A DNA stretch of 64,000 nucleotides from Tenacibaculum piscium (GTDB lineage Bacteria > Bacteroidota > Bacteroidia > Flavobacteriales > Flavobacteriaceae). The notes under the pieces are model-generated. The model saw nothing but the letters and a program-made list of their open reading frames with translations, had not been told where the DNA came from and made no database searches. This document shows, piece by piece, positions 1 through 64,000 of this stretch. The stretch's first letter is position 1. Each line of letters begins with the position of its first letter. Position numbers and translations under genes: made by a program. The stretch spans positions 62,296 to 126,295 of the forward strand of contig NZ_JAJGWT010000007.1 of assembly GCF_021390715.1 (NCBI RefSeq), given 5' to 3'.

Positions 1-3000
1 TACATTTAATGTTCATCCTGATATTACTTTTGATATTGATAACATAACAGTACCAGATTGTAATACTATCAATAATTCAGCGGATAATGCAACAGCAACG
101 ATAACCGTAAATACAGGTTCAGGAGATTATCAATATAGTTTAGATGGTGTTTTACCGGCTGTAGATATTACAGGAACTACGGTTACTTTTCCTACAACTT
201 TAACACCAGGGAATCATACTATTAAAATTATTGATAAACTGAATATTGCTTGTACATTAGAGAAAACATTTACAGTATCAGAACCGATAAAACCTAGTTT
301 TAAAGCGAATATCACAAAAAATAACAGTTGTAATGGAGCTAATGGCGGGGAAATAACGGTAACAAGTACTGAAGCTTTAACATATACTATAAATCCAGCA
401 GTAGTAGGAAGTTTTGATAATATAACAAATATATTCTCAGCTTTACCACCAAATACCTACACTGTAACAGGAACAGGAACTAACGGTTGTACAACTGAAA
501 TTAAAGATATAATAATAACAGAATTTAAAGCAATAAAAGTACCTACACCAACAGTAGCAAATGGAGGTATAACAGAGTTTGCGTGTACAACAGGAAACAC
601 AAGAAACAGTGCAATTGTAAAAGTTGATAAAACAGCCATAACAGAAGGAAGTGGAACTTATACAAAAGCAGAATTTGTATTTACGCCAAACGGTGGAGGA
701 GCAGTAGTAACACCACCCGCTTCATCAAACTTTGAATTTACTACGGATAATGTTTTAGGTGGAACAGTTGATATTACTGTTTATGATGACCAAGGGTGTA
801 AAGGAAAAACATCAGCAACAATAGCTGCTTTTACACCGATTGCAGATTTATTAGCAATACCAAAAACAGCAATCACTTGTTCAACAAATGAAAGTATTGA
901 AGTAACATTTACAGGAATTGCAACGGAAATTAAAGTCGTAGATGCTAATGGAATTAATTATGATTCAACGCCAGCAACAGCAACAGCAACAGCATCAGTA
1001 TTTACAAATTTACCAGTAGGAAAATACACGATAACTATTAAAAATGATAAAGGTTGTGAATTAACTACTTATCATACAGTAACGGCAATTCCTGCTTATA
1101 CTATTCTTCTTTCAGATAAAATAGATACATCTTGTATAAATTCAAGTACAGGAAGTATTAAGTTTGATGTTAAAGATTATGTAGGGAATTATGATTATAC
1201 AATAACAGGAGCTACATTAGGAACTGCAATTACAGGAACAGGAACAGGGACAATACCAGCAGGAACACCAAAAGAAATTACAGGTTTAAAAGCTGGAGAT
1301 TATACTGTTAATATAACAACAGGAACTATAAACTGTACAGTTACTCCAATAGATTTTAAAATTGAAGATGCTCCAGCAGTTTTAAGTGTAGAAGCAGAAG
1401 AAACATCAGCAGTACAATGTAAAGATGATGCAAATGCAACAATTACTGTAACCGAAACAAAAGGCGGTTGGGGTCGTTATGAATATCAATTAGAAGATGC
1501 TTCGGGAATAGTTTTAGGTTATGATTTCACAACAAATACAACGAATAAAATATTTACAGGTTTATCTCATGGAACTTATAAAGTTAGCGTAAGAGATGCT
1601 TTAGGTTGTATTGTTCCTTCTAATGATATAATAATTACAAACCCAACAGAAGTTAAGTTTACAGTAACCAAAGATGATACGGTTTGTGATGTAAATATCG
1701 CAGGAAGTATTACTGTTGATTTAAAAGATGCAGTATCAGGATTAGCAGGCGGAAAAGCTCCTTATACTTATACTTTAACAGATGATGCCTCAACGCCAAA
1801 TGTAAAAACAGTAACTATAACCGATACAGAATACACATTTACAGGTTTATCAAAAGCAAATTATACGGTAAGCGTAAAAGATGCGAATTTATGTAAAGGA
1901 ACAGGTGCGGATATAAAAATCTTTGATGATATTGTATTTACATTAGAAGAAACAAAGAAAATTGATTGTTCAGTATCGACTGACGCAGTTTACAATATAA
2001 ATGTAAGTGGCGGAAGTGGAAACTTTACCTATGAAATTAAAAAAGGTACTGATGTAAAAGTAAAAGCAGGAACAACTTTATCAACATCAACAACAAATCC
2101 TCCAACTTTTAAAACAAGCGTAGCGGGAGATTATACGATAACAATTACAGATACAGACGCAGCACCAAACTGTACAATAACAAGAGATTTTACAGTTCAA
2201 GAATCTGTTAAGCCAAAATTTACAGCAACTCCTTCAGATAAAATCTGTAACGGAACTGCAACAGGTGTAATTACAATTAATGAATTACCTAAAGTTGGAA
2301 TTAATTCTGTAACATACGTAATCAATAATGTAGCGAATACATTTACAGCAACACCAGTAGGAACAGAGTTTAAAAATTTACCTGCGGATGATTATATTAT
2401 TACAGCAACAGGAGATAACGGTTGTACATCAACTCAAAATGTAACAATTGGGGAATTAGATGAAGTTAAAATTGGATTAGATGCAATTGATGTTGCATAT
2501 AGTTGTACAAATCCAATGGCAAAGATAACTGTTGATAAAGATAGTATATCAGGTGGAAATCTAAATAAAAATTATAATGTAGCATTTGTGTTTACGCCAA
2601 CAAGCGGAACAGGAAAAACTCAACCCGCTTCATCAAACTTTACATTTACTACGGATAACACTTCAGGAGGAAAAGTTAAAATTATCGTTTCTGATGACCA
2701 AGGATGTTCATCTGCGGAAGAAGAAGTAACAATTCCAGCTTTTGCACCGATTGGAGATTTAAAAGTAACTCAGAAAACTCCAATAACTTGTTCAGTAAAT
2801 GAAAGTATTGAAGTAACATTTACAGGAACTGCAACGGAAATAAAAGTTGAGCAAATTCCAACAATAGGAACTGGTTATTCACAAACAAAAACTCCAGTAA
2901 GTCCTGCAACATCATTAACATCACCAATAGAATTTACAGGTTTACCAGTAGGAAATTATACCATATCAGTAACCGATGCAGTAACAAATTGTGTTGCAAC

Positions 3001-6000
3001 AACATTCCATACGGTAAGTAAAATACCAGTTTATGATGTTGTTCTTTCTGATAAAAAAGATATAGCTTGTTTCAATGGTAAAGGAAGTATCAAAATTGAT
3101 GTTAAAGATTATACAGGAAATTATAATTATGAAGTTGTAGATTCTGTAACAGAGAGTTCATTGAATACTTCAAAAACAGGAACAGGAACATCAGGAACAT
3201 CAGAAGAAATTACAGGTTTAGAAGCAGGAAAATATAAAGTTAAAATAACTTTAATAGATTCTAATGACAAAAATTGTAGCGTTAATTTATCTGCAGAATT
3301 TGAAATTATAAAACCTGCAATTGCTTTAAGTGTAACAGCAGATGTTACAACAAAAATTAGTTGTACTGATGAAGCAGATGGAACAATTACTGCAACAGCA
3401 ACAGGCGGTTGGAAAAATTATGAATATCAATTAGAAGATACTTCGGGAACTGCTATTACAGTAAAAGATGCTTTAGGAGCTGATGTTATTTATGATTTTG
3501 CAAATAACGGAAGCAACAACATCTTTAAAAACTTACCTGAGGGAACTTATAAAGTTAGCGTAAAAGATGCTTTAGGTTGTGTTTTTGAATCTGCTGAGGT
3601 AAAAGTAGAAAATCCAAAGAAAGTAGAATTTACAGTATCAAAAGATGATACTGCTTGTGATAATAAAATCGGTGGAGAAATTACGGTAACAGGTTCTGGC
3701 GGAACAGGAACTTATACCTATACCTTAACAGATGATTCAAATCCTGTAAAAGTAACAACACAAACAGGAGTTACAGGAGCTTACACATTTACAAATTTAC
3801 CAGCAGCAGTATATACGGTAAGCGTAACAGATACTAATTTATGTGTAGGAAAAGAAAACCCAACAAGTATAAATCCAATAACAATTAATCCTGATATTGA
3901 ATTTACATTAGTAGAAACAAAGAAAGTTGATTGTTCAACATCTCCAAATGGAGAAGTTACTGTTACTTTAAAAAATTGGGTAAATGGAATATCAAATTAT
4001 AAAGTTGTAGATTCAAATAGTAATGCGTTGAATATTGGAGGTAATATTATTAATGATGTTCCTAGTCAAATATTTACAATTTCAATTCCAACGGCAGAAA
4101 CTTATACTGTAATTATTAGTGAAAAAGGTTCAACCTGTGGGATTTCAAATACAATAACAATAGCACCGAAATTAGAACCAATTTTTAAGGCAACTCCTTC
4201 AGATAAAATCTGTAACGGAACTGAAACAGGTGTAATTACAATTACGGATGAAGTTTTTAACGGAATTAAGAATGTAACTTATACAATAAGTTTAAATGGT
4301 GGAGCTTTAACTCCAGCTCAAGAAACTTTTGATGCAGCAACAAAAACTTTCTCAGGTTTACCAGTAGGAACTTATACAATAACAGGAACAGGAGATAATA
4401 AATGTCCGACATCTAAAAAAGATGTGAAAATTGAGCAATTAGATAAAGTTACAATTGGAGCAAATGCAATACAGAACGTTACTTATACTTGTGATGTAGC
4501 AAACCCAAAGGCAACGATAACTGTTGATAAAACAGATATTAAAGGCGGAAACGGAGATGTAAATAAAAATTATAATGTAGAGTTTGTATATGATAATGGA
4601 ACGCCAACGGATAATACAGATGATGTAACACAAATCGCTTCATCAACCTTTACGTTTACTACGTATAATGTTTTAGGAGGAACAGTTGAAATTAAAGTTA
4701 CAGATGACCAAGGTTGTGATTCAGATACAAAAACAGTTACTATCCCTGCTTTTACACCGATATTACCAAGCGATATTCAAATATCACATACACCAACTTG
4801 TGAATTTGAAAAGCAAAGTGTTACTGTTAAATTAGATAATTTAGACGCTTCAATAGCTCCTGTTATTTTTATTGAAATAACAAAGCTTGATGGAAGTATT
4901 TTGTCTAAAAAATTACCAAGACCACAAGATGGTAGTGGAGTAGTTTTTGATAAATTACCTTTAGGAGATTATGAAGTTTCAATTACACATCCAATAACAA
5001 ACTGTATAATAACAAAAACCTATACAATTAAAGAACCAGTTTATAATGTTCTTTCTTCTAGTGTTGAAAACACAACTTGTGTAGGTTCGCCAACAGGAAG
5101 CGTGGTTATAGATGTTCAAAAAGGAAACGCATTTACATCAGCATTTTATACAGGAAAGTATGATTATGAAGTTTTCAACTCGATTGGAAATTCATTAACA
5201 CCTGTAAAATCAGGAAATGTACAACCAGCAACAGGAACAACAAACCCGCTTACAATTTCAGGTTTAAAAGCGGGAAGTTATGTTGTGAAAATTACAGATA
5301 TTGATAATGCTACAGCGTGTAGTTTTACATCCGCAGTATTTAAAATTGAAGATGCTCCAGATGGAAAATTAGAAGTAACAGCAGATATTTCATCAGAAAT
5401 AACTTGTACTAACGATAACAATGCAACAATTACTGCAACAGCAATTGGCGGTTGGGGAGCTACTTTGTATCAATTAGAATATGCTGTTACCAAAACAGGA
5501 ACTTATACGATTGTAAAATCTTTTGAAACAAATAAATATAATAACAGATTTACAAACCTAAAAGAAGGATTCTATATCGTAAAAGCAAAAGATAGCCACG
5601 GTTGTAGTGATGCAATTTCTGATGTAAAAGAAATTATAAACCCAAAACCTGTTACTTTTGAAACGGAAATGATTGCCAATATTTGTTCAGATACAAAACC
5701 AGCAATTAAAGTAACCGCAAAAGGAGGTTCAGGAACGTATATTTATATTTTAACAGACAAGGATGGAAACGAAATAGAAAATATCAAAAAAACTTCTTTA
5801 ACACATACTTTTGAAAATTTATCTGTAAATAATAACGAAGATTATACGGTAAGCGTAAACGATGTAAAAGGTTGTATCGGAACTCCTGAAACAGGAAGTA
5901 CAGCTGTCGTAACAATTTATCCTGAACTTCAGTTTTATTTAACTCCAGATAAATTAAGCTGTCAATCTGATGGAACAACTACTGAAAGTGCCGTGTATAA

Positions 6001-9000
6001 AATAAATGTAACAGGCGGAAGTGGTGATTTCAGTTATTCAGTTGTTGATAAAAATGATGCGACTAACATAGTTGCAGTTATAAAAACAACAAATCCACCA
6101 ACTTTTAGCATCGCAGATGCAGGAACGTATATTCTGAAAATCACAGACAATAAAGCAGAAATTACCTGTAATTCAATTGAATCATCAGAGATTGTAGTTG
6201 GAGAACCGATAAAACCAGCTTTTGAACCAGAAGCAATTGTAAATAATATTTGTTTCGGAAGTTCTGATGGTGTTATTTATATTCCAAACGGAGCTAATCC
6301 TTTAACATATACGATAAATTCAAATCCAGTAATAGGTTTCAATTCAACAACAAATAAATTTGAAGGTTTATCAGCAGGAACTTATACTATTACAGGAAAA
6401 GGAACAAACGGCTGTACAACAACTAAAGATGTAACGATTATTCAAAAATCAGAAATTAAAATTAATCCTGATGATATTAAAGATAAAATAACCGTTACTG
6501 ATTTTACTTGTACAACAGGAAATACAACAAATACCGCTTCTGTAAAAATTGATAAAGAAGCAATTCTTGGTGGAATTGTAGGAACAACAAAACCTAACTT
6601 TAATAGAGTCGTTTTTGTGTACGATAACGGAACAACAGATACTGCAGACGATATCAAACAAGATTCAGAAAGTTTTGATTTCTTTATTTATGATGAAAAT
6701 AACAATACATCAGGCGGAAAAGTTGCAATTACCATTTATGATGCACAAAATTGTTCGTCAGCAAAAACAACAATTATTAAAACAATAAAAGGTTTTGAGA
6801 AAATAACAGATGCAACAATTACACAAACTCAAAAATTAGATTGTAGCAATAAAGAAACAATTACGGTAAAAGCAAATCTTGATATTGCAAATTTAAAATA
6901 TACCATAATAGGAACTGATAAAACATCAAACTATACTGATGAAAAAACAATTCCTTTAGGAACAGATTCTGCAATATTTACTGGTTTAAAACCTGATAAT
7001 TATATCATAAAAATTACAAACCCGATAACAGGTTGTGTGTATCCTACTTATAATACTGTAAAAGATGTACCATTATTTTTAGTGGAAATTGATAGTCAAA
7101 GAACTTGTTTTGACCAAGCAACAAGAAAAGAAACAGCATCGGCACCTTTAAATGTGAAAACTATAATTAGAGATGCTTTAGATGTTCCATATACAGGAAA
7201 TTATACTTATGAAGTTGTAGATGCTATAACAGAAAGTTCATTAACAGCTCCGATAACAGGAACAGGAATTGGCGGAACTCAAAATATAATTTCAGGTTTA
7301 GAGAAAGGAACTTATAAAGTGAAAATAATTATGACGGATTCTCCAGAATGTGAAGTTTTATCTGAAGAATTTAGTATAACATCGCAACCTGAATTAACTT
7401 TAGAGGAGAATAGTATTGTAAATCATATCAGTTGTAATTCTAGTGAAGGAAGTGTTATTTTAAAAGCCGATGGCGGTTGGGGTAATTATGAATATCAATT
7501 AGAAAAAACCAAAAATAATATAACAACAATAGAACAAGTCTTTGGTAAAAATTCTAAATTTGAGGAACTAGAAGAAGGAAGCTATACCGCAACGGTAAGA
7601 GATATCAATAATTGTGAAGCTACGCTTAGTTTTGTGTTAGTGAAAGGAATAAAATTAACTGCGGAAACTAAAGTAAATAAAAATGTTTGTGAAGGCGAAC
7701 AAAATGCGAGTATTGAAATTATAAACGTAACAGGCGGACAAATACAAGATGCTGGAGTAACCTATAGTTATATTTTAAAATATCCGACGGAATTAGGCGG
7801 ATTAGAAGTAGAACAATCGTCAAATATTTTTGATGGCTTATTAGCAGGAAATTATCAAGTAAGAGTTATTGATAATAAATATGGTTGTAACACGGGTAAT
7901 TTTAAAAATGTTAAAGTTACAATTGAAGATCCAATTAAAGTAGAAGCATCTGCAAATATTACAGCAGATATTACTTGTGATATTACAACAGCAAGCGTTG
8001 AGGTTACAGCAAAAGGCGGAAAAGCACCATACGAATTTAGTATCGATGGAATTACTTATAATCCATCTAATACATCAACAAGTACTATGTATGAATTTAC
8101 AGGGCTTACCGCAGGATTACAAACATTTTATGTAAGAGATGTTGAACAATGTGTAACAACGACAACCGCTACAATTGGAGCTTATGTGGCTTTAGATGCA
8201 ACTTTAAATGTAGTTTCAGGATTTATTACGTGTAAAGATGATAGTAATGGTGTGTTATCTGCGGATGTAACAGGTGGTTTTGGAACTTATGAATATCAAT
8301 TATTAAATGAAGCTGAAACTCCAATTACGGGAGATTGGCAAACATCAAATACTTTTGGAGGTTTAAATATCGGAACCTATAAAATAAAAGTAAAAAGTAC
8401 GAATAGATTTAGTGAAGTTTGTGAAACAATAACCACAAATAAACATACCATAAAAGAACCAACAGTTTTAATTCCTGATGCAAAGGTAACTCAACATGTA
8501 ACCTGTGCTGGAGGTGATACAGGAATTATTCAAGCATCGGCAACAGGTGGAAATGGACAATATGAATACAATATTTTCACGATTCCATCAAACCCTGAAT
8601 ATCCAGAGAATAAATTTATTCAAAATGGCGAGTTTACAAACTTACCTGCAGGAACATATTATATTATGGTAAAAGATGTCGTTGGTTGTATTTCACCAGA
8701 TACCGATAAAGCACCGATAAAAGTTGTTATTAAAGAACCAAATGGATTAACCATGAACTTAACAAAAGTTGTTGAACAAACCTGTATCAATGATGATACG
8801 CCAACAATTACAGTTGATGTTCAAGGAGGAACACAGCCATATTATATCAGTATTAACAATGTGGAATTACCGAATCCGTATTCTTTAAATGAAATTAAAT
8901 TAGGAGCATCCGAAGGAATTAAAGCTGGGGGAGTTTACTTAATAAGTGTTCGAGGAAAAGATAAAGGTTGTTCATCAGTAGCGTTGCCATCGGTTATAAA

Positions 9001-9748
9001 AATAGTAGAACCGATTGATTTACAATTAACAGTCGATTTTGAATATACTTGTGAATCAGGAAATATTATCAAAGCAATTGTTGATGATTTATATAAAGAT
9101 GCCGTAAGTTTTACGTTATTTAATGAATCGGGAATTGCCATAGCAACCAACACAACAGGAGAATTTATCGATATAGAAGCAGGTGATGGATATAGCGTAA
9201 CAGCAACGAATACGGCTTCTGGTTGTTCGGAAAGTTCTACGGATGTATTTGATATTCAAGATATCCGAGCTTTAGAAATGACCATTGATGATACGGAGAA
9301 AAATAAAATAATCGCTAATGTAGCTTTCGGTTTACCGCCATATAATTTTACGCTTGATGGCATAGATTATGGAACAGATAATGAGTTTACCTTGTTACAA
9401 ACCAAAGATTATGAAATTAAAGTAACCGATGCAAGAGGTTGTGAAGTAACTTTAACTGTAACAGGTGAATACATCACGATAACTGTGTTAAATTTATTTA
9501 CACCAGATGGCGATGGAATTAATGATTTCTGGTATCCATTAGAGGTGGAAGGTTACCATAAAATAAAAGTGTATATTTATGATAGATATGCTCGTAAAAT
9601 AGCAAATTACCAAGGACAAAACCAAGGTTGGGACGGAACGTATGATGGTAAACCATTACCAGCAGGAGATTATTGGTATACTATTTATTACAGTGAGTTA
9701 TCAGGAGAACAGAAGAAAATAATGGGTCATTTTACATTATATAGGTAA
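1..9748 (+). CDS. Giant SprB-like repeat adhesin with T9SS type B sorting domain (5' partial)
   Basis: The frame that starts at base 2 is open without a stop to the TAA at 9746-9748, so about 3,248 residues are visible and the true start lies to the left. The ATG at 2516 is an ordinary internal Met, because homologous repeat sequence continues on both sides of it. The protein is a chain of repeats of roughly 80-95 residues rich in Thr, Ile, Val and Asp. Each has a Cys near its start, a GG.G.Y.Y stretch, and ends like GTYTVSVTDANGC; this is the SprB repeat pattern. The last 90 residues (from about 9478) carry LFTPDGDGINDFW, YDRYARKI and GWDGTYDGKPLPAGDYWY, the gliding-motility type B C-terminal domain recognised by T9SS. 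The likely role is a surface adhesin carried by the gliding motor (family knowledge for SprB of Flavobacterium johnsoniae). The PorP/SprF gene follows by 77 nt. Very high confidence for family, moderate for a motility role. Confidence 0.93.
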   Translation, partial: TFNVHPDITFDIDNITVPDCNTINNSADNATATITVNTGSGDYQYSLDGVLPAVDITGTTVTFPTTLTPGNHTIKIIDKLNIACTLEKTFTVSEPIKPSFKANITKNNSCNGANGGEITVTSTEALTYTINPAVVGSFDNITNIFSALPPNTYTVTGTGTNGCTTEIKDIIITEFKAIKVPTPTVANGGITEFACTTGNTRNSAIVKVDKTAITEGSGTYTKAEFVFTPNGGGAVVTPPASSNFEFTTDNVLGGTVDITVYDDQGCKGKTSATIAAFTPIADLLAIPKTAITCSTNESIEVTFTGIATEIKVVDANGINYDSTPATATATASVFTNLPVGKYTITIKNDKGCELTTYHTVTAIPAYTILLSDKIDTSCINSSTGSIKFDVKDYVGNYDYTITGATLGTAITGTGTGTIPAGTPKEITGLKAGDYTVNITTGTINCTVTPIDFKIEDAPAVLSVEAEETSAVQCKDDANATITVTETKGGWGRYEYQLEDASGIVLGYDFTTNTTNKIFTGLSHGTYKVSVRDALGCIVPSNDIIITNPTEVKFTVTKDDTVCDVNIAGSITVDLKDAVSGLAGGKAPYTYTLTDDASTPNVKTVTITDTEYTFTGLSKANYTVSVKDANLCKGTGADIKIFDDIVFTLEETKKIDCSVSTDAVYNINVSGGSGNFTYEIKKGTDVKVKAGTTLSTSTTNPPTFKTSVAGDYTITITDTDAAPNCTITRDFTVQESVKPKFTATPSDKICNGTATGVITINELPKVGINSVTYVINNVANTFTATPVGTEFKNLPADDYIITATGDNGCTSTQNVTIGELDEVKIGLDAIDVAYSCTNPMAKITVDKDSISGGNLNKNYNVAFVFTPTSGTGKTQPASSNFTFTTDNTSGGKVKIIVSDDQGCSSAEEEVTIPAFAPIGDLKVTQKTPITCSVNESIEVTFTGTATEIKVEQIPTIGTGYSQTKTPVSPATSLTSPIEFTGLPVGNYTISVTDAVTNCVATTFHTVSKIPVYDVVLSDKKDIACFNGKGSIKIDVKDYTGNYNYEVVDSVTESSLNTSKTGTGTSGTSEEITGLEAGKYKVKITLIDSNDKNCSVNLSAEFEIIKPAIALSVTADVTTKISCTDEADGTITATATGGWKNYEYQLEDTSGTAITVKDALGADVIYDFANNGSNNIFKNLPEGTYKVSVKDALGCVFESAEVKVENPKKVEFTVSKDDTACDNKIGGEITVTGSGGTGTYTYTLTDDSNPVKVTTQTGVTGAYTFTNLPAAVYTVSVTDTNLCVGKENPTSINPITINPDIEFTLVETKKVDCSTSPNGEVTVTLKNWVNGISNYKVVDSNSNALNIGGNIINDVPSQIFTISIPTAETYTVIISEKGSTCGISNTITIAPKLEPIFKATPSDKICNGTETGVITITDEVFNGIKNVTYTISLNGGALTPAQETFDAATKTFSGLPVGTYTITGTGDNKCPTSKKDVKIEQLDKVTIGANAIQNVTYTCDVANPKATITVDKTDIKGGNGDVNKNYNVEFVYDNGTPTDNTDDVTQIASSTFTFTTYNVLGGTVEIKVTDDQGCDSDTKTVTIPAFTPILPSDIQISHTPTCEFEKQSVTVKLDNLDASIAPVIFIEITKLDGSILSKKLPRPQDGSGVVFDKLPLGDYEVSITHPITNCIITKTYTIKEPVYNVLSSSVENTTCVGSPTGSVVIDVQKGNAFTSAFYTGKYDYEVFNSIGNSLTPVKSGNVQPATGTTNPLTISGLKAGSYVVKITDIDNATACSFTSAVFKIEDAPDGKLEVTADISSEITCTNDNNATITATAIGGWGATLYQLEYAVTKTGTYTIVKSFETNKYNNRFTNLKEGFYIVKAKDSHGCSDAISDVKEIINPKPVTFETEMIANICSDTKPAIKVTAKGGSGTYIYILTDKDGNEIENIKKTSLTHTFENLSVNNNEDYTVSVNDVKGCIGTPETGSTAVVTIYPELQFYLTPDKLSCQSDGTTTESAVYKINVTGGSGDFSYSVVDKNDATNIVAVIKTTNPPTFSIADAGTYILKITDNKAEITCNSIESSEIVVGEPIKPAFEPEAIVNNICFGSSDGVIYIPNGANPLTYTINSNPVIGFNSTTNKFEGLSAGTYTITGKGTNGCTTTKDVTIIQKSEIKINPDDIKDKITVTDFTCTTGNTTNTASVKIDKEAILGGIVGTTKPNFNRVVFVYDNGTTDTADDIKQDSESFDFFIYDENNNTSGGKVAITIYDAQNCSSAKTTIIKTIKGFEKITDATITQTQKLDCSNKETITVKANLDIANLKYTIIGTDKTSNYTDEKTIPLGTDSAIFTGLKPDNYIIKITNPITGCVYPTYNTVKDVPLFLVEIDSQRTCFDQATRKETASAPLNVKTIIRDALDVPYTGNYTYEVVDAITESSLTAPITGTGIGGTQNIISGLEKGTYKVKIIMTDSPECEVLSEEFSITSQPELTLEENSIVNHISCNSSEGSVILKADGGWGNYEYQLEKTKNNITTIEQVFGKNSKFEELEEGSYTATVRDINNCEATLSFVLVKGIKLTAETKVNKNVCEGEQNASIEIINVTGGQIQDAGVTYSYILKYPTELGGLEVEQSSNIFDGLLAGNYQVRVIDNKYGCNTGNFKNVKVTIEDPIKVEASANITADITCDITTASVEVTAKGGKAPYEFSIDGITYNPSNTSTSTMYEFTGLTAGLQTFYVRDVEQCVTTTTATIGAYVALDATLNVVSGFITCKDDSNGVLSADVTGGFGTYEYQLLNEAETPITGDWQTSNTFGGLNIGTYKIKVKSTNRFSEVCETITTNKHTIKEPTVLIPDAKVTQHVTCAGGDTGIIQASATGGNGQYEYNIFTIPSNPEYPENKFIQNGEFTNLPAGTYYIMVKDVVGCISPDTDKAPIKVVIKEPNGLTMNLTKVVEQTCINDDTPTITVDVQGGTQPYYISINNVELPNPYSLNEIKLGASEGIKAGGVYLISVRGKDKGCSSVALPSVIKIVEPIDLQLTVDFEYTCESGNIIKAIVDDLYKDAVSFTLFNESGIAIATNTTGEFIDIEAGDGYSVTATNTASGCSESSTDVFDIQDIRALEMTIDDTEKNKIIANVAFGLPPYNFTLDGIDYGTDNEFTLLQTKDYEIKVTDARGCEVTLTVTGEYITITVLNLFTPDGDGINDFWYPLEVEGYHKIKVYIYDRYARKIANYQGQNQGWDGTYDGKPLPAGDYWYTIYYSELSGEQKKIMGHFTLYR
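2..7930 (+). repeat. Higher-order repeat of about 1.9-2.0 kb inside the adhesin gene
   Basis: Several SprB repeats are grouped in a larger unit that recurs about four times. An Asp-Asp-Gln-Gly-Cys block (gatgaccaagg) lies at 785, 2693 and 4703, with a diverged copy at 6740, giving spacings of 1,908, 2,010 and 2,037 nt. Other blocks keep the same spacing: the stretch beginning acttgttca at 875 and 2786, and ccttcagataaaatctgta at 2231 and 4196. Some matching stretches are nearly identical in DNA, which suggests duplication followed by homogenising recombination. The final part, after about 7930, does not follow the unit. Confidence 0.85.
973..994 (+). repeat. AGCAAC hexanucleotide microsatellite in the adhesin
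   Basis: About 3.7 perfect copies of AGCAAC encode an Ala-Thr run. Because the unit is six bases, slippage would add or remove two residues and keep the reading frame. Confidence 0.85.
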
Positions 9749-9825
9749 ATTGTAAACAGAATGTAAGATAAGTTTACAAGTAAAATAATAGGAAAATGAT
9801 AAGTAAGATGACAGGTAATTAAAGA

Positions 9826-10788
9826 ATGAGAAACAGCATGAAAAAAATAATTATAACAATATGTTTACTGATACTTAGTAGCGTAAAATTAGTGGCTCAA
9901 GAGATTAATTTACCTCAGTATATAACTCATATGGCGGATAATCCTTTTTTAATATCGCCAAGTTATGCGGGAATTGGAGCAGGTTTTCAGGTTCGATTAA
10001 ATGGCGTGAGTCAATGGGTTGGCGTTAAAGACACACCTGATACACAATCTTTAGTAGTAGAGGCACGTATTGCTGATAGATTTGGAGGAGGAATTACCGT
10101 TTTTAATGATAAAAATGGCTATACCAGTCAAAAAGGAGCAAAATTTTCGTTAGCAAGTCATTTAACGTTAAGCCAATTTCATGATAGTTTTTTATCCTTA
10201 GGAATGAGTTTTAAATTTGTTCAATTCGGAATTGATACTTCTGAAAATAATTCAGGACAAACTGTTGAAAATAGATCTTTAACAAGTTCAAATTTTGATG
10301 TAGGTTTGCTGTATCGTTACGAACGCTTTAGTTTTAGTGTAAATGCCAATAATATTTTAGATAAAAAAATAGAAAATTTTTCAACCAATGAGCCAGAAGG
10401 TTTAGGACGTTTTACATTGTATACATCTTATGTTTTAGCAAGAATTAGTAATATGATAGAGGTAGAACCGTCTCTTTTTGTAGAATATTATGCCGAAGAT
10501 GGGCGTTCAAGAACCGATTTAAACATCAAAGTTAGAAAAGGAATTGATAACGGATATATGTGGGCAGGATTGAGTTATACCTTTTTAAATGACCAATTTT
10601 TTGTGCCCAATGCGATTGCGCCATTGGTCGGAATTAAAAAAGATAATATTTATATGTCGTATGGTTTTAGCGTAAATTTAAACGAATTACAAGATTTTAA
10701 TTACGGAACTCACATGATAACACTCGGTTTAGATTACGACAGAAGACCAAGTTTAGCACGTTGTACACAGGATATGATTATCTTTTAA
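9826..10788 (+). CDS. PorP/SprF family type IX secretion outer-membrane protein
   Basis: This is a 320-residue protein with a signal peptide (about residues 1-24, ending LVAQ) and the family opening QYITHMADNPFLISPSYAGIG. The rest is made of alternating amphipathic strands typical of an outer-membrane beta barrel. PorP/SprF proteins pair with large type B sorting-domain adhesins; SprF is needed for surface delivery of SprB in Flavobacterium johnsoniae (family knowledge). It lies 77 nt after the adhesin, in the same direction and before a terminator, so the two probably form one transcription unit. The start is ATG 9826 or ATG 9838; the latter gives the more typical MKKIII signal-peptide start. 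Confident on family and pairing; the exact partner is inferred from position. Confidence 0.9.
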   Translation: MRNSMKKIIITICLLILSSVKLVAQEINLPQYITHMADNPFLISPSYAGIGAGFQVRLNGVSQWVGVKDTPDTQSLVVEARIADRFGGGITVFNDKNGYTSQKGAKFSLASHLTLSQFHDSFLSLGMSFKFVQFGIDTSENNSGQTVENRSLTSSNFDVGLLYRYERFSFSVNANNILDKKIENFSTNEPEGLGRFTLYTSYVLARISNMIEVEPSLFVEYYAEDGRSRTDLNIKVRKGIDNGYMWAGLSYTFLNDQFFVPNAIAPLVGIKKDNIYMSYGFSVNLNELQDFNYGTHMITLGLDYDRRPSLARCTQDMIIF

Positions 10789-10905
10789 AAATCAAAAATA
10801 CTCAAGAGTAATTAAGAGTAACCCTGAATAATTAAATTAAGAATAAACAAATATAATTAAACGAAATAATTAAAAAAGAAGAATCAAGAATCATAAAATA
10901 AAAGT

Positions 10906-10940
10906 ATCCTCAAGCTATAACTTGAGGATTTTCTTTTTTC
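10906..10940 (+). terminator. Rho-independent terminator of the adhesin/SprF unit
   Basis: Perfect 9-bp arms (atcctcaag, 10906-10914, and cttgaggat, 10921-10929) with a 6-nt loop are followed by a T-rich tract. The hairpin ends just before the rluF start. Confidence 0.85.
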
Positions 10941-10955
10941 TTTACAGCATCAGCA

Positions 10956-11933
10956 ATGGAAAATAAAAGCAATAAAAATACCCAAAATACGCAAAGTAAA
11001 ACGAATAGCAAATCGATAAATCTTAATAAATTTATCAGTAGTACAGGGATTTGTTCTCGTAGAGATGCCGAAAAATTTATAAATTCAGGAAGAGTAACGA
11101 TTAATAAAAATATCGCGCAATTAGGAAATAGAGTTTTTAAAGGTGATAAAGTTCGAGTTGATGGACGCTTATTAACAGTCAAAGAAACGACACTTTACAT
11201 CGCATTATACAAACCTGTTGGAATCGTTTCTACAACCGATAGTAGAGAAAAAAATAACATCGTAAAGTTTGTCGGACATCCTGAAAGATTATTTCCAATA
11301 GGACGCTTAGATAAACCATCCGAAGGCTTAATTTTTTTAACCAATGATGGCGATATTGTTAATAAAATTTTACGCGCAGGAAATAATCATCAAAAAGAAT
11401 ACAGCGTTACTGTTGATAAAAAAATTACCGATGAATTTATAACCAAAATGAGTAACGGAATCCCGATTTTAGGAACGGTAACCCAAAAATGTAAGGTCGA
11501 AAAGATTACTGATTTTAGTTTTAAAATTATTTTAACACAAGGTTTAAATCGTCAAATCCGTAGAATGTGCGAATATTTAGAATACGAAGTTACCAAGCTA
11601 AAACGTGACCGTATTATGAATGTTTCTTTAGGAAATTTAAAATCGGGCGATTGGAGAGAATTAACCGAAGAGGAAATGAAAGAAATTAATGAAATGATTT
11701 CAAGTTCTTCTAAAACCGAAGAAGCATCAGAAACAGCTTTTAAAAACAATTCTAAAAAAACAGTAAACGCTACTAAATCAACCAACAAATCAACAAGTAA
11801 GTCAACAAATTCAAGAAAAAAAACAGCTGAAAAACCAGACAGCTTTAATAGAAAAAGTGCTGCTTTTAGAAAAAATTCACCCAAAACAAAACGAAACGCA
11901 ACTTCTTCAAAATTTGGAAGAAAACGTACCTAA
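10956..11933 (+). CDS. rluF: 23S rRNA pseudouridine synthase, RluF type
   Basis: 325 residues. An S4 RNA-binding domain spans about residues 24-70 ([17 protein letters not shown]). The RsuA/RluB/RluF catalytic domain follows, with the active-site Asp at residue 119 in [17 protein letters not shown] and the downstream motif [17 protein letters not shown]. The NNHQKEYSV stretch fits the RluF branch, which modifies U2604 of 23S rRNA. After residue 245 there is a low-complexity Lys/Ser/Thr/Asn tail of about 80 residues ending KFGRKRT, probably a disordered, RNA-binding extension. It is monocistronic in appearance. Assignment to RluF rather than RluB or RsuA is likely but not certain. Confidence 0.85.
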
Positions 11934-12036
11934 AAACTTATTTTTGATGCGATGTTTAAAATAAACTCAGCATGGCCGATACCTAAATTGATTGTATCTG
12001 TAGAAAAAATAGTAAAGAAAAAGTAGTAAATAAATG

Positions 12037-12044
12037 TATCTTTG
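12037..12044 (+). promoter_or_regulatory. Promoter -7 box TATCTTTG of tgt
   Basis: This matches the Bacteroidetes -7 consensus TAnnTTTG. It ends 7 nt before the chosen ATG (12051), so the transcript should be leaderless or nearly so. No clear -33 TTG was seen. Confidence 0.6.
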
Positions 12045-12050
12045 CCAATT

Positions 12051-13181
12051 ATGGAATTTGACTTAAAAATAACCGACCCAAAAAGTAAAGCTCGAGCAGG
12101 AGTTATTACTACCGATCACGGAACTATTGAAACACCAATTTTTATGCCCGTAGGTACTGTGGGTACTGTAAAAGGGGTGCATCAATCTGAACTAAAAGAC
12201 GAAATAAATCCTGATATCATTTTAGGAAATACCTATCATTTATACTTGCGTCCGAAATTAGAAACCCTAGAGGCTGCCGGAGGTTTGCATAAATTTATGA
12301 ACTGGGATCGTAATATTTTAACCGATAGTGGCGGATATCAAGTATATTCATTATCTGGAAGAAGAAAAATTAACGAACAAGGCGTAAAGTTTAAAAGTCA
12401 TATTGATGGCTCAATGCACTTTTTTACGCCCGAAAATGTTATGGAAACACAACGTACCATTGGAGCTGATATTATCATGGCTTTTGATGAATGTACGCCT
12501 TATCCATGTGATTATAACTACGCAAAACGCTCGATGCACATGACGCATCGTTGGTTAACACGTTGTATAAATCATCTGGAAAAGTTGCCTTTTAAATACG
12601 GACACGAACAAACTTTTTTCCCGATTGTACAAGGAAGTACGTATAAAGATTTAAGACAGCAATCTGCAGAATATATAGCATCCGTAGGAGCGCAAGGAAA
12701 TGCTATCGGTGGATTATCCGTAGGAGAACCCGCTGAAGAATTATACGCAATGACCGAAATTGTAACCGCTATTTTGCCTGAAGATAAACCTCGTTATTTA
12801 ATGGGCGTTGGTACGCCAATTAATATCCTAGAAAATATCGCATTAGGTATTGATATGTTCGACTGTGTAATGCCAACTCGAAATGCTCGTAACGGAATGC
12901 TATTTACAGCACACGGTTCTATCAATATTAAAAATAAAAAGTGGGAACAAGATTTTTCGCCTATCGATGAAATGGGAATTACCTATGTTGATACGATGTA
13001 TTCTAAAGCATATTTACGTCATTTATTTGCCGCTAAAGAAATGTTAGGAAAACAAATTGCGTCGATTCATAATCTAGGATTTTACCTGTGGCTGACAAGA
13101 GAAGCCCGAAAGCATATTATTGCTGGAGATTTTACGCAATGGAAAGATAAAATGGTCAAACAAATGGACAATCGTTTATAA
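12051..13181 (+). CDS. tgt: tRNA-guanine transglycosylase
   Basis: 376 residues. It exchanges guanine-34 of GUN-anticodon tRNAs for the preQ1 base on the way to queuosine. Hallmarks seen are the base-binding DSGGYQVYSL (Asp92), GGLSVGEP and the nucleophile region GIDMFDCVMPTRNARNG. ATG 12051 is preferred to the TTG at 12042, which overlaps the promoter box. Oddly, the C-terminal segment between DFSPIDEMG and YSKAYLRHLF has no cysteines, although classical bacterial enzymes carry a CxCxxC zinc site there. This is probably a lineage-wide substitution rather than damage, since all other motifs are intact. queE, another gene of the pathway, lies 3 kb away on the opposite strand. Confidence 0.95.
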   Translation: MEFDLKITDPKSKARAGVITTDHGTIETPIFMPVGTVGTVKGVHQSELKDEINPDIILGNTYHLYLRPKLETLEAAGGLHKFMNWDRNILTDSGGYQVYSLSGRRKINEQGVKFKSHIDGSMHFFTPENVMETQRTIGADIIMAFDECTPYPCDYNYAKRSMHMTHRWLTRCINHLEKLPFKYGHEQTFFPIVQGSTYKDLRQQSAEYIASVGAQGNAIGGLSVGEPAEELYAMTEIVTAILPEDKPRYLMGVGTPINILENIALGIDMFDCVMPTRNARNGMLFTAHGSINIKNKKWEQDFSPIDEMGITYVDTMYSKAYLRHLFAAKEMLGKQIASIHNLGFYLWLTREARKHIIAGDFTQWKDKMVKQMDNRL

Positions 13182-13201
13182 AATTTTATAAAACATATTT
13201 T

Positions 13202-14287
13202 TTGAAAATACTTGATTGGTACATACTAAAACGTTTTTTGGTAACATTTTTGTTTACCTTATTAATATTGATACCCATTGCGGTAGCAATCGATATTGCC
13301 GAAAAAATAGATAAATTTTTACGTGAAGAAACCTTAACTTTTTTTGAAATTGTTAATGATTATTATGTAAATTTTATTATCTATTATGCCAATACTTTTA
13401 TGCCGTTGGCATTGTTTATAGCGGTGATATTATTTACCTCAAAATTAGCAGGAAATACCGAAATTATCGCTATTAACGGCGCACAAATATCGTTTACACG
13501 TTTTTTATATCCGTATTTTATAGGAGCGACGATTGTTTGTTCGGTTGCTTTATTGATGAATCATTTTTTTGTGCCATCAAGCAGTAAAACACGTAAAACT
13601 TTTGAAAGAACCTATCTGAAAAAACGAAAATATTCAGATACAACCATTAGAGAATTTAGTTTACAACTAAATGATAGTACGTATATTTATGTTCAAAGTT
13701 TTGATTTGAAAAGAAATACAGGCTATAATTTCACCACAGAAATTTATGACGGAATCCAATTGAAACAACAATTAACCGCAGATAATATCAATTGGAGTGA
13801 AAAAGATAGTACTTTTAAACTCTATAATTGGAAAATTAGAAAAATTTTTAAAAATCGAGATAGTATTTTTTCAGGGAATAATATCGATACCACTTTTGCT
13901 TTTACGCCTAAAGATTTTAATTACAAAAATGTAATGGCACAAGAAATGAAAACACCTGAATTAATAAAATTCATAGAGATTTCTAAAACACGAGGAATTA
14001 AAAACTTAAATATTTACTTGGTAGAATTGTATAAACGTACGAGTTTGCCAATTGCTTGTTATTTTTTAACCTTAATTGCCGTCGCATTGGCGTATAAGAA
14101 AAAACGTGGAGGTGTAGGAATAAACTTAACTTTAGGTATTTTCTTAATGTTTTTATATGTTTTCTTTTTAAAAGTAGCAGAAGTTTTAGGAGCAGTTGCT
14201 GGTGCAAATGCGTTATTAAATGTATGGGTTCCGAATATTGTCTTTGGATTATTTTCATTTTATTTATATTTTAATGCAAGAAAATAA
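13202..14287 (+). CDS. LptF/LptG family lipopolysaccharide export permease
   Basis: 361 residues of the YjgP/YjgQ family. The N-terminal part has transmembrane segments at about residues 10-32, 52-75 and 98-118; a periplasmic beta-jellyroll-like region runs from about 125 to 265; three more transmembrane segments end the protein. With LptB and its partner it would extract LPS from the inner membrane. No ATG is available at the conserved beginning (MKILDWYILKRFLVTF), so translation must start at the TTG at 13202. It follows tgt by 20 nt and overlaps the next gene, indicating an operon. Which of LptF or LptG it represents cannot be decided. Confidence 0.9.
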   Translation: MKILDWYILKRFLVTFLFTLLILIPIAVAIDIAEKIDKFLREETLTFFEIVNDYYVNFIIYYANTFMPLALFIAVILFTSKLAGNTEIIAINGAQISFTRFLYPYFIGATIVCSVALLMNHFFVPSSSKTRKTFERTYLKKRKYSDTTIREFSLQLNDSTYIYVQSFDLKRNTGYNFTTEIYDGIQLKQQLTADNINWSEKDSTFKLYNWKIRKIFKNRDSIFSGNNIDTTFAFTPKDFNYKNVMAQEMKTPELIKFIEISKTRGIKNLNIYLVELYKRTSLPIACYFLTLIAVALAYKKKRGGVGINLTLGIFLMFLYVFFLKVAEVLGAVAGANALLNVWVPNIVFGLFSFYLYFNARK

Positions 14288-15173
14288 ATTAAAAAACTAT
14301 CTTCATTTACATCTTATTGTATTTATTTGGGGATTTACTGCCATATTAGGTGCGTTAATTTCGATAGATTCCGTACCATTAGTTTGGTATCGAATGTGTT
14401 TGGCGGTGGTTTTTATAGTTATTTATTTTTTATTTCGAAAAATATCGTTTAAAGTTGATAAAAAAGGACTTCTGAAATTTGCTGTTTCAGGAGTCATTAT
14501 AGCAGTGCATTGGGTTACTTTTTTTGAAGCCATAAAAATATCAAATGTTTCGGTAGCCTTAGTAACGATGAGTACCGGTGCTTTTTTTGCCGCACTTATT
14601 GAACCGCTATTTTTTAAAAGAAAAATTGCATTCACAGAAATCATCTTAGGATTGCTAATTATAGGCGGTTTATACCTAATTTTTAATTTCGAAAGTCAGT
14701 ATACTTTAGGAATTATCTATGCCTTGATATCGTCTTTTTTATCAGCATTATTTGCGGTTTTAAATGGACTTTTTATCAAAAAATATGATGCTAATATTAT
14801 TTCATTTTATCAATTATTATTCGGAGCTTTAGGCATTACGCTATACTTGATTTTTGCACAAAAATTTACCGTTCAGTTTTTTCAAATAACAACAAACGAT
14901 TGGGGCTATTTAATACTATTGAGTAGTATCTGTACGGCGTACGCCTTTATTGCATCTGTAAAAGTGATGAAGTATATAACGCCTTATACCGTAATGCTAA
15001 CGATCAACTTAGAACCTGTTTACGCAATTATTTTAGCCTTATTTATATTTGGAGAAAAAGAACAAATGAGTCCCGAGTTTTATTACGGTGCTTTTATTAT
15101 TTTAATAATCGTTTTGTTAAACGGAATTTTGAAAAATAAGACCATCATAAAAAACAAAATCAGTAAAAAATAG
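14274..15173 (+). CDS. EamA/DMT family transporter
   Basis: 299 residues from ATG 14274, which overlaps the end of the Lpt permease gene by 14 nt. About ten hydrophobic helices are arranged as two EamA halves, beginning HLHLIVFIWGFTAILGALIS. Family members export amino acids, nucleotide sugars or other small metabolites; the substrate cannot be read from sequence. A longer frame opens at 14220, but those 18 extra codons overlap the previous gene and lack the family start. Translational coupling with the gene upstream is likely. Confidence 0.88.
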   Translation: MQENKLKNYLHLHLIVFIWGFTAILGALISIDSVPLVWYRMCLAVVFIVIYFLFRKISFKVDKKGLLKFAVSGVIIAVHWVTFFEAIKISNVSVALVTMSTGAFFAALIEPLFFKRKIAFTEIILGLLIIGGLYLIFNFESQYTLGIIYALISSFLSALFAVLNGLFIKKYDANIISFYQLLFGALGITLYLIFAQKFTVQFFQITTNDWGYLILLSSICTAYAFIASVKVMKYITPYTVMLTINLEPVYAIILALFIFGEKEQMSPEFYYGAFIILIIVLLNGILKNKTIIKNKISKK

Positions 15174-15216
15174 TATTTTAAGAAAAAGTAGCACACTAAA
15201 GAATACATTTTTTTAG

Positions 15217-15224
15217 TATGTTTG
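15217..15224 (+). promoter_or_regulatory. Promoter -7 box TATGTTTG of accA
   Basis: This TAnnTTTG match lies 40 nt before the accA ATG and predicts a leader of about 35 nt. No convincing -33 element was seen. Confidence 0.5.
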
Positions 15225-15264
15225 CCTCTACAAAGAACTAAATGATATAATCAAACTATATATA

Positions 15265-16218
15265 ATGGAATATTTAGATTTTGAATTGCCAATAAAAGAA
15301 TTAGAAGATCAGTTGGTAAAATGTGTTGCTATAGGAGAAGAAAGTGAAGTTGATGTAACAGAAACCTGTAGTAAACTAGAAAAAAAATTAGAAAAAGCTA
15401 AAAAAGAAATATACAAAAATTTAACTCCTTGGCAACGTGTACAATTATCGCGTCATCCGAATCGCCCATATACGTTAGATTATATTAACGCTATTTGTGG
15501 AGATACCTTTATGGAGTTGCACGGAGATCGTAGTGTAAAAGATGATAAAGCAATGATTGGTGGATTAGGTAAAATAGGCGATCAATCGTTTATGTTTATC
15601 GGTCAGCAAAAAGGATATAATACTAAAACACGTCAATATCGTAATTTCGGAATGGCGAATCCAGAAGGATATCGCAAGGCATTACGATTGATGAAAATGG
15701 CGGAAAAATTTGGTATTCCTGTAGTAACTTTAGTTGATACGCCAGGTGCATATCCAGGTTTAGAAGCTGAAGAGCGTGGGCAAGGAGAAGCAATTGCACG
15801 TAATATCTTGGAAATGACTCGTTTAAAAGTACCTGTTATTACTATTATTATTGGTGAAGGAGCATCAGGAGGAGCTGTTGGTATTGGTGTTGGAAACAGC
15901 GTGTATATGATGGAAAATACTTGGTATACGGTAATTTCACCAGAATCATGTTCTTCTATTTTATGGCGTAGTTGGGAATATAAAGAACAAGCTGCTGAAG
16001 CTTTGAAATTAACTGCAGAAGACATGAACCGTTTAAAATTAATTGACGGAATAATTAAAGAACCAATCGGTGGTGCTCATGCTGATAGAGCAGGAGCTTT
16101 TAAAGCAGTAGAAACTCATATCATAAATACTTTTGATGCTTTAAAAGATTTAACTGAAGCAGCATTAATCACTCAGCGTATGGAGAAATATGAAAATATG
16201 GGGATTTATAAAGAATAA
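15265..16218 (+). CDS. accA: Acetyl-CoA carboxylase carboxyltransferase subunit alpha
   Basis: 317 residues, the normal length for AccA. An N-terminal coiled segment (ELEDQLVKC to about residue 50) is followed by the carboxyltransferase crotonase-like domain. Conserved stretches are [54 protein letters not shown] and [11 protein letters not shown]. With AccD it transfers the carboxyl group from carboxybiotin to acetyl-CoA, the committing step of fatty-acid synthesis. It is monocistronic, with its own promoter box and a strong palindromic terminator shared with queE. Confidence 0.97.
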
Positions 16219-16245
16219 TAAAATCGTTATTTTCTAGATTTAGAG

Positions 16246-16283
16246 AACAAAAAAAGCAATCAAATTTGATTGCTTTTTTTGTT
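16246..16283. terminator. Bidirectional terminator between accA and queE
   Basis: This is a perfect palindrome with 19-nt arms (16246-16264 and 16265-16283) built on aagcaatcaaa/tttgattgctt. A-rich and T-rich flanks let it act on both converging genes. Confidence 0.88.
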
Positions 16284-16297
16284 TTACTATGTGAATA

Positions 16298-16930
16298 CTA
16301 AGGAATATTTAAAAATTTATGCGTTTGCAATGAAATTCGCCATTTTGGATTTTTCATTACATAATCAATAATTAAAGGCGTCATTTCTTCTTTTTTACTC
16401 CATTCAGGTTGTAAAAATAGTTGACATTTTTTTCCTACTTTTTCCGCTTGTTCTTCTGCAAATTGAAAATCATGTTTATTATGAACAATCATTTTCAACT
16501 CATCTGCTTCTTTATAACATTCCTTTGTAGGTAATTTTGTTTTTTTAGGAGATAAGCAAAACCAATCCCAAACACCAGAAAAAGCATACGCTCCTGAAGT
16601 TTCAATATGCGTTTTCATACCGTTATCTTGCAGTTCTTTCGTAATATAATCTAAAGACCACATTAAAGGCTCTCCACCCGTAATTACTACAGTTTTAGCT
16701 TGTTCTTTAGCATTAGAAACAATAATGTCGGTTTTAGTTGGCGGATGTAAACTAGCATTCCAGCTTTCTTTCACATCGCACCAATGACAACCCACATCGC
16801 AACCTCCAATTCTAATAAAATAAGCCGCAGTACCTGTGTGCGATCCTTCTCCCTGAATAGTATAAAATTCCTCCATTAATGGAAGCATTTCACCTTTATC
16901 AATTAATTCTTGTACTTCTTTTTTCAACAT
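16298..16930 (-). CDS. queE: 7-carboxy-7-deazaguanine synthase QueE (radical SAM)
   Basis: 210 residues. It converts 6-carboxytetrahydropterin to 7-carboxy-7-deazaguanine in the preQ0/queuosine pathway. The radical-SAM cluster ligands are Cys44, Cys48 and Cys51 in GGCDVGCHWCDVK, the usual CX3CX2C. The N-terminal EFYTIQGEGSHTGTAAYFIR and the glycine-rich VVITGGEPLMW are family hallmarks. It is transcribed alone from its own TATCTTTG box, 8 nt before the start codon. The enzyme functionally precedes tgt, which lies 3 kb away; the other que genes are not in view. Confidence 0.95.
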   Translation of the reverse strand: MLKKEVQELIDKGEMLPLMEEFYTIQGEGSHTGTAAYFIRIGGCDVGCHWCDVKESWNASLHPPTKTDIIVSNAKEQAKTVVITGGEPLMWSLDYITKELQDNGMKTHIETSGAYAFSGVWDWFCLSPKKTKLPTKECYKEADELKMIVHNKHDFQFAEEQAEKVGKKCQLFLQPEWSKKEEMTPLIIDYVMKNPKWRISLQTHKFLNIP

Positions 16931-16937
16931 AAGATTG

Positions 16938-16945
16938 CAAAGATA
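16938..16945 (-). promoter_or_regulatory. Promoter -7 box TATCTTTG of queE
   Basis: A minus-strand TAnnTTTG box ends 8 nt before the queE ATG, predicting a transcript with almost no leader. Confidence 0.6.
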
Positions 16946-17039
16946 GTCAACATTAAAATTTTATGAATCATTTTTGTTACTTTTACGTTATTTATCAAGA
17001 AAAAAGAAAAAAATAAAAAAGAAAAAAAAAGCGATAATA

Positions 17040-18557
17040 ATGAATAAAGCGAACGATTTTTTCAATTACATTAACCAAGGATATAAAAGTAACGGAGATT
17101 TTATCACCTTAGGAGCAGGAATGTTAGGGGAACAAACCATTATAGATGCTCTGGTGAAAATTCCTTTAAAAACGTTAAATCGTCACGGATTAATCGCAGG
17201 AGCTACTGGTACAGGAAAAACAAAAACCTTACAAATACTGGCAGAAAATATGTCTGAAAAAGGAATTCCCGTACTATTAATGGATATTAAAGGTGATTTA
17301 AGCGGATTAGCAGAACTAAGTCTTGGGCATCCAAAAATTGAGGAACGTCATCAAAAAATAGGAATTCCTTTTAATCCAACGAAGTTTCCTGTTGAAATTT
17401 TATCTATTTCGGAACAAGAAGGAGTCCGTTTACGTGCAACAGTATCGGAGTTTGGTCCTATTTTACTATCTCGTATTTTAGATCTAACTGAAACACAATC
17501 GGGAATTGTAGCTATTATTTTTAAATATTGCGATGATCATAAATTACCATTATTAGATTTAAAAGATTTTAAAAAATTACTTCAGTTTATAACCAACGAA
17601 GGAAAAGAAGAACTTCAAGCAGAATACGGACGTATTTCGAGCGCAAGTACAGGCGCTATTTTAAGAAAAATAGTAGCCATAGAACAACAAGGAGGTGATT
17701 TGTTTTTTGGTGAAAAATCTTTTGAAGTAGATGATTTAACTCGTGTCGATAAAAACGGACGTGGCGTAATATCAATATTACGTTTAACCGATATTCAAGA
17801 TAAACCTCAATTATTTTCTACTTTTATGATGCAATTGCTAGCCGAAGTTTATGAAACTTTTCCAGAGCAAGGCGATAGCGATAAACCTGAACTAATTATC
17901 TTTATTGATGAAGCACATTTGGTTTTTGAACAAGCATCAAAAGCCTTATTAAATCAGATTGAAAGTATTGTAAAATTAATCCGTTCAAAAGGAGTTGGAT
18001 TGTATTTTGTAACCCAAAATCCGAAAGATGTTCCAGAAGATATTTTAGCACAATTAGGAATGAAAATTCAGCATGCTTTACGAGCATTTACAGCAAAAGA
18101 TAGAAAGGCAATTAAATTAGCTTCTGAGAATTATCCCGATTCGGAATATTACGATACTAAAGAGGTATTAACACAATTAGGAATTGGTGAAGCATTGGTA
18201 TCGGTATTAAATGAAAAAGGAATTCCAACGCCCTTAGCTAGAACAATGTTGCGTGCTCCCATGAGTAGAATGGGCGTGCTTACTGATGCAGAAATTAAAG
18301 CAGTTTTAAATAAATCAGCTTTAATAAAAAAGTATAATAATACTGTTGATAGAGAAAGTGCTTATGAGTTATTAAATCAAAAAATTGACGTAATTAATAC
18401 CCAAAAAAATACGGAAGCTCATCAGCAAGAAACTAAAAAAATAAGCCAAAAAGCAACAACAAGAACCAGTACACGTCAAAATCCACTAATTAAAGTACTA
18501 ACAAGTGCTACTTTTATCCGTAGCGTATTTGGTATTTTAAAAAAAGTATTGAAATAA
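17040..18557 (+). CDS. HerA-like helicase/ATPase, DUF853 family
   Basis: 505 residues from ATG 17040. The 22 in-frame codons before it are a poly-Lys reading of an A-rich leader and were left out. Walker A is GATGTGKT at residues 54-61; Walker B is LIIFIDEAH near residue 285. The sequence GIPVLLMDIKGDLSGLAE and the downstream VTQNPKDVPEDILAQLGMKIQHALRAF are typical of the DUF853/HerA_C group of hexameric ATPases. The cellular role is not established; the fold suggests a DNA-translocating or secretion-type motor. The last 60 residues (TRTSTRQNPLIKV onward) are basic and probably flexible. No partner gene such as NurA is adjacent. Confidence 0.9.
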   Translation: MNKANDFFNYINQGYKSNGDFITLGAGMLGEQTIIDALVKIPLKTLNRHGLIAGATGTGKTKTLQILAENMSEKGIPVLLMDIKGDLSGLAELSLGHPKIEERHQKIGIPFNPTKFPVEILSISEQEGVRLRATVSEFGPILLSRILDLTETQSGIVAIIFKYCDDHKLPLLDLKDFKKLLQFITNEGKEELQAEYGRISSASTGAILRKIVAIEQQGGDLFFGEKSFEVDDLTRVDKNGRGVISILRLTDIQDKPQLFSTFMMQLLAEVYETFPEQGDSDKPELIIFIDEAHLVFEQASKALLNQIESIVKLIRSKGVGLYFVTQNPKDVPEDILAQLGMKIQHALRAFTAKDRKAIKLASENYPDSEYYDTKEVLTQLGIGEALVSVLNEKGIPTPLARTMLRAPMSRMGVLTDAEIKAVLNKSALIKKYNNTVDRESAYELLNQKIDVINTQKNTEAHQQETKKISQKATTRTSTRQNPLIKVLTSATFIRSVFGILKKVLK

Positions 18558-18654
18558 AATAAAACAAATACCCTCTTAAAACGTTTTGTAAAAAATAACT
18601 AACTAAAATCAGAATAAACAACTAATCCAAATTAAAAAGTAAATTAAAAAGTAA

Positions 18655-19215
18655 ATGAAAAACATAATTAAACCATTAATAATCGCTTTAATCTCCGTAG
18701 TATTTATACAATGTGAAAATAGTAAATATGATATTTCGAAAGGAAAAATAGGTGAATTAACCACCAAAACAACCATGCAACAAGTAGAGGCAATTTTTAA
18801 AAATGATTCAATTGTAAAAGTTTTAAGCGAAGGAGCAAAGGGAAATAACTTTTTTCAAGAAGATGATAAATACTTAGTTTTTGAAAAAGGAGGAAAGCAT
18901 TTAATAACGATTGTTCCAAAAGAACAATTAGATTCGATATCAACTATTAAAAGTGTTGAGGTTTTTGACGCCCGTTTTAAAACCAATACAGGGTTGAATA
19001 TTAATTCTTCATTTCAAGAAATTAACTCGAATAATACGATTAGTAAAATTGAATCGTCATTTTTATCCGTAACCTTATTTATTGATGATTTAAACGCAAC
19101 AATCTCTTTAGATAAAGAAGATTTAGGATTAAAAGATTTCAGTACTCAAAAAGTAACTATCGAGCAAATTCCTGATTTAGCAAAAATTAAATCATTCACA
19201 ATTTGGTTTAATTAA
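18655..19215 (+). CDS. Hypothetical lipoprotein-like protein
   Basis: 186 residues and not recognised. An N-terminal hydrophobic segment (residues 6-19) ends with IQC at about residue 20, which could be a lipobox although Gln before the Cys is atypical. The rest is a mixed alpha/beta domain with several Lys/Asp-rich turns, including KGKIGELTTKTTMQQVEAIF, which resembles a small repeat-type periplasmic domain. It stands alone between the HerA-like gene and a strong terminator. The leader contains a direct repeat of attaaaaagtaa just before the ATG. Confidence 0.7.
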   Translation: MKNIIKPLIIALISVVFIQCENSKYDISKGKIGELTTKTTMQQVEAIFKNDSIVKVLSEGAKGNNFFQEDDKYLVFEKGGKHLITIVPKEQLDSISTIKSVEVFDARFKTNTGLNINSSFQEINSNNTISKIESSFLSVTLFIDDLNATISLDKEDLGLKDFSTQKVTIEQIPDLAKIKSFTIWFN

Positions 19216-19232
19216 ATCTTGATATCAAGCAA

Positions 19233-19270
19233 AAAAACAAGGAGTTTAAACGTTTAAACTCCTTGTTTTT
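19233..19270. terminator. Bidirectional terminator between converging genes
   Basis: A perfect 38-nt palindrome with arms 19233-19251 and 19252-19270 (core acaaggagtttaaac). It serves the lipoprotein gene on the plus strand and the ZIP transporter on the minus strand. Confidence 0.9.
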
Positions 19271-19296
19271 TATTTTATATAATCTTTACATCAAAA

Positions 19297-19974
19297 TTAA
19301 ACCGTAAAAATGGTGAGCAAAACACCTAAAAGAATTGCGGTAAATTTCTTTACATTAAATTTATGATTTTCAGAACTTTCAAAAAGTATAATCGTTGAAA
19401 TATGAAGAAATACTCCGATAATTAAAGCGGTAATTTCTGTATGATATTCAGTAAAAAAAGGAACTTTATCAGAAACTAAAACGCCTAACGGACTCATTAT
19501 CGCAAAAATACTTAAAAATAAAATTATTTTAAGGTTACTATAATTCGTTTGTAATAAAAAAGTAGTTAGCACAATTGCAATCGGAATTTTATGGACAATA
19601 ATTGCACCAAGTAAATTGTCGCCAGCATGATGTATCGGCAAACCTTCCGAAAATGCGTGAATACATAAACTTATAAATAACAACCACGGAAATTGTGATT
19701 CATCTGAATGTAGATGAATATGTCCGTGTTCCGCTCCTTTCGAAAAAGACTCTAATATCGATTGAATAATAATTCCAACTAAAATTAAAATCCCTATTTT
19801 TTTAGCATTTTGAGTGTGCATATAAACCTCAGGAAGCAAATGTAAAATTGTTACTGATAATAAATAAGCGCCACTAAAAGCAAGTAATAAACGTACGTGT
19901 TTATTGTTCGGTTTTAACAGTAAAACGAGTAAAGCGCCAACTAAAACCGCAATAATTAATAATATATAACTCAT
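19297..19974 (-). CDS. ZIP family metal transporter
   Basis: 225 residues with about seven or eight hydrophobic helices. The ZIP signature helix contains CIHAFSEGLPIHHAGDN, where His, Glu and the following His supply metal ligands, and a later helix has VHKIPIAIVL. A His-containing loop (GHIHLHSDESQF) lies between helices 3 and 4. The family takes up Zn, Fe or Mn into the cytoplasm; the metal cannot be decided here. The gene starts 18 nt after the methyltransferase gene upstream, so they probably share a transcript. Confidence 0.88.
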   Translation of the reverse strand: MSYILLIIAVLVGALLVLLLKPNNKHVRLLLAFSGAYLLSVTILHLLPEVYMHTQNAKKIGILILVGIIIQSILESFSKGAEHGHIHLHSDESQFPWLLFISLCIHAFSEGLPIHHAGDNLLGAIIVHKIPIAIVLTTFLLQTNYSNLKIILFLSIFAIMSPLGVLVSDKVPFFTEYHTEITALIIGVFLHISTIILFESSENHKFNVKKFTAILLGVLLTIFTV

Positions 19975-19992
19975 TTTATAATTATTCTATAA

Positions 19993-20718
19993 TTATTCTG
20001 CAATTAAAATTAATCTATCCGAAGTGTTTTTATCAAAGTCATTTAAAGCATAATCACCAAAAACATGCTTGATTTCTAAACCAGCTTTTTCAAAATAAAC
20101 TTCCATTTTATCAAGCGTTAAAAATTTTACTTGTTCGGTATAATTATGTTGTTTTTCATCTGCAAAAAAAGAAATATGCTTTAAAATAAAACCGTCTTTA
20201 AGTTCTCTTTTTATATGAAATTCAATGCCATCGATCGTTTTTATTTCATCAGTAACTAATGAATTTTTAACTTTTTCAACATTTAAAAAATCGAGAACAC
20301 AAACGCCTTTTTCTTGTAAGCCATTTTTGATGTTTTTTAAAATAGCAATATCTTCTGAATCATCATCAAAATAACCAAAACTCGTAAATAAATTAAAAAT
20401 AGCGTCGTATTTTTTGGATAAAGGCGTTCGCATATCCCAAACTTCAAAATGAAGGGTTTCATTTTCAAATTTTTGGGCATATTCGATGCTATTTTTACTT
20501 AAATCTCCTCCAGTAACCTTGTATCCTAGCGAATTTAAATAGACCGAATGTCGTCCTTTTCCACAAGGCAAATCAGCAATATGACTGTGTTTTGGTAGTT
20601 TTAAAAATGAGGTGATATTTCGCATGAAAAATTGCGCATCAGCATCATTTCTATGTTTGTATAAGGTGTGATAATAAGTTGTGTCGAACCAAGCGGTAAA
20701 CCAGTTTGTTGTTTTCAT
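19993..20718 (-). CDS. Class I SAM-dependent methyltransferase
   Basis: 241 residues. The SAM-binding motif I is seen in HIADLPCGKGRHSVYLNSLG, followed by the acidic VTGGDLS loop and FNLFTSFGYF. This is a Methyltransf_25-type domain found widely in Bacteroidetes, with no assigned substrate. The start is supported by a TATTTTTG box 15 nt upstream, divergent from the promoter of the next gene. It leads a likely two-gene unit with the ZIP transporter, but no functional link is evident. Confidence 0.85.
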   Translation of the reverse strand: MKTTNWFTAWFDTTYYHTLYKHRNDADAQFFMRNITSFLKLPKHSHIADLPCGKGRHSVYLNSLGYKVTGGDLSKNSIEYAQKFENETLHFEVWDMRTPLSKKYDAIFNLFTSFGYFDDDSEDIAILKNIKNGLQEKGVCVLDFLNVEKVKNSLVTDEIKTIDGIEFHIKRELKDGFILKHISFFADEKQHNYTEQVKFLTLDKMEVYFEKAGLEIKHVFGDYALNDFDKNTSDRLILIAE

Positions 20719-20732
20719 AAGTATAAGGTCTG

Positions 20733-20740
20733 CAAAAATA
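20733..20740 (-). promoter_or_regulatory. Promoter -7 box TATTTTTG of the methyltransferase gene
   Basis: A minus-strand TAnnTTTG box ends 15 nt before the ATG at 20718. It is one half of a divergent promoter region with the box at 20803. Confidence 0.55.
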
Positions 20741-20802
20741 CATAAATCTTACGTTTTTTAGATTGAAACAAGAAAAGATTCCTATCAACCCAAAATAAGC
20801 TG

Positions 20803-20810
20803 TACTTTTG
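20803..20810 (+). promoter_or_regulatory. Promoter -7 box TACTTTTG of the THUMP methyltransferase gene
   Basis: This TAnnTTTG box ends only 3 nt before the ATG at 20813. Transcription should begin at or after that ATG, which argues for the in-frame ATG at 20831. Confidence 0.55.
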
Positions 20811-20830
20811 CAATGAAATTTTACAATTAT

Positions 20831-22024
20831 ATGGAGAAAGATTTTAAAATGACCGCCATTACCATGGCAGGTTTAGAAGGCGTATTAGCAGATGAACTAA
20901 GAAAACTAGGGGCTCAAGACGTTAAAGAAGGAATACGTAATGTTTCTTTTAAAGGAGATACAGGATTTATGTACAAAGCGAATATTGCGTTGCGTACGGC
21001 AATTCGTATTTTAAAACCAATTAAAAAAAGTAAAATTTTTGATGAAGAAGATTTATACGAAGCAATTCAGCGTGTAAAATGGGATAAATATATTGATGTT
21101 GATGGAACTTTTGCTATCGGTGCAGTGGTAAATTCTAAAAATTTTACGACCAATTCACATTATATTAGTTTAAAATCGAAAGATGCCATTGCTGATTATT
21201 TTGTCAATAAATATAAAAAACGTCCGAATGTTGATTTAAAATATCCAGATGTTAAAGTTCATATTCATATTCATAATGAATGGCTAACAATTTCCCTAGA
21301 TTCTTCAGGAGATTCTCTACATAAAAGAGGCTACAGAAGTGCTACGAATATTGCCCCAATTAATGAGGTTTTAGCCGCAGGATTGGTGTTATTATCAGGA
21401 TATAAAGGCGAAGAAAATTTTATCGATCCAATGTGTGGTTCAGGTACAATTTTAATTGAAGCCGCTATGATTGCTAATAATATTCCTGCAAATATCAATC
21501 GAAAACATTTTGCGTTTGAAAATTGGAAAGATTATGATGAAGAATTATATTTCGTAATTCAAGATGCTTTGTTGAAAAAAATTACCAGTTCACATTTTAA
21601 AATAATGGGATTTGATAAAGCACCTTCAGCTGTTACCAAGGCGAAACAGAATGTTATTAATGCGAATTTAGAAGAATTTATAGGAATACATCATGTAAAC
21701 TTTTTCAACTCTAAAAAAGAGGTATTTGGTAACACGACTATTTTATTTAATCCGCCTTATGGTGAGCGTTTAAATATTGATGTTGAAGAATTTTATACCA
21801 AAATTGGAGATACCTTAAAACATAATTATCCGAATTCAACAGCTTGGTTAATTACTTCGGATATGTTAGCGTTAAAACACGTTGGATTACGAACTTCAAA
21901 AAGAATACCGCTTAAAAATGCCGATTTAGATTGTCGTTTTGTAAAATATGAACTTTACGAAGGAAGTAAAAGAGTCAAAAATGATTTTGTTGATGAAACA
22001 ACAAAAGAAAGAGATGATGAATAA
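20831..22024 (+). CDS. THUMP-domain 23S rRNA guanine-N2 methyltransferase (RlmL/TrmN type)
   Basis: 397 residues from ATG 20831. An N-terminal THUMP RNA-binding domain covers about residues 45-155, followed by a Rossmann methyltransferase with motif I FIDPMCGSGTILIEA near residue 197 and the amino-methylase motif NPPYGERL near residue 308. The family makes m2G in 23S rRNA (RlmL N-terminal half, G2445) or tRNA. The frame can also start at 20813 (six more codons), but the promoter box leaves no room for that start. The gene is monocistronic with a strong terminator. Confidence 0.9.
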   Translation: MEKDFKMTAITMAGLEGVLADELRKLGAQDVKEGIRNVSFKGDTGFMYKANIALRTAIRILKPIKKSKIFDEEDLYEAIQRVKWDKYIDVDGTFAIGAVVNSKNFTTNSHYISLKSKDAIADYFVNKYKKRPNVDLKYPDVKVHIHIHNEWLTISLDSSGDSLHKRGYRSATNIAPINEVLAAGLVLLSGYKGEENFIDPMCGSGTILIEAAMIANNIPANINRKHFAFENWKDYDEELYFVIQDALLKKITSSHFKIMGFDKAPSAVTKAKQNVINANLEEFIGIHHVNFFNSKKEVFGNTTILFNPPYGERLNIDVEEFYTKIGDTLKHNYPNSTAWLITSDMLALKHVGLRTSKRIPLKNADLDCRFVKYELYEGSKRVKNDFVDETTKERDDE

Positions 22025-22040
22025 TCTTAAAATTATATAA

Positions 22041-22073
22041 AAAAATCCGCTGAAAATTTCAGCGGATTTTTTT
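22041..22073 (+). terminator. Terminator after the THUMP methyltransferase gene
   Basis: Arms 22041-22055 (aaaaatccgctgaaa) and 22057-22071 are perfectly complementary and run into a T tract. Confidence 0.88.
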
Positions 22074-22124
22074 GTTATTTACTTAAAAAGTAAAACTTGA
22101 TTAAATGTAAATTATGAGTTTTTA

Positions 22125-22523
22125 TTATTTTTGTTCTTTGTTAAAAAGTAAATTATCTCGGGTGTTTTTTTGAACGGTAATTGCTCCGAAAATACCTAAT
22201 AAAAATGCAAATGCATAAAAACCTTTTTCACTAGGTAATAAAGTGGCATTATAGAGTCCAACGATTAATAGTGTGATTGATAAAATAGTTCCAAACCAAC
22301 AAATTCCATAGTAAATGTCAGTAACAGGGTATCCTTCAATTTTATCTCGAACACTTTTTTGAAGAGAAACAACGGCAAAAAGACCAAACATTAATACTGT
22401 AAAATAATATCCTTTTTCATTTAATGGCATTTCAGCCCTAGATAATCCAATTAAATAACCAATGATACCTGTACTTAATGCAACCCAAGAAGCTATGACA
22501 AATGCTTTTGATGTTTTTTCCAT
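22125..22523 (-). CDS. yiaA: YiaA/YiaB family inner-membrane protein
   Basis: 132 residues made of two copies of the two-helix yiaA/B domain. The copies can be aligned by eye: [29 protein letters not shown] in the first half and [28 protein letters not shown] in the second. There are four transmembrane helices and no enzymatic motif. Function is unknown. It lies downstream of the HU gene on the same strand, but the HU terminator separates them, so expression may depend on read-through or a weak local promoter. Confidence 0.85.
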
Positions 22524-22540
22524 TTTTTTAGTTTAATTTA

Positions 22541-22580
22541 TTTTAAAAAAAAACAGCATTTAGTTTCCTAAATGCTGTTT
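22541..22580 (-). terminator. Terminator of the HU gene
   Basis: Arms aaacagcatttag (22551-22563) and ctaaatgctgttt (22568-22580) have a 4-nt loop. The minus-strand transcript ends in a run of T. Confidence 0.88.
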
Positions 22581-22602
22581 TAAATATATTTAATAAAAAA
22601 TA

Positions 22603-22878
22603 TTAGTTGTTTACAGAATCGCTTAAACCAGCACCTGCTTTAAACTTTACTACATTTTTAGCAGCAATTTGAATTTCTTTTCCTGTTTGAGGGTTTCTAC
22701 CTGTTCTAGCAGCTCTTTCAGAAACAGACCAAGTTCCCCATCCAACTAATGCTACTTTATCTCCACTTTTTAAAGAATTAGTAACGTTAGACGTTAAAGA
22801 GTCTAATGCAAGTTTCGCAGAAGCTTTAGAAATTCCTGCATCAGCAGCCATTGCATCGATTAAATCTGATTTGTTCAT
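22603..22878 (-). CDS. hup: HU family DNA-binding protein
   Basis: 91 residues, the length of a canonical HU/IHF subunit. It starts [18 protein letters not shown] and contains the beta-arm signature [21 protein letters not shown] with the DNA-intercalating Pro in RNPQTGKEI. It binds and bends DNA as a nucleoid protein. The gene has the clearest promoter in the window (TTG-N19-TATATTTG), a leader of about 44 nt and its own terminator, in line with very strong expression. Confidence 0.95.
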
Positions 22879-22928
22879 AATTTGAATACGTTTTAAAATT
22901 AACTTTTGTTTTTTGCTTTATAGCTCAA

Positions 22929-22958
22929 CAAATATAGTAGGAATGCGGTATTGTACAA
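22929..22958 (-). promoter_or_regulatory. Promoter of the HU gene (TTG-N19-TATATTTG)
   Basis: On the minus strand a TTG (22958-22956) and TATATTTG (22936-22929) are separated by exactly 19 nt, the full Bacteroidetes housekeeping sigma consensus. Confidence 0.75.
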
Positions 22959-23061
22959 GTTTTTAGCTTAAAAAAACATCAGATTGTTAATAAAATATCA
23001 TAAAATGTTAATAACCTTGGTTCTTTTTTCTGATAATCTATAAAACCTTATAAATAAAGGG

Positions 23062-24006
23062 TTACAGGGCTTTTGCATCTTCATTAAAATGAAAGCCATT
23101 TAATAAACTTTTAGCGTCCATTAATTTTTTCCCTGAAATTTTAAGTTGTTCAATAATAAGGTATCCATCTTTCACGGCAATTTTAAGTTCTTTTTTGGAG
23201 GCTACAATTTTTCCGTTTGCTAAATTATGTGATGTAAATTCTTTCGTAACGCCATATATTTTAGCAGAAATTTCAGTTTCTCCATTTTGAATAGTGGTCC
23301 AAGCAGCAGGATACGGATTCAATCCACGGATATGATTGTAAATATCAGTTAATGATTTTGACCAATCTATTTTACAAGTATCAGTAAATAATTTATAAGC
23401 TGTTTTTTCTTCTAATTCGGGTTGTTTGGTCGTTTTTACAGTTCCTTTAGCAATTAAATCTAAGGTTTTAGCAACTAAATTTGCACCGAGATACATTAAT
23501 TTATCATGTAATTCGCCTACAATTTCATCTTCTTTAATTTCCACGGATTCTTGTAAAATAATTTCACCAGTATCAATTTTATCATCAATAAAAAAAGTAC
23601 TAACGCCTGTTTTTGTTTCGCCGTTGATAATTGCCCAATTAATCGGTGCCGCACCACGATAATCAGGTAATAAAGAAGCGTGTAGGTTAAAAGTTCCAAA
23701 TTCAGGCATTGCCCAAACCGATTTTGGCAACATTCTAAAAGCGACCACAATTTGTAAATTAGCATTCCAATTTTTTAACGCAGTTTGAAATGCCTCATTT
23801 TTTAAATTTGTTGGCTGTAAAATGGGTAAATCTTGAGAAAGTGCATATTTTTTTACCGCCGATTCATTTAATTTACGACCTCTTCCAGCAGGTTTATCAG
23901 GAGCGGTAATAACGCCTACAACGGTATAATTATGTTCAATAAGATGTTTTAAAATGGTTACTGCAAAATCGGGCGTTCCCATAAAAACGATGCGTAAATC
24001 TCTCAT
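23062..24006 (-). CDS. fmt: Methionyl-tRNA formyltransferase
   Basis: 314 residues. It formylates initiator Met-tRNA with 10-formyltetrahydrofolate. The catalytic region is FNLHASLLPDYRGAAPINW (Asn107, His109, then SLLPDYRG at 111-118), with the catalytic Asp in FIDDKIDTGEI near residue 145. A C-terminal OB-like tRNA-binding domain follows (TDTCKIDWSKSLTDIYNHIRGLNPYPAAW). It lies 68 nt after recQ on the same strand and probably belongs to the NTPase-recQ-fmt unit. Confidence 0.96.
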   Translation of the reverse strand: MRDLRIVFMGTPDFAVTILKHLIEHNYTVVGVITAPDKPAGRGRKLNESAVKKYALSQDLPILQPTNLKNEAFQTALKNWNANLQIVVAFRMLPKSVWAMPEFGTFNLHASLLPDYRGAAPINWAIINGETKTGVSTFFIDDKIDTGEIILQESVEIKEDEIVGELHDKLMYLGANLVAKTLDLIAKGTVKTTKQPELEEKTAYKLFTDTCKIDWSKSLTDIYNHIRGLNPYPAAWTTIQNGETEISAKIYGVTKEFTSHNLANGKIVASKKELKIAVKDGYLIIEQLKISGKKLMDAKSLLNGFHFNEDAKAL

Positions 24007-24074
24007 TTCTTAAATTTTAGTAAGTTTTAGTTAATTTTTTAGTAATTTATGCTGATTTTTTTGAAAAAAATAAA

Positions 24075-25970
24075 TTAACATAAAGAATAATGATTATTTG
24101 AAATCGTTATTTTTTCCTCGGATATTAATGCTTGTAAAAGTATTAAAATCTGTGCTTCTTTTTGAGCGAGATGCAGGGCGATTTCAGAAACTGTTAAGGT
24201 ATTTTGTTGCGATAAAAGTTTGATAATATCCGTAGAATTTACTGTAAAAGTACGTTTTTCTTGTAGGCAAACATCACAAATACCACATTTTTCAGTGCTA
24301 TTTTCATCAAAATAGGCTAATAATTGAATACTTCGACAACGTGTATTGTTTTTAATAAAACGAATTAATTCTTTATTTTTCCGTTTTTTTTGATTCAAAT
24401 ATGCCTTTATATTTTTAGAAACTCGATTAATTGTAGTGTCATCTTCCCGTGGATGCAGAAAATATAATTCAGTCGTATCGGTTTTTTTATGATATTCTAA
24501 TAAATTATCAGCAACCATTCGTTCGAGTTCTTCGCTTACTTTATCCGAGGTAATTCCTGCTTTTTTGGCGATAAAAAACTCATCAATTTTTATTGGATTT
24601 TCAAAAACACCTGTGTATAAACGTAAAAGTGTTTGTATAAAATTTTTACTTGCCAGATTTTTGTGTGTTTTCTGTACGTGTAAAATTTGTTGGCTAGTCA
24701 CGGTAAACAAAATACTTGATTTCTGATTAAAGTTAGTATTTAATTCAATAATTCCGTGGCTATTTAAAATTTGTAGAGCGTTGTAGGTTTTTTTGGGTGC
24801 TATTTGATATTTATCACAAAATTCGAGTAGGTTAAAACCGAAAGGTGTTTCAATAAGTTCGCCATTGGTAATTTGAAAATGTTGGTATAATTGTCGATGA
24901 ATACTCTTTATTTCCTTGATTGTTGGTAATGATTTCTCTAATAAAATTTGACTGTCTGTAAGTTCATTTTTATTGGTTAAAACCACTGAAAATGCTTTAT
25001 TTCCATCACGTCCGCCACGTCCTGCTTCTTGAATATAATTTTCTATCGATGCGGGAAGATTTACATGAACCACGACTTTTACATTCGGTTTATCGATTCC
25101 CATTCCAAAGGCATTGGTCGCAACGATAATAGGTGTTTTTTCGGTCATCCAATTATCAAAAGCCCGTTGTTTATCTAAAACAGATAATCCTGCATGATAA
25201 AAACTACTTTTAAAACCATTGGCATTTAAATATGCCGAAATATTTTTGGTTCGAGCTCTCGAATTGGCATATACAATCGCAGGAGCTTTTGTTTTGATGA
25301 AAATCTGTTTTAATTGATGAAGCGTATCTTGGGTATCAAAAATTTGATACGCTAAATTTTTTCGATAAAAAGATTTTTTAAAAATTTTGGGCTTGTCTAA
25401 CGTTAAAGAAATAACAATATCTTCAAGTACTTTTTGAGTTGCCGTAGCTGTTAATGCGATAAAAGGAACATTTGGTTGTAGTTCTTTTAAAAGTGCTATT
25501 TTTTGATAGGAAGGACGAAAATCATGCCCCCATTCTGAAATACAATGCGCTTCATCAATAGCAATTAAATTGACGTGTAACTGTTTTATTTTATCCTGAA
25601 TAAATCGAGATTGTAAGCGTTCGGGAGAAATATATAAGAATTTTATATGCCCAAATCGGATATTATCAAAAAGGGTAATAATAGCATCTTGAGAACTTCC
25701 AGAAGCAATTGAAGTTGCTTTAATACCTTTAGCAACAAGACTTTTTACTTGGTCTTGCATCAAAGCAATTAAGGGCGAAATAACAATACAAACACCATCA
25801 CTCATTAAAGCAGGAACTTGAAAACAAATCGATTTTCCACCGCCAGTAGGCAATAAAGCAACCGTATCTTCGCCCGCTAAAACAGCCTCGATAATTTCTT
25901 GTTGTGGCGTTCTAAAAGAGTCGTGTTTCCAATACTGTTGTAGTATCGCTGTTGATTTTTCAGACATCAA
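24075..25970 (-). CDS. recQ: ATP-dependent DNA helicase RecQ
   Basis: 631 residues. Superfamily-2 helicase motifs are clear: Walker A LLPTGGGKS near residue 40, DEAH in IAIDEAHCISEWGHDFRPSY, TATATQKV, and motif VI YIQEAGRGGRDG. After the helicase core come the RecQ zinc-binding cysteines (NNTRCRS...EKCGICDVC) and a winged-helix region. The C-terminus resembles another small winged helix, and a classical HRDC domain is not apparent. It unwinds recombination and replication intermediates. ATG 25970 and ATG 25967 are both possible starts. Confidence 0.93.
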   Translation of the reverse strand: MMSEKSTAILQQYWKHDSFRTPQQEIIEAVLAGEDTVALLPTGGGKSICFQVPALMSDGVCIVISPLIALMQDQVKSLVAKGIKATSIASGSSQDAIITLFDNIRFGHIKFLYISPERLQSRFIQDKIKQLHVNLIAIDEAHCISEWGHDFRPSYQKIALLKELQPNVPFIALTATATQKVLEDIVISLTLDKPKIFKKSFYRKNLAYQIFDTQDTLHQLKQIFIKTKAPAIVYANSRARTKNISAYLNANGFKSSFYHAGLSVLDKQRAFDNWMTEKTPIIVATNAFGMGIDKPNVKVVVHVNLPASIENYIQEAGRGGRDGNKAFSVVLTNKNELTDSQILLEKSLPTIKEIKSIHRQLYQHFQITNGELIETPFGFNLLEFCDKYQIAPKKTYNALQILNSHGIIELNTNFNQKSSILFTVTSQQILHVQKTHKNLASKNFIQTLLRLYTGVFENPIKIDEFFIAKKAGITSDKVSEELERMVADNLLEYHKKTDTTELYFLHPREDDTTINRVSKNIKAYLNQKKRKNKELIRFIKNNTRCRSIQLLAYFDENSTEKCGICDVCLQEKRTFTVNSTDIIKLLSQQNTLTVSEIALHLAQKEAQILILLQALISEEKITISNNHYSLC

Positions 25971-26010
25971 TCTAAGTTATAACTTATAAGATTTAAAGAC
26001 ATTAGAACAA

Positions 26011-26541
26011 TTATAACGATTGTAAAATAAAATCACATCGCTCTTTTACAGGTGCAAAAGGTACTTGAATAATATCGTAGCCAACCTCTAGATACGTTTC
26101 TTTTAAAAAGTTATCGATTTTAACGGCTTGATCAAAAGTTTCATATCGTTCATTATCCGAAGTATAAATACTTTTCCAAGGTGAACACATAAAAACTTTG
26201 TTATACACATATTGTTGACTTTTCTGCTTATAAATAGGCGGATATTCACTACCTAAATAATTCATATATGCATGTATATCAGGGATTCCTCTATCAAAAA
26301 AAACAAGATCAGTATTGTATTTTTCAGCCTCTAAATATTGTTGTTCTCTGCCTTGTAATAACATTTCACTAAAAAGTAAGGGTTGCTCTAAAAACAATTG
26401 GTCAATGCCTTCTTTTTGTGCTTTTTGTATTACTTCTCTTGAAATTTCAGGCATACAATTATAGCCGAGGTTTATAAACTCGTTTAAAATTGAAGACTTA
26501 CCGGTACCAGGACCTCCTATTAAAACTATTTTTTGTTGCAT
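26011..26541 (-). CDS. AAA_28-type ATPase/kinase-like protein
   Basis: 176 residues. It opens with a P-loop, IGGPGTGKSS at residues 8-17, and continues with a segment like MPEISREVIQKAQ, DLVFFDRGIPDIHAYM and YETFDQAVKIDNFLKETY. This is the AAA_28 (NadR-like/Ttd14-like) group of small P-loop NTPases, whose substrate is generally unknown. The start is fixed by a TATTTTTG box exactly 5 nt upstream, predicting a leaderless mRNA. It precedes recQ by 40 nt on the same strand. Confidence 0.8.
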   Translation of the reverse strand: MQQKIVLIGGPGTGKSSILNEFINLGYNCMPEISREVIQKAQKEGIDQLFLEQPLLFSEMLLQGREQQYLEAEKYNTDLVFFDRGIPDIHAYMNYLGSEYPPIYKQKSQQYVYNKVFMCSPWKSIYTSDNERYETFDQAVKIDNFLKETYLEVGYDIIQVPFAPVKERCDFILQSL

Positions 26542-26545
26542 GATG

Positions 26546-26553
26546 CAAAAATA
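26546..26553 (-). promoter_or_regulatory. Promoter -7 box TATTTTTG of the AAA NTPase gene
   Basis: The box ends 5 nt before the ATG at 26541, the same spacing as at bamD, prfB and the phytase-like gene. Confidence 0.6.
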
Positions 26554-26734
26554 TACGTTTCAATTTATAAATGTAACAAATACTGCAATAAATAAGCAAT
26601 TAATAATGTAATTTTGTGATAAATCATTTTTAAAAACTACTTTTCAGCTATTTTAATTGATTTTATTCTGATTTCTAAATTTTAGAATTAAACAAGTAGA
26701 AATAAGCATAAACAAGTACAAAACAAACAATATT

Positions 26735-27016
26735 ATGTCAGATAGAGACGCATTTTACATCAAATTAAAAGGACAATTAGAAGATACGACCAAATTTCCA
26801 AGTAAATACTTATTCAAATTTATTGTACCTACCGATGAAAATCAGGAAGAAGAAGTAAAAGAAATCTTCGATACAGCAGGCGCTGTTATTGAAACAAAAA
26901 TGTCAAAAACAGGAAAATATCATAGTATTTCTATCTTCTTAAATGTTAAAACTTCCGAAGAAGTAATTGAATACTACAAAAAAGCAGACGTTATTAAAGG
27001 AATAATCTCTTTATAA
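26735..27016 (+). CDS. DUF493 (YbeD-like) family protein
   Basis: 93 residues with the compact alpha/beta DUF493 fold: FPSKYLFKFIVPT, a central acidic helix, then SKTGKYHSISIFLNVKTSEEVIEYY. In other bacteria the family includes YbeD and has an ACT-like regulatory fold with no known ligand. The gene lies just upstream of two periplasmic chaperone genes on the same strand. The leader contains two nearly identical aaacaagta stretches. Confidence 0.85.
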   Translation: MSDRDAFYIKLKGQLEDTTKFPSKYLFKFIVPTDENQEEEVKEIFDTAGAVIETKMSKTGKYHSISIFLNVKTSEEVIEYYKKADVIKGIISL

Positions 27017-27064
27017 ATACCAAATAAAATAGATTCATAAAGAAAATTATATCATCAATAAAAA

Positions 27065-27940
27065 ATGAACAATATTCAAAAAATTGAGAAAATAATCCTT
27101 TTATTTATCAGTGTTTTTATCGTTTCCTGCGATTTTATTAGCCTGAAAACACAAAAACAAACACAACATACACCGATTGCAACCGTTTATAATAAAAATC
27201 TTTATAAAAAAGATATTCAAGAATTAGTTCCTAAAAATATCAGTAAAAAAGATAGCTTAATCGTCGTAAAAGGACTTATTTATTCATGGGCAAAACAAGA
27301 ACTATTACTCACCAAAGCTGTTGAAAATATCTCCGATGTTAATACCGAAAAAATAGAAAATTTAGTAAATAGTTACAAAAAAAGTCTATACATAAACGGC
27401 TACAAAGAACGATTGATTAAACAACAATTAGATACGGTCGTATCTGAAGAAGCAATAACATTATATTATCAAAAAAATAAAGAAAATTTTAAACTAAATC
27501 AAGAACTATTACAATTCGAATATGTGTATTTTGGAAAAGATTTCTTAGATAAAAAAGAAACTATCAAAAATTTTAAATCGACCAAAGAAGAAGATCGAGA
27601 AGAATTAGAACGCCATTTATTAAACTTTAAATCGTACCGATTGCAAGATACTACTTGGGTGCCTTTTTCTACTTTGAAAAAAATGATTCCGCCTTTTAGA
27701 ACAAAAACAAAAGAGGGTTTGTTAAAAATTTCTAAATTCGTACAAAAAGAAGATAGTTTAGGAGTATATTTGGTGGCTGTAAAAAATAGGTTGCCAATAA
27801 ACGCAACCGCACCATTAACTTTTGTAAGCCCACGGATTAAACAAATAATCTTACACAAAAGAAAATTAGAATTAATAAGAGACATAGAAAAAACGCTGAT
27901 AAATGATGCCATTCAAAACAAAAATTTTAAAGAATACTAG
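27065..27940 (+). CDS. SurA-like periplasmic lipoprotein without visible PPIase domain
   Basis: 291 residues. A lipoprotein signal is present (IVSC with Cys22). The body resembles the N-terminal chaperone part of SurA/PrsA proteins: a TPIATVYNKNLYKKDIQEL stretch, long basic helices and an LINDAIQNKNFKEY tail. I see no parvulin core motif. It overlaps the start of the true SurA gene by 38 nt, so the two are translationally coupled. In flavobacteria such tandem SurA-type genes are common; the likely role is escorting outer-membrane proteins. The role is inferred from fold-like features and context. Confidence 0.7.
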   Translation: MNNIQKIEKIILLFISVFIVSCDFISLKTQKQTQHTPIATVYNKNLYKKDIQELVPKNISKKDSLIVVKGLIYSWAKQELLLTKAVENISDVNTEKIENLVNSYKKSLYINGYKERLIKQQLDTVVSEEAITLYYQKNKENFKLNQELLQFEYVYFGKDFLDKKETIKNFKSTKEEDREELERHLLNFKSYRLQDTTWVPFSTLKKMIPPFRTKTKEGLLKISKFVQKEDSLGVYLVAVKNRLPINATAPLTFVSPRIKQIILHKRKLELIRDIEKTLINDAIQNKNFKEY

Positions 27941-29300
27941 TATTTTATGTGCCTTTCTTTTAGCAAATTTAACTGCTATAAATGCCCAAGAAAATACACA
28001 ACAAACCAAAATAGACGGCGTAGCAGTAGTAATCGGTAAAAATATTGTTTTAGATTCTGATATCGATAAATTTAAACAAGAAGTTGAGGTTAGAAGCGAA
28101 GGGAAAATAAAAATTACCGACTGTGAAATGTTAGAGGAATTAATGCAACAAAAATTACTCGCACATCACGGTGTAATTGATAGTGTCGTAGTTGCTCAAG
28201 CAGATATTGATAGCAGAGTAAAACGAAGTATCGCTTACTTTACCAATGAATACGGAAGTGAAGAAAAAGTAATTAAAGCATACGGTTTTAACGATATTGA
28301 AGATCTTAAAAAAGAATTATCAAGAGTACAAAAAGAAAATCTTCTTATTGAAAAAGAACAGTTGAAAATCACCGAAAAAATAGCCGTAACTCCAGAAGAA
28401 ATACGTGTTTATTTTAAAGGATTACAAGATAAAAATGAATTGCCAGAAATTCCTGCAGAAGTAGAAATTGCACAATTAGTGTTAAAAGCAAGTCCTACAG
28501 CACAAGAAATAACACGTGTTATCGATAAACTTACCGAAATTAAAAAACAAGTCGAAGCAGGTGCAAGTTTTAAATTAAAAGCAATTATAAATTCTGATGA
28601 TCCTAGTGCCGCACAAAATAGCGGAAATATGGGAATTATCACCAAAGAAACAAATTTTGTAAAAGAGTTTAAAGAAGTCGCTTTCTCCTTAGAAGAAGGA
28701 CAAGTTTCTGAACCTTTTAAATCACCTTTCGGATACCATATTATTTTATTGAACAAAATAAGAGGGAATGGACGTGAAGTTTCTCATATTTTATTGCAGC
28801 CAGAAATTGCCGATGAAAAATTAAAAGAAACAAAAGAAACGATTCAAAAAGTGGTAAAAGAAATTAAAGATGGTACGCTAACTTTTGAACAAGCCGTTAA
28901 AAAATATTCCGAAGAAGAAGAAACTAAAAGTAATGGCGGATTAATTATCAATCCATATACCCAAGAAACAACCTTCGAATTAACTAGAATGGCTCCCGAT
29001 TTATTTGGTAGAATTAGCGAACTTAATCAAGGAGATTTATCTGATATTTTTTACGATGAAACTCGTGAAGGTGAAAAAATGTACAAAGTAATTCACTTGA
29101 AAACAAAAACAAAAACGCATAAAGCAAACATTATTGACGATTACGTACGAATGCAAAAATTTGCGCTAGCAAAAAAGAAAGAAGAACAAATTACGAAATG
29201 GTCAAAAGAAAAAATTAAAGAAACGTACATTAAATTAGCCAAAGATTATAAAAAATGTACCTTCAAAAAAGATTGGAAAAAAGAAATAAATACCAAATAA
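27903..29300 (+). CDS. SurA-like periplasmic peptidylprolyl isomerase
   Basis: 465 residues with a signal peptide cleaved near residue 28 (INAQ). The N-terminal SurA chaperone domain starts KIDGVAVVIGKNIVLDSDI. Two parvulin (PpiC) domains follow: one near residues 180-285 with GNMGIITKE...FKSPFGYHIILL, another near 290-400 with REVSHILLQ and KSNGGLI. It folds outer-membrane beta-barrel proteins. The start overlaps the previous gene; ATG 27903 and ATG 27906 are adjacent, and either gives a good signal peptide. A terminator follows. Confidence 0.9.
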   Translation: MMPFKTKILKNTSILCAFLLANLTAINAQENTQQTKIDGVAVVIGKNIVLDSDIDKFKQEVEVRSEGKIKITDCEMLEELMQQKLLAHHGVIDSVVVAQADIDSRVKRSIAYFTNEYGSEEKVIKAYGFNDIEDLKKELSRVQKENLLIEKEQLKITEKIAVTPEEIRVYFKGLQDKNELPEIPAEVEIAQLVLKASPTAQEITRVIDKLTEIKKQVEAGASFKLKAIINSDDPSAAQNSGNMGIITKETNFVKEFKEVAFSLEEGQVSEPFKSPFGYHIILLNKIRGNGREVSHILLQPEIADEKLKETKETIQKVVKEIKDGTLTFEQAVKKYSEEEETKSNGGLIINPYTQETTFELTRMAPDLFGRISELNQGDLSDIFYDETREGEKMYKVIHLKTKTKTHKANIIDDYVRMQKFALAKKKEEQITKWSKEKIKETYIKLAKDYKKCTFKKDWKKEINTK

Positions 29301-29344
29301 TAAATTCTTTTACGAAATAGTATTCTTTTTTTTTAAGATTATTC

Positions 29345-29380
29345 AAGATTCCTGCTTTTTAGCGGGAATCTTAGTTTTAT
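29345..29380 (+). terminator. Terminator after the SurA-type genes
   Basis: 11-bp arms (29345-29355 and 29362-29372) with one G-T pair, followed by agttttat. Confidence 0.75.
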
Positions 29381-29465
29381 AATAAATTTTATTAATTTGT
29401 AAATCACTATTTTTGAAATTATTCAAAATTATTTAAACATATTTATCTAAAACTTAAAAAATACT

Positions 29466-30419
29466 ATGTCTGATGTAATCGCTGTAAATAATTTAGTAAA
29501 ACAATTCAACCAATTACAACAAGAAATAGGTAAAGTGATAATCGGTCAGCAAGAAGCGGTTAATTATACCTTAGTTTCCATTTTTTGTGGCGGACATTCG
29601 CTTTTAATTGGCGTGCCTGGTTTGGCAAAAACATTATTAGTAAATACGATTTCAGAAGTACTTGGCTTGGAATTTAACCGTATTCAATTTACACCCGATT
29701 TAATGCCTTCGGATATTTTAGGAAGTGAAATTTTAGATGAAAATCGTCAATTTAAATTTATAAAAGGTCCTATTTTTTCAAATATTATTTTAGCTGATGA
29801 AATTAACCGAACGCCTCCGAAAACACAGGCAGCATTACTTGAAGCAATGCAAGAAAAATCAGTAACTATTTCAGGAAATCAGTATAAATTAGATACGCCT
29901 TTCTTTGTATTAGCTACTCAAAATCCGATAGAACAAGAAGGAACGTATCCGTTGCCAGAAGCGCAGTTAGACCGATTCATGTTTTCGATTCATTTAGAAT
30001 ATCCAACATTTGAACAGGAAGTTCAGGTGGTTAAAAATACGACATCAACAAAAAATCAAAAAATAAAAACAATTCTTTCTTCACAAGAAATTTTAGAAAT
30101 TCAACAATTAATTCGAAAAATTCCTGTTGCCGATAATGTAATTGAATATGCGGTAGGTTTAGTAGCTAAAACACGTCCGAAATCAGCAAAAGCAACCACA
30201 CTTATTAAAAAATATATCGATTGGGGAGCAGGACCAAGAGCGTCGCAAAACCTCATTTTAGCCGCAAAAGCATATGCCGCTATAAATGGTAAATTTTCTC
30301 CAGATATTGAAGATGTTCAAGCAGTTGCAATCCCGATATTATCGCACAGAATTGTTAAAAATTATAAAGCCGAAGCCGAAGGAATTCATATTAAAGAAAT
30401 TATTAAATCGTTATTTTAA
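29466..30419 (+). CDS. MoxR family AAA+ ATPase
   Basis: 317 residues. Walker A is GVPGLAKT, Walker B IILADEINRTPPKTQAALLEAMQE, sensor 1 FFVLATQNPIEQEGTYPLPEAQLDRF, all typical of MoxR chaperone ATPases. These usually work with von Willebrand factor-domain proteins (DUF58, BatA/B) on membrane or periplasmic complexes. Those partners do not follow here: the next gene is a SnoaL-like lipoprotein. The substrate is therefore unknown. Confidence 0.93.
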   Translation: MSDVIAVNNLVKQFNQLQQEIGKVIIGQQEAVNYTLVSIFCGGHSLLIGVPGLAKTLLVNTISEVLGLEFNRIQFTPDLMPSDILGSEILDENRQFKFIKGPIFSNIILADEINRTPPKTQAALLEAMQEKSVTISGNQYKLDTPFFVLATQNPIEQEGTYPLPEAQLDRFMFSIHLEYPTFEQEVQVVKNTTSTKNQKIKTILSSQEILEIQQLIRKIPVADNVIEYAVGLVAKTRPKSAKATTLIKKYIDWGAGPRASQNLILAAKAYAAINGKFSPDIEDVQAVAIPILSHRIVKNYKAEAEGIHIKEIIKSLF

Positions 30420-30449
30420 TACTTTAAATCAAAACTAAAATATATAATT

Positions 30450-30911
30450 ATGAAAAAAATACTGCTATATACCATCTTATTCGTAAGTATGATTTCTTGT
30501 CAAGTGGCATCAGAAAAACAAGAAGAAAAACAAGAAGAAAGTGATAAAAATAACAAAAAAGACATTCTAAATGTTTTGAAAATGCAAGAAAAAGCATGGT
30601 CAAAACATGATTTAGAAGGCTATATGCAAGGATATTGGAAAAATGATTCCCTAAAGTTTTACGGAAGTAACGGACTTACTTACGGCTGGAATAAAACATT
30701 GGAAAATTATAAAAAAGGCTATCCAACAAAAGAAGATACAGGAATTTTGAAATTTAAAATCAATGATGTTTCTAAAATTAATGATAATTCATATTTTGTA
30801 ATGGGAGCATATTATTTGACTAGAAAAACAGGAAATGCAAACGGTGTTTTTATGATTATTTTCAAGAAAATAAACGAAGAATGGAAAATTATTGCCGATA
30901 CTTCTTGCTAA
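30450..30911 (+). CDS. SnoaL/DUF4440-like lipoprotein
   Basis: 153 residues. A lipoprotein signal ends MISC with Cys17, then comes an acidic linker (EKQEEKQEESDKNNKKD). The domain from about residue 40 has the NTF2-like pattern ILNVLKMQEKAWSKHDLEGYM, KFKINDV, and a final strand with EEWKIIADTSC, as in DUF4440. No catalytic residues are recognisable. It follows moxR by 30 nt and ends at a strong terminator, so it may share the moxR transcript. Confidence 0.8.
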   Translation: MKKILLYTILFVSMISCQVASEKQEEKQEESDKNNKKDILNVLKMQEKAWSKHDLEGYMQGYWKNDSLKFYGSNGLTYGWNKTLENYKKGYPTKEDTGILKFKINDVSKINDNSYFVMGAYYLTRKTGNANGVFMIIFKKINEEWKIIADTSC

Positions 30912-30913
30912 TT

Positions 30914-30946
30914 AAAAACCCCCACTTTTAAAGTGGGGGTTTTTGG
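30914..30946 (+). terminator. Terminator after the SnoaL-like gene
   Basis: Arms aaaaacccccacttt (30914-30928) and aaagtgggggttttt (30930-30944); one of the few GC-rich stems in the window. Confidence 0.9.
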
Positions 30947-31003
30947 TAAGCGTCAGATAAACCTGAAAAAATTATCAAAATAAATTATTAGATTGATTAT
31001 TGT

Positions 31004-33217
31004 TTACTTTCTTCTTTTCTTGAAAGTATCAAATTTACTTGTTTTCTGCTTTGGCCAATGATTGTTAGTAGTATCAATATCGGCTGTTTCTAAATCTGGA
31101 TCTACAACAAAACTCTTTATTTCTTTATCCGAAGTGAAAACACGAAACACTTTAGTATCATCTTTCATCCATATTTTTGCAGGAAATTTTTCTCGTTTTT
31201 TGCTACCATCAGCATAGGTTAATTCTACAATAATTGGCATTGGCAAACCTCCTGGTTTTTCAAATTCAACCTGATATATATAGTCAGGAATCGTTTTTAA
31301 ACTTGCTTTTTTATCCGAAGATAATGAATTAACATATCTTTTTACAGAATAAGAATTCGCATCATTTTTATTGGTCGTTAAAAAAACTAACTTTCCTAAA
31401 CCTGCAAAATAAGAAGGATATTGTTCTTGTAATTTCTTTGTTTGTTCGTTCGGTTTATCGCTTAAATATAAAATTTTAACATCTTTGATACCAATATCAA
31501 CATAATCAGTTGCGTAAAACCAACCTCTCCAAAACCAGTCTAAATCCATTCCTGAAGCATCTTCCATTGTTCTGAAAAAATCAGCAGGAGTAGGGTGTTT
31601 AAACATCCACCTTTTAGCGTAGGTTCTAAAGGCAAAATCAAATAATTCTGGTCCCATGATGGTTTTACGTAACAAATACAAGCCCGCCGCTGGTTTGGTA
31701 TAAGCGTTAGGTCCGAAGTTTTTTACGTAATCGCCTTGCGACATAATCGGTGTTAATTTATCCTGATCTAAACTCATATAACGCACAATATCTTTGGGTA
31801 ATTTTTTAGTATTGAAGTTCGGATCATAGTCTAATTCAGCTAATATTTCAACAAAAGAATTTAAACCTTCATCCATCCAAGTCCATTGACGCTCATCAGA
31901 ATTTACAATCATTGGAAAGAAATTATGCCCAACTTCATGTGTAATTACGCCAATCATTCCATTTTTAACTCTATCAGAATATGTTCCATCAGGGTTTGGT
32001 CGTCCGTAGTTAAAGCAAATCATCGGATATTCCATTCCTTGGTCTTTTGCGTGTATCGATATCGCTTTTGAGTACGGATAATCAAAAGTCATTTTAGAAT
32101 ATTCTTCCAATGTATTGGCAACAACTCGGGTAGAATGCTCTTCCCATAACGGATTTCCTTCCTTAGGATATAACGACACCGCCATCACATTTTTACCGTT
32201 AATATTTACTGCCATTTCGTCCCAAATATATTTTCTTGAAGATGCAAAGGCATAATCACGCACATTAATTGCTTTAAAATGCCATGTTTTTGTTTTGGTA
32301 CTTTGTTCTTTTTCATTTTCTTCTGCTTCTTCTTGCGTAACAATAAAAACAGGATCTTTATAAGATGTTTTTGCTTTCTCTAAACGGTTTCGTTGTTGTT
32401 TGGTCAGTACATTTTTTGCGTTTTGTAATTCACCAGTTGCCGCTACAATATGATCGGCAGGTACGGTTAATTTAACATCGTAATCACCAAATTCTAACGC
32501 CCATTCACTGCGTCCGTAAAACTGCATATTTTGCCAACCCTCTACGTTATCATAGACTGCCAATCGAGGAAAAAATTGTGCAATGGTATAATTTTTATTG
32601 CCATCAGGAAATAATTCAAAACCAGAACGTCCGCCATCAATTACCGAATTATTAATTAAATAATTCCATTTGATTCTAAATTTAAAAATTTCACCAGAAG
32701 CAATCGCTTTTGATAAATTGATACGCATCATCGTATTGTTGATAGTGTACGATAATTCGGTACCATCGCCATTTTTTACGGCTTCTATTTTAAAACCAAA
32801 ATCTTTTGGTTTGCTCATGTTGGTCGCAACGAATTTTTCAGGAGTTTGAAAAGCACTTGCACTTGTCGATTCAATTAAAGGACTTTGAGAATCGGGCGCA
32901 CGCATATTTTGATCCAATTGTATCCATAAATATTCCAATTTATCTTTAGAATTATTATGATATGTAATTGTCTGATCACCGTATAATTTATCGTTTTTTT
33001 CGTCTAAATGCAACACCATTGCATAATCCACTTTTTGTTGCGTGTATTGATGCCCAGGAGCTCCAGATGCGGTGCGTTGGTCATTTGGAGTTGGTAATAG
33101 GTCTTTTAATTGACGAAATTTATTTTGATCCGTATGACCTTTTTGAGGTGTTTTTTGTGCAAATATTGTCGATGAAGCAAAAATAGCCACCACCAACAGG
33201 GTATAATATTTTCTCAT
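31004..33217 (-). CDS. M1 family metallopeptidase (secreted aminopeptidase-like)
   Basis: 737 residues with a signal peptide ending about residue 20 (STIFAQ). The zinc site is HEVGHN at residues 427-432 followed by Glu450 in WTWMDEGLNSF, the HExxH-x18-E pattern of M1 enzymes. The substrate loop reads GMEYPMICF in place of GAMEN. An N-terminal saddle domain precedes it and a C-terminal strand-rich domain (PGGLPMPIIVELTYADGSKKR) follows. It should be periplasmic or surface-attached and cleave peptides for nutrition. It is last in a minus-strand cluster with a DUF6702 protein and a carboxypeptidase-regulatory-like protein, an arrangement common in flavobacteria. Confidence 0.92.
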   Translation of the reverse strand: MRKYYTLLVVAIFASSTIFAQKTPQKGHTDQNKFRQLKDLLPTPNDQRTASGAPGHQYTQQKVDYAMVLHLDEKNDKLYGDQTITYHNNSKDKLEYLWIQLDQNMRAPDSQSPLIESTSASAFQTPEKFVATNMSKPKDFGFKIEAVKNGDGTELSYTINNTMMRINLSKAIASGEIFKFRIKWNYLINNSVIDGGRSGFELFPDGNKNYTIAQFFPRLAVYDNVEGWQNMQFYGRSEWALEFGDYDVKLTVPADHIVAATGELQNAKNVLTKQQRNRLEKAKTSYKDPVFIVTQEEAEENEKEQSTKTKTWHFKAINVRDYAFASSRKYIWDEMAVNINGKNVMAVSLYPKEGNPLWEEHSTRVVANTLEEYSKMTFDYPYSKAISIHAKDQGMEYPMICFNYGRPNPDGTYSDRVKNGMIGVITHEVGHNFFPMIVNSDERQWTWMDEGLNSFVEILAELDYDPNFNTKKLPKDIVRYMSLDQDKLTPIMSQGDYVKNFGPNAYTKPAAGLYLLRKTIMGPELFDFAFRTYAKRWMFKHPTPADFFRTMEDASGMDLDWFWRGWFYATDYVDIGIKDVKILYLSDKPNEQTKKLQEQYPSYFAGLGKLVFLTTNKNDANSYSVKRYVNSLSSDKKASLKTIPDYIYQVEFEKPGGLPMPIIVELTYADGSKKREKFPAKIWMKDDTKVFRVFTSDKEIKSFVVDPDLETADIDTTNNHWPKQKTSKFDTFKKRRK

Positions 33218-33413
33218 TTTTTATTTTGAGTTTAATTAAGTTTGATTTTTAGACTTTTAGTTTGATATTAAGTTTGATTTTTTATAATTTATGATAAATT
33301 CTATGATTTTTTAAATGAGTTTTTAAAATATTCCGAAAGTTACTAAATTTGCGCTTTACAAAATAAATTTGTTCCATAATTAACATAGCTTTATAAAATT
33401 TAAAAGATGTTAA

Positions 33414-33905
33414 TTAAAAATTTAAGATATCGGTATCCTTTTTTTTAGTTAAAAATAAACTTTTACGTTCTTTATTTACAGATGCTTTAATTAAATTTTG
33501 TTGTTCCGAAAAATGCCTCATTAATACATTATTTTGTATTTCGATGGTTTTAAAATCAGCAATATTTTCTATTTCTAAGTAAAAAAAGACAATATCACCA
33601 TCATATTCTTTACCGATAAAATTATAATGTACTTCTTTTTGATTGATTTTTAGTTTAAAATGTTTTTTTAAATACTTGAAAAACAAAGTATCAGAATTTT
33701 TTAATTCATTTTTTGATACGAGCTGTAAATCTACATTATATTCTTTATTGATGGCATTTTCGATATCATCAATAAAAACATTCATAATTATTTGTACCGA
33801 TTTCGTTTCTGGTTTATAGTCGATTTCTGTCAGTGAAATATAATATTTATGAACGCTAAAAGAGAGTAGCGGAAGTATCAATAGTAGAATTATAAATTTT
33901 TTCAT
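33414..33905 (-). CDS. DUF6702-like exported protein
   Basis: 163 residues. A signal peptide (MKKFIILLLILPLLSFS) precedes HKYYISLTEIDYKPETKSVQ, an opening typical of DUF6702 proteins found next to M1 peptidases. Alternating strands suggest a small beta sandwich exposed in the periplasm. There is no enzymatic motif. It lies 30 nt after the CarboxypepD_reg-like gene on the same strand, so the two are co-transcribed. Family name from memory; function unknown. Confidence 0.75.
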   Translation of the reverse strand: MKKFIILLLILPLLSFSVHKYYISLTEIDYKPETKSVQIIMNVFIDDIENAINKEYNVDLQLVSKNELKNSDTLFFKYLKKHFKLKINQKEVHYNFIGKEYDGDIVFFYLEIENIADFKTIEIQNNVLMRHFSEQQNLIKASVNKERKSLFLTKKKDTDILNF

Positions 33906-33935
33906 GGTTGTTGTTTTATTTCGTTTTAGAAGCTG

Positions 33936-34742
33936 TTATAATTGATAATCGGCTGGATATTGTTTTTTAAATAATTCGGCTTTGTTTTTTAAAAATCGAA
34001 TCATTGTTATCGCTGTTGAATTATAAATTTGATTGAATTTTTCATCAGTAGTGCAAAAGTAAATGAATTTATAAACGTGCGTTTCTTTGATGTTATATTC
34101 TTTTATAATCGATAAAGTATAGGTGTTTTTTATTTTTTTGACTTTTTTTTCTAAATTTTCAATAGTTTGTAATTTTTGTAATTTTTTTATTCTTCCAGAA
34201 GCACTATTAAGTAAATAATCTAGAGAAAGTATATTTTTTGCACCCATAGCGGTATATAATTTTCTTTCTGTGGATGTTAAAATTTTAGAACCTGCGTAGG
34301 GTAAATTTAGTGTTTTTGCGTTTATGATTTGCGTGTTCTTAATGTTTTTGATATCCGAAGTTAAAGAACCTGTTAAAGAATGTTTTTTTAGATATACTTC
34401 ATCTAATTTATATTTTTTTTTATTTAGGATAAATATGTTTTTTTGCATTCCGAAATGTATGTTTTTCACTTCAAAAATAATTGTTTTATAACCGATACAT
34501 GATATTTTTAAAGAATCTGTTGGTTTGGCTAAAATTTTAAATTCGCCATTTATAGTGGTGAAAGTCCCTTGTTTTGTGTTTAAATTAATGATGTTTACAT
34601 TTTCTAAAAGAGTTGTTTTATTACGAACATCGGCATATAAAAATTTTCGATATGTGTTGTTTTCTTGAGCTTGAATCTTAAAAAAAACTCCAGAAAAAAA
34701 TACTAGAAAAAATCTTATAATTAGTAATTGTTTATTTTTCAT
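33936..34742 (-). CDS. Carboxypeptidase regulatory-like (CarboxypepD_reg) domain protein
   Basis: 268 residues with a signal peptide ending near residue 25 (IQAQ). Residues 35-95 form a carboxypeptidase-D regulatory-like beta sandwich: FLYADVRNKTTLLENVNIIN, GTFTTINGEFKI, DSLKISCIGYKTI. The C-terminal part is helical and lysine-rich with no family I recognise. The domain usually sits on outer-membrane or surface proteins of Bacteroidetes. It heads the minus-strand cluster that ends in the M1 peptidase. Confidence 0.78.
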   Translation of the reverse strand: MKNKQLLIIRFFLVFFSGVFFKIQAQENNTYRKFLYADVRNKTTLLENVNIINLNTKQGTFTTINGEFKILAKPTDSLKISCIGYKTIIFEVKNIHFGMQKNIFILNKKKYKLDEVYLKKHSLTGSLTSDIKNIKNTQIINAKTLNLPYAGSKILTSTERKLYTAMGAKNILSLDYLLNSASGRIKKLQKLQTIENLEKKVKKIKNTYTLSIIKEYNIKETHVYKFIYFCTTDEKFNQIYNSTAITMIRFLKNKAELFKKQYPADYQL

Positions 34743-34871
34743 GATTTTTTATTTTTTAGTAATTTTTAATACATCAAGAAATAAAATAAGTGTAAAACAA
34801 AGAACTTTTAATTTTCGTTAAAAAATCTTAAAAATAATTTAAAGTAATGATAAATTTTGTTAATTTGACCT

Positions 34872-35582
34872 ATGAAAAAATTAATAATCGCAAGTACATC
34901 AACAGTTCACGGGAGTGAATATTTAGGATATTTATTGCCAACATTAGCTGTTTTCTTTGAAAAAGCACACACTATTTTGTTTATTCCCTACGCAAGACCT
35001 AGCGGGATTAGTTACGATACATATACCGAAATTGCCCAAAAAGCATTTGCTAAAATTGATAAAAAAGTGAAAGGAATTCATGAATTTGAAAATCCGAAGC
35101 AAGCATTACAACAAGCCGATGCTATTTTTACAGGAGGCGGAAATACGTTTGAATTAGTCAATCAACTGTATAAAAAAGATGTAATTGACACGCTGAAAAA
35201 TGTGGTCGAAAACGGAACTCCCTATTTAGGAACAAGCGCAGGAAGTAATATTTGTGGCGTTACCATGATGAATACTAATGATATGCCAATTGTATATCCG
35301 CCAAGTTTTAAAACCTTAGCATTTATTCCTTTTAATATCAATGCACATTATTTAGATCCGATTAAAAATTCGAAACACATGGGCGAAACTCGTGAAACCA
35401 GAATAAAAGAATATCATATTTTCAATGAAACGCCCGTTTTAGGCTTACGAGAAGGAAGTTGGTTAGCTGTAACAGGAAATCAAATCGTTTTAAAAGGAAA
35501 TTTACCAGCACGGTTATTTCAAAAAGATAAAGAACCTATCGAATTAGCCATGAAAACGGAACTAAATGTATTGCTAAACTAA
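34872..35582 (+). CDS. pepE: Dipeptidase E (alpha-aspartyl dipeptidase)
   Basis: 236 residues, family S51. The nucleophile is Ser122 in GTSAGSN, with His159 in NAHYLDP, matching Ser120 and His157 of the enterobacterial enzyme. The glycine-rich AIFTGGGNTFELV precedes it. It is a cytoplasmic peptidase that hydrolyses dipeptides beginning with Asp. It is divergent from the secreted-peptidase cluster, so the neighbourhood deals with peptide use. Confidence 0.93.
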   Translation: MKKLIIASTSTVHGSEYLGYLLPTLAVFFEKAHTILFIPYARPSGISYDTYTEIAQKAFAKIDKKVKGIHEFENPKQALQQADAIFTGGGNTFELVNQLYKKDVIDTLKNVVENGTPYLGTSAGSNICGVTMMNTNDMPIVYPPSFKTLAFIPFNINAHYLDPIKNSKHMGETRETRIKEYHIFNETPVLGLREGSWLAVTGNQIVLKGNLPARLFQKDKEPIELAMKTELNVLLN

Positions 35583-35694
35583 AATAGGTGTCAATTTTTA
35601 ATGGTTTTTAATGGTTTTTGATAGTTTTAACAAGATAAATTCAAATGAGTTACAATCTAAATCATATGAGCAAAAACGAAACGTAATAGCCTTG

Positions 35695-35702
35695 TATTTT
35701 TG
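35695..35702 (+). promoter_or_regulatory. Promoter -7 box TATTTTTG of the DUF2383 gene
   Basis: A TAnnTTTG match 82 nt before the ATG; the leader would contain a small gatg/catc hairpin near 35724-35744. Confidence 0.45.
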
Positions 35703-35783
35703 TGGTGTACTAATTAATTAAAAGATGTTAAAACGGTAAGCATCTAAAAAATAATTTGCCACTAACTATTAAATTAAAAAATT

Positions 35784-36236
35784 ATGTACAATTACACAGA
35801 AGAAGTAGCAAATCAATTAAACAGTTTATTAGAAAAAAATTATGATGCAGAAAAAGGATACAGAACTGCCTCAGAAAATGCTAAAAATAATAATCTGACG
35901 CTTTATTTTGAACAAAAAGCGAATGAACGTAAAAATTTTACTCAAGATTTAAAAGCTGAAATTAAAAACTTTGGCAAAACTCCAGAGCAAAATGGTAGCT
36001 TAACAGGTTCTGTTCATAGAGTTTGGATGAATACAAAATCTTTTTTATCACCTGAAACAGATGAAGCAATGCTTGAAGAAGCATTAAGAGGTGAAAAATC
36101 AGCACTTGAAGAGTATGACCAAGTAATTAATTCGAAAGAAGTATTGCCTAAATCGACAACACTTATTTTAGAAAATCAGCGTAATATGATTTTAAAAGAT
36201 GCCGTAAATATCAAAAGATTAGAAGATCTAAAATAA
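35784..36236 (+). CDS. DUF2383 (PA2169-type) four-helix-bundle protein
   Basis: 150 residues, almost entirely helical, with ferritin-like spacing: LNSLLEKNYDAEKGYRTASENA, YFEQKANERKNFTQDL, GEKSALEEYDQVI and a final helix ending RLEDLK. This matches the PA2169/DUF2383 family, often stress-induced, with no proven function. It stands alone between its own promoter box and a strong terminator. Confidence 0.85.
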   Translation: MYNYTEEVANQLNSLLEKNYDAEKGYRTASENAKNNNLTLYFEQKANERKNFTQDLKAEIKNFGKTPEQNGSLTGSVHRVWMNTKSFLSPETDEAMLEEALRGEKSALEEYDQVINSKEVLPKSTTLILENQRNMILKDAVNIKRLEDLK

Positions 36237-36260
36237 AATTCCGGATCAATTTTTAATTTA

Positions 36261-36296
36261 AAAAACTCAAATCATCTGATTTGAGTTTTTTTTTTG
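36261..36296 (+). terminator. Terminator after the DUF2383 gene
   Basis: Arms aaaaactcaaatca (36261-36274) and tgatttgagttttt (36277-36290) with a 2-nt centre and a T run. Confidence 0.88.
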
Positions 36297-36378
36297 AACT
36301 TTTTTGAACTTTTTTAAACTGATATCATGACTCTTTAATTTTTTAGATGAAAAACAATAGAATATTTATCAAACATAG

Positions 36379-36386
36379 TATTTTTG
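36379..36386 (+). promoter_or_regulatory. Promoter -7 box TATTTTTG of the phytase-like gene
   Basis: The box ends 5 nt before the ATG at 36391, predicting a leaderless transcript. Confidence 0.6.
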
Positions 36387-36390
36387 TTGG

Positions 36391-37506
36391 ATGAATAAGA
36401 AATTTTTATATATCAGTTTATTGTTTATTTTTATCATTTTTGGAAGTTGTAAAACATCACAAAAAATAGTAGAAGAAACAAAAACATCCGAAATACGCCT
36501 GAAGTTTTTAAATGAATTTATTGTGAAAGATTCCTTGAATTTTAAAAATACCATCATCGGAGGAATTTCAGGAATTGATTTTGCGAATAATCAATATTAT
36601 ATGGTCGTGGATGATGCCAAAAATCCACGAGTTTTAATTGGTGATATTATCATCAAAAATGACAGTATCAAAAATGTAAACTTTAAAAATTGTATTCAAA
36701 TAAATAAAAATAGCCACTTCTATAAAAACAATATTTTAGATTTAGAATCGGTTTTTGTAACCCAAAATAAACTCAATTTAGTAAGTGAAGGAAGTATTCG
36801 TAATGGCAAAAACCCAACAATTTTTACCGTGGATACGGTAGGAAATTTTCAAGGAAAAATAACAATTCCCGATTATTTTAACGCAAATTCAAACGCAAAA
36901 CCAAAACATAATGGCACGTTTGAAAGCTCGTCAAAAAGTTTCGATAAAAAAGGATTTTGGGTCGCTATGGAGGCGCCACTAGAAACAGATGGCGAAGAAC
37001 CGACATTTCATAAAACACAATCGCCAATACGAATTACGTATTTCGATAATCAAACCAAAAAAGCAACCAAACAATTTGCGTATCAGCTAGAAAAAATTGA
37101 TAAACCCGCAAAAGGAAACGTCAATTTAAACGGCGTTACCGCAATTCTGGCATACAAAAAAAATACCTTTCTTATTGTGGAAAGAAGCTATCAAAGCGGT
37201 TATGGAACTCTCGGAAATACCATCAGAATTTTTAAAGCAACAATCAATGAAAACTCAACAAATACCTTAGAAATTCAATCGCTGAAAAAAGAAAAATATA
37301 TCCCACTTAAAAAAGAATTAGTGTTCGATTTTAAATCAATTCAACATCAATTAACCCATGAAATTATCGATAATATTGAAGGAATTACCCTCGGAGAAAA
37401 ATTGTCGAATGGAAATAATTCGCTAATTTTAGTTGCTGATGATAATTTTCAAGTATATGGAAAGCAATTAAATCAGTTTTTATTGCTCGAAATTCAAGAA
37501 AAATAA
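36391..37506 (+). CDS. Esterase-like/phytase-like lipoprotein
   Basis: 371 residues. A lipoprotein signal ends FGSC (Cys20). The body fits the phytase-like (PF13449) beta-propeller family: GGISGIDFANNQYYMVVDDA, LDLESVFV, GNVNLNGVTAILAYKKNTFLIVERSY and IDNIEGITLGEKLSNGNNSLILVADDNF. Family members are extracytoplasmic proteins that may act on phosphate esters; activity here is unproven. It lies 7 nt before the next gene, which leads into dapA, so all three probably form one transcript. Confidence 0.85.
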   Translation: MNKKFLYISLLFIFIIFGSCKTSQKIVEETKTSEIRLKFLNEFIVKDSLNFKNTIIGGISGIDFANNQYYMVVDDAKNPRVLIGDIIIKNDSIKNVNFKNCIQINKNSHFYKNNILDLESVFVTQNKLNLVSEGSIRNGKNPTIFTVDTVGNFQGKITIPDYFNANSNAKPKHNGTFESSSKSFDKKGFWVAMEAPLETDGEEPTFHKTQSPIRITYFDNQTKKATKQFAYQLEKIDKPAKGNVNLNGVTAILAYKKNTFLIVERSYQSGYGTLGNTIRIFKATINENSTNTLEIQSLKKEKYIPLKKELVFDFKSIQHQLTHEIIDNIEGITLGEKLSNGNNSLILVADDNFQVYGKQLNQFLLLEIQEK

Positions 37507-37513
37507 GACCAAC

Positions 37514-38071
37514 ATGATAAGCAAACTTAAAGAAAAATCAATCCAAAAATTTTATAATAAAACGATTCTAAAAGCACAGAATAAAGAACAACAACAATAT
37601 AAAATTAAAAAAATCGCTGTTTTGCTGGATAATCCATCCATAGAAAATAAAATTATTGCTGATTTAACAACTAAATTTCCCTTTCAAAAAGAAAATATAA
37701 CCGTACTTATTTACAAACCTTTTGAAAAAAAAGACAAAAATAAAGAAGAAAGTCAAGAAGAAAGTCAAGAAGAAAATCAACAAGAAAATATAAAAATTTT
37801 TACAGAAAAAGATATTGGCTTTAAAGCAAGTTTGAAATCAGACAATTTAAAAAATTTCGTTAAAATTGACTATGACGCACTGATTAATTACATAAAAACA
37901 CCAAACTTATATACCAATACAATAACTTTGCTATCGCAAGCCCGTTTAAAAACTGGTTTTGCAAATATTGATGAACGATTATATAATCTCATAATTGCCG
38001 ATGATGGCTTTGATGAAACGATTTTAAATCAGGAACTAAAAAAATATTTAACCATATTAAATAAAATATAA
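37514..38071 (+). CDS. DUF6913-like hypothetical protein upstream of dapA
   Basis: 185 residues. It is a soluble protein, Lys-rich at the start, with an [22 protein letters not shown] motif suggesting an alpha/beta domain. In the middle is a micro-repeat [15 protein letters not shown], encoded by near-identical 12-nt units at about 37745-37790. The C-terminal half ([24 protein letters not shown]) looks more conserved. Its stop overlaps the dapA start by one base, so translation is coupled. Function is unknown; DUF6913 is from memory. Confidence 0.7.
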
Positions 38072-38946
38072 TGCAAAAATTTGTTGGTACAGGAGTGGCT
38101 TTGGTAACGCCTTTTAGCGAAGATTTAAGTGTCGATTTCGACGCACTTAAAAAATTAGTAAATTATAATATCGATAACGGAACAACTTATTTAGTTATCA
38201 ACGGAACTACGGGCGAAAGTGGTACGATAACAAAACAAGAAAAAAATGAAATTATTAATACTATTGTAAATGAAAATAAAAATCGTTTGCCATTAGTATT
38301 AGGCGTTGGAGGAAATAATACGCAAACCGTAATTGAGGAGTTAAAATCATTAGACTTATCAGCTATTGATGGAATATTATCCGTCGCTCCGTATTACTCG
38401 AAACCAACACAAGAAGGATTTTATCAGCATTTTAAAGCCATCGCTTTAGCTACAAAAAAACCAATTATTTTGTACAACGTGCCTGGTAGAACCGCTAAAA
38501 ATATGGAACCAGCAACCATTTTACGATTAGCAAACGATTTTAACAACATAATAGGCGTTAAAGAAGCAGGAAATAATCAGCAACAATATTTAGAATTACT
38601 AAAAAATAAACCCAACGATTTTTTAATAATATCTGGTGATGATGATTTAGCATTAGGTGTTGTTTTAGCAGGTGGAGCTGGCGTAATATCCGTAATAGGA
38701 CAGGCATTACCAAAAGAATTTTCAACCATGATTCAGTTAGGATTGGACGGAAAAAATAAAGAAGCCTATCAAATTCATTATCAATTAATGGATATTGTTA
38801 GTTATATTTTTGAAGAAAATAATCCCGCAGGAATTAAAGCCGTACTATTAAAAAAAGGTATTTGCGATGATGCCGTTCGTTTACCATTAGTAAAAGCATC
38901 CGAAGAATTACAAACAAAAATATCAGATTTTATAGACGCATTATAG
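38071..38946 (+). CDS. dapA: 4-hydroxy-tetrahydrodipicolinate synthase
   Basis: 291 residues, a TIM-barrel class I aldolase condensing pyruvate with aspartate semialdehyde in the lysine/diaminopimelate pathway. Conserved parts are [15 protein letters not shown], the Tyr of [13 protein letters not shown], and the Schiff-base Lys164 in GVKEAGNN. The length is normal. The start overlaps the stop of the preceding gene (taatg), and a terminator follows. Confidence 0.97.
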
Positions 38947-39019
38947 TATTTTAGAGATAAATAGATGATAAATAATTGTTTATTTACATAAAATCTAAAC
39001 AAAAATTACACTTATAATA

Positions 39020-39051
39020 GACTACAGTTTTTTAATTGTAGTCTTTTTTTT
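39020..39051 (+). terminator. Terminator after dapA
   Basis: 10-bp arms gactacagtt (39020-39029) and aattgtagtc (39034-39043) with a TTTT loop and a T8 tail. Confidence 0.82.
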
Positions 39052-39110
39052 GCATCTTTGTATAAATAGTGCGTTATTTATAATCAATAAAAATAATCAA
39101 AATAAAAAAT

Positions 39111-39626
39111 ATGTTATCAAAAGTAATAGAAAGTGCCTTAAACAAACAAATTCAAATAGAAGCACAATCTTCACAAGTATATTTATCAATGGCTTGTTGG
39201 GCAGAAACACAAGGTTTTGAAGGAGTTGCACAATTTATGTACGCTCATTCTGATGAAGAACGTATGCATATGTTGAAATTAGTGAAGTTTGTAAACGAAA
39301 GAGGAGGACACGCAAAAGTTTCTGAATTGGTGGCGCCACCAAGTGAATTTGGCTCGTTTAAAGATATGTTTCAGACTTTATTTGACCACGAAGTAATGGT
39401 TTCGGAATCAATTAATGACCTCGTACATATTACATTACAAGAAAGAGATTATGCAACGCATAACTTTTTACAATGGTACGTATCAGAACAAATAGAAGAA
39501 GAAGCATTGGCAAGAAATATTTTAGATAAAATTAATTTAATTGGCGACGATAAAGGTGGTTTGTATTTGTTTGATAATGATGTAAAGTTAATCGTAGCGC
39601 AAGGAGCAGCCGCTAACAACGCGTAA
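39111..39626 (+). CDS. ftnA: Ferritin
   Basis: 171 residues, a non-heme ferritin. The ferroxidase ligands are visible: EAQSSQVYLSMACWAE, HSDEERMHM with Glu and His, FDHEVMVSESI, and QWYVSEQIEEEALA. It stores iron as a mineral in 24-mer shells. It is monocistronic after the dapA terminator. A VIT1-type metal transporter 3.6 kb downstream may share iron-handling roles, but they are not in one operon. Confidence 0.95.
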   Translation: MLSKVIESALNKQIQIEAQSSQVYLSMACWAETQGFEGVAQFMYAHSDEERMHMLKLVKFVNERGGHAKVSELVAPPSEFGSFKDMFQTLFDHEVMVSESINDLVHITLQERDYATHNFLQWYVSEQIEEEALARNILDKINLIGDDKGGLYLFDNDVKLIVAQGAAANNA

Positions 39627-39750
39627 TAATCAACAAATAACATTAACAAACAATTAGTAGTTTTTTCAAAATTGTATAACTTTTTTATGCTTTATTGCAG
39701 TATGCTATACTTAGCGTAAAAAATCGTTTTAATAATCCATAATTAATCAC

Positions 39751-39758
39751 TAATTTTG
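39751..39758 (+). promoter_or_regulatory. Promoter -7 box TAATTTTG of the bamD operon
   Basis: The box ends 5 nt before the bamD ATG, predicting a leaderless mRNA for the bamD-omega-coaBC unit. Confidence 0.6.
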
Positions 39759-39762
39759 CAAG

Positions 39763-40584
39763 ATGCAAAAAATTAAAAACTTAGCGTATTTAGTTCTAAT
39801 GCTATTGATCTTATCTTCATGTGGAGAATATCATAATGTATTAAACAAAGGAAGTGTTCAAGATCAATATAAAATGGCAGTGAAAATGTACGAAGCACAA
39901 AAGTACAGCAAAGCTATCCGTTTATTTGAAAAAGCAACACCTGCATATCGAGGAAAACCGCAAATGGAACGTATTCAATATATGGTTTCTCAAGCTAATT
40001 TTAATGAGAAAAATTATAGTTTAGCAGGATATTATTTTGATAGATTCTCGAAAAATTATCCGAAAAGTTCTAAAAAAGAAGAAGCTGCTTTTTTATCAGC
40101 ATTAAGTTATTATAAATCGTCACCAGGTTTTAGCCTAGATCCTACGGGAATAAACAAGGCATTAGAATCTTTTCAAGTATTTATTGATGCGTATCCTGAT
40201 TCTGATAAATTGCCAGAAGCAAACAAATATTATACAGAATTACGTGGTAAATTAGAGAAAAAAGCATTTGAAATTGCTAAAACATATTATAATACAGCAG
40301 GGTATGATTCTCGAAATTATCGTGCAGCAATCGTAGCTTTTGATAATTTATTATCTGATTATTTAGGAACAAAATATAAAGAAGAAGCGCTATATTTTCG
40401 ATTAAAGGCAGCGCACGATTTTGTGATGAAAAGCACGCAACGTAGAAAAGCTGAAAGAATTAAAGTAGCCATAAAAGCATACGACAAATTAAAAAGAAGT
40501 TTTCCTAAATCAAAATTTTTGGAAGATTCGAATGAAATGTTAGCCGCTTTAAATAAAGAACAAGAACAATTAGTTAAAAGTTAA
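39763..40584 (+). CDS. bamD: Outer membrane protein assembly factor BamD
   Basis: 273 residues. A lipoprotein signal ends LSSC (Cys20). TPR-like helices follow: KMAVKMYEAQKYSKAIRLFEKA, FNEKNYSLAGYYFDRFSKNYPKS, ALESFQVFIDAYPDS, YRAAIVAFDNLLSDY and IKAYDKLKRSFPKS. It is the lipoprotein partner of BamA for outer-membrane barrel insertion. It heads a tightly packed operon with the omega-like subunit (3-nt gap) and coaBC, a conserved Bacteroidetes order. Confidence 0.95.
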   Translation: MQKIKNLAYLVLMLLILSSCGEYHNVLNKGSVQDQYKMAVKMYEAQKYSKAIRLFEKATPAYRGKPQMERIQYMVSQANFNEKNYSLAGYYFDRFSKNYPKSSKKEEAAFLSALSYYKSSPGFSLDPTGINKALESFQVFIDAYPDSDKLPEANKYYTELRGKLEKKAFEIAKTYYNTAGYDSRNYRAAIVAFDNLLSDYLGTKYKEEALYFRLKAAHDFVMKSTQRRKAERIKVAIKAYDKLKRSFPKSKFLEDSNEMLAALNKEQEQLVKS

Positions 40585-40587
40585 AAA

Positions 40588-40908
40588 ATGGATTATAAAG
40601 AAACGAAAGCACCCTTAAGTACTATTACTTATAATAAAGAAGCTATCGAAGCTCCAACAGAAAATATTTATGAAGCTATTTCAATTATAGCGAAAAGAGC
40701 GAATCAAATTAATGCAGATTTAAAAAGAGAATTAGTTGATAAGTTAGATGAATTTGCTACTTATAACGATAGCTTAGAAGAAGTTTTTGAAAACAAAGAA
40801 CAAATAGAAGTTTCTAAGTTTTACGAGCGTTTACCAAAACCTCACGCTATTGCTGTCGATGAATGGTTGAACGGAAAAATTTATTACCGAACTCCAGAAG
40901 CAGAATAA
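40588..40908 (+). CDS. rpoZ: RNA polymerase omega-like subunit (Rpb6 family)
   Basis: 106 residues. Bacteroidetes omega-like proteins are divergent, with the core ENIYEAISIIAKRANQIN matching the omega/Rpb6 helix that binds the beta-prime subunit. The C-terminal region (FYERLPKPHAIAVDEWLNGKIYYRTPE) is lineage-specific. It would stabilise RNA polymerase. Its place between bamD and coaBC, with 3-nt and 1-nt gaps, is typical for the phylum and supports the call. Confidence 0.87.
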   Translation: MDYKETKAPLSTITYNKEAIEAPTENIYEAISIIAKRANQINADLKRELVDKLDEFATYNDSLEEVFENKEQIEVSKFYERLPKPHAIAVDEWLNGKIYYRTPEAE

Positions 40909-40909
40909 T

Positions 40910-42118
40910 ATGCACGTACTAGGCGGTAAAAAAGTTTTACTTGGTATTACCGCAGGTATTGCGGCATATAAAACAGCGAACTTAGTTCGTTTATTTATAA
41001 AATCTGGCGCAGAAGTTAAAGTAATAATGACTCCTGCGTCTAAAGATTTTATAACACCACTTACACTTTCTACACTTTCTAAAAATCCTGTTCATTCTAC
41101 TTTTTATGAAAAAGAAGCGGAAAATGAATTGTGGAATAATCATGTTGATTTAGGACTTTGGGCAGATATTATGCTCATTGCTCCAGCAACCGCAAATACC
41201 TTGTCGAAAATGACAAATGGTACTTGCGATAACTTGTTGTTAGCAACTTATTTATCTGCAAAATGTCCTGTGTATTTTGCTCCCGCGATGGATTTAGATA
41301 TGTATCAACATCCATCAACCAAAAAAAGTTTAGCAACCCTACAAGACTTTGGAAACATTTTAATCCCAGCAACTTCTGGTGAATTAGCTAGCGGATTAAT
41401 AGGCGAAGGACGCATGGCTGAACCTAAAGATATTGTTGCTTTTATCGAAAATGATTTTTTGTCGAAATTGCCATTGCGTGGAAAAAAAATACTAATTACC
41501 GCAGGACCAACCTATGAAGCTATCGATCCTGTACGTTTTATCGGAAACCATTCTTCAGGAAAAATGGGGTTTGAAATCGCTAAAACAGCCGCCAATTTAG
41601 GCGCTGAAGTTTTTTTAATCGCAGGACCTTCGCATCAAAAAGTAACACATTCTTTTATTGATAGAATTAATGTGAAATCAGCACAAGAAATGTATGATGC
41701 TTGTCATCAGTATTATAAAAATGTTGATGTCGCAATTCTAGCTGCTGCAGTTGCCGATTATCGACCAAAAAATATCGCTACGCAAAAAATAAAAAAGAAA
41801 GATGCTGCTTTAGTTATCGAATTAGAACCTACCAAAGATATCCTAAAATCTTTAGGACAAGAAAAAACAACACAATTATTAGTCGGTTTCGCCTTGGAAA
41901 CAAATAATGAAATCGAAAATGCAAAAAGTAAAATCGTCAAAAAGAATTTAGACCTAATTATACTCAATTCATTACAAGATAAAGGCGCTGGTTTTGCTAC
42001 CGATACCAATAAAATTACCATTATTGATGCCGATTTTAATCAAAAACCATTTGAATTAAAATCTAAAAAAGAAGTATCTGTCGATATTATAAACGAAATT
42101 CTTAAAAGAGTTTTGTAA
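40910..42118 (+). CDS. coaBC: Bifunctional phosphopantothenoylcysteine decarboxylase/phosphopantothenate-cysteine ligase
   Basis: 402 residues. The N-terminal CoaC flavoprotein half opens KKVLLGITAGIAAYK and has HVDLGLWADIMLIAPATANT, GTCDNLLLATYLS and FAPAMDLDMY. The CoaB half begins near residue 190 with ILITAGPTYEAIDPVRFIGN, then HSSGKMGFEIA and AAAVADYRP. It carries out two steps of coenzyme A synthesis. The start lies one base after the upstream stop, so it is co-transcribed with bamD. Confidence 0.97.
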   Translation: MHVLGGKKVLLGITAGIAAYKTANLVRLFIKSGAEVKVIMTPASKDFITPLTLSTLSKNPVHSTFYEKEAENELWNNHVDLGLWADIMLIAPATANTLSKMTNGTCDNLLLATYLSAKCPVYFAPAMDLDMYQHPSTKKSLATLQDFGNILIPATSGELASGLIGEGRMAEPKDIVAFIENDFLSKLPLRGKKILITAGPTYEAIDPVRFIGNHSSGKMGFEIAKTAANLGAEVFLIAGPSHQKVTHSFIDRINVKSAQEMYDACHQYYKNVDVAILAAAVADYRPKNIATQKIKKKDAALVIELEPTKDILKSLGQEKTTQLLVGFALETNNEIENAKSKIVKKNLDLIILNSLQDKGAGFATDTNKITIIDADFNQKPFELKSKKEVSVDIINEILKRVL

Positions 42119-42127
42119 ATTGTCAGC

Positions 42128-42155
42128 TCAAGTGACGTTCAGTTAAATCACTTGA
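42128..42155. other. Hairpin tcaagtga/tcacttga between coaBC and the DUF4835 gene
   Basis: 8-bp perfect arms (42128-42135 and 42148-42155) enclose a 12-nt loop. No T run follows, so it is not a normal terminator; it could be an operator or an mRNA processing structure. Confidence 0.5.
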
Positions 42156-42179
42156 CCTAACAAATTAAACTTATAATAA

Positions 42180-43067
42180 ATGCGTATTTTTTTATTTTTA
42201 ATGATGATTTTATCATCAATTTCTGGGCAATCGCAAGAATTAAATGCGTTGGTAACCGTAAATACCGATAAAGTTCAAAGCAGTAATAAACAAGTCTATG
42301 AAACACTTCAAAAATCATTAACCGAGTTTATTAACGAAAAACAATGGACAGATAAAAACGTTAAACAACAAGAACGTATTAATTGTGCTTTTACCATTAT
42401 TATTAATGAACAAAAGGGAAATAATTTTAGTGCAAGTTTACAAGTACAATCCACACGACCTGTATATAATACAAGCTATGCAACGCCTATTTTAAATATT
42501 AATGATTCCAATTTTAATTTTAAATATACCCAATACGCTCCATTAATTTTTAATCCAAATAGCTATGATAGTAATTTAGTGTCTACAATCGCTTTTTATG
42601 TGTACACAATTTTAGGTGTTGATGCCGATACTTTTGCTTTAAAAGGTGGTACGGAATCGCTTAAAATAGCTGAAAATGTCCTATTACAAGCACAAGCTAA
42701 TGGAGAAAAAGGATGGCAAAATAAGGTCGGAAAACAAAATCGTTTTGCGTTGATTGATAATTTATTATCTTCAAAATTTAGTGCTTTACGTAGTATTTAT
42801 TACGGATATCATAGAAATGGACTTGATAATTTTGCTGATAAAGAACAAATAGCAAAACAAAAAATCGCTGAAAATATCATCAATTTACAAAAAACACATA
42901 ATATCGCGATAGGAAATTATATGATTCGTGTCTTTTTAGATGCCAAAGGTGATGAAATATCAAGTGTTTTTACCGGTGGTACATCAGTAGAAAATACCCA
43001 GAAAATGCTCGCTGTTCTAAATAAAATTGCGCCTACCTATAAAAATAAATGGAAAAATATCAACTAA
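42180..43067 (+). CDS. DUF4835 family exported protein (T9SS PorD-like)
   Basis: 295 residues with a signal peptide ending SGQSQ near residue 18. It starts ELNALVTVNTDKVQSSNKQVYETLQKSLTEFIN and contains VQSTRPVYNTSYATPILNINDSNF and TFALKGGTESLKIAENVL, all hallmarks of DUF4835. Some annotation systems name this family T9SS protein PorD (from memory). It is likely periplasmic or outer-membrane associated. It follows the coaBC gene by 61 nt with a hairpin between. In relatives it usually lies directly before recN. Confidence 0.85.
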   Translation: MRIFLFLMMILSSISGQSQELNALVTVNTDKVQSSNKQVYETLQKSLTEFINEKQWTDKNVKQQERINCAFTIIINEQKGNNFSASLQVQSTRPVYNTSYATPILNINDSNFNFKYTQYAPLIFNPNSYDSNLVSTIAFYVYTILGVDADTFALKGGTESLKIAENVLLQAQANGEKGWQNKVGKQNRFALIDNLLSSKFSALRSIYYGYHRNGLDNFADKEQIAKQKIAENIINLQKTHNIAIGNYMIRVFLDAKGDEISSVFTGGTSVENTQKMLAVLNKIAPTYKNKWKNIN

Positions 43068-43190
43068 TTTAGCTACAATAAATAAAAGAGTAGGTAGTTT
43101 TTTAAGTATCACAATTGCGTATTAATTACTACGGATTAGTGTTAAAATAGAATTCAAAATTTTATGCATTATTTATAATAAAACGCTAAA

Positions 43191-43940
43191 ATGAAAAAAG
43201 AAACATCAAAAGAAGTATCAAAAGAAACTACAGAAAATACAGGATTAGAACATTATTTAGACAATCATTATATACATAGAAGTAATTGGTTGAGAGCCGC
43301 TGTTTTAGGGGCAAATGATGGAATTTTATCAACCGCAAGTATTGCAATTGGTGTGGCCGCAGCAAGTAATTTTAGAGAACCAATTGTATTGGCAACATTA
43401 GCAGGATTAGTTGCTGGAGCTTTGTCGATGGCAGCTGGAGAATATGTTTCGGTAAGTTCGCAAACAGATGTTGAAAATGCAGATATCGAACGTGAAAAAC
43501 TAGAATTACAGGAAATGCCTGAAATTGAATTGCAACGACTTGCTGAAATATATCAAAAAAGAGGACTCAAAGTAGAAACAGCACAGATCGTAGCAAAAGA
43601 ATTAACCGAACATGATGCATTAGGAGCACATATTAGAGATGAATTAGGAATTAACGAAATCAGTCAAGCCAAGCCGATGCAAGCCGCATTAGCATCTGGA
43701 GCCGCATTTACCATTGGAGGATTGCTCCCTTTTTTAGTAACAGTTTTTCTTCCATTAAAAAGTATGGAATATTCACTCTATGGTTTTGCATTGTTTTTTC
43801 TGATAATTCTAGGAGCATTAGCCGCTAGAGCAGGAGGTTCAAGTATTGTAAAAGCAGTTTTAAGAATTACCTTTTGGGGAACAATCGCTATGGGATTAAC
43901 AGCCCTTGTTGGATACCTTTTTAATGTAAATATTAATTAA
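43191..43940 (+). CDS. VIT1/CCC1 family iron/manganese transporter
   Basis: 249 residues. The N-terminal stretch ends HRSNWLRAAVLGANDGILSTASIAIGVAA, the VIT1 signature of TM1. Next comes GLVAGALSMAAGEYVSVSSQTD, then a cytoplasmic acidic helical domain (ENADIEREKLELQEMPEIEL) with metal-binding Glu residues, and three C-terminal helices. The family exports Fe2+ or Mn2+ from the cytoplasm. Its presence between DUF4835 and recN interrupts a gene order that I expect to be continuous, suggesting insertion. Confidence 0.9.
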   Translation: MKKETSKEVSKETTENTGLEHYLDNHYIHRSNWLRAAVLGANDGILSTASIAIGVAAASNFREPIVLATLAGLVAGALSMAAGEYVSVSSQTDVENADIEREKLELQEMPEIELQRLAEIYQKRGLKVETAQIVAKELTEHDALGAHIRDELGINEISQAKPMQAALASGAAFTIGGLLPFLVTVFLPLKSMEYSLYGFALFFLIILGALAARAGGSSIVKAVLRITFWGTIAMGLTALVGYLFNVNIN

Positions 43941-44202
43941 TTTTTTACTTATTTCGTAGTCTTTCTAGTAAAATTAAATATGTCTTTTTTTAGAGCCTGT
44001 TTAAATTTTATCTAAAAAAATAGATGCAAAAAATTACGGAAAGGCGTTAAAGTTTCTTGTTAAAAGGAACTAAAAATAATACTCAAAATAAATTTACAGA
44101 ATATCTAAAATATTTAGCATAAATAATTGATGCTTTTTAATAATTTAATTTATTAAAATTACATACAAAATCCGTACTTTTAGTTCTTATAAATCAAGAA
44201 AT
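43941..44202. other. AT-rich spacer between the VIT1 gene and recN
   Basis: This 262-nt gap has no open frame of note. It contains ttttagagcctgtttaaa at 43988-44005, repeated exactly at 57862-57879, which could be an insertion-sequence end remnant. The recN promoter may be the TACTTTTA at 44175-44182, a one-base variant of the -7 consensus. Confidence 0.5.
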
Positions 44203-45855
44203 TTGCTTACACACTTATCTATACATAATTACGCACTAATCAATCAGTTATCGATTGATTTTAATAAAGGGTTATCAATAATAACAGGAGAAACAGGTGC
44301 AGGGAAATCAATATTATTGGGCGCTTTAGGCTTGGTGATGGGAAATCGTGCCGATTTATCATCCTTGAAAAATACCGAAAAAAAATGTATTATCGAAGCC
44401 AAGTTTGAAGTCGGAGAATATGATTTGAAAAACATATTTCAAGAATTTGATATTGATTATGAACAAGAAACAATCATAAGACGGGAGATTCTTCCTTCTG
44501 GAAAATCAAGAGCTTTTGTAAATGATACGCCTGTTCGATTATCAATTCTAACAACCTTAAAAACAAGATTAATCGATATTCATTCGCAACATCAAACAGC
44601 CGAATTATCCGATACAAGTTTCCAGTTTTCCGTTATTGATGCCTTGGCTAAAAATAAATCAGCAATAATTGCCTATAAAAAAAATCTGAAAATTTATACC
44701 CAATTAAAAAAAGAACGTAAAATTTTAGAGGAAGAAACCTTAAAATCAAAAGAACAATACGCTTATAATTTACATCTTTTCAATGAATTTGAACAAACAG
44801 CATTAGTTGCTGGCGAACAACAAATCATCGAAGAAAAATTAGAGAAACTAAATAATATTGAAGAAATAAAAGTTAGCTTATCCGAAGCACTAGAAATTGC
44901 TGTAAACGATGAAATTGGATTGCAAAATCTATTGTATTTATTAGAAAATAATCTGCAAAAAATAAGCGAATATTCAAAAAGTTATCAAGAAATAACAAGT
45001 AGAGTTACCAGCATCAAACTAGAATTAGACGATGTTGTTACCGAATTAGAAAACGCTAATGAAGATATAGGTTTCAATCCCAATGAAATAGAAGAATTAA
45101 ATGACCGATTACAAGTAATTTATAATCTTCAGAAAAAACATTCGGTAGCATCTATCGAAGAATTACTCGTTATTTATGAAGCATTGGCGAAAAAGGTAGC
45201 TCAAGTGGAAGATTCTGGTACTTTAATTGACGCTAAAAATGCTGAAATACATAAAATCGCTCAAAAATTAGACGAAATTGGACTTGTAATCACAAAAGCT
45301 AGAAATAAAGCAATTCCAAAATTACAAAAAGAATTAGAAGGTTTGCTTTCAGAATTAGGAATGCCAAATGCTCGTTTTTCAATAACATTAAATCAGTCGA
45401 ATCAGTATTTTTCAAATGGAAAAGATAGCCTAGATTTTCTGTTTTCAGCAAATAAAGGTGGGAATTTTGGCGAACTTAAAAAAGTCGCTTCTGGTGGAGA
45501 ATTATCGAGAATTATGCTATCAGTAAAGAAAATTTTATCAGAAAATATACAACTTCCAACCATTATTTTTGATGAAATTGATACAGGAGTTTCTGGTGAA
45601 GTTTCCAATAAAATTGCCAAAATAATGCAAGATATGAGCCGAGAAATGCAAGTAATAACCATTACGCATTTACCGCAAATTGCCAGTAAAGGATTGCAAC
45701 ATTATAAAGTGTATAAAGGTGAAGAAAATGGCGTAACAACTTCTAATTTAAAATTACTTTCTGATAAAGAACGGATTATCGAAATTGCAGAAATGTTAAG
45801 TGGAAAAGAGGTGTCTGAAAGTGCGTTAATTCACGCAAAAGAATTGTTGAATTAG
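44203..45855 (+). CDS. recN: DNA repair protein RecN
   Basis: 550 residues, an SMC-like ATPase. Walker A is ITGETGAGKS at residues 27-36. A long coiled-coil centre (about residues 150-370) carries LKKERKILEEETLKSKEQ. The C-terminal ABC signature KKVASGGELSRIMLSVK and Walker B PTIIFDEIDTGVSGEVSNK follow. It acts in double-strand break repair. The family start (M-L-T-x-L-S-I-x-N-Y-A-L-I) coincides with a TTG at 44203; no ATG is available at that place, so a TTG start is inferred. Confidence 0.95.
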   Translation: MLTHLSIHNYALINQLSIDFNKGLSIITGETGAGKSILLGALGLVMGNRADLSSLKNTEKKCIIEAKFEVGEYDLKNIFQEFDIDYEQETIIRREILPSGKSRAFVNDTPVRLSILTTLKTRLIDIHSQHQTAELSDTSFQFSVIDALAKNKSAIIAYKKNLKIYTQLKKERKILEEETLKSKEQYAYNLHLFNEFEQTALVAGEQQIIEEKLEKLNNIEEIKVSLSEALEIAVNDEIGLQNLLYLLENNLQKISEYSKSYQEITSRVTSIKLELDDVVTELENANEDIGFNPNEIEELNDRLQVIYNLQKKHSVASIEELLVIYEALAKKVAQVEDSGTLIDAKNAEIHKIAQKLDEIGLVITKARNKAIPKLQKELEGLLSELGMPNARFSITLNQSNQYFSNGKDSLDFLFSANKGGNFGELKKVASGGELSRIMLSVKKILSENIQLPTIIFDEIDTGVSGEVSNKIAKIMQDMSREMQVITITHLPQIASKGLQHYKVYKGEENGVTTSNLKLLSDKERIIEIAEMLSGKEVSESALIHAKELLN

Positions 45856-45921
45856 AAAAACAATTTTAAGAAAAATATTATAAAAGCATAAAATAATAGC
45901 ATATAAAAGTATAAAATAAAT

Positions 45922-46734
45922 ATGTACAATTTATTAAAAGGTAAAAAAGGTATTATTTTTGGGGCTTTAGATGAAAATTCTATCGCTTGGAAAGTTGCCG
46001 AACGTGCTTGTGAAGAAGGAGCAGAATTTGTATTAACTAATTCTCCGTCAGCAATACGTTTAGGAAATATTGAAGCATTAGCCGAAAAAACAGGTGCATC
46101 ACTTATTCCTGCTGATGCAACTTCAATCGATGATTTAACCCATTTAATTGAAAAAGCAACCCAAATTTTAGGCGGAAAAATAGATTTCGTTTTGCATTCC
46201 ATAGGAATGTCGGTAAACGTGCGTAAAAAGCGTCCTTATACCGATCCAAATTATGATTTTACCGCAAAAGGTGCCGATGTTTCTGCGGTTTCATTTCATA
46301 AATTAATGAATGTTTTATATCATAAAAAAGCCATGAATCAGTGGGGAAGTATCGTTGCGTTAAGCTATATGGCGGCACAACGTGTGTTTCCAGATTATAA
46401 CGATATGGCGGATAATAAAGCGTATTTAGAATCAATTGCTCGTAGTTTTGGCTACTTTTTTGGACGAGATTATAAAGTACGTGTCAATACGATTTCGCAA
46501 TCGCCAACGCCAACTAGAGCAGGACAAGGTGTAAAAGGTTTCGATGGATTTATTGCCTATTCCGACAAAATGTCGCCACTAGGAAATGCAACCGCTTTAG
46601 AATGTGCCGATTATACCATATCATTATTTTCTGATCTAACAAAAAAAGTAACGTTACAAAATCTATTTCATGATGGCGGATTCTCTAACATGGGCGTAAG
46701 TACTGCCGTTATGGAAAAATTTACAGAAGAATAA
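45922..46734 (+). CDS. fabI: Enoyl-[acyl-carrier-protein] reductase FabI
   Basis: 270 residues. It reduces enoyl-ACP in the last step of each fatty-acid elongation round. The NADH site is KKGIIFGALDENSIAWK, and the catalytic YX6K motif is seen in FPDYNDMADNKAYLE. LHSIGMSVNVRKKRPY and TPTRAGQGVKGFDGFI are typical. It follows recN by 66 nt, a common flavobacterial order. With accA in the window it is the second fatty-acid gene, but the two are not linked. Confidence 0.95.
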   Translation: MYNLLKGKKGIIFGALDENSIAWKVAERACEEGAEFVLTNSPSAIRLGNIEALAEKTGASLIPADATSIDDLTHLIEKATQILGGKIDFVLHSIGMSVNVRKKRPYTDPNYDFTAKGADVSAVSFHKLMNVLYHKKAMNQWGSIVALSYMAAQRVFPDYNDMADNKAYLESIARSFGYFFGRDYKVRVNTISQSPTPTRAGQGVKGFDGFIAYSDKMSPLGNATALECADYTISLFSDLTKKVTLQNLFHDGGFSNMGVSTAVMEKFTEE

Positions 46735-46783
46735 TTCTAATAACTTTAACAATCCTTAAAAATAAGATTAAAAGGCAAATCGT

Positions 46784-46791
46784 TAAATTTG
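46784..46791 (+). promoter_or_regulatory. Promoter -7 box TAAATTTG of the DUF3050 gene
   Basis: A TAnnTTTG match ends 18 nt before the ATG, predicting a leader of about 12 nt. Confidence 0.5.
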
Positions 46792-46808
46792 CATTTTAAT
46801 ATTTTAAT

Positions 46809-47606
46809 ATGAAGCATATTTTAGACATAGCACAAATAGAACAGGAATTAACAACTCTAAGAACCCAATTAAAAGAACATTCTTTATATCATTCCTTAAA
46901 AAATATTAATGATGTAAAAACATTTATGGAATCACACGTTTTTGCAGTTTGGGATTTTATGTCGCTATTAAAAGCGTTACAACGCAACTTAACGTGTACA
47001 ACTTTGCCGTGGCTTCCTGTTGAAAATCCTAAAACAGCACGGTTTATTAATGAAATAGTTTTAGGTGAAGAAACCGATGTAAATGAACTAGGCGAACCTA
47101 AAAGTCATTTTGAAATGTATATTGATGCCATGAATCAAGCAGGCGCAAGTACGCAAGAAATAGCTGTTTTTATCGACCAAATTATCGAAGGAAAATCCAT
47201 AGAAAAAGCATTAGATAAAACATCAATATTACAAGAAGTAAAAGATTTTGTCTTATTTTCTTTTGAAGTTATTCAAACCAATGCACCGCATATTATTGCC
47301 TCGAGTTTTACCTTCGGACGAGAAGATGTAATTCCTGATATGTTTCTTGAAATTGTTAAAAATACTCAAGAAAATGAAAATTCAAATTATACAAAATTAA
47401 GCTATTATTTAAACAGACACATCGAATTAGATGGCGATGAACACGGTCCTTTGTCCTTAAAAATGATTGAAGAATTATGCGGAAATGATGCCCAAAAATG
47501 GCAAGATGTTTTATTTTATGCTAAAGAATCGTTACAAAAACGTGTAAATCTTTGGGACGGAATTACAAGACAAATCAATCAAATCAATCAAAATTCGTTG
47601 CATTAA
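46809..47606 (+). CDS. DUF3050 family protein (heme-oxygenase-like fold)
   Basis: 265 residues, helical. Motifs match DUF3050: [70 protein letters not shown] and [25 protein letters not shown]. The conserved His/Glu residues suggest a di-iron or heme-oxygenase-like active site, but activity is unknown. It has its own promoter box and is followed by a glycosyltransferase 44 nt later. Confidence 0.87.
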
Positions 47607-47650
47607 TTTTTTAAGTACATTTAAGATGTAAATTAAGTTTAAAATATCAA

Positions 47651-48652
47651 ATGACGTTGAAATTTTCCATAATAGTTCCTGTTTATAATCGCCCAAAAGA
47701 AATTAAAGAATTATTAGAAAGTCTGACAAAACAAACGTTTTTAGAGGATACTTTAAAAGAGACTCTAAAAGAAAATTTTGAAATAATTATTGTTGAAGAT
47801 GGTTCTGAAAAATCATCTGAAAAAATTGTAGCGAAATATAAATCAATATTAAATATTGCCTATTTTTATAAAGAAAATAGTGGGGCAGGAGCAAGCCGAA
47901 ATTACGGAATGCAACGGGCTTCAGGAAATTATTTTATCATTTTAGATAGCGATGTAATTCTTCCCGTACAATATTTATCCGAAGTAAAAAAAGGCTTAAC
48001 AAAAAAATATACCGATGCTTTTGGAGGTGCCGATACCGCACATGAAAATTTTACAGCTTTGCAAAAAGCGATTAATTATTCGATGACATCGGTGCTGACA
48101 ACAGGCGGAATTAGAGGCAAAAAAAAAGGAATTGGAAAGTTTCAGCCACGGAGTTTTAATTTTGGAATATCAAAAAAAGCCTTTCTAAAAACTGCTGGAT
48201 TTTCAAAAATGAAAGCAGGTGAAGATATTGATTTGACTTTTCGTTTGTGGGAAAATGGTTTTGAAACACAGTTTCTAGAAAACGCTTTTGTGTATCATAA
48301 ACGCCGAAGTACGATTCGTCAATTTTTTAAACAAACCTTTGCTTTTGGAACAGCTCGTCCTATTTTAAATGCAAAATATCCCGAAACAGCCAAAATAACG
48401 TATTGGTTTCCGAGTTTGTTTATGGTCGGTTTTCTGATGAGTATTTTGTTTCTTTTCTTCGGATTTTGGCAATTTTGTGTTTTTTATGTAGGCTATTTTA
48501 CGGCTATTTTTATAGATGCTTATCTGAAAAATAAAAATTTATATATTGCTAGTTTAAGTAAATTAACAACATTTGTACAATTTCTAGGCTATGGATTGGG
48601 GTTTTTACAATCTGAATTTAGGTCATTTATGTCAATATTTATAAAAAAATAA
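47651..48652 (+). CDS. Family 2 glycosyltransferase with C-terminal membrane helices
   Basis: 333 residues. GT2 hallmarks: FSIIVPVYNRPKEIKELLESL, IIIVEDGSEKSS, ENSGAGASRNYGM, and the metal-binding DSD in FIILDSDVILP. AGEDIDLTFRLWENGF is the acceptor-side ED motif. Two or three helices near residues 255-300 anchor it in the inner membrane. A short stretch FLEDTLKETLKENFE shows a local duplication. It likely adds a sugar to a surface glycan; the substrate is unknown. Confidence 0.9.
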   Translation: MTLKFSIIVPVYNRPKEIKELLESLTKQTFLEDTLKETLKENFEIIIVEDGSEKSSEKIVAKYKSILNIAYFYKENSGAGASRNYGMQRASGNYFIILDSDVILPVQYLSEVKKGLTKKYTDAFGGADTAHENFTALQKAINYSMTSVLTTGGIRGKKKGIGKFQPRSFNFGISKKAFLKTAGFSKMKAGEDIDLTFRLWENGFETQFLENAFVYHKRRSTIRQFFKQTFAFGTARPILNAKYPETAKITYWFPSLFMVGFLMSILFLFFGFWQFCVFYVGYFTAIFIDAYLKNKNLYIASLSKLTTFVQFLGYGLGFLQSEFRSFMSIFIKK

Positions 48653-48705
48653 AGCACTCAATTTAGTTTGAAATATTCTTTGTTAAATTTTCTTTTGAGT
48701 GCTTT
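48651..48705. terminator. Possible bidirectional terminator after the glycosyltransferase gene
   Basis: Arms aaagcactcaa (48651-48661) and ttgagtgcttt (48695-48705) enclose a 33-nt loop between converging genes. The loop is unusually long. Confidence 0.45.
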
Positions 48706-48715
48706 TATGTTGAGT

Positions 48716-49051
48716 TTAAAAATCACTTTGTTCAATAATATATTCCATTAGAGAATTATAATTTTCTTTTGTGTGGGTTACTTTTTCAAAGTTTTTAGAA
48801 CTATTAAAATAATAAGTTTCTTGATTTTTTGTAGCCACAGACCAAAAATTTTGACCTTGATATTCAACGCCTTTATTAAAAGAAAAATTAGATATTTCTT
48901 TGTTAGAAATTTTTTCTTTGCTGATTTTCAGAGCAGCTGTTATTTGTGAGGCAGAAAATTCAAGATACGAATCATTATTGTCATTATTTTGAGCACTTAA
49001 TTTAAAAGTTGTAGCTAAGAAAAAAAGAGCAAGTAGGTATATTTTAATCAT
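48716..49051 (-). CDS. Small hypothetical exported protein
   Basis: 111 residues with a signal peptide (MIKIYLLALFFLATTFKLSAQ) and a mature part starting NNDNNDSYLEFSASQITAALKISKE. No family is recognised. The mature part appears alpha/beta with a WSVATKNQETYYFN strand pair. It is 40 nt after the ArsC-like gene on the same strand and may be co-transcribed, with no evident functional link. Confidence 0.65.
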   Translation of the reverse strand: MIKIYLLALFFLATTFKLSAQNNDNNDSYLEFSASQITAALKISKEKISNKEISNFSFNKGVEYQGQNFWSVATKNQETYYFNSSKNFEKVTHTKENYNSLMEYIIEQSDF

Positions 49052-49091
49052 TTTACTTATTTTTACTCGTGTTTATGTATTGTTTTTTTAT

Positions 49092-49451
49092 TTAAATTAT
49101 TGTCAAAATATTTTCTGTTGGACGTCCGATTACAGCCTTGTTTTCTTCTTTATTGATAACAATTGGACGTTCAATTAGTTTTGGATTTTCTACCATTATT
49201 TTGATAAGTTGTGTGTCTGATAATTCGTTGTTTTCAAATTGTTTTTTGAAGTTCTCTTTCCAGATTTTTTCATTTTTACGAACCAATTCAATCGGATTTA
49301 TATTTAAAAGTCCTATAATTTCTGATAATTCTTTTTCAGAGGGAACATTTTCTAAATATTTAATAATTTCGAATTCTTTTTTTGAATTTTCTAGTACTTC
49401 AACGCCTTGGCGAGATTTTGAACAACGTGGATTGTGGTATATTTTAATCAT
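49092..49451 (-). CDS. arsC: ArsC/Spx-type arsenate reductase-like protein
   Basis: 119 residues, thioredoxin fold of the glutaredoxin-dependent ArsC family. It opens IKIYHNPRCSKSRQGVEVLE with catalytic Cys10, then IEIIGLL-type helix, LSDTQLIKIMVENPKLIERPIVIN with the conserved RPIV arginine, and GRPTENILTII. True arsenate reductases and related YfgD/Spx-like proteins share this fold; the NPRCSKSR motif with RPIV supports an arsenate reductase-like call. It is far from the arsenic island at the right edge and lies just after prfB. Confidence 0.83.
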   Translation of the reverse strand: MIKIYHNPRCSKSRQGVEVLENSKKEFEIIKYLENVPSEKELSEIIGLLNINPIELVRKNEKIWKENFKKQFENNELSDTQLIKIMVENPKLIERPIVINKEENKAVIGRPTENILTII

Positions 49452-49491
49452 TTTATTTAAAGTGATTTTGAGAGGTTTCGTGTAGTTATAT

Positions 49492-50583
49492 TTATTTTTT
49501 TTGTCCGTTTAGCATTAAATATGATTTTAAAAACGGATTAATATTTCCATCCATAACGGCATCAACATTTCCTGTTTCGTGTGCTGTTCGTACGTCTTTG
49601 ACTAATTTATACGGATGCATTACATAGTTTCTAATTTGGCTTCCCCATTCGGTTTTTAGTTTTCCTGCTTCGATATTTTCTCTAGTTGCTAATCTTTTTT
49701 GCAGTTCGATTTCGTATAATTGTGATTTCAGCATTTTTAAAGCGGTTGCTCTATTATCGTGTTGCGAGCGAGAATTGGAACATTGAATTTGAATACCGCT
49801 AGGTTTGTGAGTCAATTGTACTTTTGTTTCTACTTTATTCACATTTTGTCCACCAGCTCCGCTAGAACGTGCGGTAACAATTTCGATATCCGCAGGATTA
49901 ATATCAATTTCAATAGTGTCATCAGCCACAGGATACACGTACACCGAGCCAAAAGTGGTGTGTCGTTTTCCGTTGCTATCGAAGGGGGAAATTCGTACCA
50001 AACGATGTACGCCATTTTCTCCTTTCAACCATCCGAAGGCATAATCGCCAATAACTTCAAAAGTAACTGTTTTTATGCCAGCAACATCGCCTGCCTGATA
50101 GTTTAATGTTTTTAAGGTAAATCCTTGTTTTTCAGCCCACATCGAGTACATTCTCATCAGCATTGCTACCCAATCGCAACTTTCCGTACCGCCAGCACCT
50201 GCGGTAATTTGAATAGTTGCACTTAAATTATCACCTTCATCAGATAGCATATTTTTAAACTCGATATCTTCTAAAAAAGTACTTGTTTTATCAAATTGTT
50301 CGATAACTTCTGAGGCATCTACGGCATCTTCTTTGTAGAAATCGTATAATACAGCGAGGTCTTCATTCATTGAAATAACTGATTGATAATCACTTACCCA
50401 TTTTTTTTTAAAACGGAGTGATTTCATTACCTCTTCAGCTTCTTTTGGATTACTCCAGAAATTAGGATTGGCTGTTTTTTCTTCTTCGTTATTAATTTCA
50501 ATCAATTTTTTATCAATATCTAAATATTTTTTTAGTTTGCTGATGCGTGTTGTTATATTTTTAAGCTGTTCTTGTGTAATCAT
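49492..50583 (-). CDS. prfB: Peptide chain release factor 2
   Basis: 363 residues from ATG 50583. It contains the stop-codon SPF motif [13 protein letters not shown] and the GGQ motif [14 protein letters not shown], so it reads UGA and UAA. Escherichia coli prfB needs a programmed +1 frameshift between Leu and Asp of its RGYLDYD; here the equivalent KKYLDID is encoded continuously with no in-frame TGA. An upstream extension of the frame to 50724 runs into a repeat-like element and lacks homology. The start is fixed by a TATTTTTG box 5 nt before it. Confidence 0.95.
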
Positions 50584-50587
50584 ACGG

Positions 50588-50595
50588 CAAAAATA
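50588..50595 (-). promoter_or_regulatory. Promoter -7 box TATTTTTG of prfB
   Basis: This minus-strand box ends 5 nt before the prfB ATG, so the transcript should be leaderless. It also argues against the longer frame that starts at 50724. Confidence 0.62.
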
Positions 50596-50647
50596 CATTT
50601 TAAAATGATAGTTAAAAACAGTAATTAGGTAATAAATAATTTGATTT

Positions 50648-50737
50648 GGAGCTATTTCCCGCTTTCCGCACTCGCTTTTTTTTTGAAGAAAAATCAAAAA
50701 AAAGAGCTCAAACAGTTGCTTCAATCGGGGCTAAGCT
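50648..50737 (-). repeat. Structured intergenic element, possible flavobacterial dispersed repeat
   Basis: The minus strand reads from gcttagccccgattgaagca to gcggaaagcgggaaatagc with a poly-A/T hairpin between: arms ctttttttttga (50675-50686) and tcaaaaaaaag (50694-50704). Base composition is more GC-rich than its surroundings and no gene fits. Similar pieces occur between genes in other flavobacteria as I remember them. It lies between prfB and the beta-barrel gene. Confidence 0.5.
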
Positions 50738-50798
50738 TCTTTATGGTATTTTTTTTTAGCTATAAAATTATTTTTAATCAAGAATATTTATGACAAAA

Positions 50799-50830
50799 AA
50801 AAATCAAATACAATTGAATGTATTTGATTT
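50799..50830 (-). terminator. Terminator of the sigma/beta-barrel operon
   Basis: Arms aaatcaaataca (50801-50812) and tgtatttgattt (50819-50830) with a 6-nt loop; the minus-strand transcript runs into a T tract. Confidence 0.82.
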
Positions 50831-50859
50831 TCATTAATTATTTAAAATTCAGGAAAAAT

Positions 50860-51360
50860 TTAGAAAAATACTCTTACAAATGGCGAAAATGCATTTGCGT
50901 AAATACTTTTATTTTCTTTGTGTAACACATTATATTGAACGCCAAAGGTAATTTTTCCTTGAATATAGGCAACGCCTAAATTTAAAGCAGGATAGCTATA
51001 TTTTTCATCATTATTATTTTTGATGGTATTATTATTAAAATTTTTATTGATATAAGATTGTGATAATTCCGAAGAAAATTCGATATAATTGATAGGTCTG
51101 TATAAACCGATAATACTTACCGAATACATATTTGCAGTATAATTATTGCTTTTATTGTGTAAATATCCAAGGCTACCACCGATTGAAAACTCTTCATTAA
51201 AATCGTACACAGCACTTGGTGAAACACCAACAGAAGTATTATTACCTCCTAAACTTAAATCGAAGCTTCCTCCAAATCGTACCGTATCCCAGAAGCTATC
51301 TTCTTGAGAAAAGCTAGTCATTGCGAATAAAAAAAGAGCAATTGTTATTATTTTTTTCAT
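50860..51360 (-). CDS. Outer-membrane beta-barrel protein (hypothetical)
   Basis: 166 residues with a signal peptide ending SFSQ near residue 19. It has eight or so amphipathic strands: FGGSFDLSLGG, VGVSPSAVYDFN, FSIGGSLGYLHN, NMYSVSIIGLYRP, ALNLGVAYIQGKITFGVQYN, ending in aromatic VRVFF as in outer-membrane barrels. It is the third gene of a probable operon with an ECF sigma factor and a membrane protein. Role not known; possibly an envelope sensor or target. Confidence 0.75.
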   Translation of the reverse strand: MKKIITIALFLFAMTSFSQEDSFWDTVRFGGSFDLSLGGNNTSVGVSPSAVYDFNEEFSIGGSLGYLHNKSNNYTANMYSVSIIGLYRPINYIEFSSELSQSYINKNFNNNTIKNNNDEKYSYPALNLGVAYIQGKITFGVQYNVLHKENKSIYANAFSPFVRVFF

Positions 51361-51399
51361 AAAACTTAATTTTTTAATTTTTCAAATTTTCAATTTTAG

Positions 51400-52041
51400 T
51401 TATTCAAACTTAGTTAATTCTTTATAATTTTTATTTAATTTTCGGATTAATGTTCCGTAAATTATTCGATAAAAAATCCATAAAAACCCAAACATAACAC
51501 TTAATAAAGTTACTGCTCCTATTATTAAAGTCATTGATAGCTGATTTTTATTGGTCGGAGGTGTTATTCCTTGATTTTTATAGTAAGCGATTAAGACATC
51601 TAAATCTGTAATAATACAATACAAGAGTACAATATAAACTAAAATCATATAGATTAAATTAAAATATACGTAGTATTTTACTGTTTTTCTGGTGTTTAAA
51701 ATTTTCTTGATAAGAATTTTTGTAGTATCAGATATTGAAATAGAGGCATAATTTTTATAAAAAGCGTATAAAAAAATAGCGATAACGGTGTAATGAATAT
51801 AATATGTAATATCAATTATCGTGGTTAAACCTAGTTCTTGATAAATTTTCAGGTATTTACTATTGGCAGTAAAAAGGTTTAAAATCAGCCAAAATAAAAA
51901 CTCTAAAATTCCAATAATAAAAATCCATTTTACAATAGAAGACGACCTAGCATGTGCCATTTTATAAATAGCCGTTTTAGAAACGTTATTTGTTTCTTTC
52001 GACTGATTCCTCCACGCTTTTTTATATTTATCTAACTCCAT
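51400..52041 (-). CDS. Four-helix membrane protein co-transcribed with an ECF sigma factor
   Basis: 213 residues. The first 35 residues are soluble (MELDKYKKAWRNQSKETNNVSKTAIYKM), followed by four transmembrane segments near residues 38-58, 80-100, 118-143 and 165-190. The position 3 nt after the sigma gene, and the cytosolic N-terminus of about 35 residues, make it a candidate anti-sigma factor, although it does not match a known anti-sigma domain. This is inferred from context; it could be an unrelated membrane protein. Confidence 0.65.
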   Translation of the reverse strand: MELDKYKKAWRNQSKETNNVSKTAIYKMAHARSSSIVKWIFIIGILEFLFWLILNLFTANSKYLKIYQELGLTTIIDITYYIHYTVIAIFLYAFYKNYASISISDTTKILIKKILNTRKTVKYYVYFNLIYMILVYIVLLYCIITDLDVLIAYYKNQGITPPTNKNQLSMTLIIGAVTLLSVMFGFLWIFYRIIYGTLIRKLNKNYKELTKFE

Positions 52042-52044
52042 TTG

Positions 52045-52539
52045 TTATGGGTTTAATACTTTTTTTAATTTATCTTTCGCTCTGTTCATTTTTACACGCG
52101 CGTTTACCTCACTAATTCCTAATGTTATCGATATTTCTTTGTAGGGTTTGTTTTCTAAATACAAGAATATAAGCGCTTTATCAATATCATTTAATTGATG
52201 AATTGCTTTATATAATTTTTCTAATTGTAATTCTTGGGTATCGTCATAATCTATCGCTTTGATTTTAAAATTATAGTCGGCAATATTTTGTGTTTTAACC
52301 GTTCTTGTAGATTTTCGATATAAAGAAATAGCAGTATTTAAAGCAACTCGATACATCCAAGTACTAAATTTAGCATCTCCTCTAAAAGTATTGTAGTTTT
52401 TCCATAGCTGAATAGTTATTTCTTGAAACAAATCGTTATGCGCTTCTTTATCTGTAGTGTATAATCTACATATTTTATGCACAATATTTTGATTTGCTTC
52501 AAAATCAGCTAAAAAATGATGTTCCTGTTCCTTTTTCAC
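52045..52539 (-). CDS. ECF RNA polymerase sigma factor
   Basis: 164 residues. Region 2 has DLFQEITIQLWKNYNTFRGDAKFSTWMYRVALNTAI, with the sigma-70 region-2 signature. Region 4 follows: LNDIDKALIFLYLENKPYKEISITLGISEVNARVKMNRAKDKLKKVL. No region 3 is present, as in ECF sigmas. It leads a three-gene unit with a membrane protein and a beta barrel. The promoter lies upstream with a TTG-N20-TATTTTTG pattern and an 11-bp direct repeat. Confidence 0.92.
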   Translation of the reverse strand: MKKEQEHHFLADFEANQNIVHKICRLYTTDKEAHNDLFQEITIQLWKNYNTFRGDAKFSTWMYRVALNTAISLYRKSTRTVKTQNIADYNFKIKAIDYDDTQELQLEKLYKAIHQLNDIDKALIFLYLENKPYKEISITLGISEVNARVKMNRAKDKLKKVLNP

Positions 52540-52575
52540 TAACGTGGATGCTTGGCTTATAAAATGTTAGTAGCT

Positions 52576-52606
52576 CAAAAATAAAATATGTTACAATTTT
52601 GTTACA
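52576..52606 (-). promoter_or_regulatory. Promoter of the ECF sigma operon (TTG-N20-TATTTTTG)
   Basis: Minus-strand TTG (52606-52604) and TATTTTTG (52583-52576) are 20 nt apart. Tandem gttacaatttt at 52590-52600 and gttacaattt at 52601-52610 overlap the promoter and may be a binding site. Confidence 0.6.
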
Positions 52607-52658
52607 ATTTGTTGCCGTTTATTAGAGTTTGTTGCAAATTATCAGAAGTTATAATAAA

Positions 52659-53138
52659 TTATTTTATAAAAAACCAACCATGACTTCCTGCAACAGCCCC
52701 TGCAGTTGTTAGTAGGCTTAGTATCAGTAAAAACCAATGGGCTTTATGAATAAAAGAAAATGTTTTCGTAGGATTTTTTTCAACATATTCTTTAAATATT
52801 TTATGTAAAATAAGCGGTTCGAGCACATATAAAATAAGTGTGAAAAGTACCCAAACGAGTGTCATTGCGTGTATCCACCAAAATTGATATTCTAAATATC
52901 GTTCCCATCCTTCTAGGGCGTATAACATATAAAATCCTGATAATCCAGTTAATAATGTTGTTACTTTTGCCTGTGTTGCAAAACGACCTTCGATTTGTTC
53001 GAATGTTTTTATTTGAGCATCTTTAGTTGTTAAATTTTTAACAGCAGGAATTATAACCGTAGTTACCATAGCGACTCCACCAATCCATAAAATAACAGAA
53101 ATTACGTGAATTATTCGTGCAAATGTGAAGTATTCCAT
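52659..53138 (-). CDS. CopD-like/DUF2269-type membrane protein
   Basis: 159 residues with four transmembrane helices. The first, FARIIHVISVILWIGGVAMVTTVIIPA, has the HVxxxxxWxGG pattern of CopD-type proteins, with His and Gly placed for metal or heme binding. The next helices contain TLLTGLSGFYMLYALEGW and WWIHAMTLVWVLFTLILYV. CopD-domain proteins occur in copper uptake; DUF2269 is an alternative family. Function not proved. A MarC gene follows on the same strand after 52 nt of minus-strand order reversed. Confidence 0.6.
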   Translation of the reverse strand: MEYFTFARIIHVISVILWIGGVAMVTTVIIPAVKNLTTKDAQIKTFEQIEGRFATQAKVTTLLTGLSGFYMLYALEGWERYLEYQFWWIHAMTLVWVLFTLILYVLEPLILHKIFKEYVEKNPTKTFSFIHKAHWFLLILSLLTTAGAVAGSHGWFFIK

Positions 53139-53190
53139 TTTTTTAAGAATAAAAATTGTTTATAGTTTTGTTTTATTATTGGTAAAATAA

Positions 53191-53802
53191 TTATACTAAA
53201 TTAAAAGATTCTTTAATTCCATCAATAATATTAGCAACTGCAACTGCTGTTAAAATCAATCCCATTACCCGACTAATTATACTAGCACCAGCATCACCAA
53301 TTATTTTATGCACTTTTCCTGCTAATAATAATAGAATAAGCACAATGATAAGAACCATAATTAATATCAAACTTGACTGAAATTGTTCCCAAATACTAAA
53401 TTCTGAATTTTTAGTTAATAATACCACAGCAAGCATCGCTCCAGGACTAGCAATTGACGGCATTGCTATTGGAAAAATAGCTGTTTCTGTAGTGCTTTTT
53501 ATTGTTTTTATCTCCGATTCGGGTTTACTATCTCCAAATATCATAGATAGTGCAAAGAGGAAAAGAACAATTCCTCCAGCGATTTGAAAAGCAGAAAGTG
53601 GAATGTTAATCACATCAAGAATTAGTTCTCCTACTACAATAAAAAATAAAAGAATTAAGGCGGATACAAGAACAGCTTTAAAAGCAATTCTTCTTTTTTC
53701 TATTTCATTAAAATTAGTTGTTGCGGCAATAAATACAGGTATTGAACCGATAGGATCAATAACAGCAAAGAAAAAAATAAAAGTAGCAATAAATTCACTC
53801 AT
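53191..53802 (-). CDS. marC: MarC family integral membrane protein
   Basis: 203 residues, six hydrophobic segments. The MarC signature is present: FIATFIFFFAVIDPIGSIPVFIA and SALILLFFIVVGELILDVINIPLSAFQIAGGIVLFLFALSMIFG. A later SPGAMLAVVLLTKN turn is also typical. The function is unclear despite the name; the link to multiple antibiotic resistance has not held up. It is transcribed alone on the minus strand, upstream of the CopD-like gene. Confidence 0.9.
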   Translation of the reverse strand: MSEFIATFIFFFAVIDPIGSIPVFIAATTNFNEIEKRRIAFKAVLVSALILLFFIVVGELILDVINIPLSAFQIAGGIVLFLFALSMIFGDSKPESEIKTIKSTTETAIFPIAMPSIASPGAMLAVVLLTKNSEFSIWEQFQSSLILIMVLIIVLILLLLAGKVHKIIGDAGASIISRVMGLILTAVAVANIIDGIKESFNLV

Positions 53803-53869
53803 ATATAGTATCTAATTTTTTATTTTGATTTATACAAATTTATACAAAGAAATTATAAGAAATTGGTTT

Positions 53870-54217
53870 TTACCAATCTCTATTTCCAGCTAATATTTCA
53901 ATATCAGCATCATAGCCATATATTTTTGAGATATTTTGAAAGTCACACATTATTGATTCTCTAGCTACAGTTTCAATTTCACTTTCATTTTTGTAAAACT
54001 CTTCTTGAATTTCATTAAACTCTTCAGTATATTTTTCGCCTAATTTATATAAACTATCTAAATTATTTGGGTTTTTAAATTCAATTTCTCTACAAAAACT
54101 CAACAAAATATTTTTACATTTATCCACTAAGAAATTAGGGAAATAATTATCAGAATACATATCTTTTAAAAATATATATTCTTGTGCTTTTTTGTTTTTT
54201 AATTTTAGTGTTTCCAT
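53870..54217 (-). CDS. DUF5713 family protein
   Basis: 115 residues, helical and acidic. The opening LKDMYSDNYFPNFLVDKCKNILLSFCREIEF resembles the DUF5713 family (DxYYPxxLVDKxKxxLL). A long helix with GEKYTEEFNEIQEEFYKNESEIETVARE follows. It is soluble and its function is unknown. It closes a four-gene minus-strand cluster of mostly unknown membrane proteins and a GNAT acetyltransferase. Confidence 0.75.
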   Translation of the reverse strand: METLKLKNKKAQEYIFLKDMYSDNYFPNFLVDKCKNILLSFCREIEFKNPNNLDSLYKLGEKYTEEFNEIQEEFYKNESEIETVARESIMCDFQNISKIYGYDADIEILAGNRDW

Positions 54218-54248
54218 TATCTTTTTAAATTTTTTTATTCAAGGAGAA

Positions 54249-54875
54249 TTATTTTTGTTTAAATTTCCACTGACTAACCTTTAAGTTTAATTCTTGTAAC
54301 ATTGATGGAGCTTCTGACATTGGTTGATTTTTAGAGTGAACTTTTAATATTACTTTAAGTTCATCGTTGCCATCATATTTTATTGAGTTAATTATAACTC
54401 TATCTCCTAAGAAATATTCATCAATTTGGCTAATATCTTTAGAAAGATAATCTATTTTAAACATTCCTAAATACTTAAAATATCCGCTTCCTTGGTTTGA
54501 GATAGAAAATGGAATCATTATATATGATATATTTTCTGGAGATTTATTAAGTGTAATAATCTCTATGTTATCGATAAATACAGTTCCTTTTTCATCTCCT
54601 TGCGTATAATTTCCTTTAGCAAAACGTAATGAATCGAATTCATTTATTTCACATTTTATATTGGTGTCAGGTATTTGGATATAGAAACTATTAGAGGTAT
54701 TTAAATTAAACCATTTTAATAGAATTTCCGATTTATGTGTTTTTTCTATTTTGTTCCCATCAACATCGTATCCAGGTTGATTGGCTAAGTAATTAAATTT
54801 ATAAATACCAGCGATTATCACGATAAGTATCACTAGTACGATACTAATTAGTATCCATTTTATTTTTTTATTCAT
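54249..54875 (-). CDS. Hypothetical single-pass membrane protein
   Basis: 208 residues. One transmembrane segment (WILISIVLVILIVIIAGIY, residues 7-25) is followed by a soluble extracytoplasmic part, starting near QPGYDVDGNKIEKTHKSEIL, with strands such as NSFYIQIPDTNIKCEINEF and GTVFIDNIEIITL. No family is recognised. Its start overlaps the stop of the gene upstream (54872-55144) by 4 nt, so they are translated together. Confidence 0.65.
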   Translation of the reverse strand: MNKKIKWILISIVLVILIVIIAGIYKFNYLANQPGYDVDGNKIEKTHKSEILLKWFNLNTSNSFYIQIPDTNIKCEINEFDSLRFAKGNYTQGDEKGTVFIDNIEIITLNKSPENISYIMIPFSISNQGSGYFKYLGMFKIDYLSKDISQIDEYFLGDRVIINSIKYDGNDELKVILKVHSKNQPMSEAPSMLQELNLKVSQWKFKQK

Positions 54876-55144
54876 ATCTTTAATTTGTTGTTTGATTTTT
54901 TATATATCCAAGTACCTAGTAAATAAAATACTATTAAATAGCTAATTAGTAGTATACTTCCTAAAAATAATCCAATATTACCCATTGTCCAGGAGAAACC
55001 AAAAAAGTATATTCCAAGACTTTCAATCGGTTTAATCGAGATTCCTATATTTGATGGTTTACTAATAATATCAATTATTAATACAAATAAAAAGTATCCA
55101 ACTAAAAGGCTTAAAAGTCCAAAAAACATCTTTTTTATCTTCAT
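54872..55144 (-). CDS. Hypothetical small membrane protein
   Basis: 90 residues with three hydrophobic stretches: LLSLLVGYFLFVLIIDII, the ESLGIYFFGFSWTMGNIGLFLG region, and LLISYLIVFYLLGTWIY. The basic C-terminus (KKSNNKLKI) is probably cytoplasmic. No family is recognised. It overlaps the following gene by 4 nt and lies 11 nt after the acetyltransferase gene. Confidence 0.6.
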   Translation of the reverse strand: MKIKKMFFGLLSLLVGYFLFVLIIDIISKPSNIGISIKPIESLGIYFFGFSWTMGNIGLFLGSILLISYLIVFYLLGTWIYKKSNNKLKI

Positions 55145-55155
55145 AGATTTATGTT

Positions 55156-55692
55156 TTAAAAATCACTTTTTAATTTACTGTAAACCTCTAAATCCGTGTA
55201 AATATTTCCAGAAAGTAATTCTCCATTATGTTCAATTCTCTCCAATTCAAATCCAAGTTTTTTAGGGATGTTTGAGCTTGCTCTATTTTTTACAGCACAT
55301 TTTATTTCTATTTTATAAAATCCCTGTTCTTCAAAAGCAAAATCACAAAGCTTTTCTACGGATTTGCTCATAATTCCTTGTTTTTGAAATTTTTCAGAAA
55401 GCCAATAGCCAATTTCTGTTATTTTGGTTGTTTTGTTGGTGTTTTTTAATCCTATTAAACCAATAAATTGATTTTGTTTTCTAATTGTGAAAGTGTGTTC
55501 AAGTTTTTCTTGAGGTGCGTTAATAATTGAATTAACAAATTTTTCAGTGTCCTTGATTTCTTGTGTAAATGAAACGAATGGTAACCATTTACCTAAATAT
55601 TCTCTTTGATTATTGATTGTATTAAAAATATCAGCAGAATCTGATAATTTTAAGAGTCTTAATTCGATATTTGAATCTATTTTAATTGTCAT
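55156..55692 (-). CDS. GNAT family N-acetyltransferase, RimL-like
   Basis: 178 residues. It matches the RimJ/RimL-type Acetyltransf_3 group: IELRLLKLSDSADIFNTIN, then EIGYWLSEKFQKQGIMSKSVEKLCDFAF with the acetyl-CoA binding loop (QGI), and NRASSNIPKKLGFELE. The typical substrate is a protein N-terminus or small amine; which one is not known. It is the first gene of a minus-strand cluster leading into the DUF5713 gene. Confidence 0.88.
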   Translation of the reverse strand: MTIKIDSNIELRLLKLSDSADIFNTINNQREYLGKWLPFVSFTQEIKDTEKFVNSIINAPQEKLEHTFTIRKQNQFIGLIGLKNTNKTTKITEIGYWLSEKFQKQGIMSKSVEKLCDFAFEEQGFYKIEIKCAVKNRASSNIPKKLGFELERIEHNGELLSGNIYTDLEVYSKLKSDF

Positions 55693-55965
55693 TTATTTCT
55701 TCTATTTATTCAAATCAATAAATTATATAGATGTTATAAACTAAGATAAACTAAGGGACATATTGATAACATCAGGTTTATAGTTTATTTTTTTGCTTTA
55801 ATAACAAAGAATGAAAAAGCAATACGATAACTAAATAATTTTTTTCATATTCCTAAAAATAGGATTGAGCATTTAGGTCAAAAATATAATAATATGATTT
55901 AAAAACTGTTAAAAATGCTATGATTTAAGTTAAATTAAACATAAAATAGGTGAATTTAAATCAAT
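55693..55965. other. AT-rich intergenic stretch with no supported gene
   Basis: I find no coding frame, tRNA, terminator or clear promoter here. Small direct repeats such as ataaactaa (55737 and 55746) and ttaagttaaa are present. It separates the acetyltransferase cluster from a set of gene fragments. Confidence 0.5.
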
Positions 55966-56056
55966 TTAAGTTAAAAAAATATCAATACGTCCAGAGATGT
56001 CTCCAAGGTAAAGATATCCATTGTGTTCTTCGACTGAAGTTGCTTCTATTTATCTA
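55966..56056 (-). pseudogene. 3' remnant of an SMP-30/strictosidine synthase-like gene
   Basis: The minus strand encodes IEATSVEEHNGYLYLGDISG followed by RIDIF and a stop. The TSVEEHNGYLYLG piece is typical of the C-terminus of strictosidine synthase-like six-bladed propellers. A stop codon lies just upstream and no start exists, so only about 27 codons remain. This recognition rests on a short stretch and is tentative. Confidence 0.4.
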
Positions 56057-56067
56057 GCATCAGAATT

Positions 56068-56352
56068 TTAAAGTTGATTAATTGTTTTTTCAATCTCCAT
56101 TTGATAAACTTCATCAAATAATGCAACATAGCCATCAGAAGTTTTATATCCTTTTGTTACTAAATCTAATGCTATATCCAGATTTTTACGACCAACTAAC
56201 GAATCATTAATTTCGATTTGAGCAAGACCTTTATAATAAAAAGATTCACTACTTTTATTCCACAATTTAATTGTTTTGTTATAGTATTCAATAGCTTTAT
56301 TATAATTACCATTTTTTGTATTTTGAATTGAATATATGATATCCTGATGCAC
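56068..56352 (-). CDS. TPR protein fragment
   Basis: 94 residues containing one or two tetratricopeptide units: KNGNYNKAIEYYNKTIKLWNKSSESFYYKGLAQIEINDS. The frame is closed by a stop 10-12 nt upstream of a GTG, the only start codon available. Since such proteins normally begin with a signal peptide and more repeats, this is probably the truncated remainder of a longer lipoprotein. It lies among other fragments on the same strand. Confidence 0.45.
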   Translation of the reverse strand: MHQDIIYSIQNTKNGNYNKAIEYYNKTIKLWNKSSESFYYKGLAQIEINDSLVGRKNLDIALDLVTKGYKTSDGYVALFDEVYQMEIEKTINQL

Positions 56353-56385
56353 TAAAATTTTTTATTTTTTTTATTGATTTATCAA

Positions 56386-56553
56386 TCATTTCATTTCCTT
56401 TCCTTCTAAATTATATCCAAACCATTGTATTTGGTTACCTATAATACAATTAATGATGTAATATGGTTTTGGTTTAATTACTATTAACAGTAAAATTAAT
56501 ATAGTAATTGTACTTAAAAATCCAAGTATGATTCGTTTAATCCATTTTATCAT
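56386..56553 (-). CDS. Small membrane ORF of 55 residues
   Basis: The frame starts MIKWIKRIILGFLSTITIL, continues with more hydrophobic residues (LILLLIVIK), and ends NLEGKEMK. It is a single membrane segment with a basic N-terminus. Its ATG overlaps the stop of the fragment upstream (atga overlap), as in coupled genes. No family is known; it could be a real small gene or leftover. Confidence 0.4.
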   Translation of the reverse strand: MIKWIKRIILGFLSTITILILLLIVIKPKPYYIINCIIGNQIQWFGYNLEGKEMK

Positions 56554-56774
56554 TTAGGTAGTATTTCTTTAATTTCTCCATTAATTAATTTGATTGCTAT
56601 AAATTTGAATGAATTAATATTTTCATTGTCATCATTTGTACCAGGAATCCAATGGTCTAATTTTTTTGCAATGGAGATTGTTTGATTAACAATAGAATTA
56701 TTTATCGTTGTTGATTTATAATTTATATCATTGAATGTGTTTATTGTTTCGTTTTGTGCGTTGGTTGTTAAGTG
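56550..56774 (-). pseudogene. 5'-truncated gene remnant
   Basis: An open frame of 74 codons without any ATG, GTG or TTG start: HLTTNAQNETINTFND through KLINGEIKEILPK. Codon use and the 4-nt overlap with the following frame look like a genuine gene that has lost its beginning. The break coincides with the cassette-like boundary sequence at 56757-56810. Confidence 0.45.
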
Positions 56775-56810
56775 TCAGTAATTAGTTGTATAGGGTGTTG
56801 TGTTTTTCGT
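56757..56810 (-). repeat. Cassette-like boundary sequence, copy 3 (left half type)
   Basis: The minus strand shows acacaacaccctata just after the cytochrome b gene. It matches the segment acacaacaccatata at the end of the DUF1275 gene (59491-59508) with one difference in 14. Confidence 0.5.
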
Positions 56811-56814
56811 ACTT

Positions 56815-57393
56815 TTATATATCTTTTTTCGATCCACTTACTATACTTGAAATAATTCCTTTTTGGTCAGTAAATTCTGCTATTAGTACACCAGCCAAAT
56901 GTATTATAATAAAAGCGATCAGGTAGTAAATACTTAATACGTGTATTTCTTCCATTGACTTTTTAAATTCTTTTGGTCCTAATTCTATAATAAGTCCGGT
57001 AACAAGCGAAACAATCACACATAAATAAAATATAATGTATATCCATTTTTGAAACTTTATTTTTGTAGATAGGGTTTTATCAAGAGGATTTTGAATCTTC
57101 ATATGTCCGAATGTAGGAAGTATCAAACGAATACTAAATAGTCCTACCAAAACATAACCAATGTAAATATGCCAATTCCACATTGGTTGTCTTATCTTTT
57201 TTGCTAAATTAATGAGTTGTTCTTCAGATAGAAACTGGTCTGTACCACTCAGGTAATCCTTTATTATCGCTGCCATATTATATTTATTCATCCACGTTAA
57301 TCGTAAAAAAATTGTAATTAATAATAGCATAAATGAAACAGCAATTGTCCAATGAATTATTCGATATACTTTAGAATACTTTGTGTTTTCCAT
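56815..57393 (-). CDS. Cytochrome b561/b-type diheme membrane protein
   Basis: 192 residues with four transmembrane helices. Heme ligands would be the His residues in YRIIHWTIAVSFMLLL, WNWHIYIGYVLVGLFSIRL, EIHVLSIYYLIAFIIIHLAGV. The pattern matches the cytochrome b/b6 (Ni,Fe-hydrogenase b-type) superfamily. It should move electrons across the inner membrane; the partner is unknown. The gene is flanked by two of the boundary sequences, so it looks like a one-gene mobile cassette. Confidence 0.87.
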   Translation of the reverse strand: MENTKYSKVYRIIHWTIAVSFMLLLITIFLRLTWMNKYNMAAIIKDYLSGTDQFLSEEQLINLAKKIRQPMWNWHIYIGYVLVGLFSIRLILPTFGHMKIQNPLDKTLSTKIKFQKWIYIIFYLCVIVSLVTGLIIELGPKEFKKSMEEIHVLSIYYLIAFIIIHLAGVLIAEFTDQKGIISSIVSGSKKDI

Positions 57394-57411
57394 AATTTAT
57401 TTTCCCATAAT

Positions 57412-57431
57412 GATTATGCTTTATGAAGCAT
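57412..57431. repeat. Inverted repeat ttatgcttt/atgaagcataa
   Basis: A 20-nt near-palindrome (ttatgctttatgaagcataa) lies between the cytochrome gene start and boundary copy 2. It may be a terminator-like structure or a protein site; no T run follows. Confidence 0.45.
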
Positions 57432-57482
57432 AACAGCGTTGTTTTATATTATTTGTTGCGGATTTCAAGTTCTAAATATAGT
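57432..57482 (-). repeat. Cassette-like boundary sequence, copy 2 (right half type)
   Basis: The forward-strand segment 57435-57467 matches 59434-59466 at 27 of 33 bases without gaps, both containing atttgttgcg. It lies upstream of the cytochrome b gene. Confidence 0.55.
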
Positions 57483-57581
57483 ATATAAAAACAGGATAAA
57501 ATCCCTTTAAATTCTACAAAGAATATTTTTCTAATTTGTGGATATTCTTCAGATTTTTATTAATTATCTAAATTTAAAAAA

Positions 57582-57809
57582 TTAAATTGCTTCATTAACT
57601 GGTTCTGTTACTGGTTCTTGAAAATCACAAGGTACTTCTTGGAAACTATCTATAAAAGGCGATTCATTTCCATTTGGATTATTAGGATTATAATTAGGGT
57701 TTGATACGGGAAGGTTTACGCTTTTAGTACAATCGTCTTCACAACTGAAAAATAGAGTTAGAGTAATTGTTAAAATTAAAATTTTATTTATAGTTTTTAT
57801 TAATTTCAT
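57582..57809 (-). CDS. Small hypothetical lipoprotein
   Basis: 75 residues. A clear lipoprotein signal ends FFSC (Cys23), then EDDCTKSV and a low-complexity Asn/Pro stretch (NPNYNPNNPNGNESPF). A CDFQEPVTEPVNEAI tail follows. No family is recognised. It is downstream of the peroxiredoxin gene on the same strand, and could be part of that unit. Confidence 0.6.
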   Translation of the reverse strand: MKLIKTINKILILTITLTLFFSCEDDCTKSVNLPVSNPNYNPNNPNGNESPFIDSFQEVPCDFQEPVTEPVNEAI

Positions 57810-57861
57810 TTTATTCTTTTTGAATTTAGTTTTCTATTTCAAAACAAAACTTGTTTTTGTG

Positions 57862-57879
57862 TTTTAGAGCCTGTTTAAA
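57862..57879 (+). repeat. Second copy of ttttagagcctgtttaaa
   Basis: Identical to 43988-44005 in the same orientation. Such gagcctgtttaaa sequences resemble insertion-sequence ends, but no transposase is near either copy. Confidence 0.4.
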
Positions 57880-57888
57880 AATTTGGTT

Positions 57889-58665
57889 TTAATTTAATTT
57901 TTTCAAAAATTTAGTGATTTCACTTGGTTCGGCACGGTTTCTATAATCGACATCTAAAAACGCATATTCAATTTTACCATCTGTATTAATAATATAAGTT
58001 GCAGCTAATGGTAATTCATTGCTTGTATCTCCGTTATGTGAATTTAAATTAAATTTTTCATTATATTTTTTTGCTACATCTTTGGTGAGTTTAAATACCA
58101 CACCATATTCTTTTGCAATTTTATTATGAATATCACTTAATACTTCAAATTCTAAATCGTGTTTTTCAGATGTATTTATTGATTCATCAGGTAATTCTGG
58201 AGTTAAAGCCAATAGATTTGCTCCTTCTGCTTTAAAATTAGGTAACTCTTCTTGTAAATGATGTAGTGTAAGGTTACAATAAGGGCACCAACCACCTCTA
58301 TACCATATTAGTACAACAGGACCCTTATCTAAATAGCTTTTTAAAGAAACAGTTTCACCAAGGGCATTTTTAAGTTTGAAATCGGGAGCTATATCTCCAA
58401 TATTTTTAGCAGATTCCAATATACCACTATTAATTACTGCATCTAAACCTTCTTTATACTTTTTTTTAGTTGTAGAATCTACTTGTTTATTAAAATTAAC
58501 TTTACGTAGTTCGAGTTCTGCAGCTAAAGTAGGTTTTTGTTCTGTTTTCATTTTTGGATTGTTTAATGAAGTTGTAGTGTTTTTTTTATCTGAATTGTTT
58601 TTACAGCCTATGATTAGTAAAACAATTGTACCTATTATTAAAAGTGGTTTTATATTCATCATCAT
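57889..58665 (-). CDS. Peroxiredoxin-like lipoprotein (AhpC/TSA domain)
   Basis: 258 residues. A lipoprotein signal ends IIGC (Cys21). The thioredoxin-fold domain runs from about residue 85: IGDIAPDFKLKNALGETVSL, then VLIWYRGGWCPYCNLTLHHLQ with a CxxC active site, and PLAATYIINTDGKIEYAF. It probably reduces peroxides in the periplasm. It follows a TetR regulator gene by 76 nt on the same strand, a pair likely co-transcribed and controlled by that regulator. Confidence 0.87.
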   Translation of the reverse strand: MMMNIKPLLIIGTIVLLIIGCKNNSDKKNTTTSLNNPKMKTEQKPTLAAELELRKVNFNKQVDSTTKKKYKEGLDAVINSGILESAKNIGDIAPDFKLKNALGETVSLKSYLDKGPVVLIWYRGGWCPYCNLTLHHLQEELPNFKAEGANLLALTPELPDESINTSEKHDLEFEVLSDIHNKIAKEYGVVFKLTKDVAKKYNEKFNLNSHNGDTSNELPLAATYIINTDGKIEYAFLDVDYRNRAEPSEITKFLKKLN

Positions 58666-58741
58666 TTATTATTTAAGTGTTATTTTTTTTATATATAGAA
58701 GAATTTATCATAAATAAATTGATTACTGAGAAAATAATTTT

Positions 58742-59305
58742 TTATAATTTTTTAAATATTTGGTTTAAATAATTATTCAGTTGTTTTGGGCTAAAAACTT
58801 TCGTTGCAGCTGAAAACCCAAATTTTGAGATTAACAAATAATCTGCTTTAGCCTCAATTTCTGCTTCTTTAAAGCATTTTTCTTCTCTTAATTTATCAGC
58901 AAAAATATTTTTCAATTTTGTAGTGTTGGCTGCTAGTAGGTTTTTGATTTTAGGTACATCACTATTTTTTAGTTCGGTAGCAGTATTTCCTATAAAACAT
59001 CCCTTAAAGTCTTTATTTTCTTTAGAAAATTCTAATGAATCTATAAAGTACTGTTTTATGGCTTCTATTCCGGTATTGCTGTTTATCATTTTGTGGAATA
59101 AACTATCTAGCTTTCTTCTATAACAGATGATACTTGCTTCTAATAAACCTTCTTTGCTACCAAAACTTGAATATATAGAAAACTTATTAATACCCATTTC
59201 TTTTTCAAGCATTTGCATTGAAGTAATTTCATAACCATTCCGCCAAAAAAGGTTCATTGCTTTTTCTGTCACCAAATCTTCGTTATATTCTTTTTTTCTC
59301 GGCAT
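58742..59305 (-). CDS. TetR/AcrR family transcriptional regulator
   Basis: 187 residues. The N-terminal DNA-binding domain reads YNEDLVTEKAMNLFWRNGYEITSMQMLEKEMGINKFSIYSSFGSKEGLL, the classical TetR helix-turn-helix. The C-terminal ligand domain contains KGCFIGNTATELKNSD, as in regulators that respond to reactive electrophiles or peroxides via Cys. A palindrome at 59326-59345, just before the start, is a likely self-operator. It probably controls the peroxiredoxin gene downstream. Confidence 0.9.
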   Translation of the reverse strand: MPRKKEYNEDLVTEKAMNLFWRNGYEITSMQMLEKEMGINKFSIYSSFGSKEGLLEASIICYRRKLDSLFHKMINSNTGIEAIKQYFIDSLEFSKENKDFKGCFIGNTATELKNSDVPKIKNLLAANTTKLKNIFADKLREEKCFKEAEIEAKADYLLISKFGFSAATKVFSPKQLNNYLNQIFKKL

Positions 59306-59325
59306 GCTTTTTAATTATAGTACAA

Positions 59326-59345
59326 ATCTAAACAATCGGTTAGAT
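59326..59345. promoter_or_regulatory. Putative TetR operator
   Basis: The 20-nt atctaaacaatcggttagat agrees with its own reverse complement at 16 of 20 positions and contains the aaccgattg-like core seen in many TetR-family operators. It lies 20 nt upstream of the tetR start. Confidence 0.6.
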
Positions 59346-59430
59346 ATAAAAAACATTTTAACTTTTATTTTGAAAATTAATCGTATTTACTTTAAATTGA
59401 GAGGTATAGTTGTGGTTTGGGTTAATTAGG

Positions 59431-59508
59431 TATAGCGATTTTGTATATGATTTGTTGCGTATTTTAAGGAATTAATCGCTATTGGTGAATTATATATGGT
59501 GTTGTGTG
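59431..59508 (-). repeat. Cassette-like boundary sequence, copy 1 (full)
   Basis: Contains both halves: acacaacaccatata at the end of the DUF1275 gene, which supplies its last codons and stop, and the atttgttgcg segment shared with copy 2. Confidence 0.55.
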
Positions 59509-60248
59509 TCGTTTTTTTTTCTTTGTTTATATTTTCTTTTTGTTCGGATTAATTTATATCTCAAATCGTTGTAAAATAAACTTGTCGATAAAATTATTGC
59601 TCCAAAAATTAGAGTGTTCAATTTCAAGTTAAGCCTTGAGTAGAGAAATCCAGCGATTATTCCACCAAGAAAGAAGGAGCAAATGATATAAATTCGTAGT
59701 TTTATAGTCGCTTTTATTTTTTCTCTATTCGGATGATATTTAGGAAATAATAGTTGCGATAGTTCAATTCCTAAATCGGTGAACAGTCCTGTCAGGTGTG
59801 TTGTTCTTACAACTGCATTTGAAATTTTTGTTACAAAAGAGTTTTGAAGTCCCATTGCAAAAAGTAGTAGACAAACAATTATATTAGGGTATTTTAATTC
59901 TCCTATATTACTTATTATTGAAATTGATACTAAAATGAAACATTCAATGATGGTTGGTAAAACAAAACCATTAAGTTTTTCACTTTCCTTAAATTTTTCG
60001 ATTAGGAAGCTTGATAAAAAAGAACCAAATAGAAATGAAAAAATATAAAGAAAATAAACTGTTCCTTTCCATAATTCGAAATTTGCAACGTCACTAATAA
60101 AAAGAGCAAAATGACCAGTTACATTGGTTGTCAGTTGTTTGAAAGCTAAAAATCCTGTAATATTCACAATTCCAGCAACAAAAGACAAAATCGTAGCAAT
60201 TCTAAAGTTTTGTTTTAAAGTTCTACTTTTACCTTGATGTCTAAACAT
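59490..60248 (-). CDS. YoaK/DUF1275 family membrane protein
   Basis: 252 residues with six or so membrane helices. DUF1275 hallmarks: ATILSFVAGIVNITGFLAFKQLTTNVTGHFALF, then LLLFAMGLQNSFVTKISNAVVRTTHLTGLFTDLG. The last five residues (DTQHHI) are encoded by the boundary element, so the 3' end may have been replaced. Function unknown; family members are thought to be small-molecule transporters. It lies 140 nt after the arsenic island. Confidence 0.87.
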   Translation of the reverse strand: MFRHQGKSRTLKQNFRIATILSFVAGIVNITGFLAFKQLTTNVTGHFALFISDVANFELWKGTVYFLYIFSFLFGSFLSSFLIEKFKESEKLNGFVLPTIIECFILVSISIISNIGELKYPNIIVCLLLFAMGLQNSFVTKISNAVVRTTHLTGLFTDLGIELSQLLFPKYHPNREKIKATIKLRIYIICSFFLGGIIAGFLYSRLNLKLNTLIFGAIILSTSLFYNDLRYKLIRTKRKYKQRKKNDTQHHI

Positions 60249-60388
60249 TTTATTTCTATTTAGTGTATTACCTTGAAATAGGTTCTTCTTTTTATTGAAT
60301 CTATAAGGCTAAAAATTCTAGATTTTTTTTATTTGATAGGAGTGATGTATTCGTTTTTCATTATGGTATTTCTTGCTTTTAGCGTTGG

Positions 60389-61099
60389 CTATTCTAATAT
60401 TCCCGTGAAAATTGAAATATAATACAATCCAGTCAAAATAAAAACAACACCTGCAATTGTTCGCATTATTTTTTCAATTTTCGTAATTCTGTTGTAGAAT
60501 ACACCGACCTTTCCTGCTGTAAAAGCCAATAAATAAGTAAAAAGAATTACAGGTAATCCTGTTCCAAATGCGAATACAATGGGTAAATAGAGTCCGTTAG
60601 CTGATGCAATTGTCATAGGAATTAACATTCCAAAAAACAATGCTGCACTGTAAGGGCAAAATGCCAAAGCAAAAACAATACCTATCAAAAAAGAACCTAA
60701 AAGTCCTTTGTCTTTAAATTTTTCAGATAGTTTTTCTTGAAAATTTAATTCTCCTAAAAAATTTAGTTTGATAATACCTAGCATAATCAACCCAATGATT
60801 ATCAATAATGGTCCTAAATATTTCTCTCCATTTTGATTTAAAAATCGAGCTATATGAAATTTACTTGCACCAAAATATAGTATCAAACCAATTACAGTAT
60901 AACTAAATCCTCTACCCAAAGAATATAGCAATCCACTTAAAAATACTTTTCGTTTACTCGAAATGTTTTTAGAAATAAAAGCTGTTGCAGTTATGTTGGT
61001 CGCCAAAGGACACGGGCTAATAGCTGTCATTAGTCCGAGTATCAATGCTGATAAAATAGGAATATTATAATCCTCTAAAAGTGATTGCAAAAAATCCAT
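60389..61099 (-). CDS. arsG: ArsG-like organoarsenical efflux permease (DsbD/CcdA-like)
   Basis: 236 residues with about six helices. It belongs to the DsbD/CcdA-like transporter group: LGLMTAISPCPLATNITATAFIS and IGIVFALAFCPYSAALFFGMLIP contain the paired Cys-Pro motifs. ArsG of the Bacteroides ArsEFG module removes trivalent aromatic arsenicals. Immediately downstream of the ArsF-like gene (1-nt junction), which supports the call. Alternative: a general thiol transporter. Confidence 0.75.
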   Translation of the reverse strand: MDFLQSLLEDYNIPILSALILGLMTAISPCPLATNITATAFISKNISSKRKVFLSGLLYSLGRGFSYTVIGLILYFGASKFHIARFLNQNGEKYLGPLLIIIGLIMLGIIKLNFLGELNFQEKLSEKFKDKGLLGSFLIGIVFALAFCPYSAALFFGMLIPMTIASANGLYLPIVFAFGTGLPVILFTYLLAFTAGKVGVFYNRITKIEKIMRTIAGVVFILTGLYYISIFTGILE

Positions 61100-61540
61100 T
61101 TAGAGCATTTTTAATTCTGCATTTATTTTGTCTTTCAATTCTTTAGAAAAAGCTTCTTGGTCATTCCCGTTCATAAAAGCAAAATCCGTTAGATTTATTT
61201 GAGTTTCTTTTCCGTTTTTAATTACGTTTAAGATTAAAGAAGTTCCTGATGCCTCAAATTTTTCGGCAATCTTTTCATTCTTCTTTTCATCTACATTGAT
61301 AACCAGAAACGTAATCTTATTTTCTTTAAGTTCCTTTGCAAAATAAGTATTCAACGTGTATTTAGTGTTGGCTTCAATCGCATTGCAAGTCATACATCTA
61401 TGAGTGGAATGAAAATCTAAAACTTCTATTTTTGAAACGGATTTATCTAATGAAGTTGTTTTGTTTTTATCTTGACCATTGCAAGATGTAAGTATTAATC
61501 CGATTGCTAAAACTGTAAAAAAATTGATTATTTTATTCAT
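61100..61540 (-). CDS. arsF: ArsF-like lipoprotein with thioredoxin motif
   Basis: 146 residues. A lipoprotein signal ends LTSC (Cys20). The domain has a thiol motif HRCMTCNAIEANTKY (CxxC at about residues 49-52) and a thioredoxin-like layout (ITFLVINVDEKKNEKIAEKFEASGTSLILNV). This matches the ArsF component of nitro-aromatic arsenical reduction/efflux modules. It abuts the ArsG-like gene directly. It would sit in the periplasm and relay electrons. The assignment rests on context plus CxxC and is moderate. Confidence 0.72.
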   Translation of the reverse strand: MNKIINFFTVLAIGLILTSCNGQDKNKTTSLDKSVSKIEVLDFHSTHRCMTCNAIEANTKYTLNTYFAKELKENKITFLVINVDEKKNEKIAEKFEASGTSLILNVIKNGKETQINLTDFAFMNGNDQEAFSKELKDKINAELKML

Positions 61541-61559
61541 TTTTCTTTGATTTTATGTT

Positions 61560-62543
61560 TTATAATATGATGTTGAATAAATATCCTGAAATGATAATGC
61601 AAAGTGTAACAACTCCAAAAAAGATAGCAATTAGCTTTAGAGTCATTACTTTTTTTAATAACATAGCTTCTGGTAATGAAAGTCCAACAACTCCCATCAT
61701 AAAAGCGATTGCAGTTCCTAATGGAATTCCTTTGGCAACTAATACCTGAACTACAGGAAGTATGCCTGATGCGTTTGAATACATTGGTACTGCTAAAATC
61801 GTAGCAATAGGAACAGCAAAAAGATTGTCTTTGTCCATATATTTCTCAAAAAATCCTTCTGGAATATAACCGTGCATAAGTCCACCAATAGCTATGCCTA
61901 CAATTACATAAGGAATGATTCCTTTAAGAATTCTTATTACTTCTTCCCAAATAATTGATAAGCGTTTTTTAAAGGGTTGTTTTTCTTCTTGAAATATATT
62001 TTGTTCTCTTTGAGCGTTTTCTAAAACTTCTTTTACCCAAGGTGTTAAATAGGATTCTAATTTTAATTTTTGAAGAATTACACCAGAAATAGTTCCTAAC
62101 AAAACACCACTAATCACATAAATTATGGTTGTTTTAATTCCAAACAAGCCAATAAAAAGTCCTATTGCAACTTCATTAACCAATGGCGAAGTAATCAAAA
62201 ATGAAAAGGTTACACCTAACGGGATTCCACCTCTAACAAAACCAATAAATAACGGAACTGAAGAACAAGAGCAAAAAGGTGTTACCACACCAAAAAGACT
62301 TGCCATTAAGTATTCCAAACCGTATAATTTATTTCTTGACAAATAGTTTTTAACCTTGTCTATGGGAAAGTAGCTGTTAATGATTCCCATAAAAAAGATA
62401 ACAACAAAAAGTAAAATTAGAATCTTTGTGGTGTCATAAATAAAGAAATTTAAAGCTTCTGCTAAATGTTGCCCTTTTTCTAAATTTAGAACGCTATAAA
62501 CAAACCAATCTGCTATATTTTGTATCCAATCAAACATTTTCAA
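61560..62543 (-). CDS. ArsP-like permease (DUF318 family)
   Basis: 327 residues with eight or so helices. The DUF318/permease signature is present: LASLFGVVTPFCSCSSVPLFIGFVRGGIPLGVTFSFLI, including the CSCSS cysteines, and AVPMYSNASGILPVVQVLV. ArsP proteins of this family export trivalent organoarsenicals. It starts within the end of the OsmC gene (14-nt overlap) and precedes the ArsF-like gene by 19 nt. The family also includes non-arsenic permeases, so the substrate is inferred from location. Confidence 0.85.
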   Translation of the reverse strand: MKMFDWIQNIADWFVYSVLNLEKGQHLAEALNFFIYDTTKILILLFVVIFFMGIINSYFPIDKVKNYLSRNKLYGLEYLMASLFGVVTPFCSCSSVPLFIGFVRGGIPLGVTFSFLITSPLVNEVAIGLFIGLFGIKTTIIYVISGVLLGTISGVILQKLKLESYLTPWVKEVLENAQREQNIFQEEKQPFKKRLSIIWEEVIRILKGIIPYVIVGIAIGGLMHGYIPEGFFEKYMDKDNLFAVPIATILAVPMYSNASGILPVVQVLVAKGIPLGTAIAFMMGVVGLSLPEAMLLKKVMTLKLIAIFFGVVTLCIIISGYLFNIIL

Positions 62544-62937
62544 TTGTATTAATAGTACCAGAAATTGAACAAGACAATTTTACGGTATTGTAAATAGTGC
62601 CAAACTTTTCAATATTCTTTTTAAGTAAATCAGGGTTCAATTTTTTATCGTTGCTGTAAATTGTCAAATTGTAAACGATATTTTCCATTCTTGGCGGATT
62701 TTCAAGACGTGTTGCATTGACTTCAATGTTCGCTTTTGAATAGGTAAATTTCATCATAGCCGAAAAACGTTCCACATTTTTCAGTATACAGGAAGCAAAA
62801 GAACCTAAGAATAATTCGGCAGGATTTGGTAAGGTTTCAGCAGATTTTGAAGTTGTGCCAAAATCTATATTCGTTTGTTTTATATGAACAATTGCATCCT
62901 GATTTGAAGTAGATGAGGCTTTGATATGGTAATTCAT
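62530..62937 (-). CDS. OsmC family peroxiredoxin
   Basis: 135 residues. The OsmC/Ohr core is visible: NPAELFLGSFASCILKNVERF with Cys50, and VKLSCSISGTI with Cys123, the pair that reduces organic peroxides. It lies between the ArsE-like redox protein and the ArsP-like permease, overlapping the latter by 14 nt, so it belongs to the same transcript. It may protect against oxidative stress from arsenic; this is inferred. Confidence 0.86.
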   Translation of the reverse strand: MNYHIKASSTSNQDAIVHIKQTNIDFGTTSKSAETLPNPAELFLGSFASCILKNVERFSAMMKFTYSKANIEVNATRLENPPRMENIVYNLTIYSNDKKLNPDLLKKNIEKFGTIYNTVKLSCSISGTINTIENV

Positions 62938-62949
62938 AGTTGAGGTGAA

Positions 62950-63186
62950 TTAGTTTAAAAGAGCCAATACTTCGTCTTTTGAAGGCACTCTACCTTTTAT
63001 TGTAATCACATCATCTATTACCAAAACTGGTGTTGTCATTACGTTAAATTTCATAATTTCCATTATATCCTCAATTTTTTCAATAGTTGCATCTATATTG
63101 TTTGCTGAAACTACATCTTTAACTACATCAGTCATTGATTGGCATTTTGGACATCCTGTCCCTAAAATTTTGATTACTTTAGTCAT
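62950..63186 (-). CDS. arsE: ArsE-like small thioredoxin-fold protein
   Basis: 78 residues. It is a TM0996-type redox-active disulfide protein: VIKILGTGCPKCQSMTDVV with Cys12 and Cys15 and a central FNVMTTPVLVIDDVI cis-Pro region. It lies 51 nt downstream of arsR. ArsE in the Bacteroides ArsEFG system is a protein of this type. Other members occur in many operons, so the ArsE name is based on context. Confidence 0.8.
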   Translation of the reverse strand: MTKVIKILGTGCPKCQSMTDVVKDVVSANNIDATIEKIEDIMEIMKFNVMTTPVLVIDDVITIKGRVPSKDEVLALLN

Positions 63187-63237
63187 AATACTTGTATTTG
63201 TTTATCGTCAATAAACGATAGATTAGTTAAAAAAATA

Positions 63238-63543
63238 TCAATTAAAAAATTGCTGAAATAATGTTTTTGCAATTTTCCAGTTTTCTTGATTGATACAGTA
63301 CTTTATTTTTGGCGGTTTTAATTCTCCTTGAATTAAACCAGCCTTTTTTAATTCTTTTAAATGTTGTGAAACTGTTGATTGAGAAATCGGTAATACGTCA
63401 ACTAAATCTCCAGTAAAACAACACGATCGATTTTCAAGATGTTTTAAAATAGCAATACGTGTAGGATGTGCTAAAGCTTTAGCAAATTTTGCCAATGTTT
63501 CGGTATCTTGCTTATATTCTATATGTTCTAAACTTCTTTTCAT
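63238..63543 (-). CDS. arsR: ArsR/SmtB family metalloregulator
   Basis: 101 residues from ATG 63543. The winged helix includes LAKALAHPTRIAILKHL, SCCFTGDLVDVLPISQSTVSQHLKELKKAGLI. The pair Cys41-Cys42 at the start of helix 3 probably forms part of an arsenite site. The upstream GTG (63555) overlaps the promoter box TAGATTTG, so ATG 63543 is preferred. It should repress the operon and release on arsenite. An inverted repeat lies 37 nt upstream. Confidence 0.9.
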   Translation of the reverse strand: MKRSLEHIEYKQDTETLAKFAKALAHPTRIAILKHLENRSCCFTGDLVDVLPISQSTVSQHLKELKKAGLIQGELKPPKIKYCINQENWKIAKTLFQQFFN

Positions 63544-63554
63544 ATTATTTACCA

Positions 63555-63562
63555 CAAATCTA
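63555..63562 (-). promoter_or_regulatory. Promoter -7 box TAGATTTG of arsR
   Basis: This minus-strand TAnnTTTG box ends 12 nt before the preferred ATG and lies inside the longer reading frame that would begin with GTG. Confidence 0.55.
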
Positions 63563-63579
63563 AGATAGATATTTAAAAT

Positions 63580-63603
63580 GAAATGTGATAAAAGTCACAT
63601 TTC
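63580..63603. promoter_or_regulatory. Putative ArsR operator (inverted repeat)
   Basis: Arms gaaatgtga (63580-63588) and tcacatttc (63595-63603) with a 6-nt centre lie just upstream of the arsR promoter box and after the ACR3 stop. No T run, so an operator is more likely than a terminator. Confidence 0.58.
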
Positions 63604-63612
63604 ACTTATTTT

Positions 63613-64000
63613 TTATAAATAGTATTTTTTCTTCAACCAAAAGGAAACTCGAACCAATAAAATCAATGCAGGAACTTCAACTAATGGACCAATAACTCCT
63701 GCAAATGCTTGACCAGAATTCAATCCGAAAACTGCAATTGCAACTGCAATCGCTAACTCAAAATTATTCCCCGTTGCTGTAAATGCTACTGAAGCTGTTT
63801 TGTCATATTCTGCTCCTGATGCTTTGGTTAAGAAAAAACCAATTATAAACATTACAATAAAATAAATAAGTAAAGGAACAGCAATAATCAAAACATCCAT
63901 TGGTATTTCCACAATCAATTCTCCTTTTAGTGAAAACATAATTATAATTGTAAATAAAAGTGCAAGTAAGGTTATTGGTGAAATTGTCGGAATAAATTTA
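63613..64000 (-). CDS. acr3: ACR3-type arsenite efflux permease (partial, start beyond window)
   Basis: The frame is open to the right edge and contains about 128 residues of the C-terminal half. Upstream of the internal Met at 63939 it reads [20 protein letters not shown], followed by [21 protein letters not shown], then [21 protein letters not shown] and a final helix [20 protein letters not shown]. These are typical of ACR3 (bile-acid/arsenite permease). It exports arsenite using the membrane potential. It is first in the island on the minus strand. Confidence 0.9.

Follow-up and report, generated by a model that had tools for sequence, protein, structure and literature searches.

Nitroreduction and efflux are the functions that Chen, Zhang and Rosen reportedly assigned to the ArsEFG system in 2019. 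CcdA or DsbD, acting with TlpA or CcmG, constitutes a thiol-disulfide relay. In NCBIfam, ArsG bears the name of an efflux permease for aromatic arsenicals and ArsF that of a nitroreductase subunit, and genome annotation follows these names. The accessible part of Castillo and Saier (2010) describes a CcdA-thioredoxin-redox-disulfide-2 triad in ars operons, with arsC in seven of the eight, suggests that it provides electrons for ArsC, and expresses doubt about transmembrane flow. No link between ArsEFG and the CcdA triad was found in the open-access literature searched, none of the queries naming both. The locus of Tenacibaculum piscium considered here consists of two adjacent arsenic units, the second of which we read, with a probability of roughly 0.55, as an ArsR-controlled operon combining a PF03773 permease with a transmembrane dithiol relay.

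Two adjacent arsenic units

The window, a stretch of 64,000 nucleotides from contig NZ_JAJGWT010000007.1, ends within this locus, which has the following features:

60389..61099, (-): arsG, encoding a DsbD/CcdA-type membrane protein of 236 aa
61100..61540, (-): arsF, 146 aa, lipoprotein-like, predicted thioredoxin fold with an RCMTC motif, cis-proline absent
61560..62543, (-): PF03773 permease (ArsP_1 family) with a TPFCSCSSVP motif
62530..62937, (-): OsmC-like protein, 135 aa, PF02566
62950..63186, (-): arsE, encoding a thioredoxin-like protein (78 aa) of the MTH895 type with a GCPKC motif
63238..63543, (-): arsR2 repressor gene, NF033788
63555..63562, (-): TAGATTTG, the TAnnTTTG promoter element of arsR2
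63579..63604, no strand assigned: perfect inverted repeat TGAAATGTGA-6-TCACATTTCA
63613..64000, (-): 3' part of ACR3, from the upstream inorganic module arsR1-arsC-ACR3, the rest of which lies past the window end

Seven minus-strand genes of named families had been proposed for 60389-64000 in the preliminary description, and the open reading frames and profile matches confirm them: ArsG, ArsF, ArsE, the permease, OsmC, ArsR and ACR3 all score above their cut-offs. The genome does carry a module for inorganic arsenic as well as one of the ArsEFG type. ACR3 is represented in the window by 128 aa, cut by the window end; the whole protein, on the same contig, reaches 441 bits against TIGR00832 and exceeds the equivalog cut-off of 282.8. 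A second ArsR gene (arsR1), an arsC-like gene and the remainder of ACR3 lie upstream of arsR2 (L006, 7909-10141), which itself starts 69 bases past the end of ACR3. The proposal that all these genes form a single operon under one ArsR is not supported, in view of this second, upstream ArsR and of the TAnnTTTG motif of the stretch that arsR2 opens. There are two units: arsR1-arsC-ACR3 (unit 1) and arsR2-arsE-osmC-permease-arsF-arsG, with its own promoter motif (unit 2). The island itself is ordinary. Base composition lends no support to a recent foreign origin, G+C being 0.301 both in unit 2 and in the window.

The product of arsR2 matches NF033788 with 67.8 bits (cut-off 55). Its start is probably the ATG at 63543 rather than the GTG at 63555, because the promoter motif overlaps the GTG. 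This motif, TAGATTTG, which we take to be a Bacteroidota-type -7 promoter element (TAnnTTTG), occurs in the upstream regions of 48 of 67 relatives (mononucleotide shuffles: mean 4.8, maximum 13), and 32 of its 51 occurrences fall within three positions. The inverted repeat at 63579-63604 is a candidate ArsR operator, or alternatively a candidate terminator of ACR3; repeats of the TGTGA type were found in 11 of 67 relatives, and inverted-repeat arms of at least 8 in 21 of 67, compared with 7.5% of shuffles.

Cysteine patterns and homology of ArsE, ArsF and ArsG

All three proteins score above the curated cut-offs for the ArsEFG system (Chen, Zhang and Rosen, 2019; TIGR00412, NF040494, NF040495) and are encoded in one direction. 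In this locus, the genes for OsmC and the PF03773 permease split arsE from arsF-arsG and the unit adjoins ACR3; unlike in that system, ArsG is read here as a CcdA-like protein rather than as a pump.

ArsG matches NF040495 with 309.7 bits (cut-off 200), and also DsbD_2 (PF13386; 76.5 bits, cut-off 24.9, E 3.3e-21) and DsbD_TM (PF02683; 43.8 bits, cut-off 27.1, E 2.4e-11). It has only two cysteines, C30 (SPCP) and C148 (FCPY), each of which falls in a hydrophobic stretch according to a simple hydropathy scan; both are conserved without exception in 80 rows, among them that of the window, and in a wider set of 99 rows (91 distinct). A single HHalign comparison with the CcdA-like family gave a probability of 98.4% (E 4e-15, 208 columns), aligning the first cysteine with a cysteine, against 0.2% for a mismatched control; the second cysteine lies two residues off the CcdA position (FCPY versus GPC). 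The profile match to the PDB entry for CcdA, 5vkv, was weak (E 0.25), and the AlphaFold2 model of ArsG was also weak (pLDDT 61.8); with this model, Foldseek and VIA-align gave no clear fold match, and CcdA was not among the matches listed, an absence to which we attach no weight.

ArsF reaches 117.5 bits against NF040494 (cut-off 60). A thioredoxin fold with a CxxC motif is predicted for it, on the basis of an AF2 model (mean pLDDT 85.7) for which the best matches were thioredoxins (Z up to 11.4); the CxxC is present in 78 of 78 rows. The thioredoxin cis-proline is missing, with no proline at 94-106 in any of 99 rows (91 distinct). HHalign paired ArsF with the thioredoxin of the sister triad at 93.8% (E 2e-7), CxxC on CxxC. 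ArsE scores 107 bits against TIGR00412 (cut-off 62), matches PDB 1ilo (MTH895) with an E-value of 2.6e-11, and retains C12 and C15 in 69 of 69 rows.

These results bear directly on the published reading, according to which ArsE and ArsF reduce nitroaromatic arsenicals, such as roxarsone and nitarsone, and ArsG exports the resulting aromatic aminoarsenicals. ArsG and ArsF do reach the cut-offs of the NCBIfam models bearing those names, and the accessible part of PMC9144182, citing Chen, Zhang and Rosen (2019), lists ArsG among demonstrated efflux transporters and ArsE and ArsF among organic-arsenical resistance proteins. However, Pfam profiles detected no flavin or nitroreductase domain in either ArsE or ArsF, ArsG is a member of the DsbD/CcdA family, almost every such unit has a PF03773 permease of its own besides (see below), and synthetic aromatic arsenicals would hardly have been a long-standing selection pressure. 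We consider this reading unlikely for the unit described here.

Neighbourhoods in Bacteroidota

The arsR2 unit was found again elsewhere in Bacteroidota. The 57 well-flanked ArsG loci, each with at least 7.9 kb of upstream sequence, contained the PF03773 permease in 55 cases and a nearby ACR3 in only 14. The permease of T. piscium (234.5 bits, cut-off 32.3) is the sole PF03773 match in its genome. It shares its Pfam family and a C(S/T)C motif with the methylarsenite efflux permease ArsP, C91 and C93 (CSC) being present in 69 of 69 rows, but differs in having TPF ahead of CSC, as do all 69 aligned permeases; according to the accessible part of PMC4435449, TPF-CSC is the mark of ArsP cluster 2; that part assigns C. 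jejuni ArsP to no particular cluster. The best NCBIfam match of the T. piscium permease is SaoE (NF040736), the efflux transporter of the SAO system, at 129.8 bits, but this is below the cut-off of 325. The genome yielded no ArsM scoring above the NF008823 cut-off. Exposure to organoarsenicals had been suggested from the joint presence of this permease and ArsEFG. The suggestion loses force, as joint presence is the rule, the permease bears the cluster 2 motif, and, judging from cysteine pattern, homology and partner replacement, a thiol relay accounts for ArsEFG no less well than its named function does.

The OsmC-like protein (PF02566, 37.8 bits, cut-off 27.5) has cysteines conserved in 30 of 30 rows (C50) and 27 of 30 (C123); its description as a peroxide enzyme is a family-level guess. 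Its presence in the operon, initially thought unusual, is no oddity, OsmC being found in 31 of the 57 well-flanked ArsG loci. Between ArsE and the permease, OsmC alone was found in 31 and rhodanese alone in 4 of 65 loci counted; the two were not significantly distributed as alternatives (Fisher P 0.23). This last position is one of the points in favour of unit 2 being chiefly a sulfur or thiol-stress operon, dealing with sulfane sulfur, sulfite or thiols and lying only at times beside arsenic genes. ArsR2 also matches sulfur regulators, including BigR and TsoR, among others, all below cut-off, and the scarcity of ACR3 near well-flanked ArsG points the same way. Nevertheless, a second set of 57 ArsE loci (those remaining from 60 regions of Bacteroidota genomes) includes 36 with ACR3 and 35 with ArsC, ArsR2 retains its C45-C46 pair and C87 (69, 68 and 68 of 69 rows, respectively), and arsR2 begins directly after ACR3 in the window. 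A mainly sulfur-related role is improbable.

In the same second set, ArsG was found at 7 loci, always with ArsF, and a CcdA-like protein at 27, always with a secreted thioredoxin; 23 loci had neither couple and 3 had ArsF without ArsG. ArsG and the CcdA-like protein never occurred together (0 of 57; expected 3.3, P 0.008), and no CcdA-like protein was found at any of 80 ArsG loci. The secreted thioredoxin was present at 13 of those 80 and at one of the 7 ArsG loci of the second set; it can thus occur beside ArsF, and mutual replacement is confined to the membrane proteins. Mapped onto the ArsE tree, the partner label requires 2 changes; both this and the mutual exclusion may be partly due to taxonomy. 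Within the genus sample, ArsG was found in 10 of 97 genomes, including that of the strain itself. On the ArsG tree, the label Flavobacteriaceae requires 12 changes, but few inner branches are starred (7 of 77), and those that are force just 3; in all of 500 shuffles, the label was less clustered than observed. ArsG may have moved between lineages, but support for this is weak.

A proposed thiol relay across the membrane

ArsEFG is probably a diverged form of the CcdA-thioredoxin-redox-disulfide-2 triad, relaying thiol chemistry across the membrane instead of combining a nitroreductase with a pump, because ArsG is DsbD/CcdA-like, its cysteines are invariant, a CcdA-like protein is never co-located with it, and such a triad was described in 2010. 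Both systems have a small MTH895-type thioredoxin, a second thioredoxin and a CcdA-type membrane protein, as far as the accessible part of Castillo and Saier (2010) goes, but ArsF lacks the cis-proline and the second ArsG cysteine is shifted by two. With CcdA or DsbD and their partners TlpA or CcmG, the unit shares the DsbD_TM and DsbD_2 domains, two cysteines in predicted membrane segments and a thioredoxin-fold partner predicted to lie outside, but a haem or isomerase partner was not seen here, and the model of ArsG did not confirm the fold.

Unit 1 would reduce arsenate and then export arsenite. In unit 2, under the presumed control of ArsR2, cytoplasmic ArsE (GCPKC) would pass reducing equivalents to ArsG, if electrons flow in that direction. 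ArsG, of CcdA/DsbD type and with its two cysteines in separate predicted membrane segments, would pass them on to ArsF, a putative lipoprotein of thioredoxin fold (RCMTC) on the far side of the inner membrane; ArsF may in turn target a thiol-reactive arsenical, or periplasmic thiols harmed by arsenicals on their way out via ACR3 or the permease. OsmC may serve in cytosolic thiol or peroxide clean-up. Given the shifted second cysteine of ArsG and the absence of the ArsF cis-proline, the couple may not act as a standard disulfide reductase.

The same two peculiarities could be taken to mean that a trivalent arsenical, and not electrons, is moved by thiol exchange from ArsE through ArsG to ArsF, from the cytoplasm to the outside. 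Cys-to-Cys hand-off of a metal occurs between MerP and MerT in mercury systems and provides a model for that of a metalloid, and the cis-proline of thioredoxins keeps metals off their active sites. Such a hand-off would agree with the paired invariant cysteines of all three proteins and would square ArsG with a transport phenotype. However, in the sister triad, the CcdA-like protein has canonical cysteines (27 of 27) and the thioredoxin keeps the proline (28 of 28), which favours electron transfer, and a pure arsenical hand-off seems rather improbable. We tentatively propose, as a possibility short of an even chance, a broader version: ArsE-ArsG-ArsF may be an arsenic-specialised, membrane-spanning cysteine relay, an electron conduit of CcdA type in which the exported thioredoxin ArsF has lost the cis-proline and ArsG has moved its second cysteine, handing either trivalent arsenicals or arsenical-directed electrons outward. 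If so, the accepted picture, in which ArsG is an efflux permease working on its own, would be wrong, and the ars triads described separately in 2010 and in 2019 would belong to a single family.

The name "efflux permease" may be wrong for ArsG, because ArsEFG resembles a thiol chain across the membrane more than an enzyme plus a pump. If the thiol relay is real, current annotations of ArsG and ArsF, and conclusions drawn from them such as exposure to organoarsenicals, would be unsafe, and unit 2 would signal a little-studied periplasmic arsenic defence that recurs in Bacteroidota.

Gene layout and transcription units

The window lies on a contig of 135,351 bp. Its arsenic genes are listed below in the order in which they would be transcribed, starting at the window end, with two upstream elements of arsR2, the ArsR gene within the window.

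Cut by the window end, minus strand: ACR3, first gene (ORF)
63579-63604: perfect inverted repeat upstream of the TAnnTTTG element (sequence scan)
63555-63562: TAnnTTTG element TAGATTTG before arsR2 (coordinates checked in the window)
63238-63543 or 63238-63555, minus strand: arsR2, second gene (ORF)
62950-63186, minus strand: arsE, small thioredoxin-like protein (ORF)
62530-62937, minus strand: osmC (ORF)
61560-62543, minus strand: permease, PF03773 (ORF)
61100-61540, minus strand: arsF, lipoprotein-like thioredoxin fold (ORF)
60389-61099, minus strand: arsG, DsbD/CcdA-type membrane protein, last gene (ORF)

The frames of osmC and the permease overlap and arsF directly abuts arsG, as they would in one transcript. 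Past the window end, the same contig (L006) holds the rest of ACR3 (441 bits for the complete protein against TIGR00832), a second ArsR gene (arsR1) and an arsC-like gene, which scores 35.5 bits with the thioredoxin-type ArsC model (cut-off 174.3) and matches ArsC entries of the PDB weakly. The single operon under one ArsR proposed in the preliminary description gives way to two units, with arsR1 upstream and arsR2 having its own TAnnTTTG element. This element, the Bacteroidota -7 element, precedes arsR2 in 48 of 67 relatives (mononucleotide shuffles: mean 4.8, maximum 13), with 32 of 51 occurrences within three positions; its location makes the GTG start of the arsR2 ORF probably not the true one. 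The inverted repeat is a candidate operator, because repeats with arms of at least 8 are present in 21 of the 67 relatives, versus 7.5% of shuffles (TGTGA type, 11/67; ATCGTA type, 14/67), although it could alternatively be the ACR3 terminator.

A DUF1275 membrane protein gene (59490-60248) is next downstream of arsG; in another Tenacibaculum locus (L044), the only one of 80 ArsG loci with such a labelled gene, a close relative immediately precedes arsR2. A further redox cluster is found close by (56815-59305, all minus strand), with genes for a cytochrome b561, a TetR regulator and an AhpC/TSA peroxiredoxin that resembles a lipoprotein and carries a WCPYC motif. An IS3-type transposase pair, named by eye from translations, lies upstream of the arsenic genes (L006 13938-15191, about 69642-70895 in window coordinates).

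ArsP is split into two clusters in PMC4435449 (section 12), and the permease carries the cluster 2 motif given there. Profile searches of the whole genome found no ArsM over the NF008823 cut-off and no second PF03773 match. Exposure of this organism to organoarsenicals is a suggestion that goes beyond these results.

Neighbourhoods and distribution of ArsG

One scan of a species-genome collection yielded 130 ArsG relatives, the best 80 of which were kept (set 1); phmmer queries with the window proteins, together with clustering, served to label their neighbours. Around these best 80 of 130, in counts limited by early contig ends at many loci, the neighbours were ArsF (77), the permease (73), ArsE (68), ArsR2 (68), OsmC (34), ACR3 (20), ArsC (18), an FmdE-like lipoprotein (16), rhodanese (10), a secreted thioredoxin (9, by clustering) and ArsM (8). 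At the 57 well-flanked loci (at least 7.9 kb before ArsG), ArsF was present in 56, the permease, ArsE and ArsR2 in 55 each, OsmC in 31, ACR3 in 14 and ArsC in 13. The gene order sought elsewhere thus recurs: arsR2-arsE-(osmC)-permease-arsF-arsG is a conserved block, ACR3 is an optional neighbour, and OsmC, at 31 of 57 loci, is not the unusual member it had been thought to be. A different order (arsR-arsF-arsG-arsE-permease-arsC-ACR3) is found on a Prevotella plasmid. With the own genome counted in every sample, ArsG exceeded the cut-off in 9 genomes out of 395 for Bacteroidota, where no score fell between 264 and 66 bits, in 13 out of 299 for the family and in 10 out of 97 for the genus.

The FmdE-domain lipoprotein gene lies mostly between permease and arsF (L016, L022, L061, L070, L080 and others; near in 16/80 loci) and is associated with the rhodanese gene (Fisher P 0.00016, 57 well-flanked loci). 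Cys-rich C-terminal tails ending in CC, perhaps metalloid-binding, occur on a rhodanese, a DUF6428 protein and an ArsM at L070, L072 and L081. Two human-gut records labelled bacteriophage (MT836000 and MT836950; L121 and L122) carry arsF, arsG, permease and arsE, with arsG and permease broken into pieces in L122; both records seem to be mobile DNA of bacteria, not phage genes. Two distant Bacillota ArsG relatives (about 30% identity; L119, L120) lie just downstream of a CopC-annotated gene, which suggests a copper role for that branch.

A sister triad with a CcdA-like protein

ArsE (TIGR00412) occurs far more often than ArsG, exceeding the cut-off in 133 of 395 genomes. Regions around ArsE hits from 60 of the 133, hand-chosen to spread across genera, formed set 2. 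One genome or more is common to sets 1 and 2, since L026 and L154 appear from their length to be the same contig; counts use the 57 with a labelled ArsE frame (L168, L194 and L211 left out). Neighbours were the permease (47), ACR3 (36), ArsC (35), a secreted thioredoxin (28), a CcdA-like protein (27), ArsM (14), ArsF (10) and ArsG (7). ArsF accompanied ArsG at 7/7 loci and the thioredoxin accompanied the CcdA-like protein at 27/27; ArsE, thioredoxin and CcdA-like protein stood in a row at 20. ArsG and the CcdA-like protein never co-occurred (0/57; 3.3 expected, P 0.0077), and no CcdA-like protein was found at the 80 ArsG loci of set 1. The thioredoxin also lies beside ArsG (13/80 in set 1, by profile; 1/7 in set 2), and therefore only the membrane proteins, ArsG and CcdA-like, replace each other. 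Counting against the pattern, 23 of 57 loci have neither couple; ArsF lacks ArsG at 3 of its 10 loci, and two of these three carry the CcdA couple.

In HHalign comparisons, whose E-values are single comparisons of shallow profiles, ArsG matched the CcdA-like family (98.4%, E 4e-15, 208 columns) and ArsF the secreted thioredoxin (93.8%, E 2e-7), versus 0.2% for a mismatched control (ArsF with the CcdA-like protein). In the two pairs tested with Pfam, the CcdA-like protein was DsbD_TM and its partner Thioredoxin_2; ArsG matched DsbD_2 and DsbD_TM. In an ArsE tree of 71 rows (15 hand-picked from set 1, window included; L202, without the motif, left out), two changes are needed to explain which of the 48 labelled rows neighbour ArsG and which the CcdA-like protein, on few columns and with labels partly following taxonomy.

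Conserved cysteines and a putative thiol relay

In alignments of window proteins with set 1 relatives (window included, short fragments removed first), the sole cysteines of ArsG, C30 and C148, are kept in 80/80 rows, as are ArsF C49 and C52 in 78/78 (lipobox C20, 75/78), ArsE C12 and C15 in 69/69, permease C91 and C93 in 69/69 (C315, 56/69), OsmC C50 in 30/30 (C123, 27/30) and ArsR2 C45 in 69/69 (C46 and C87, 68/69). Searched against the PDB, the ArsG profile matched CcdA (5vkv) over nearly its full length, weakly (E 0.25), and the AlphaFold2 model of ArsG was too weak for use. ArsF is predicted to have a thioredoxin fold (pLDDT 85.7; best Foldseek E 1.1e-4; VIA Z up to 11.4, rmsd 1.8, 87 residues).

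The sister couple keeps C37 and C149 of the CcdA-like protein in 27/27 rows, and the CxxC and proline P101 of the thioredoxin in 28/28. The first ArsG cysteine pairs with the first CcdA-like cysteine in HHalign, the second is off by two (FCPY opposite GPC), and no proline is present at ArsF positions 94-106 in 99/99 rows (91 distinct); thus, judged from these alignments, ArsG and ArsF both differ from the canonical arrangement.

Most economically, ArsE, ArsG and ArsF would act in arsenic defence as a thiol relay that spans the inner membrane. Electrons would be its default cargo, given the canonical motifs of the sister couple; a bolder alternative, suggested by ArsF's lost proline and ArsG's moved cysteine, is that it hands over the metalloid instead. 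ArsE and permease also occur in set 2 without any relay, and the relay is therefore an add-on to them. ArsEFG was reportedly described by Chen, Zhang and Rosen in 2019, and the published reading, efflux plus nitroreduction, may hold; no statement equating ArsEFG with the CcdA triad as the same kind of system was met in the open-access literature searched. The arsenic island itself is ordinary, and its interest lies in this reinterpretation of ArsEFG.
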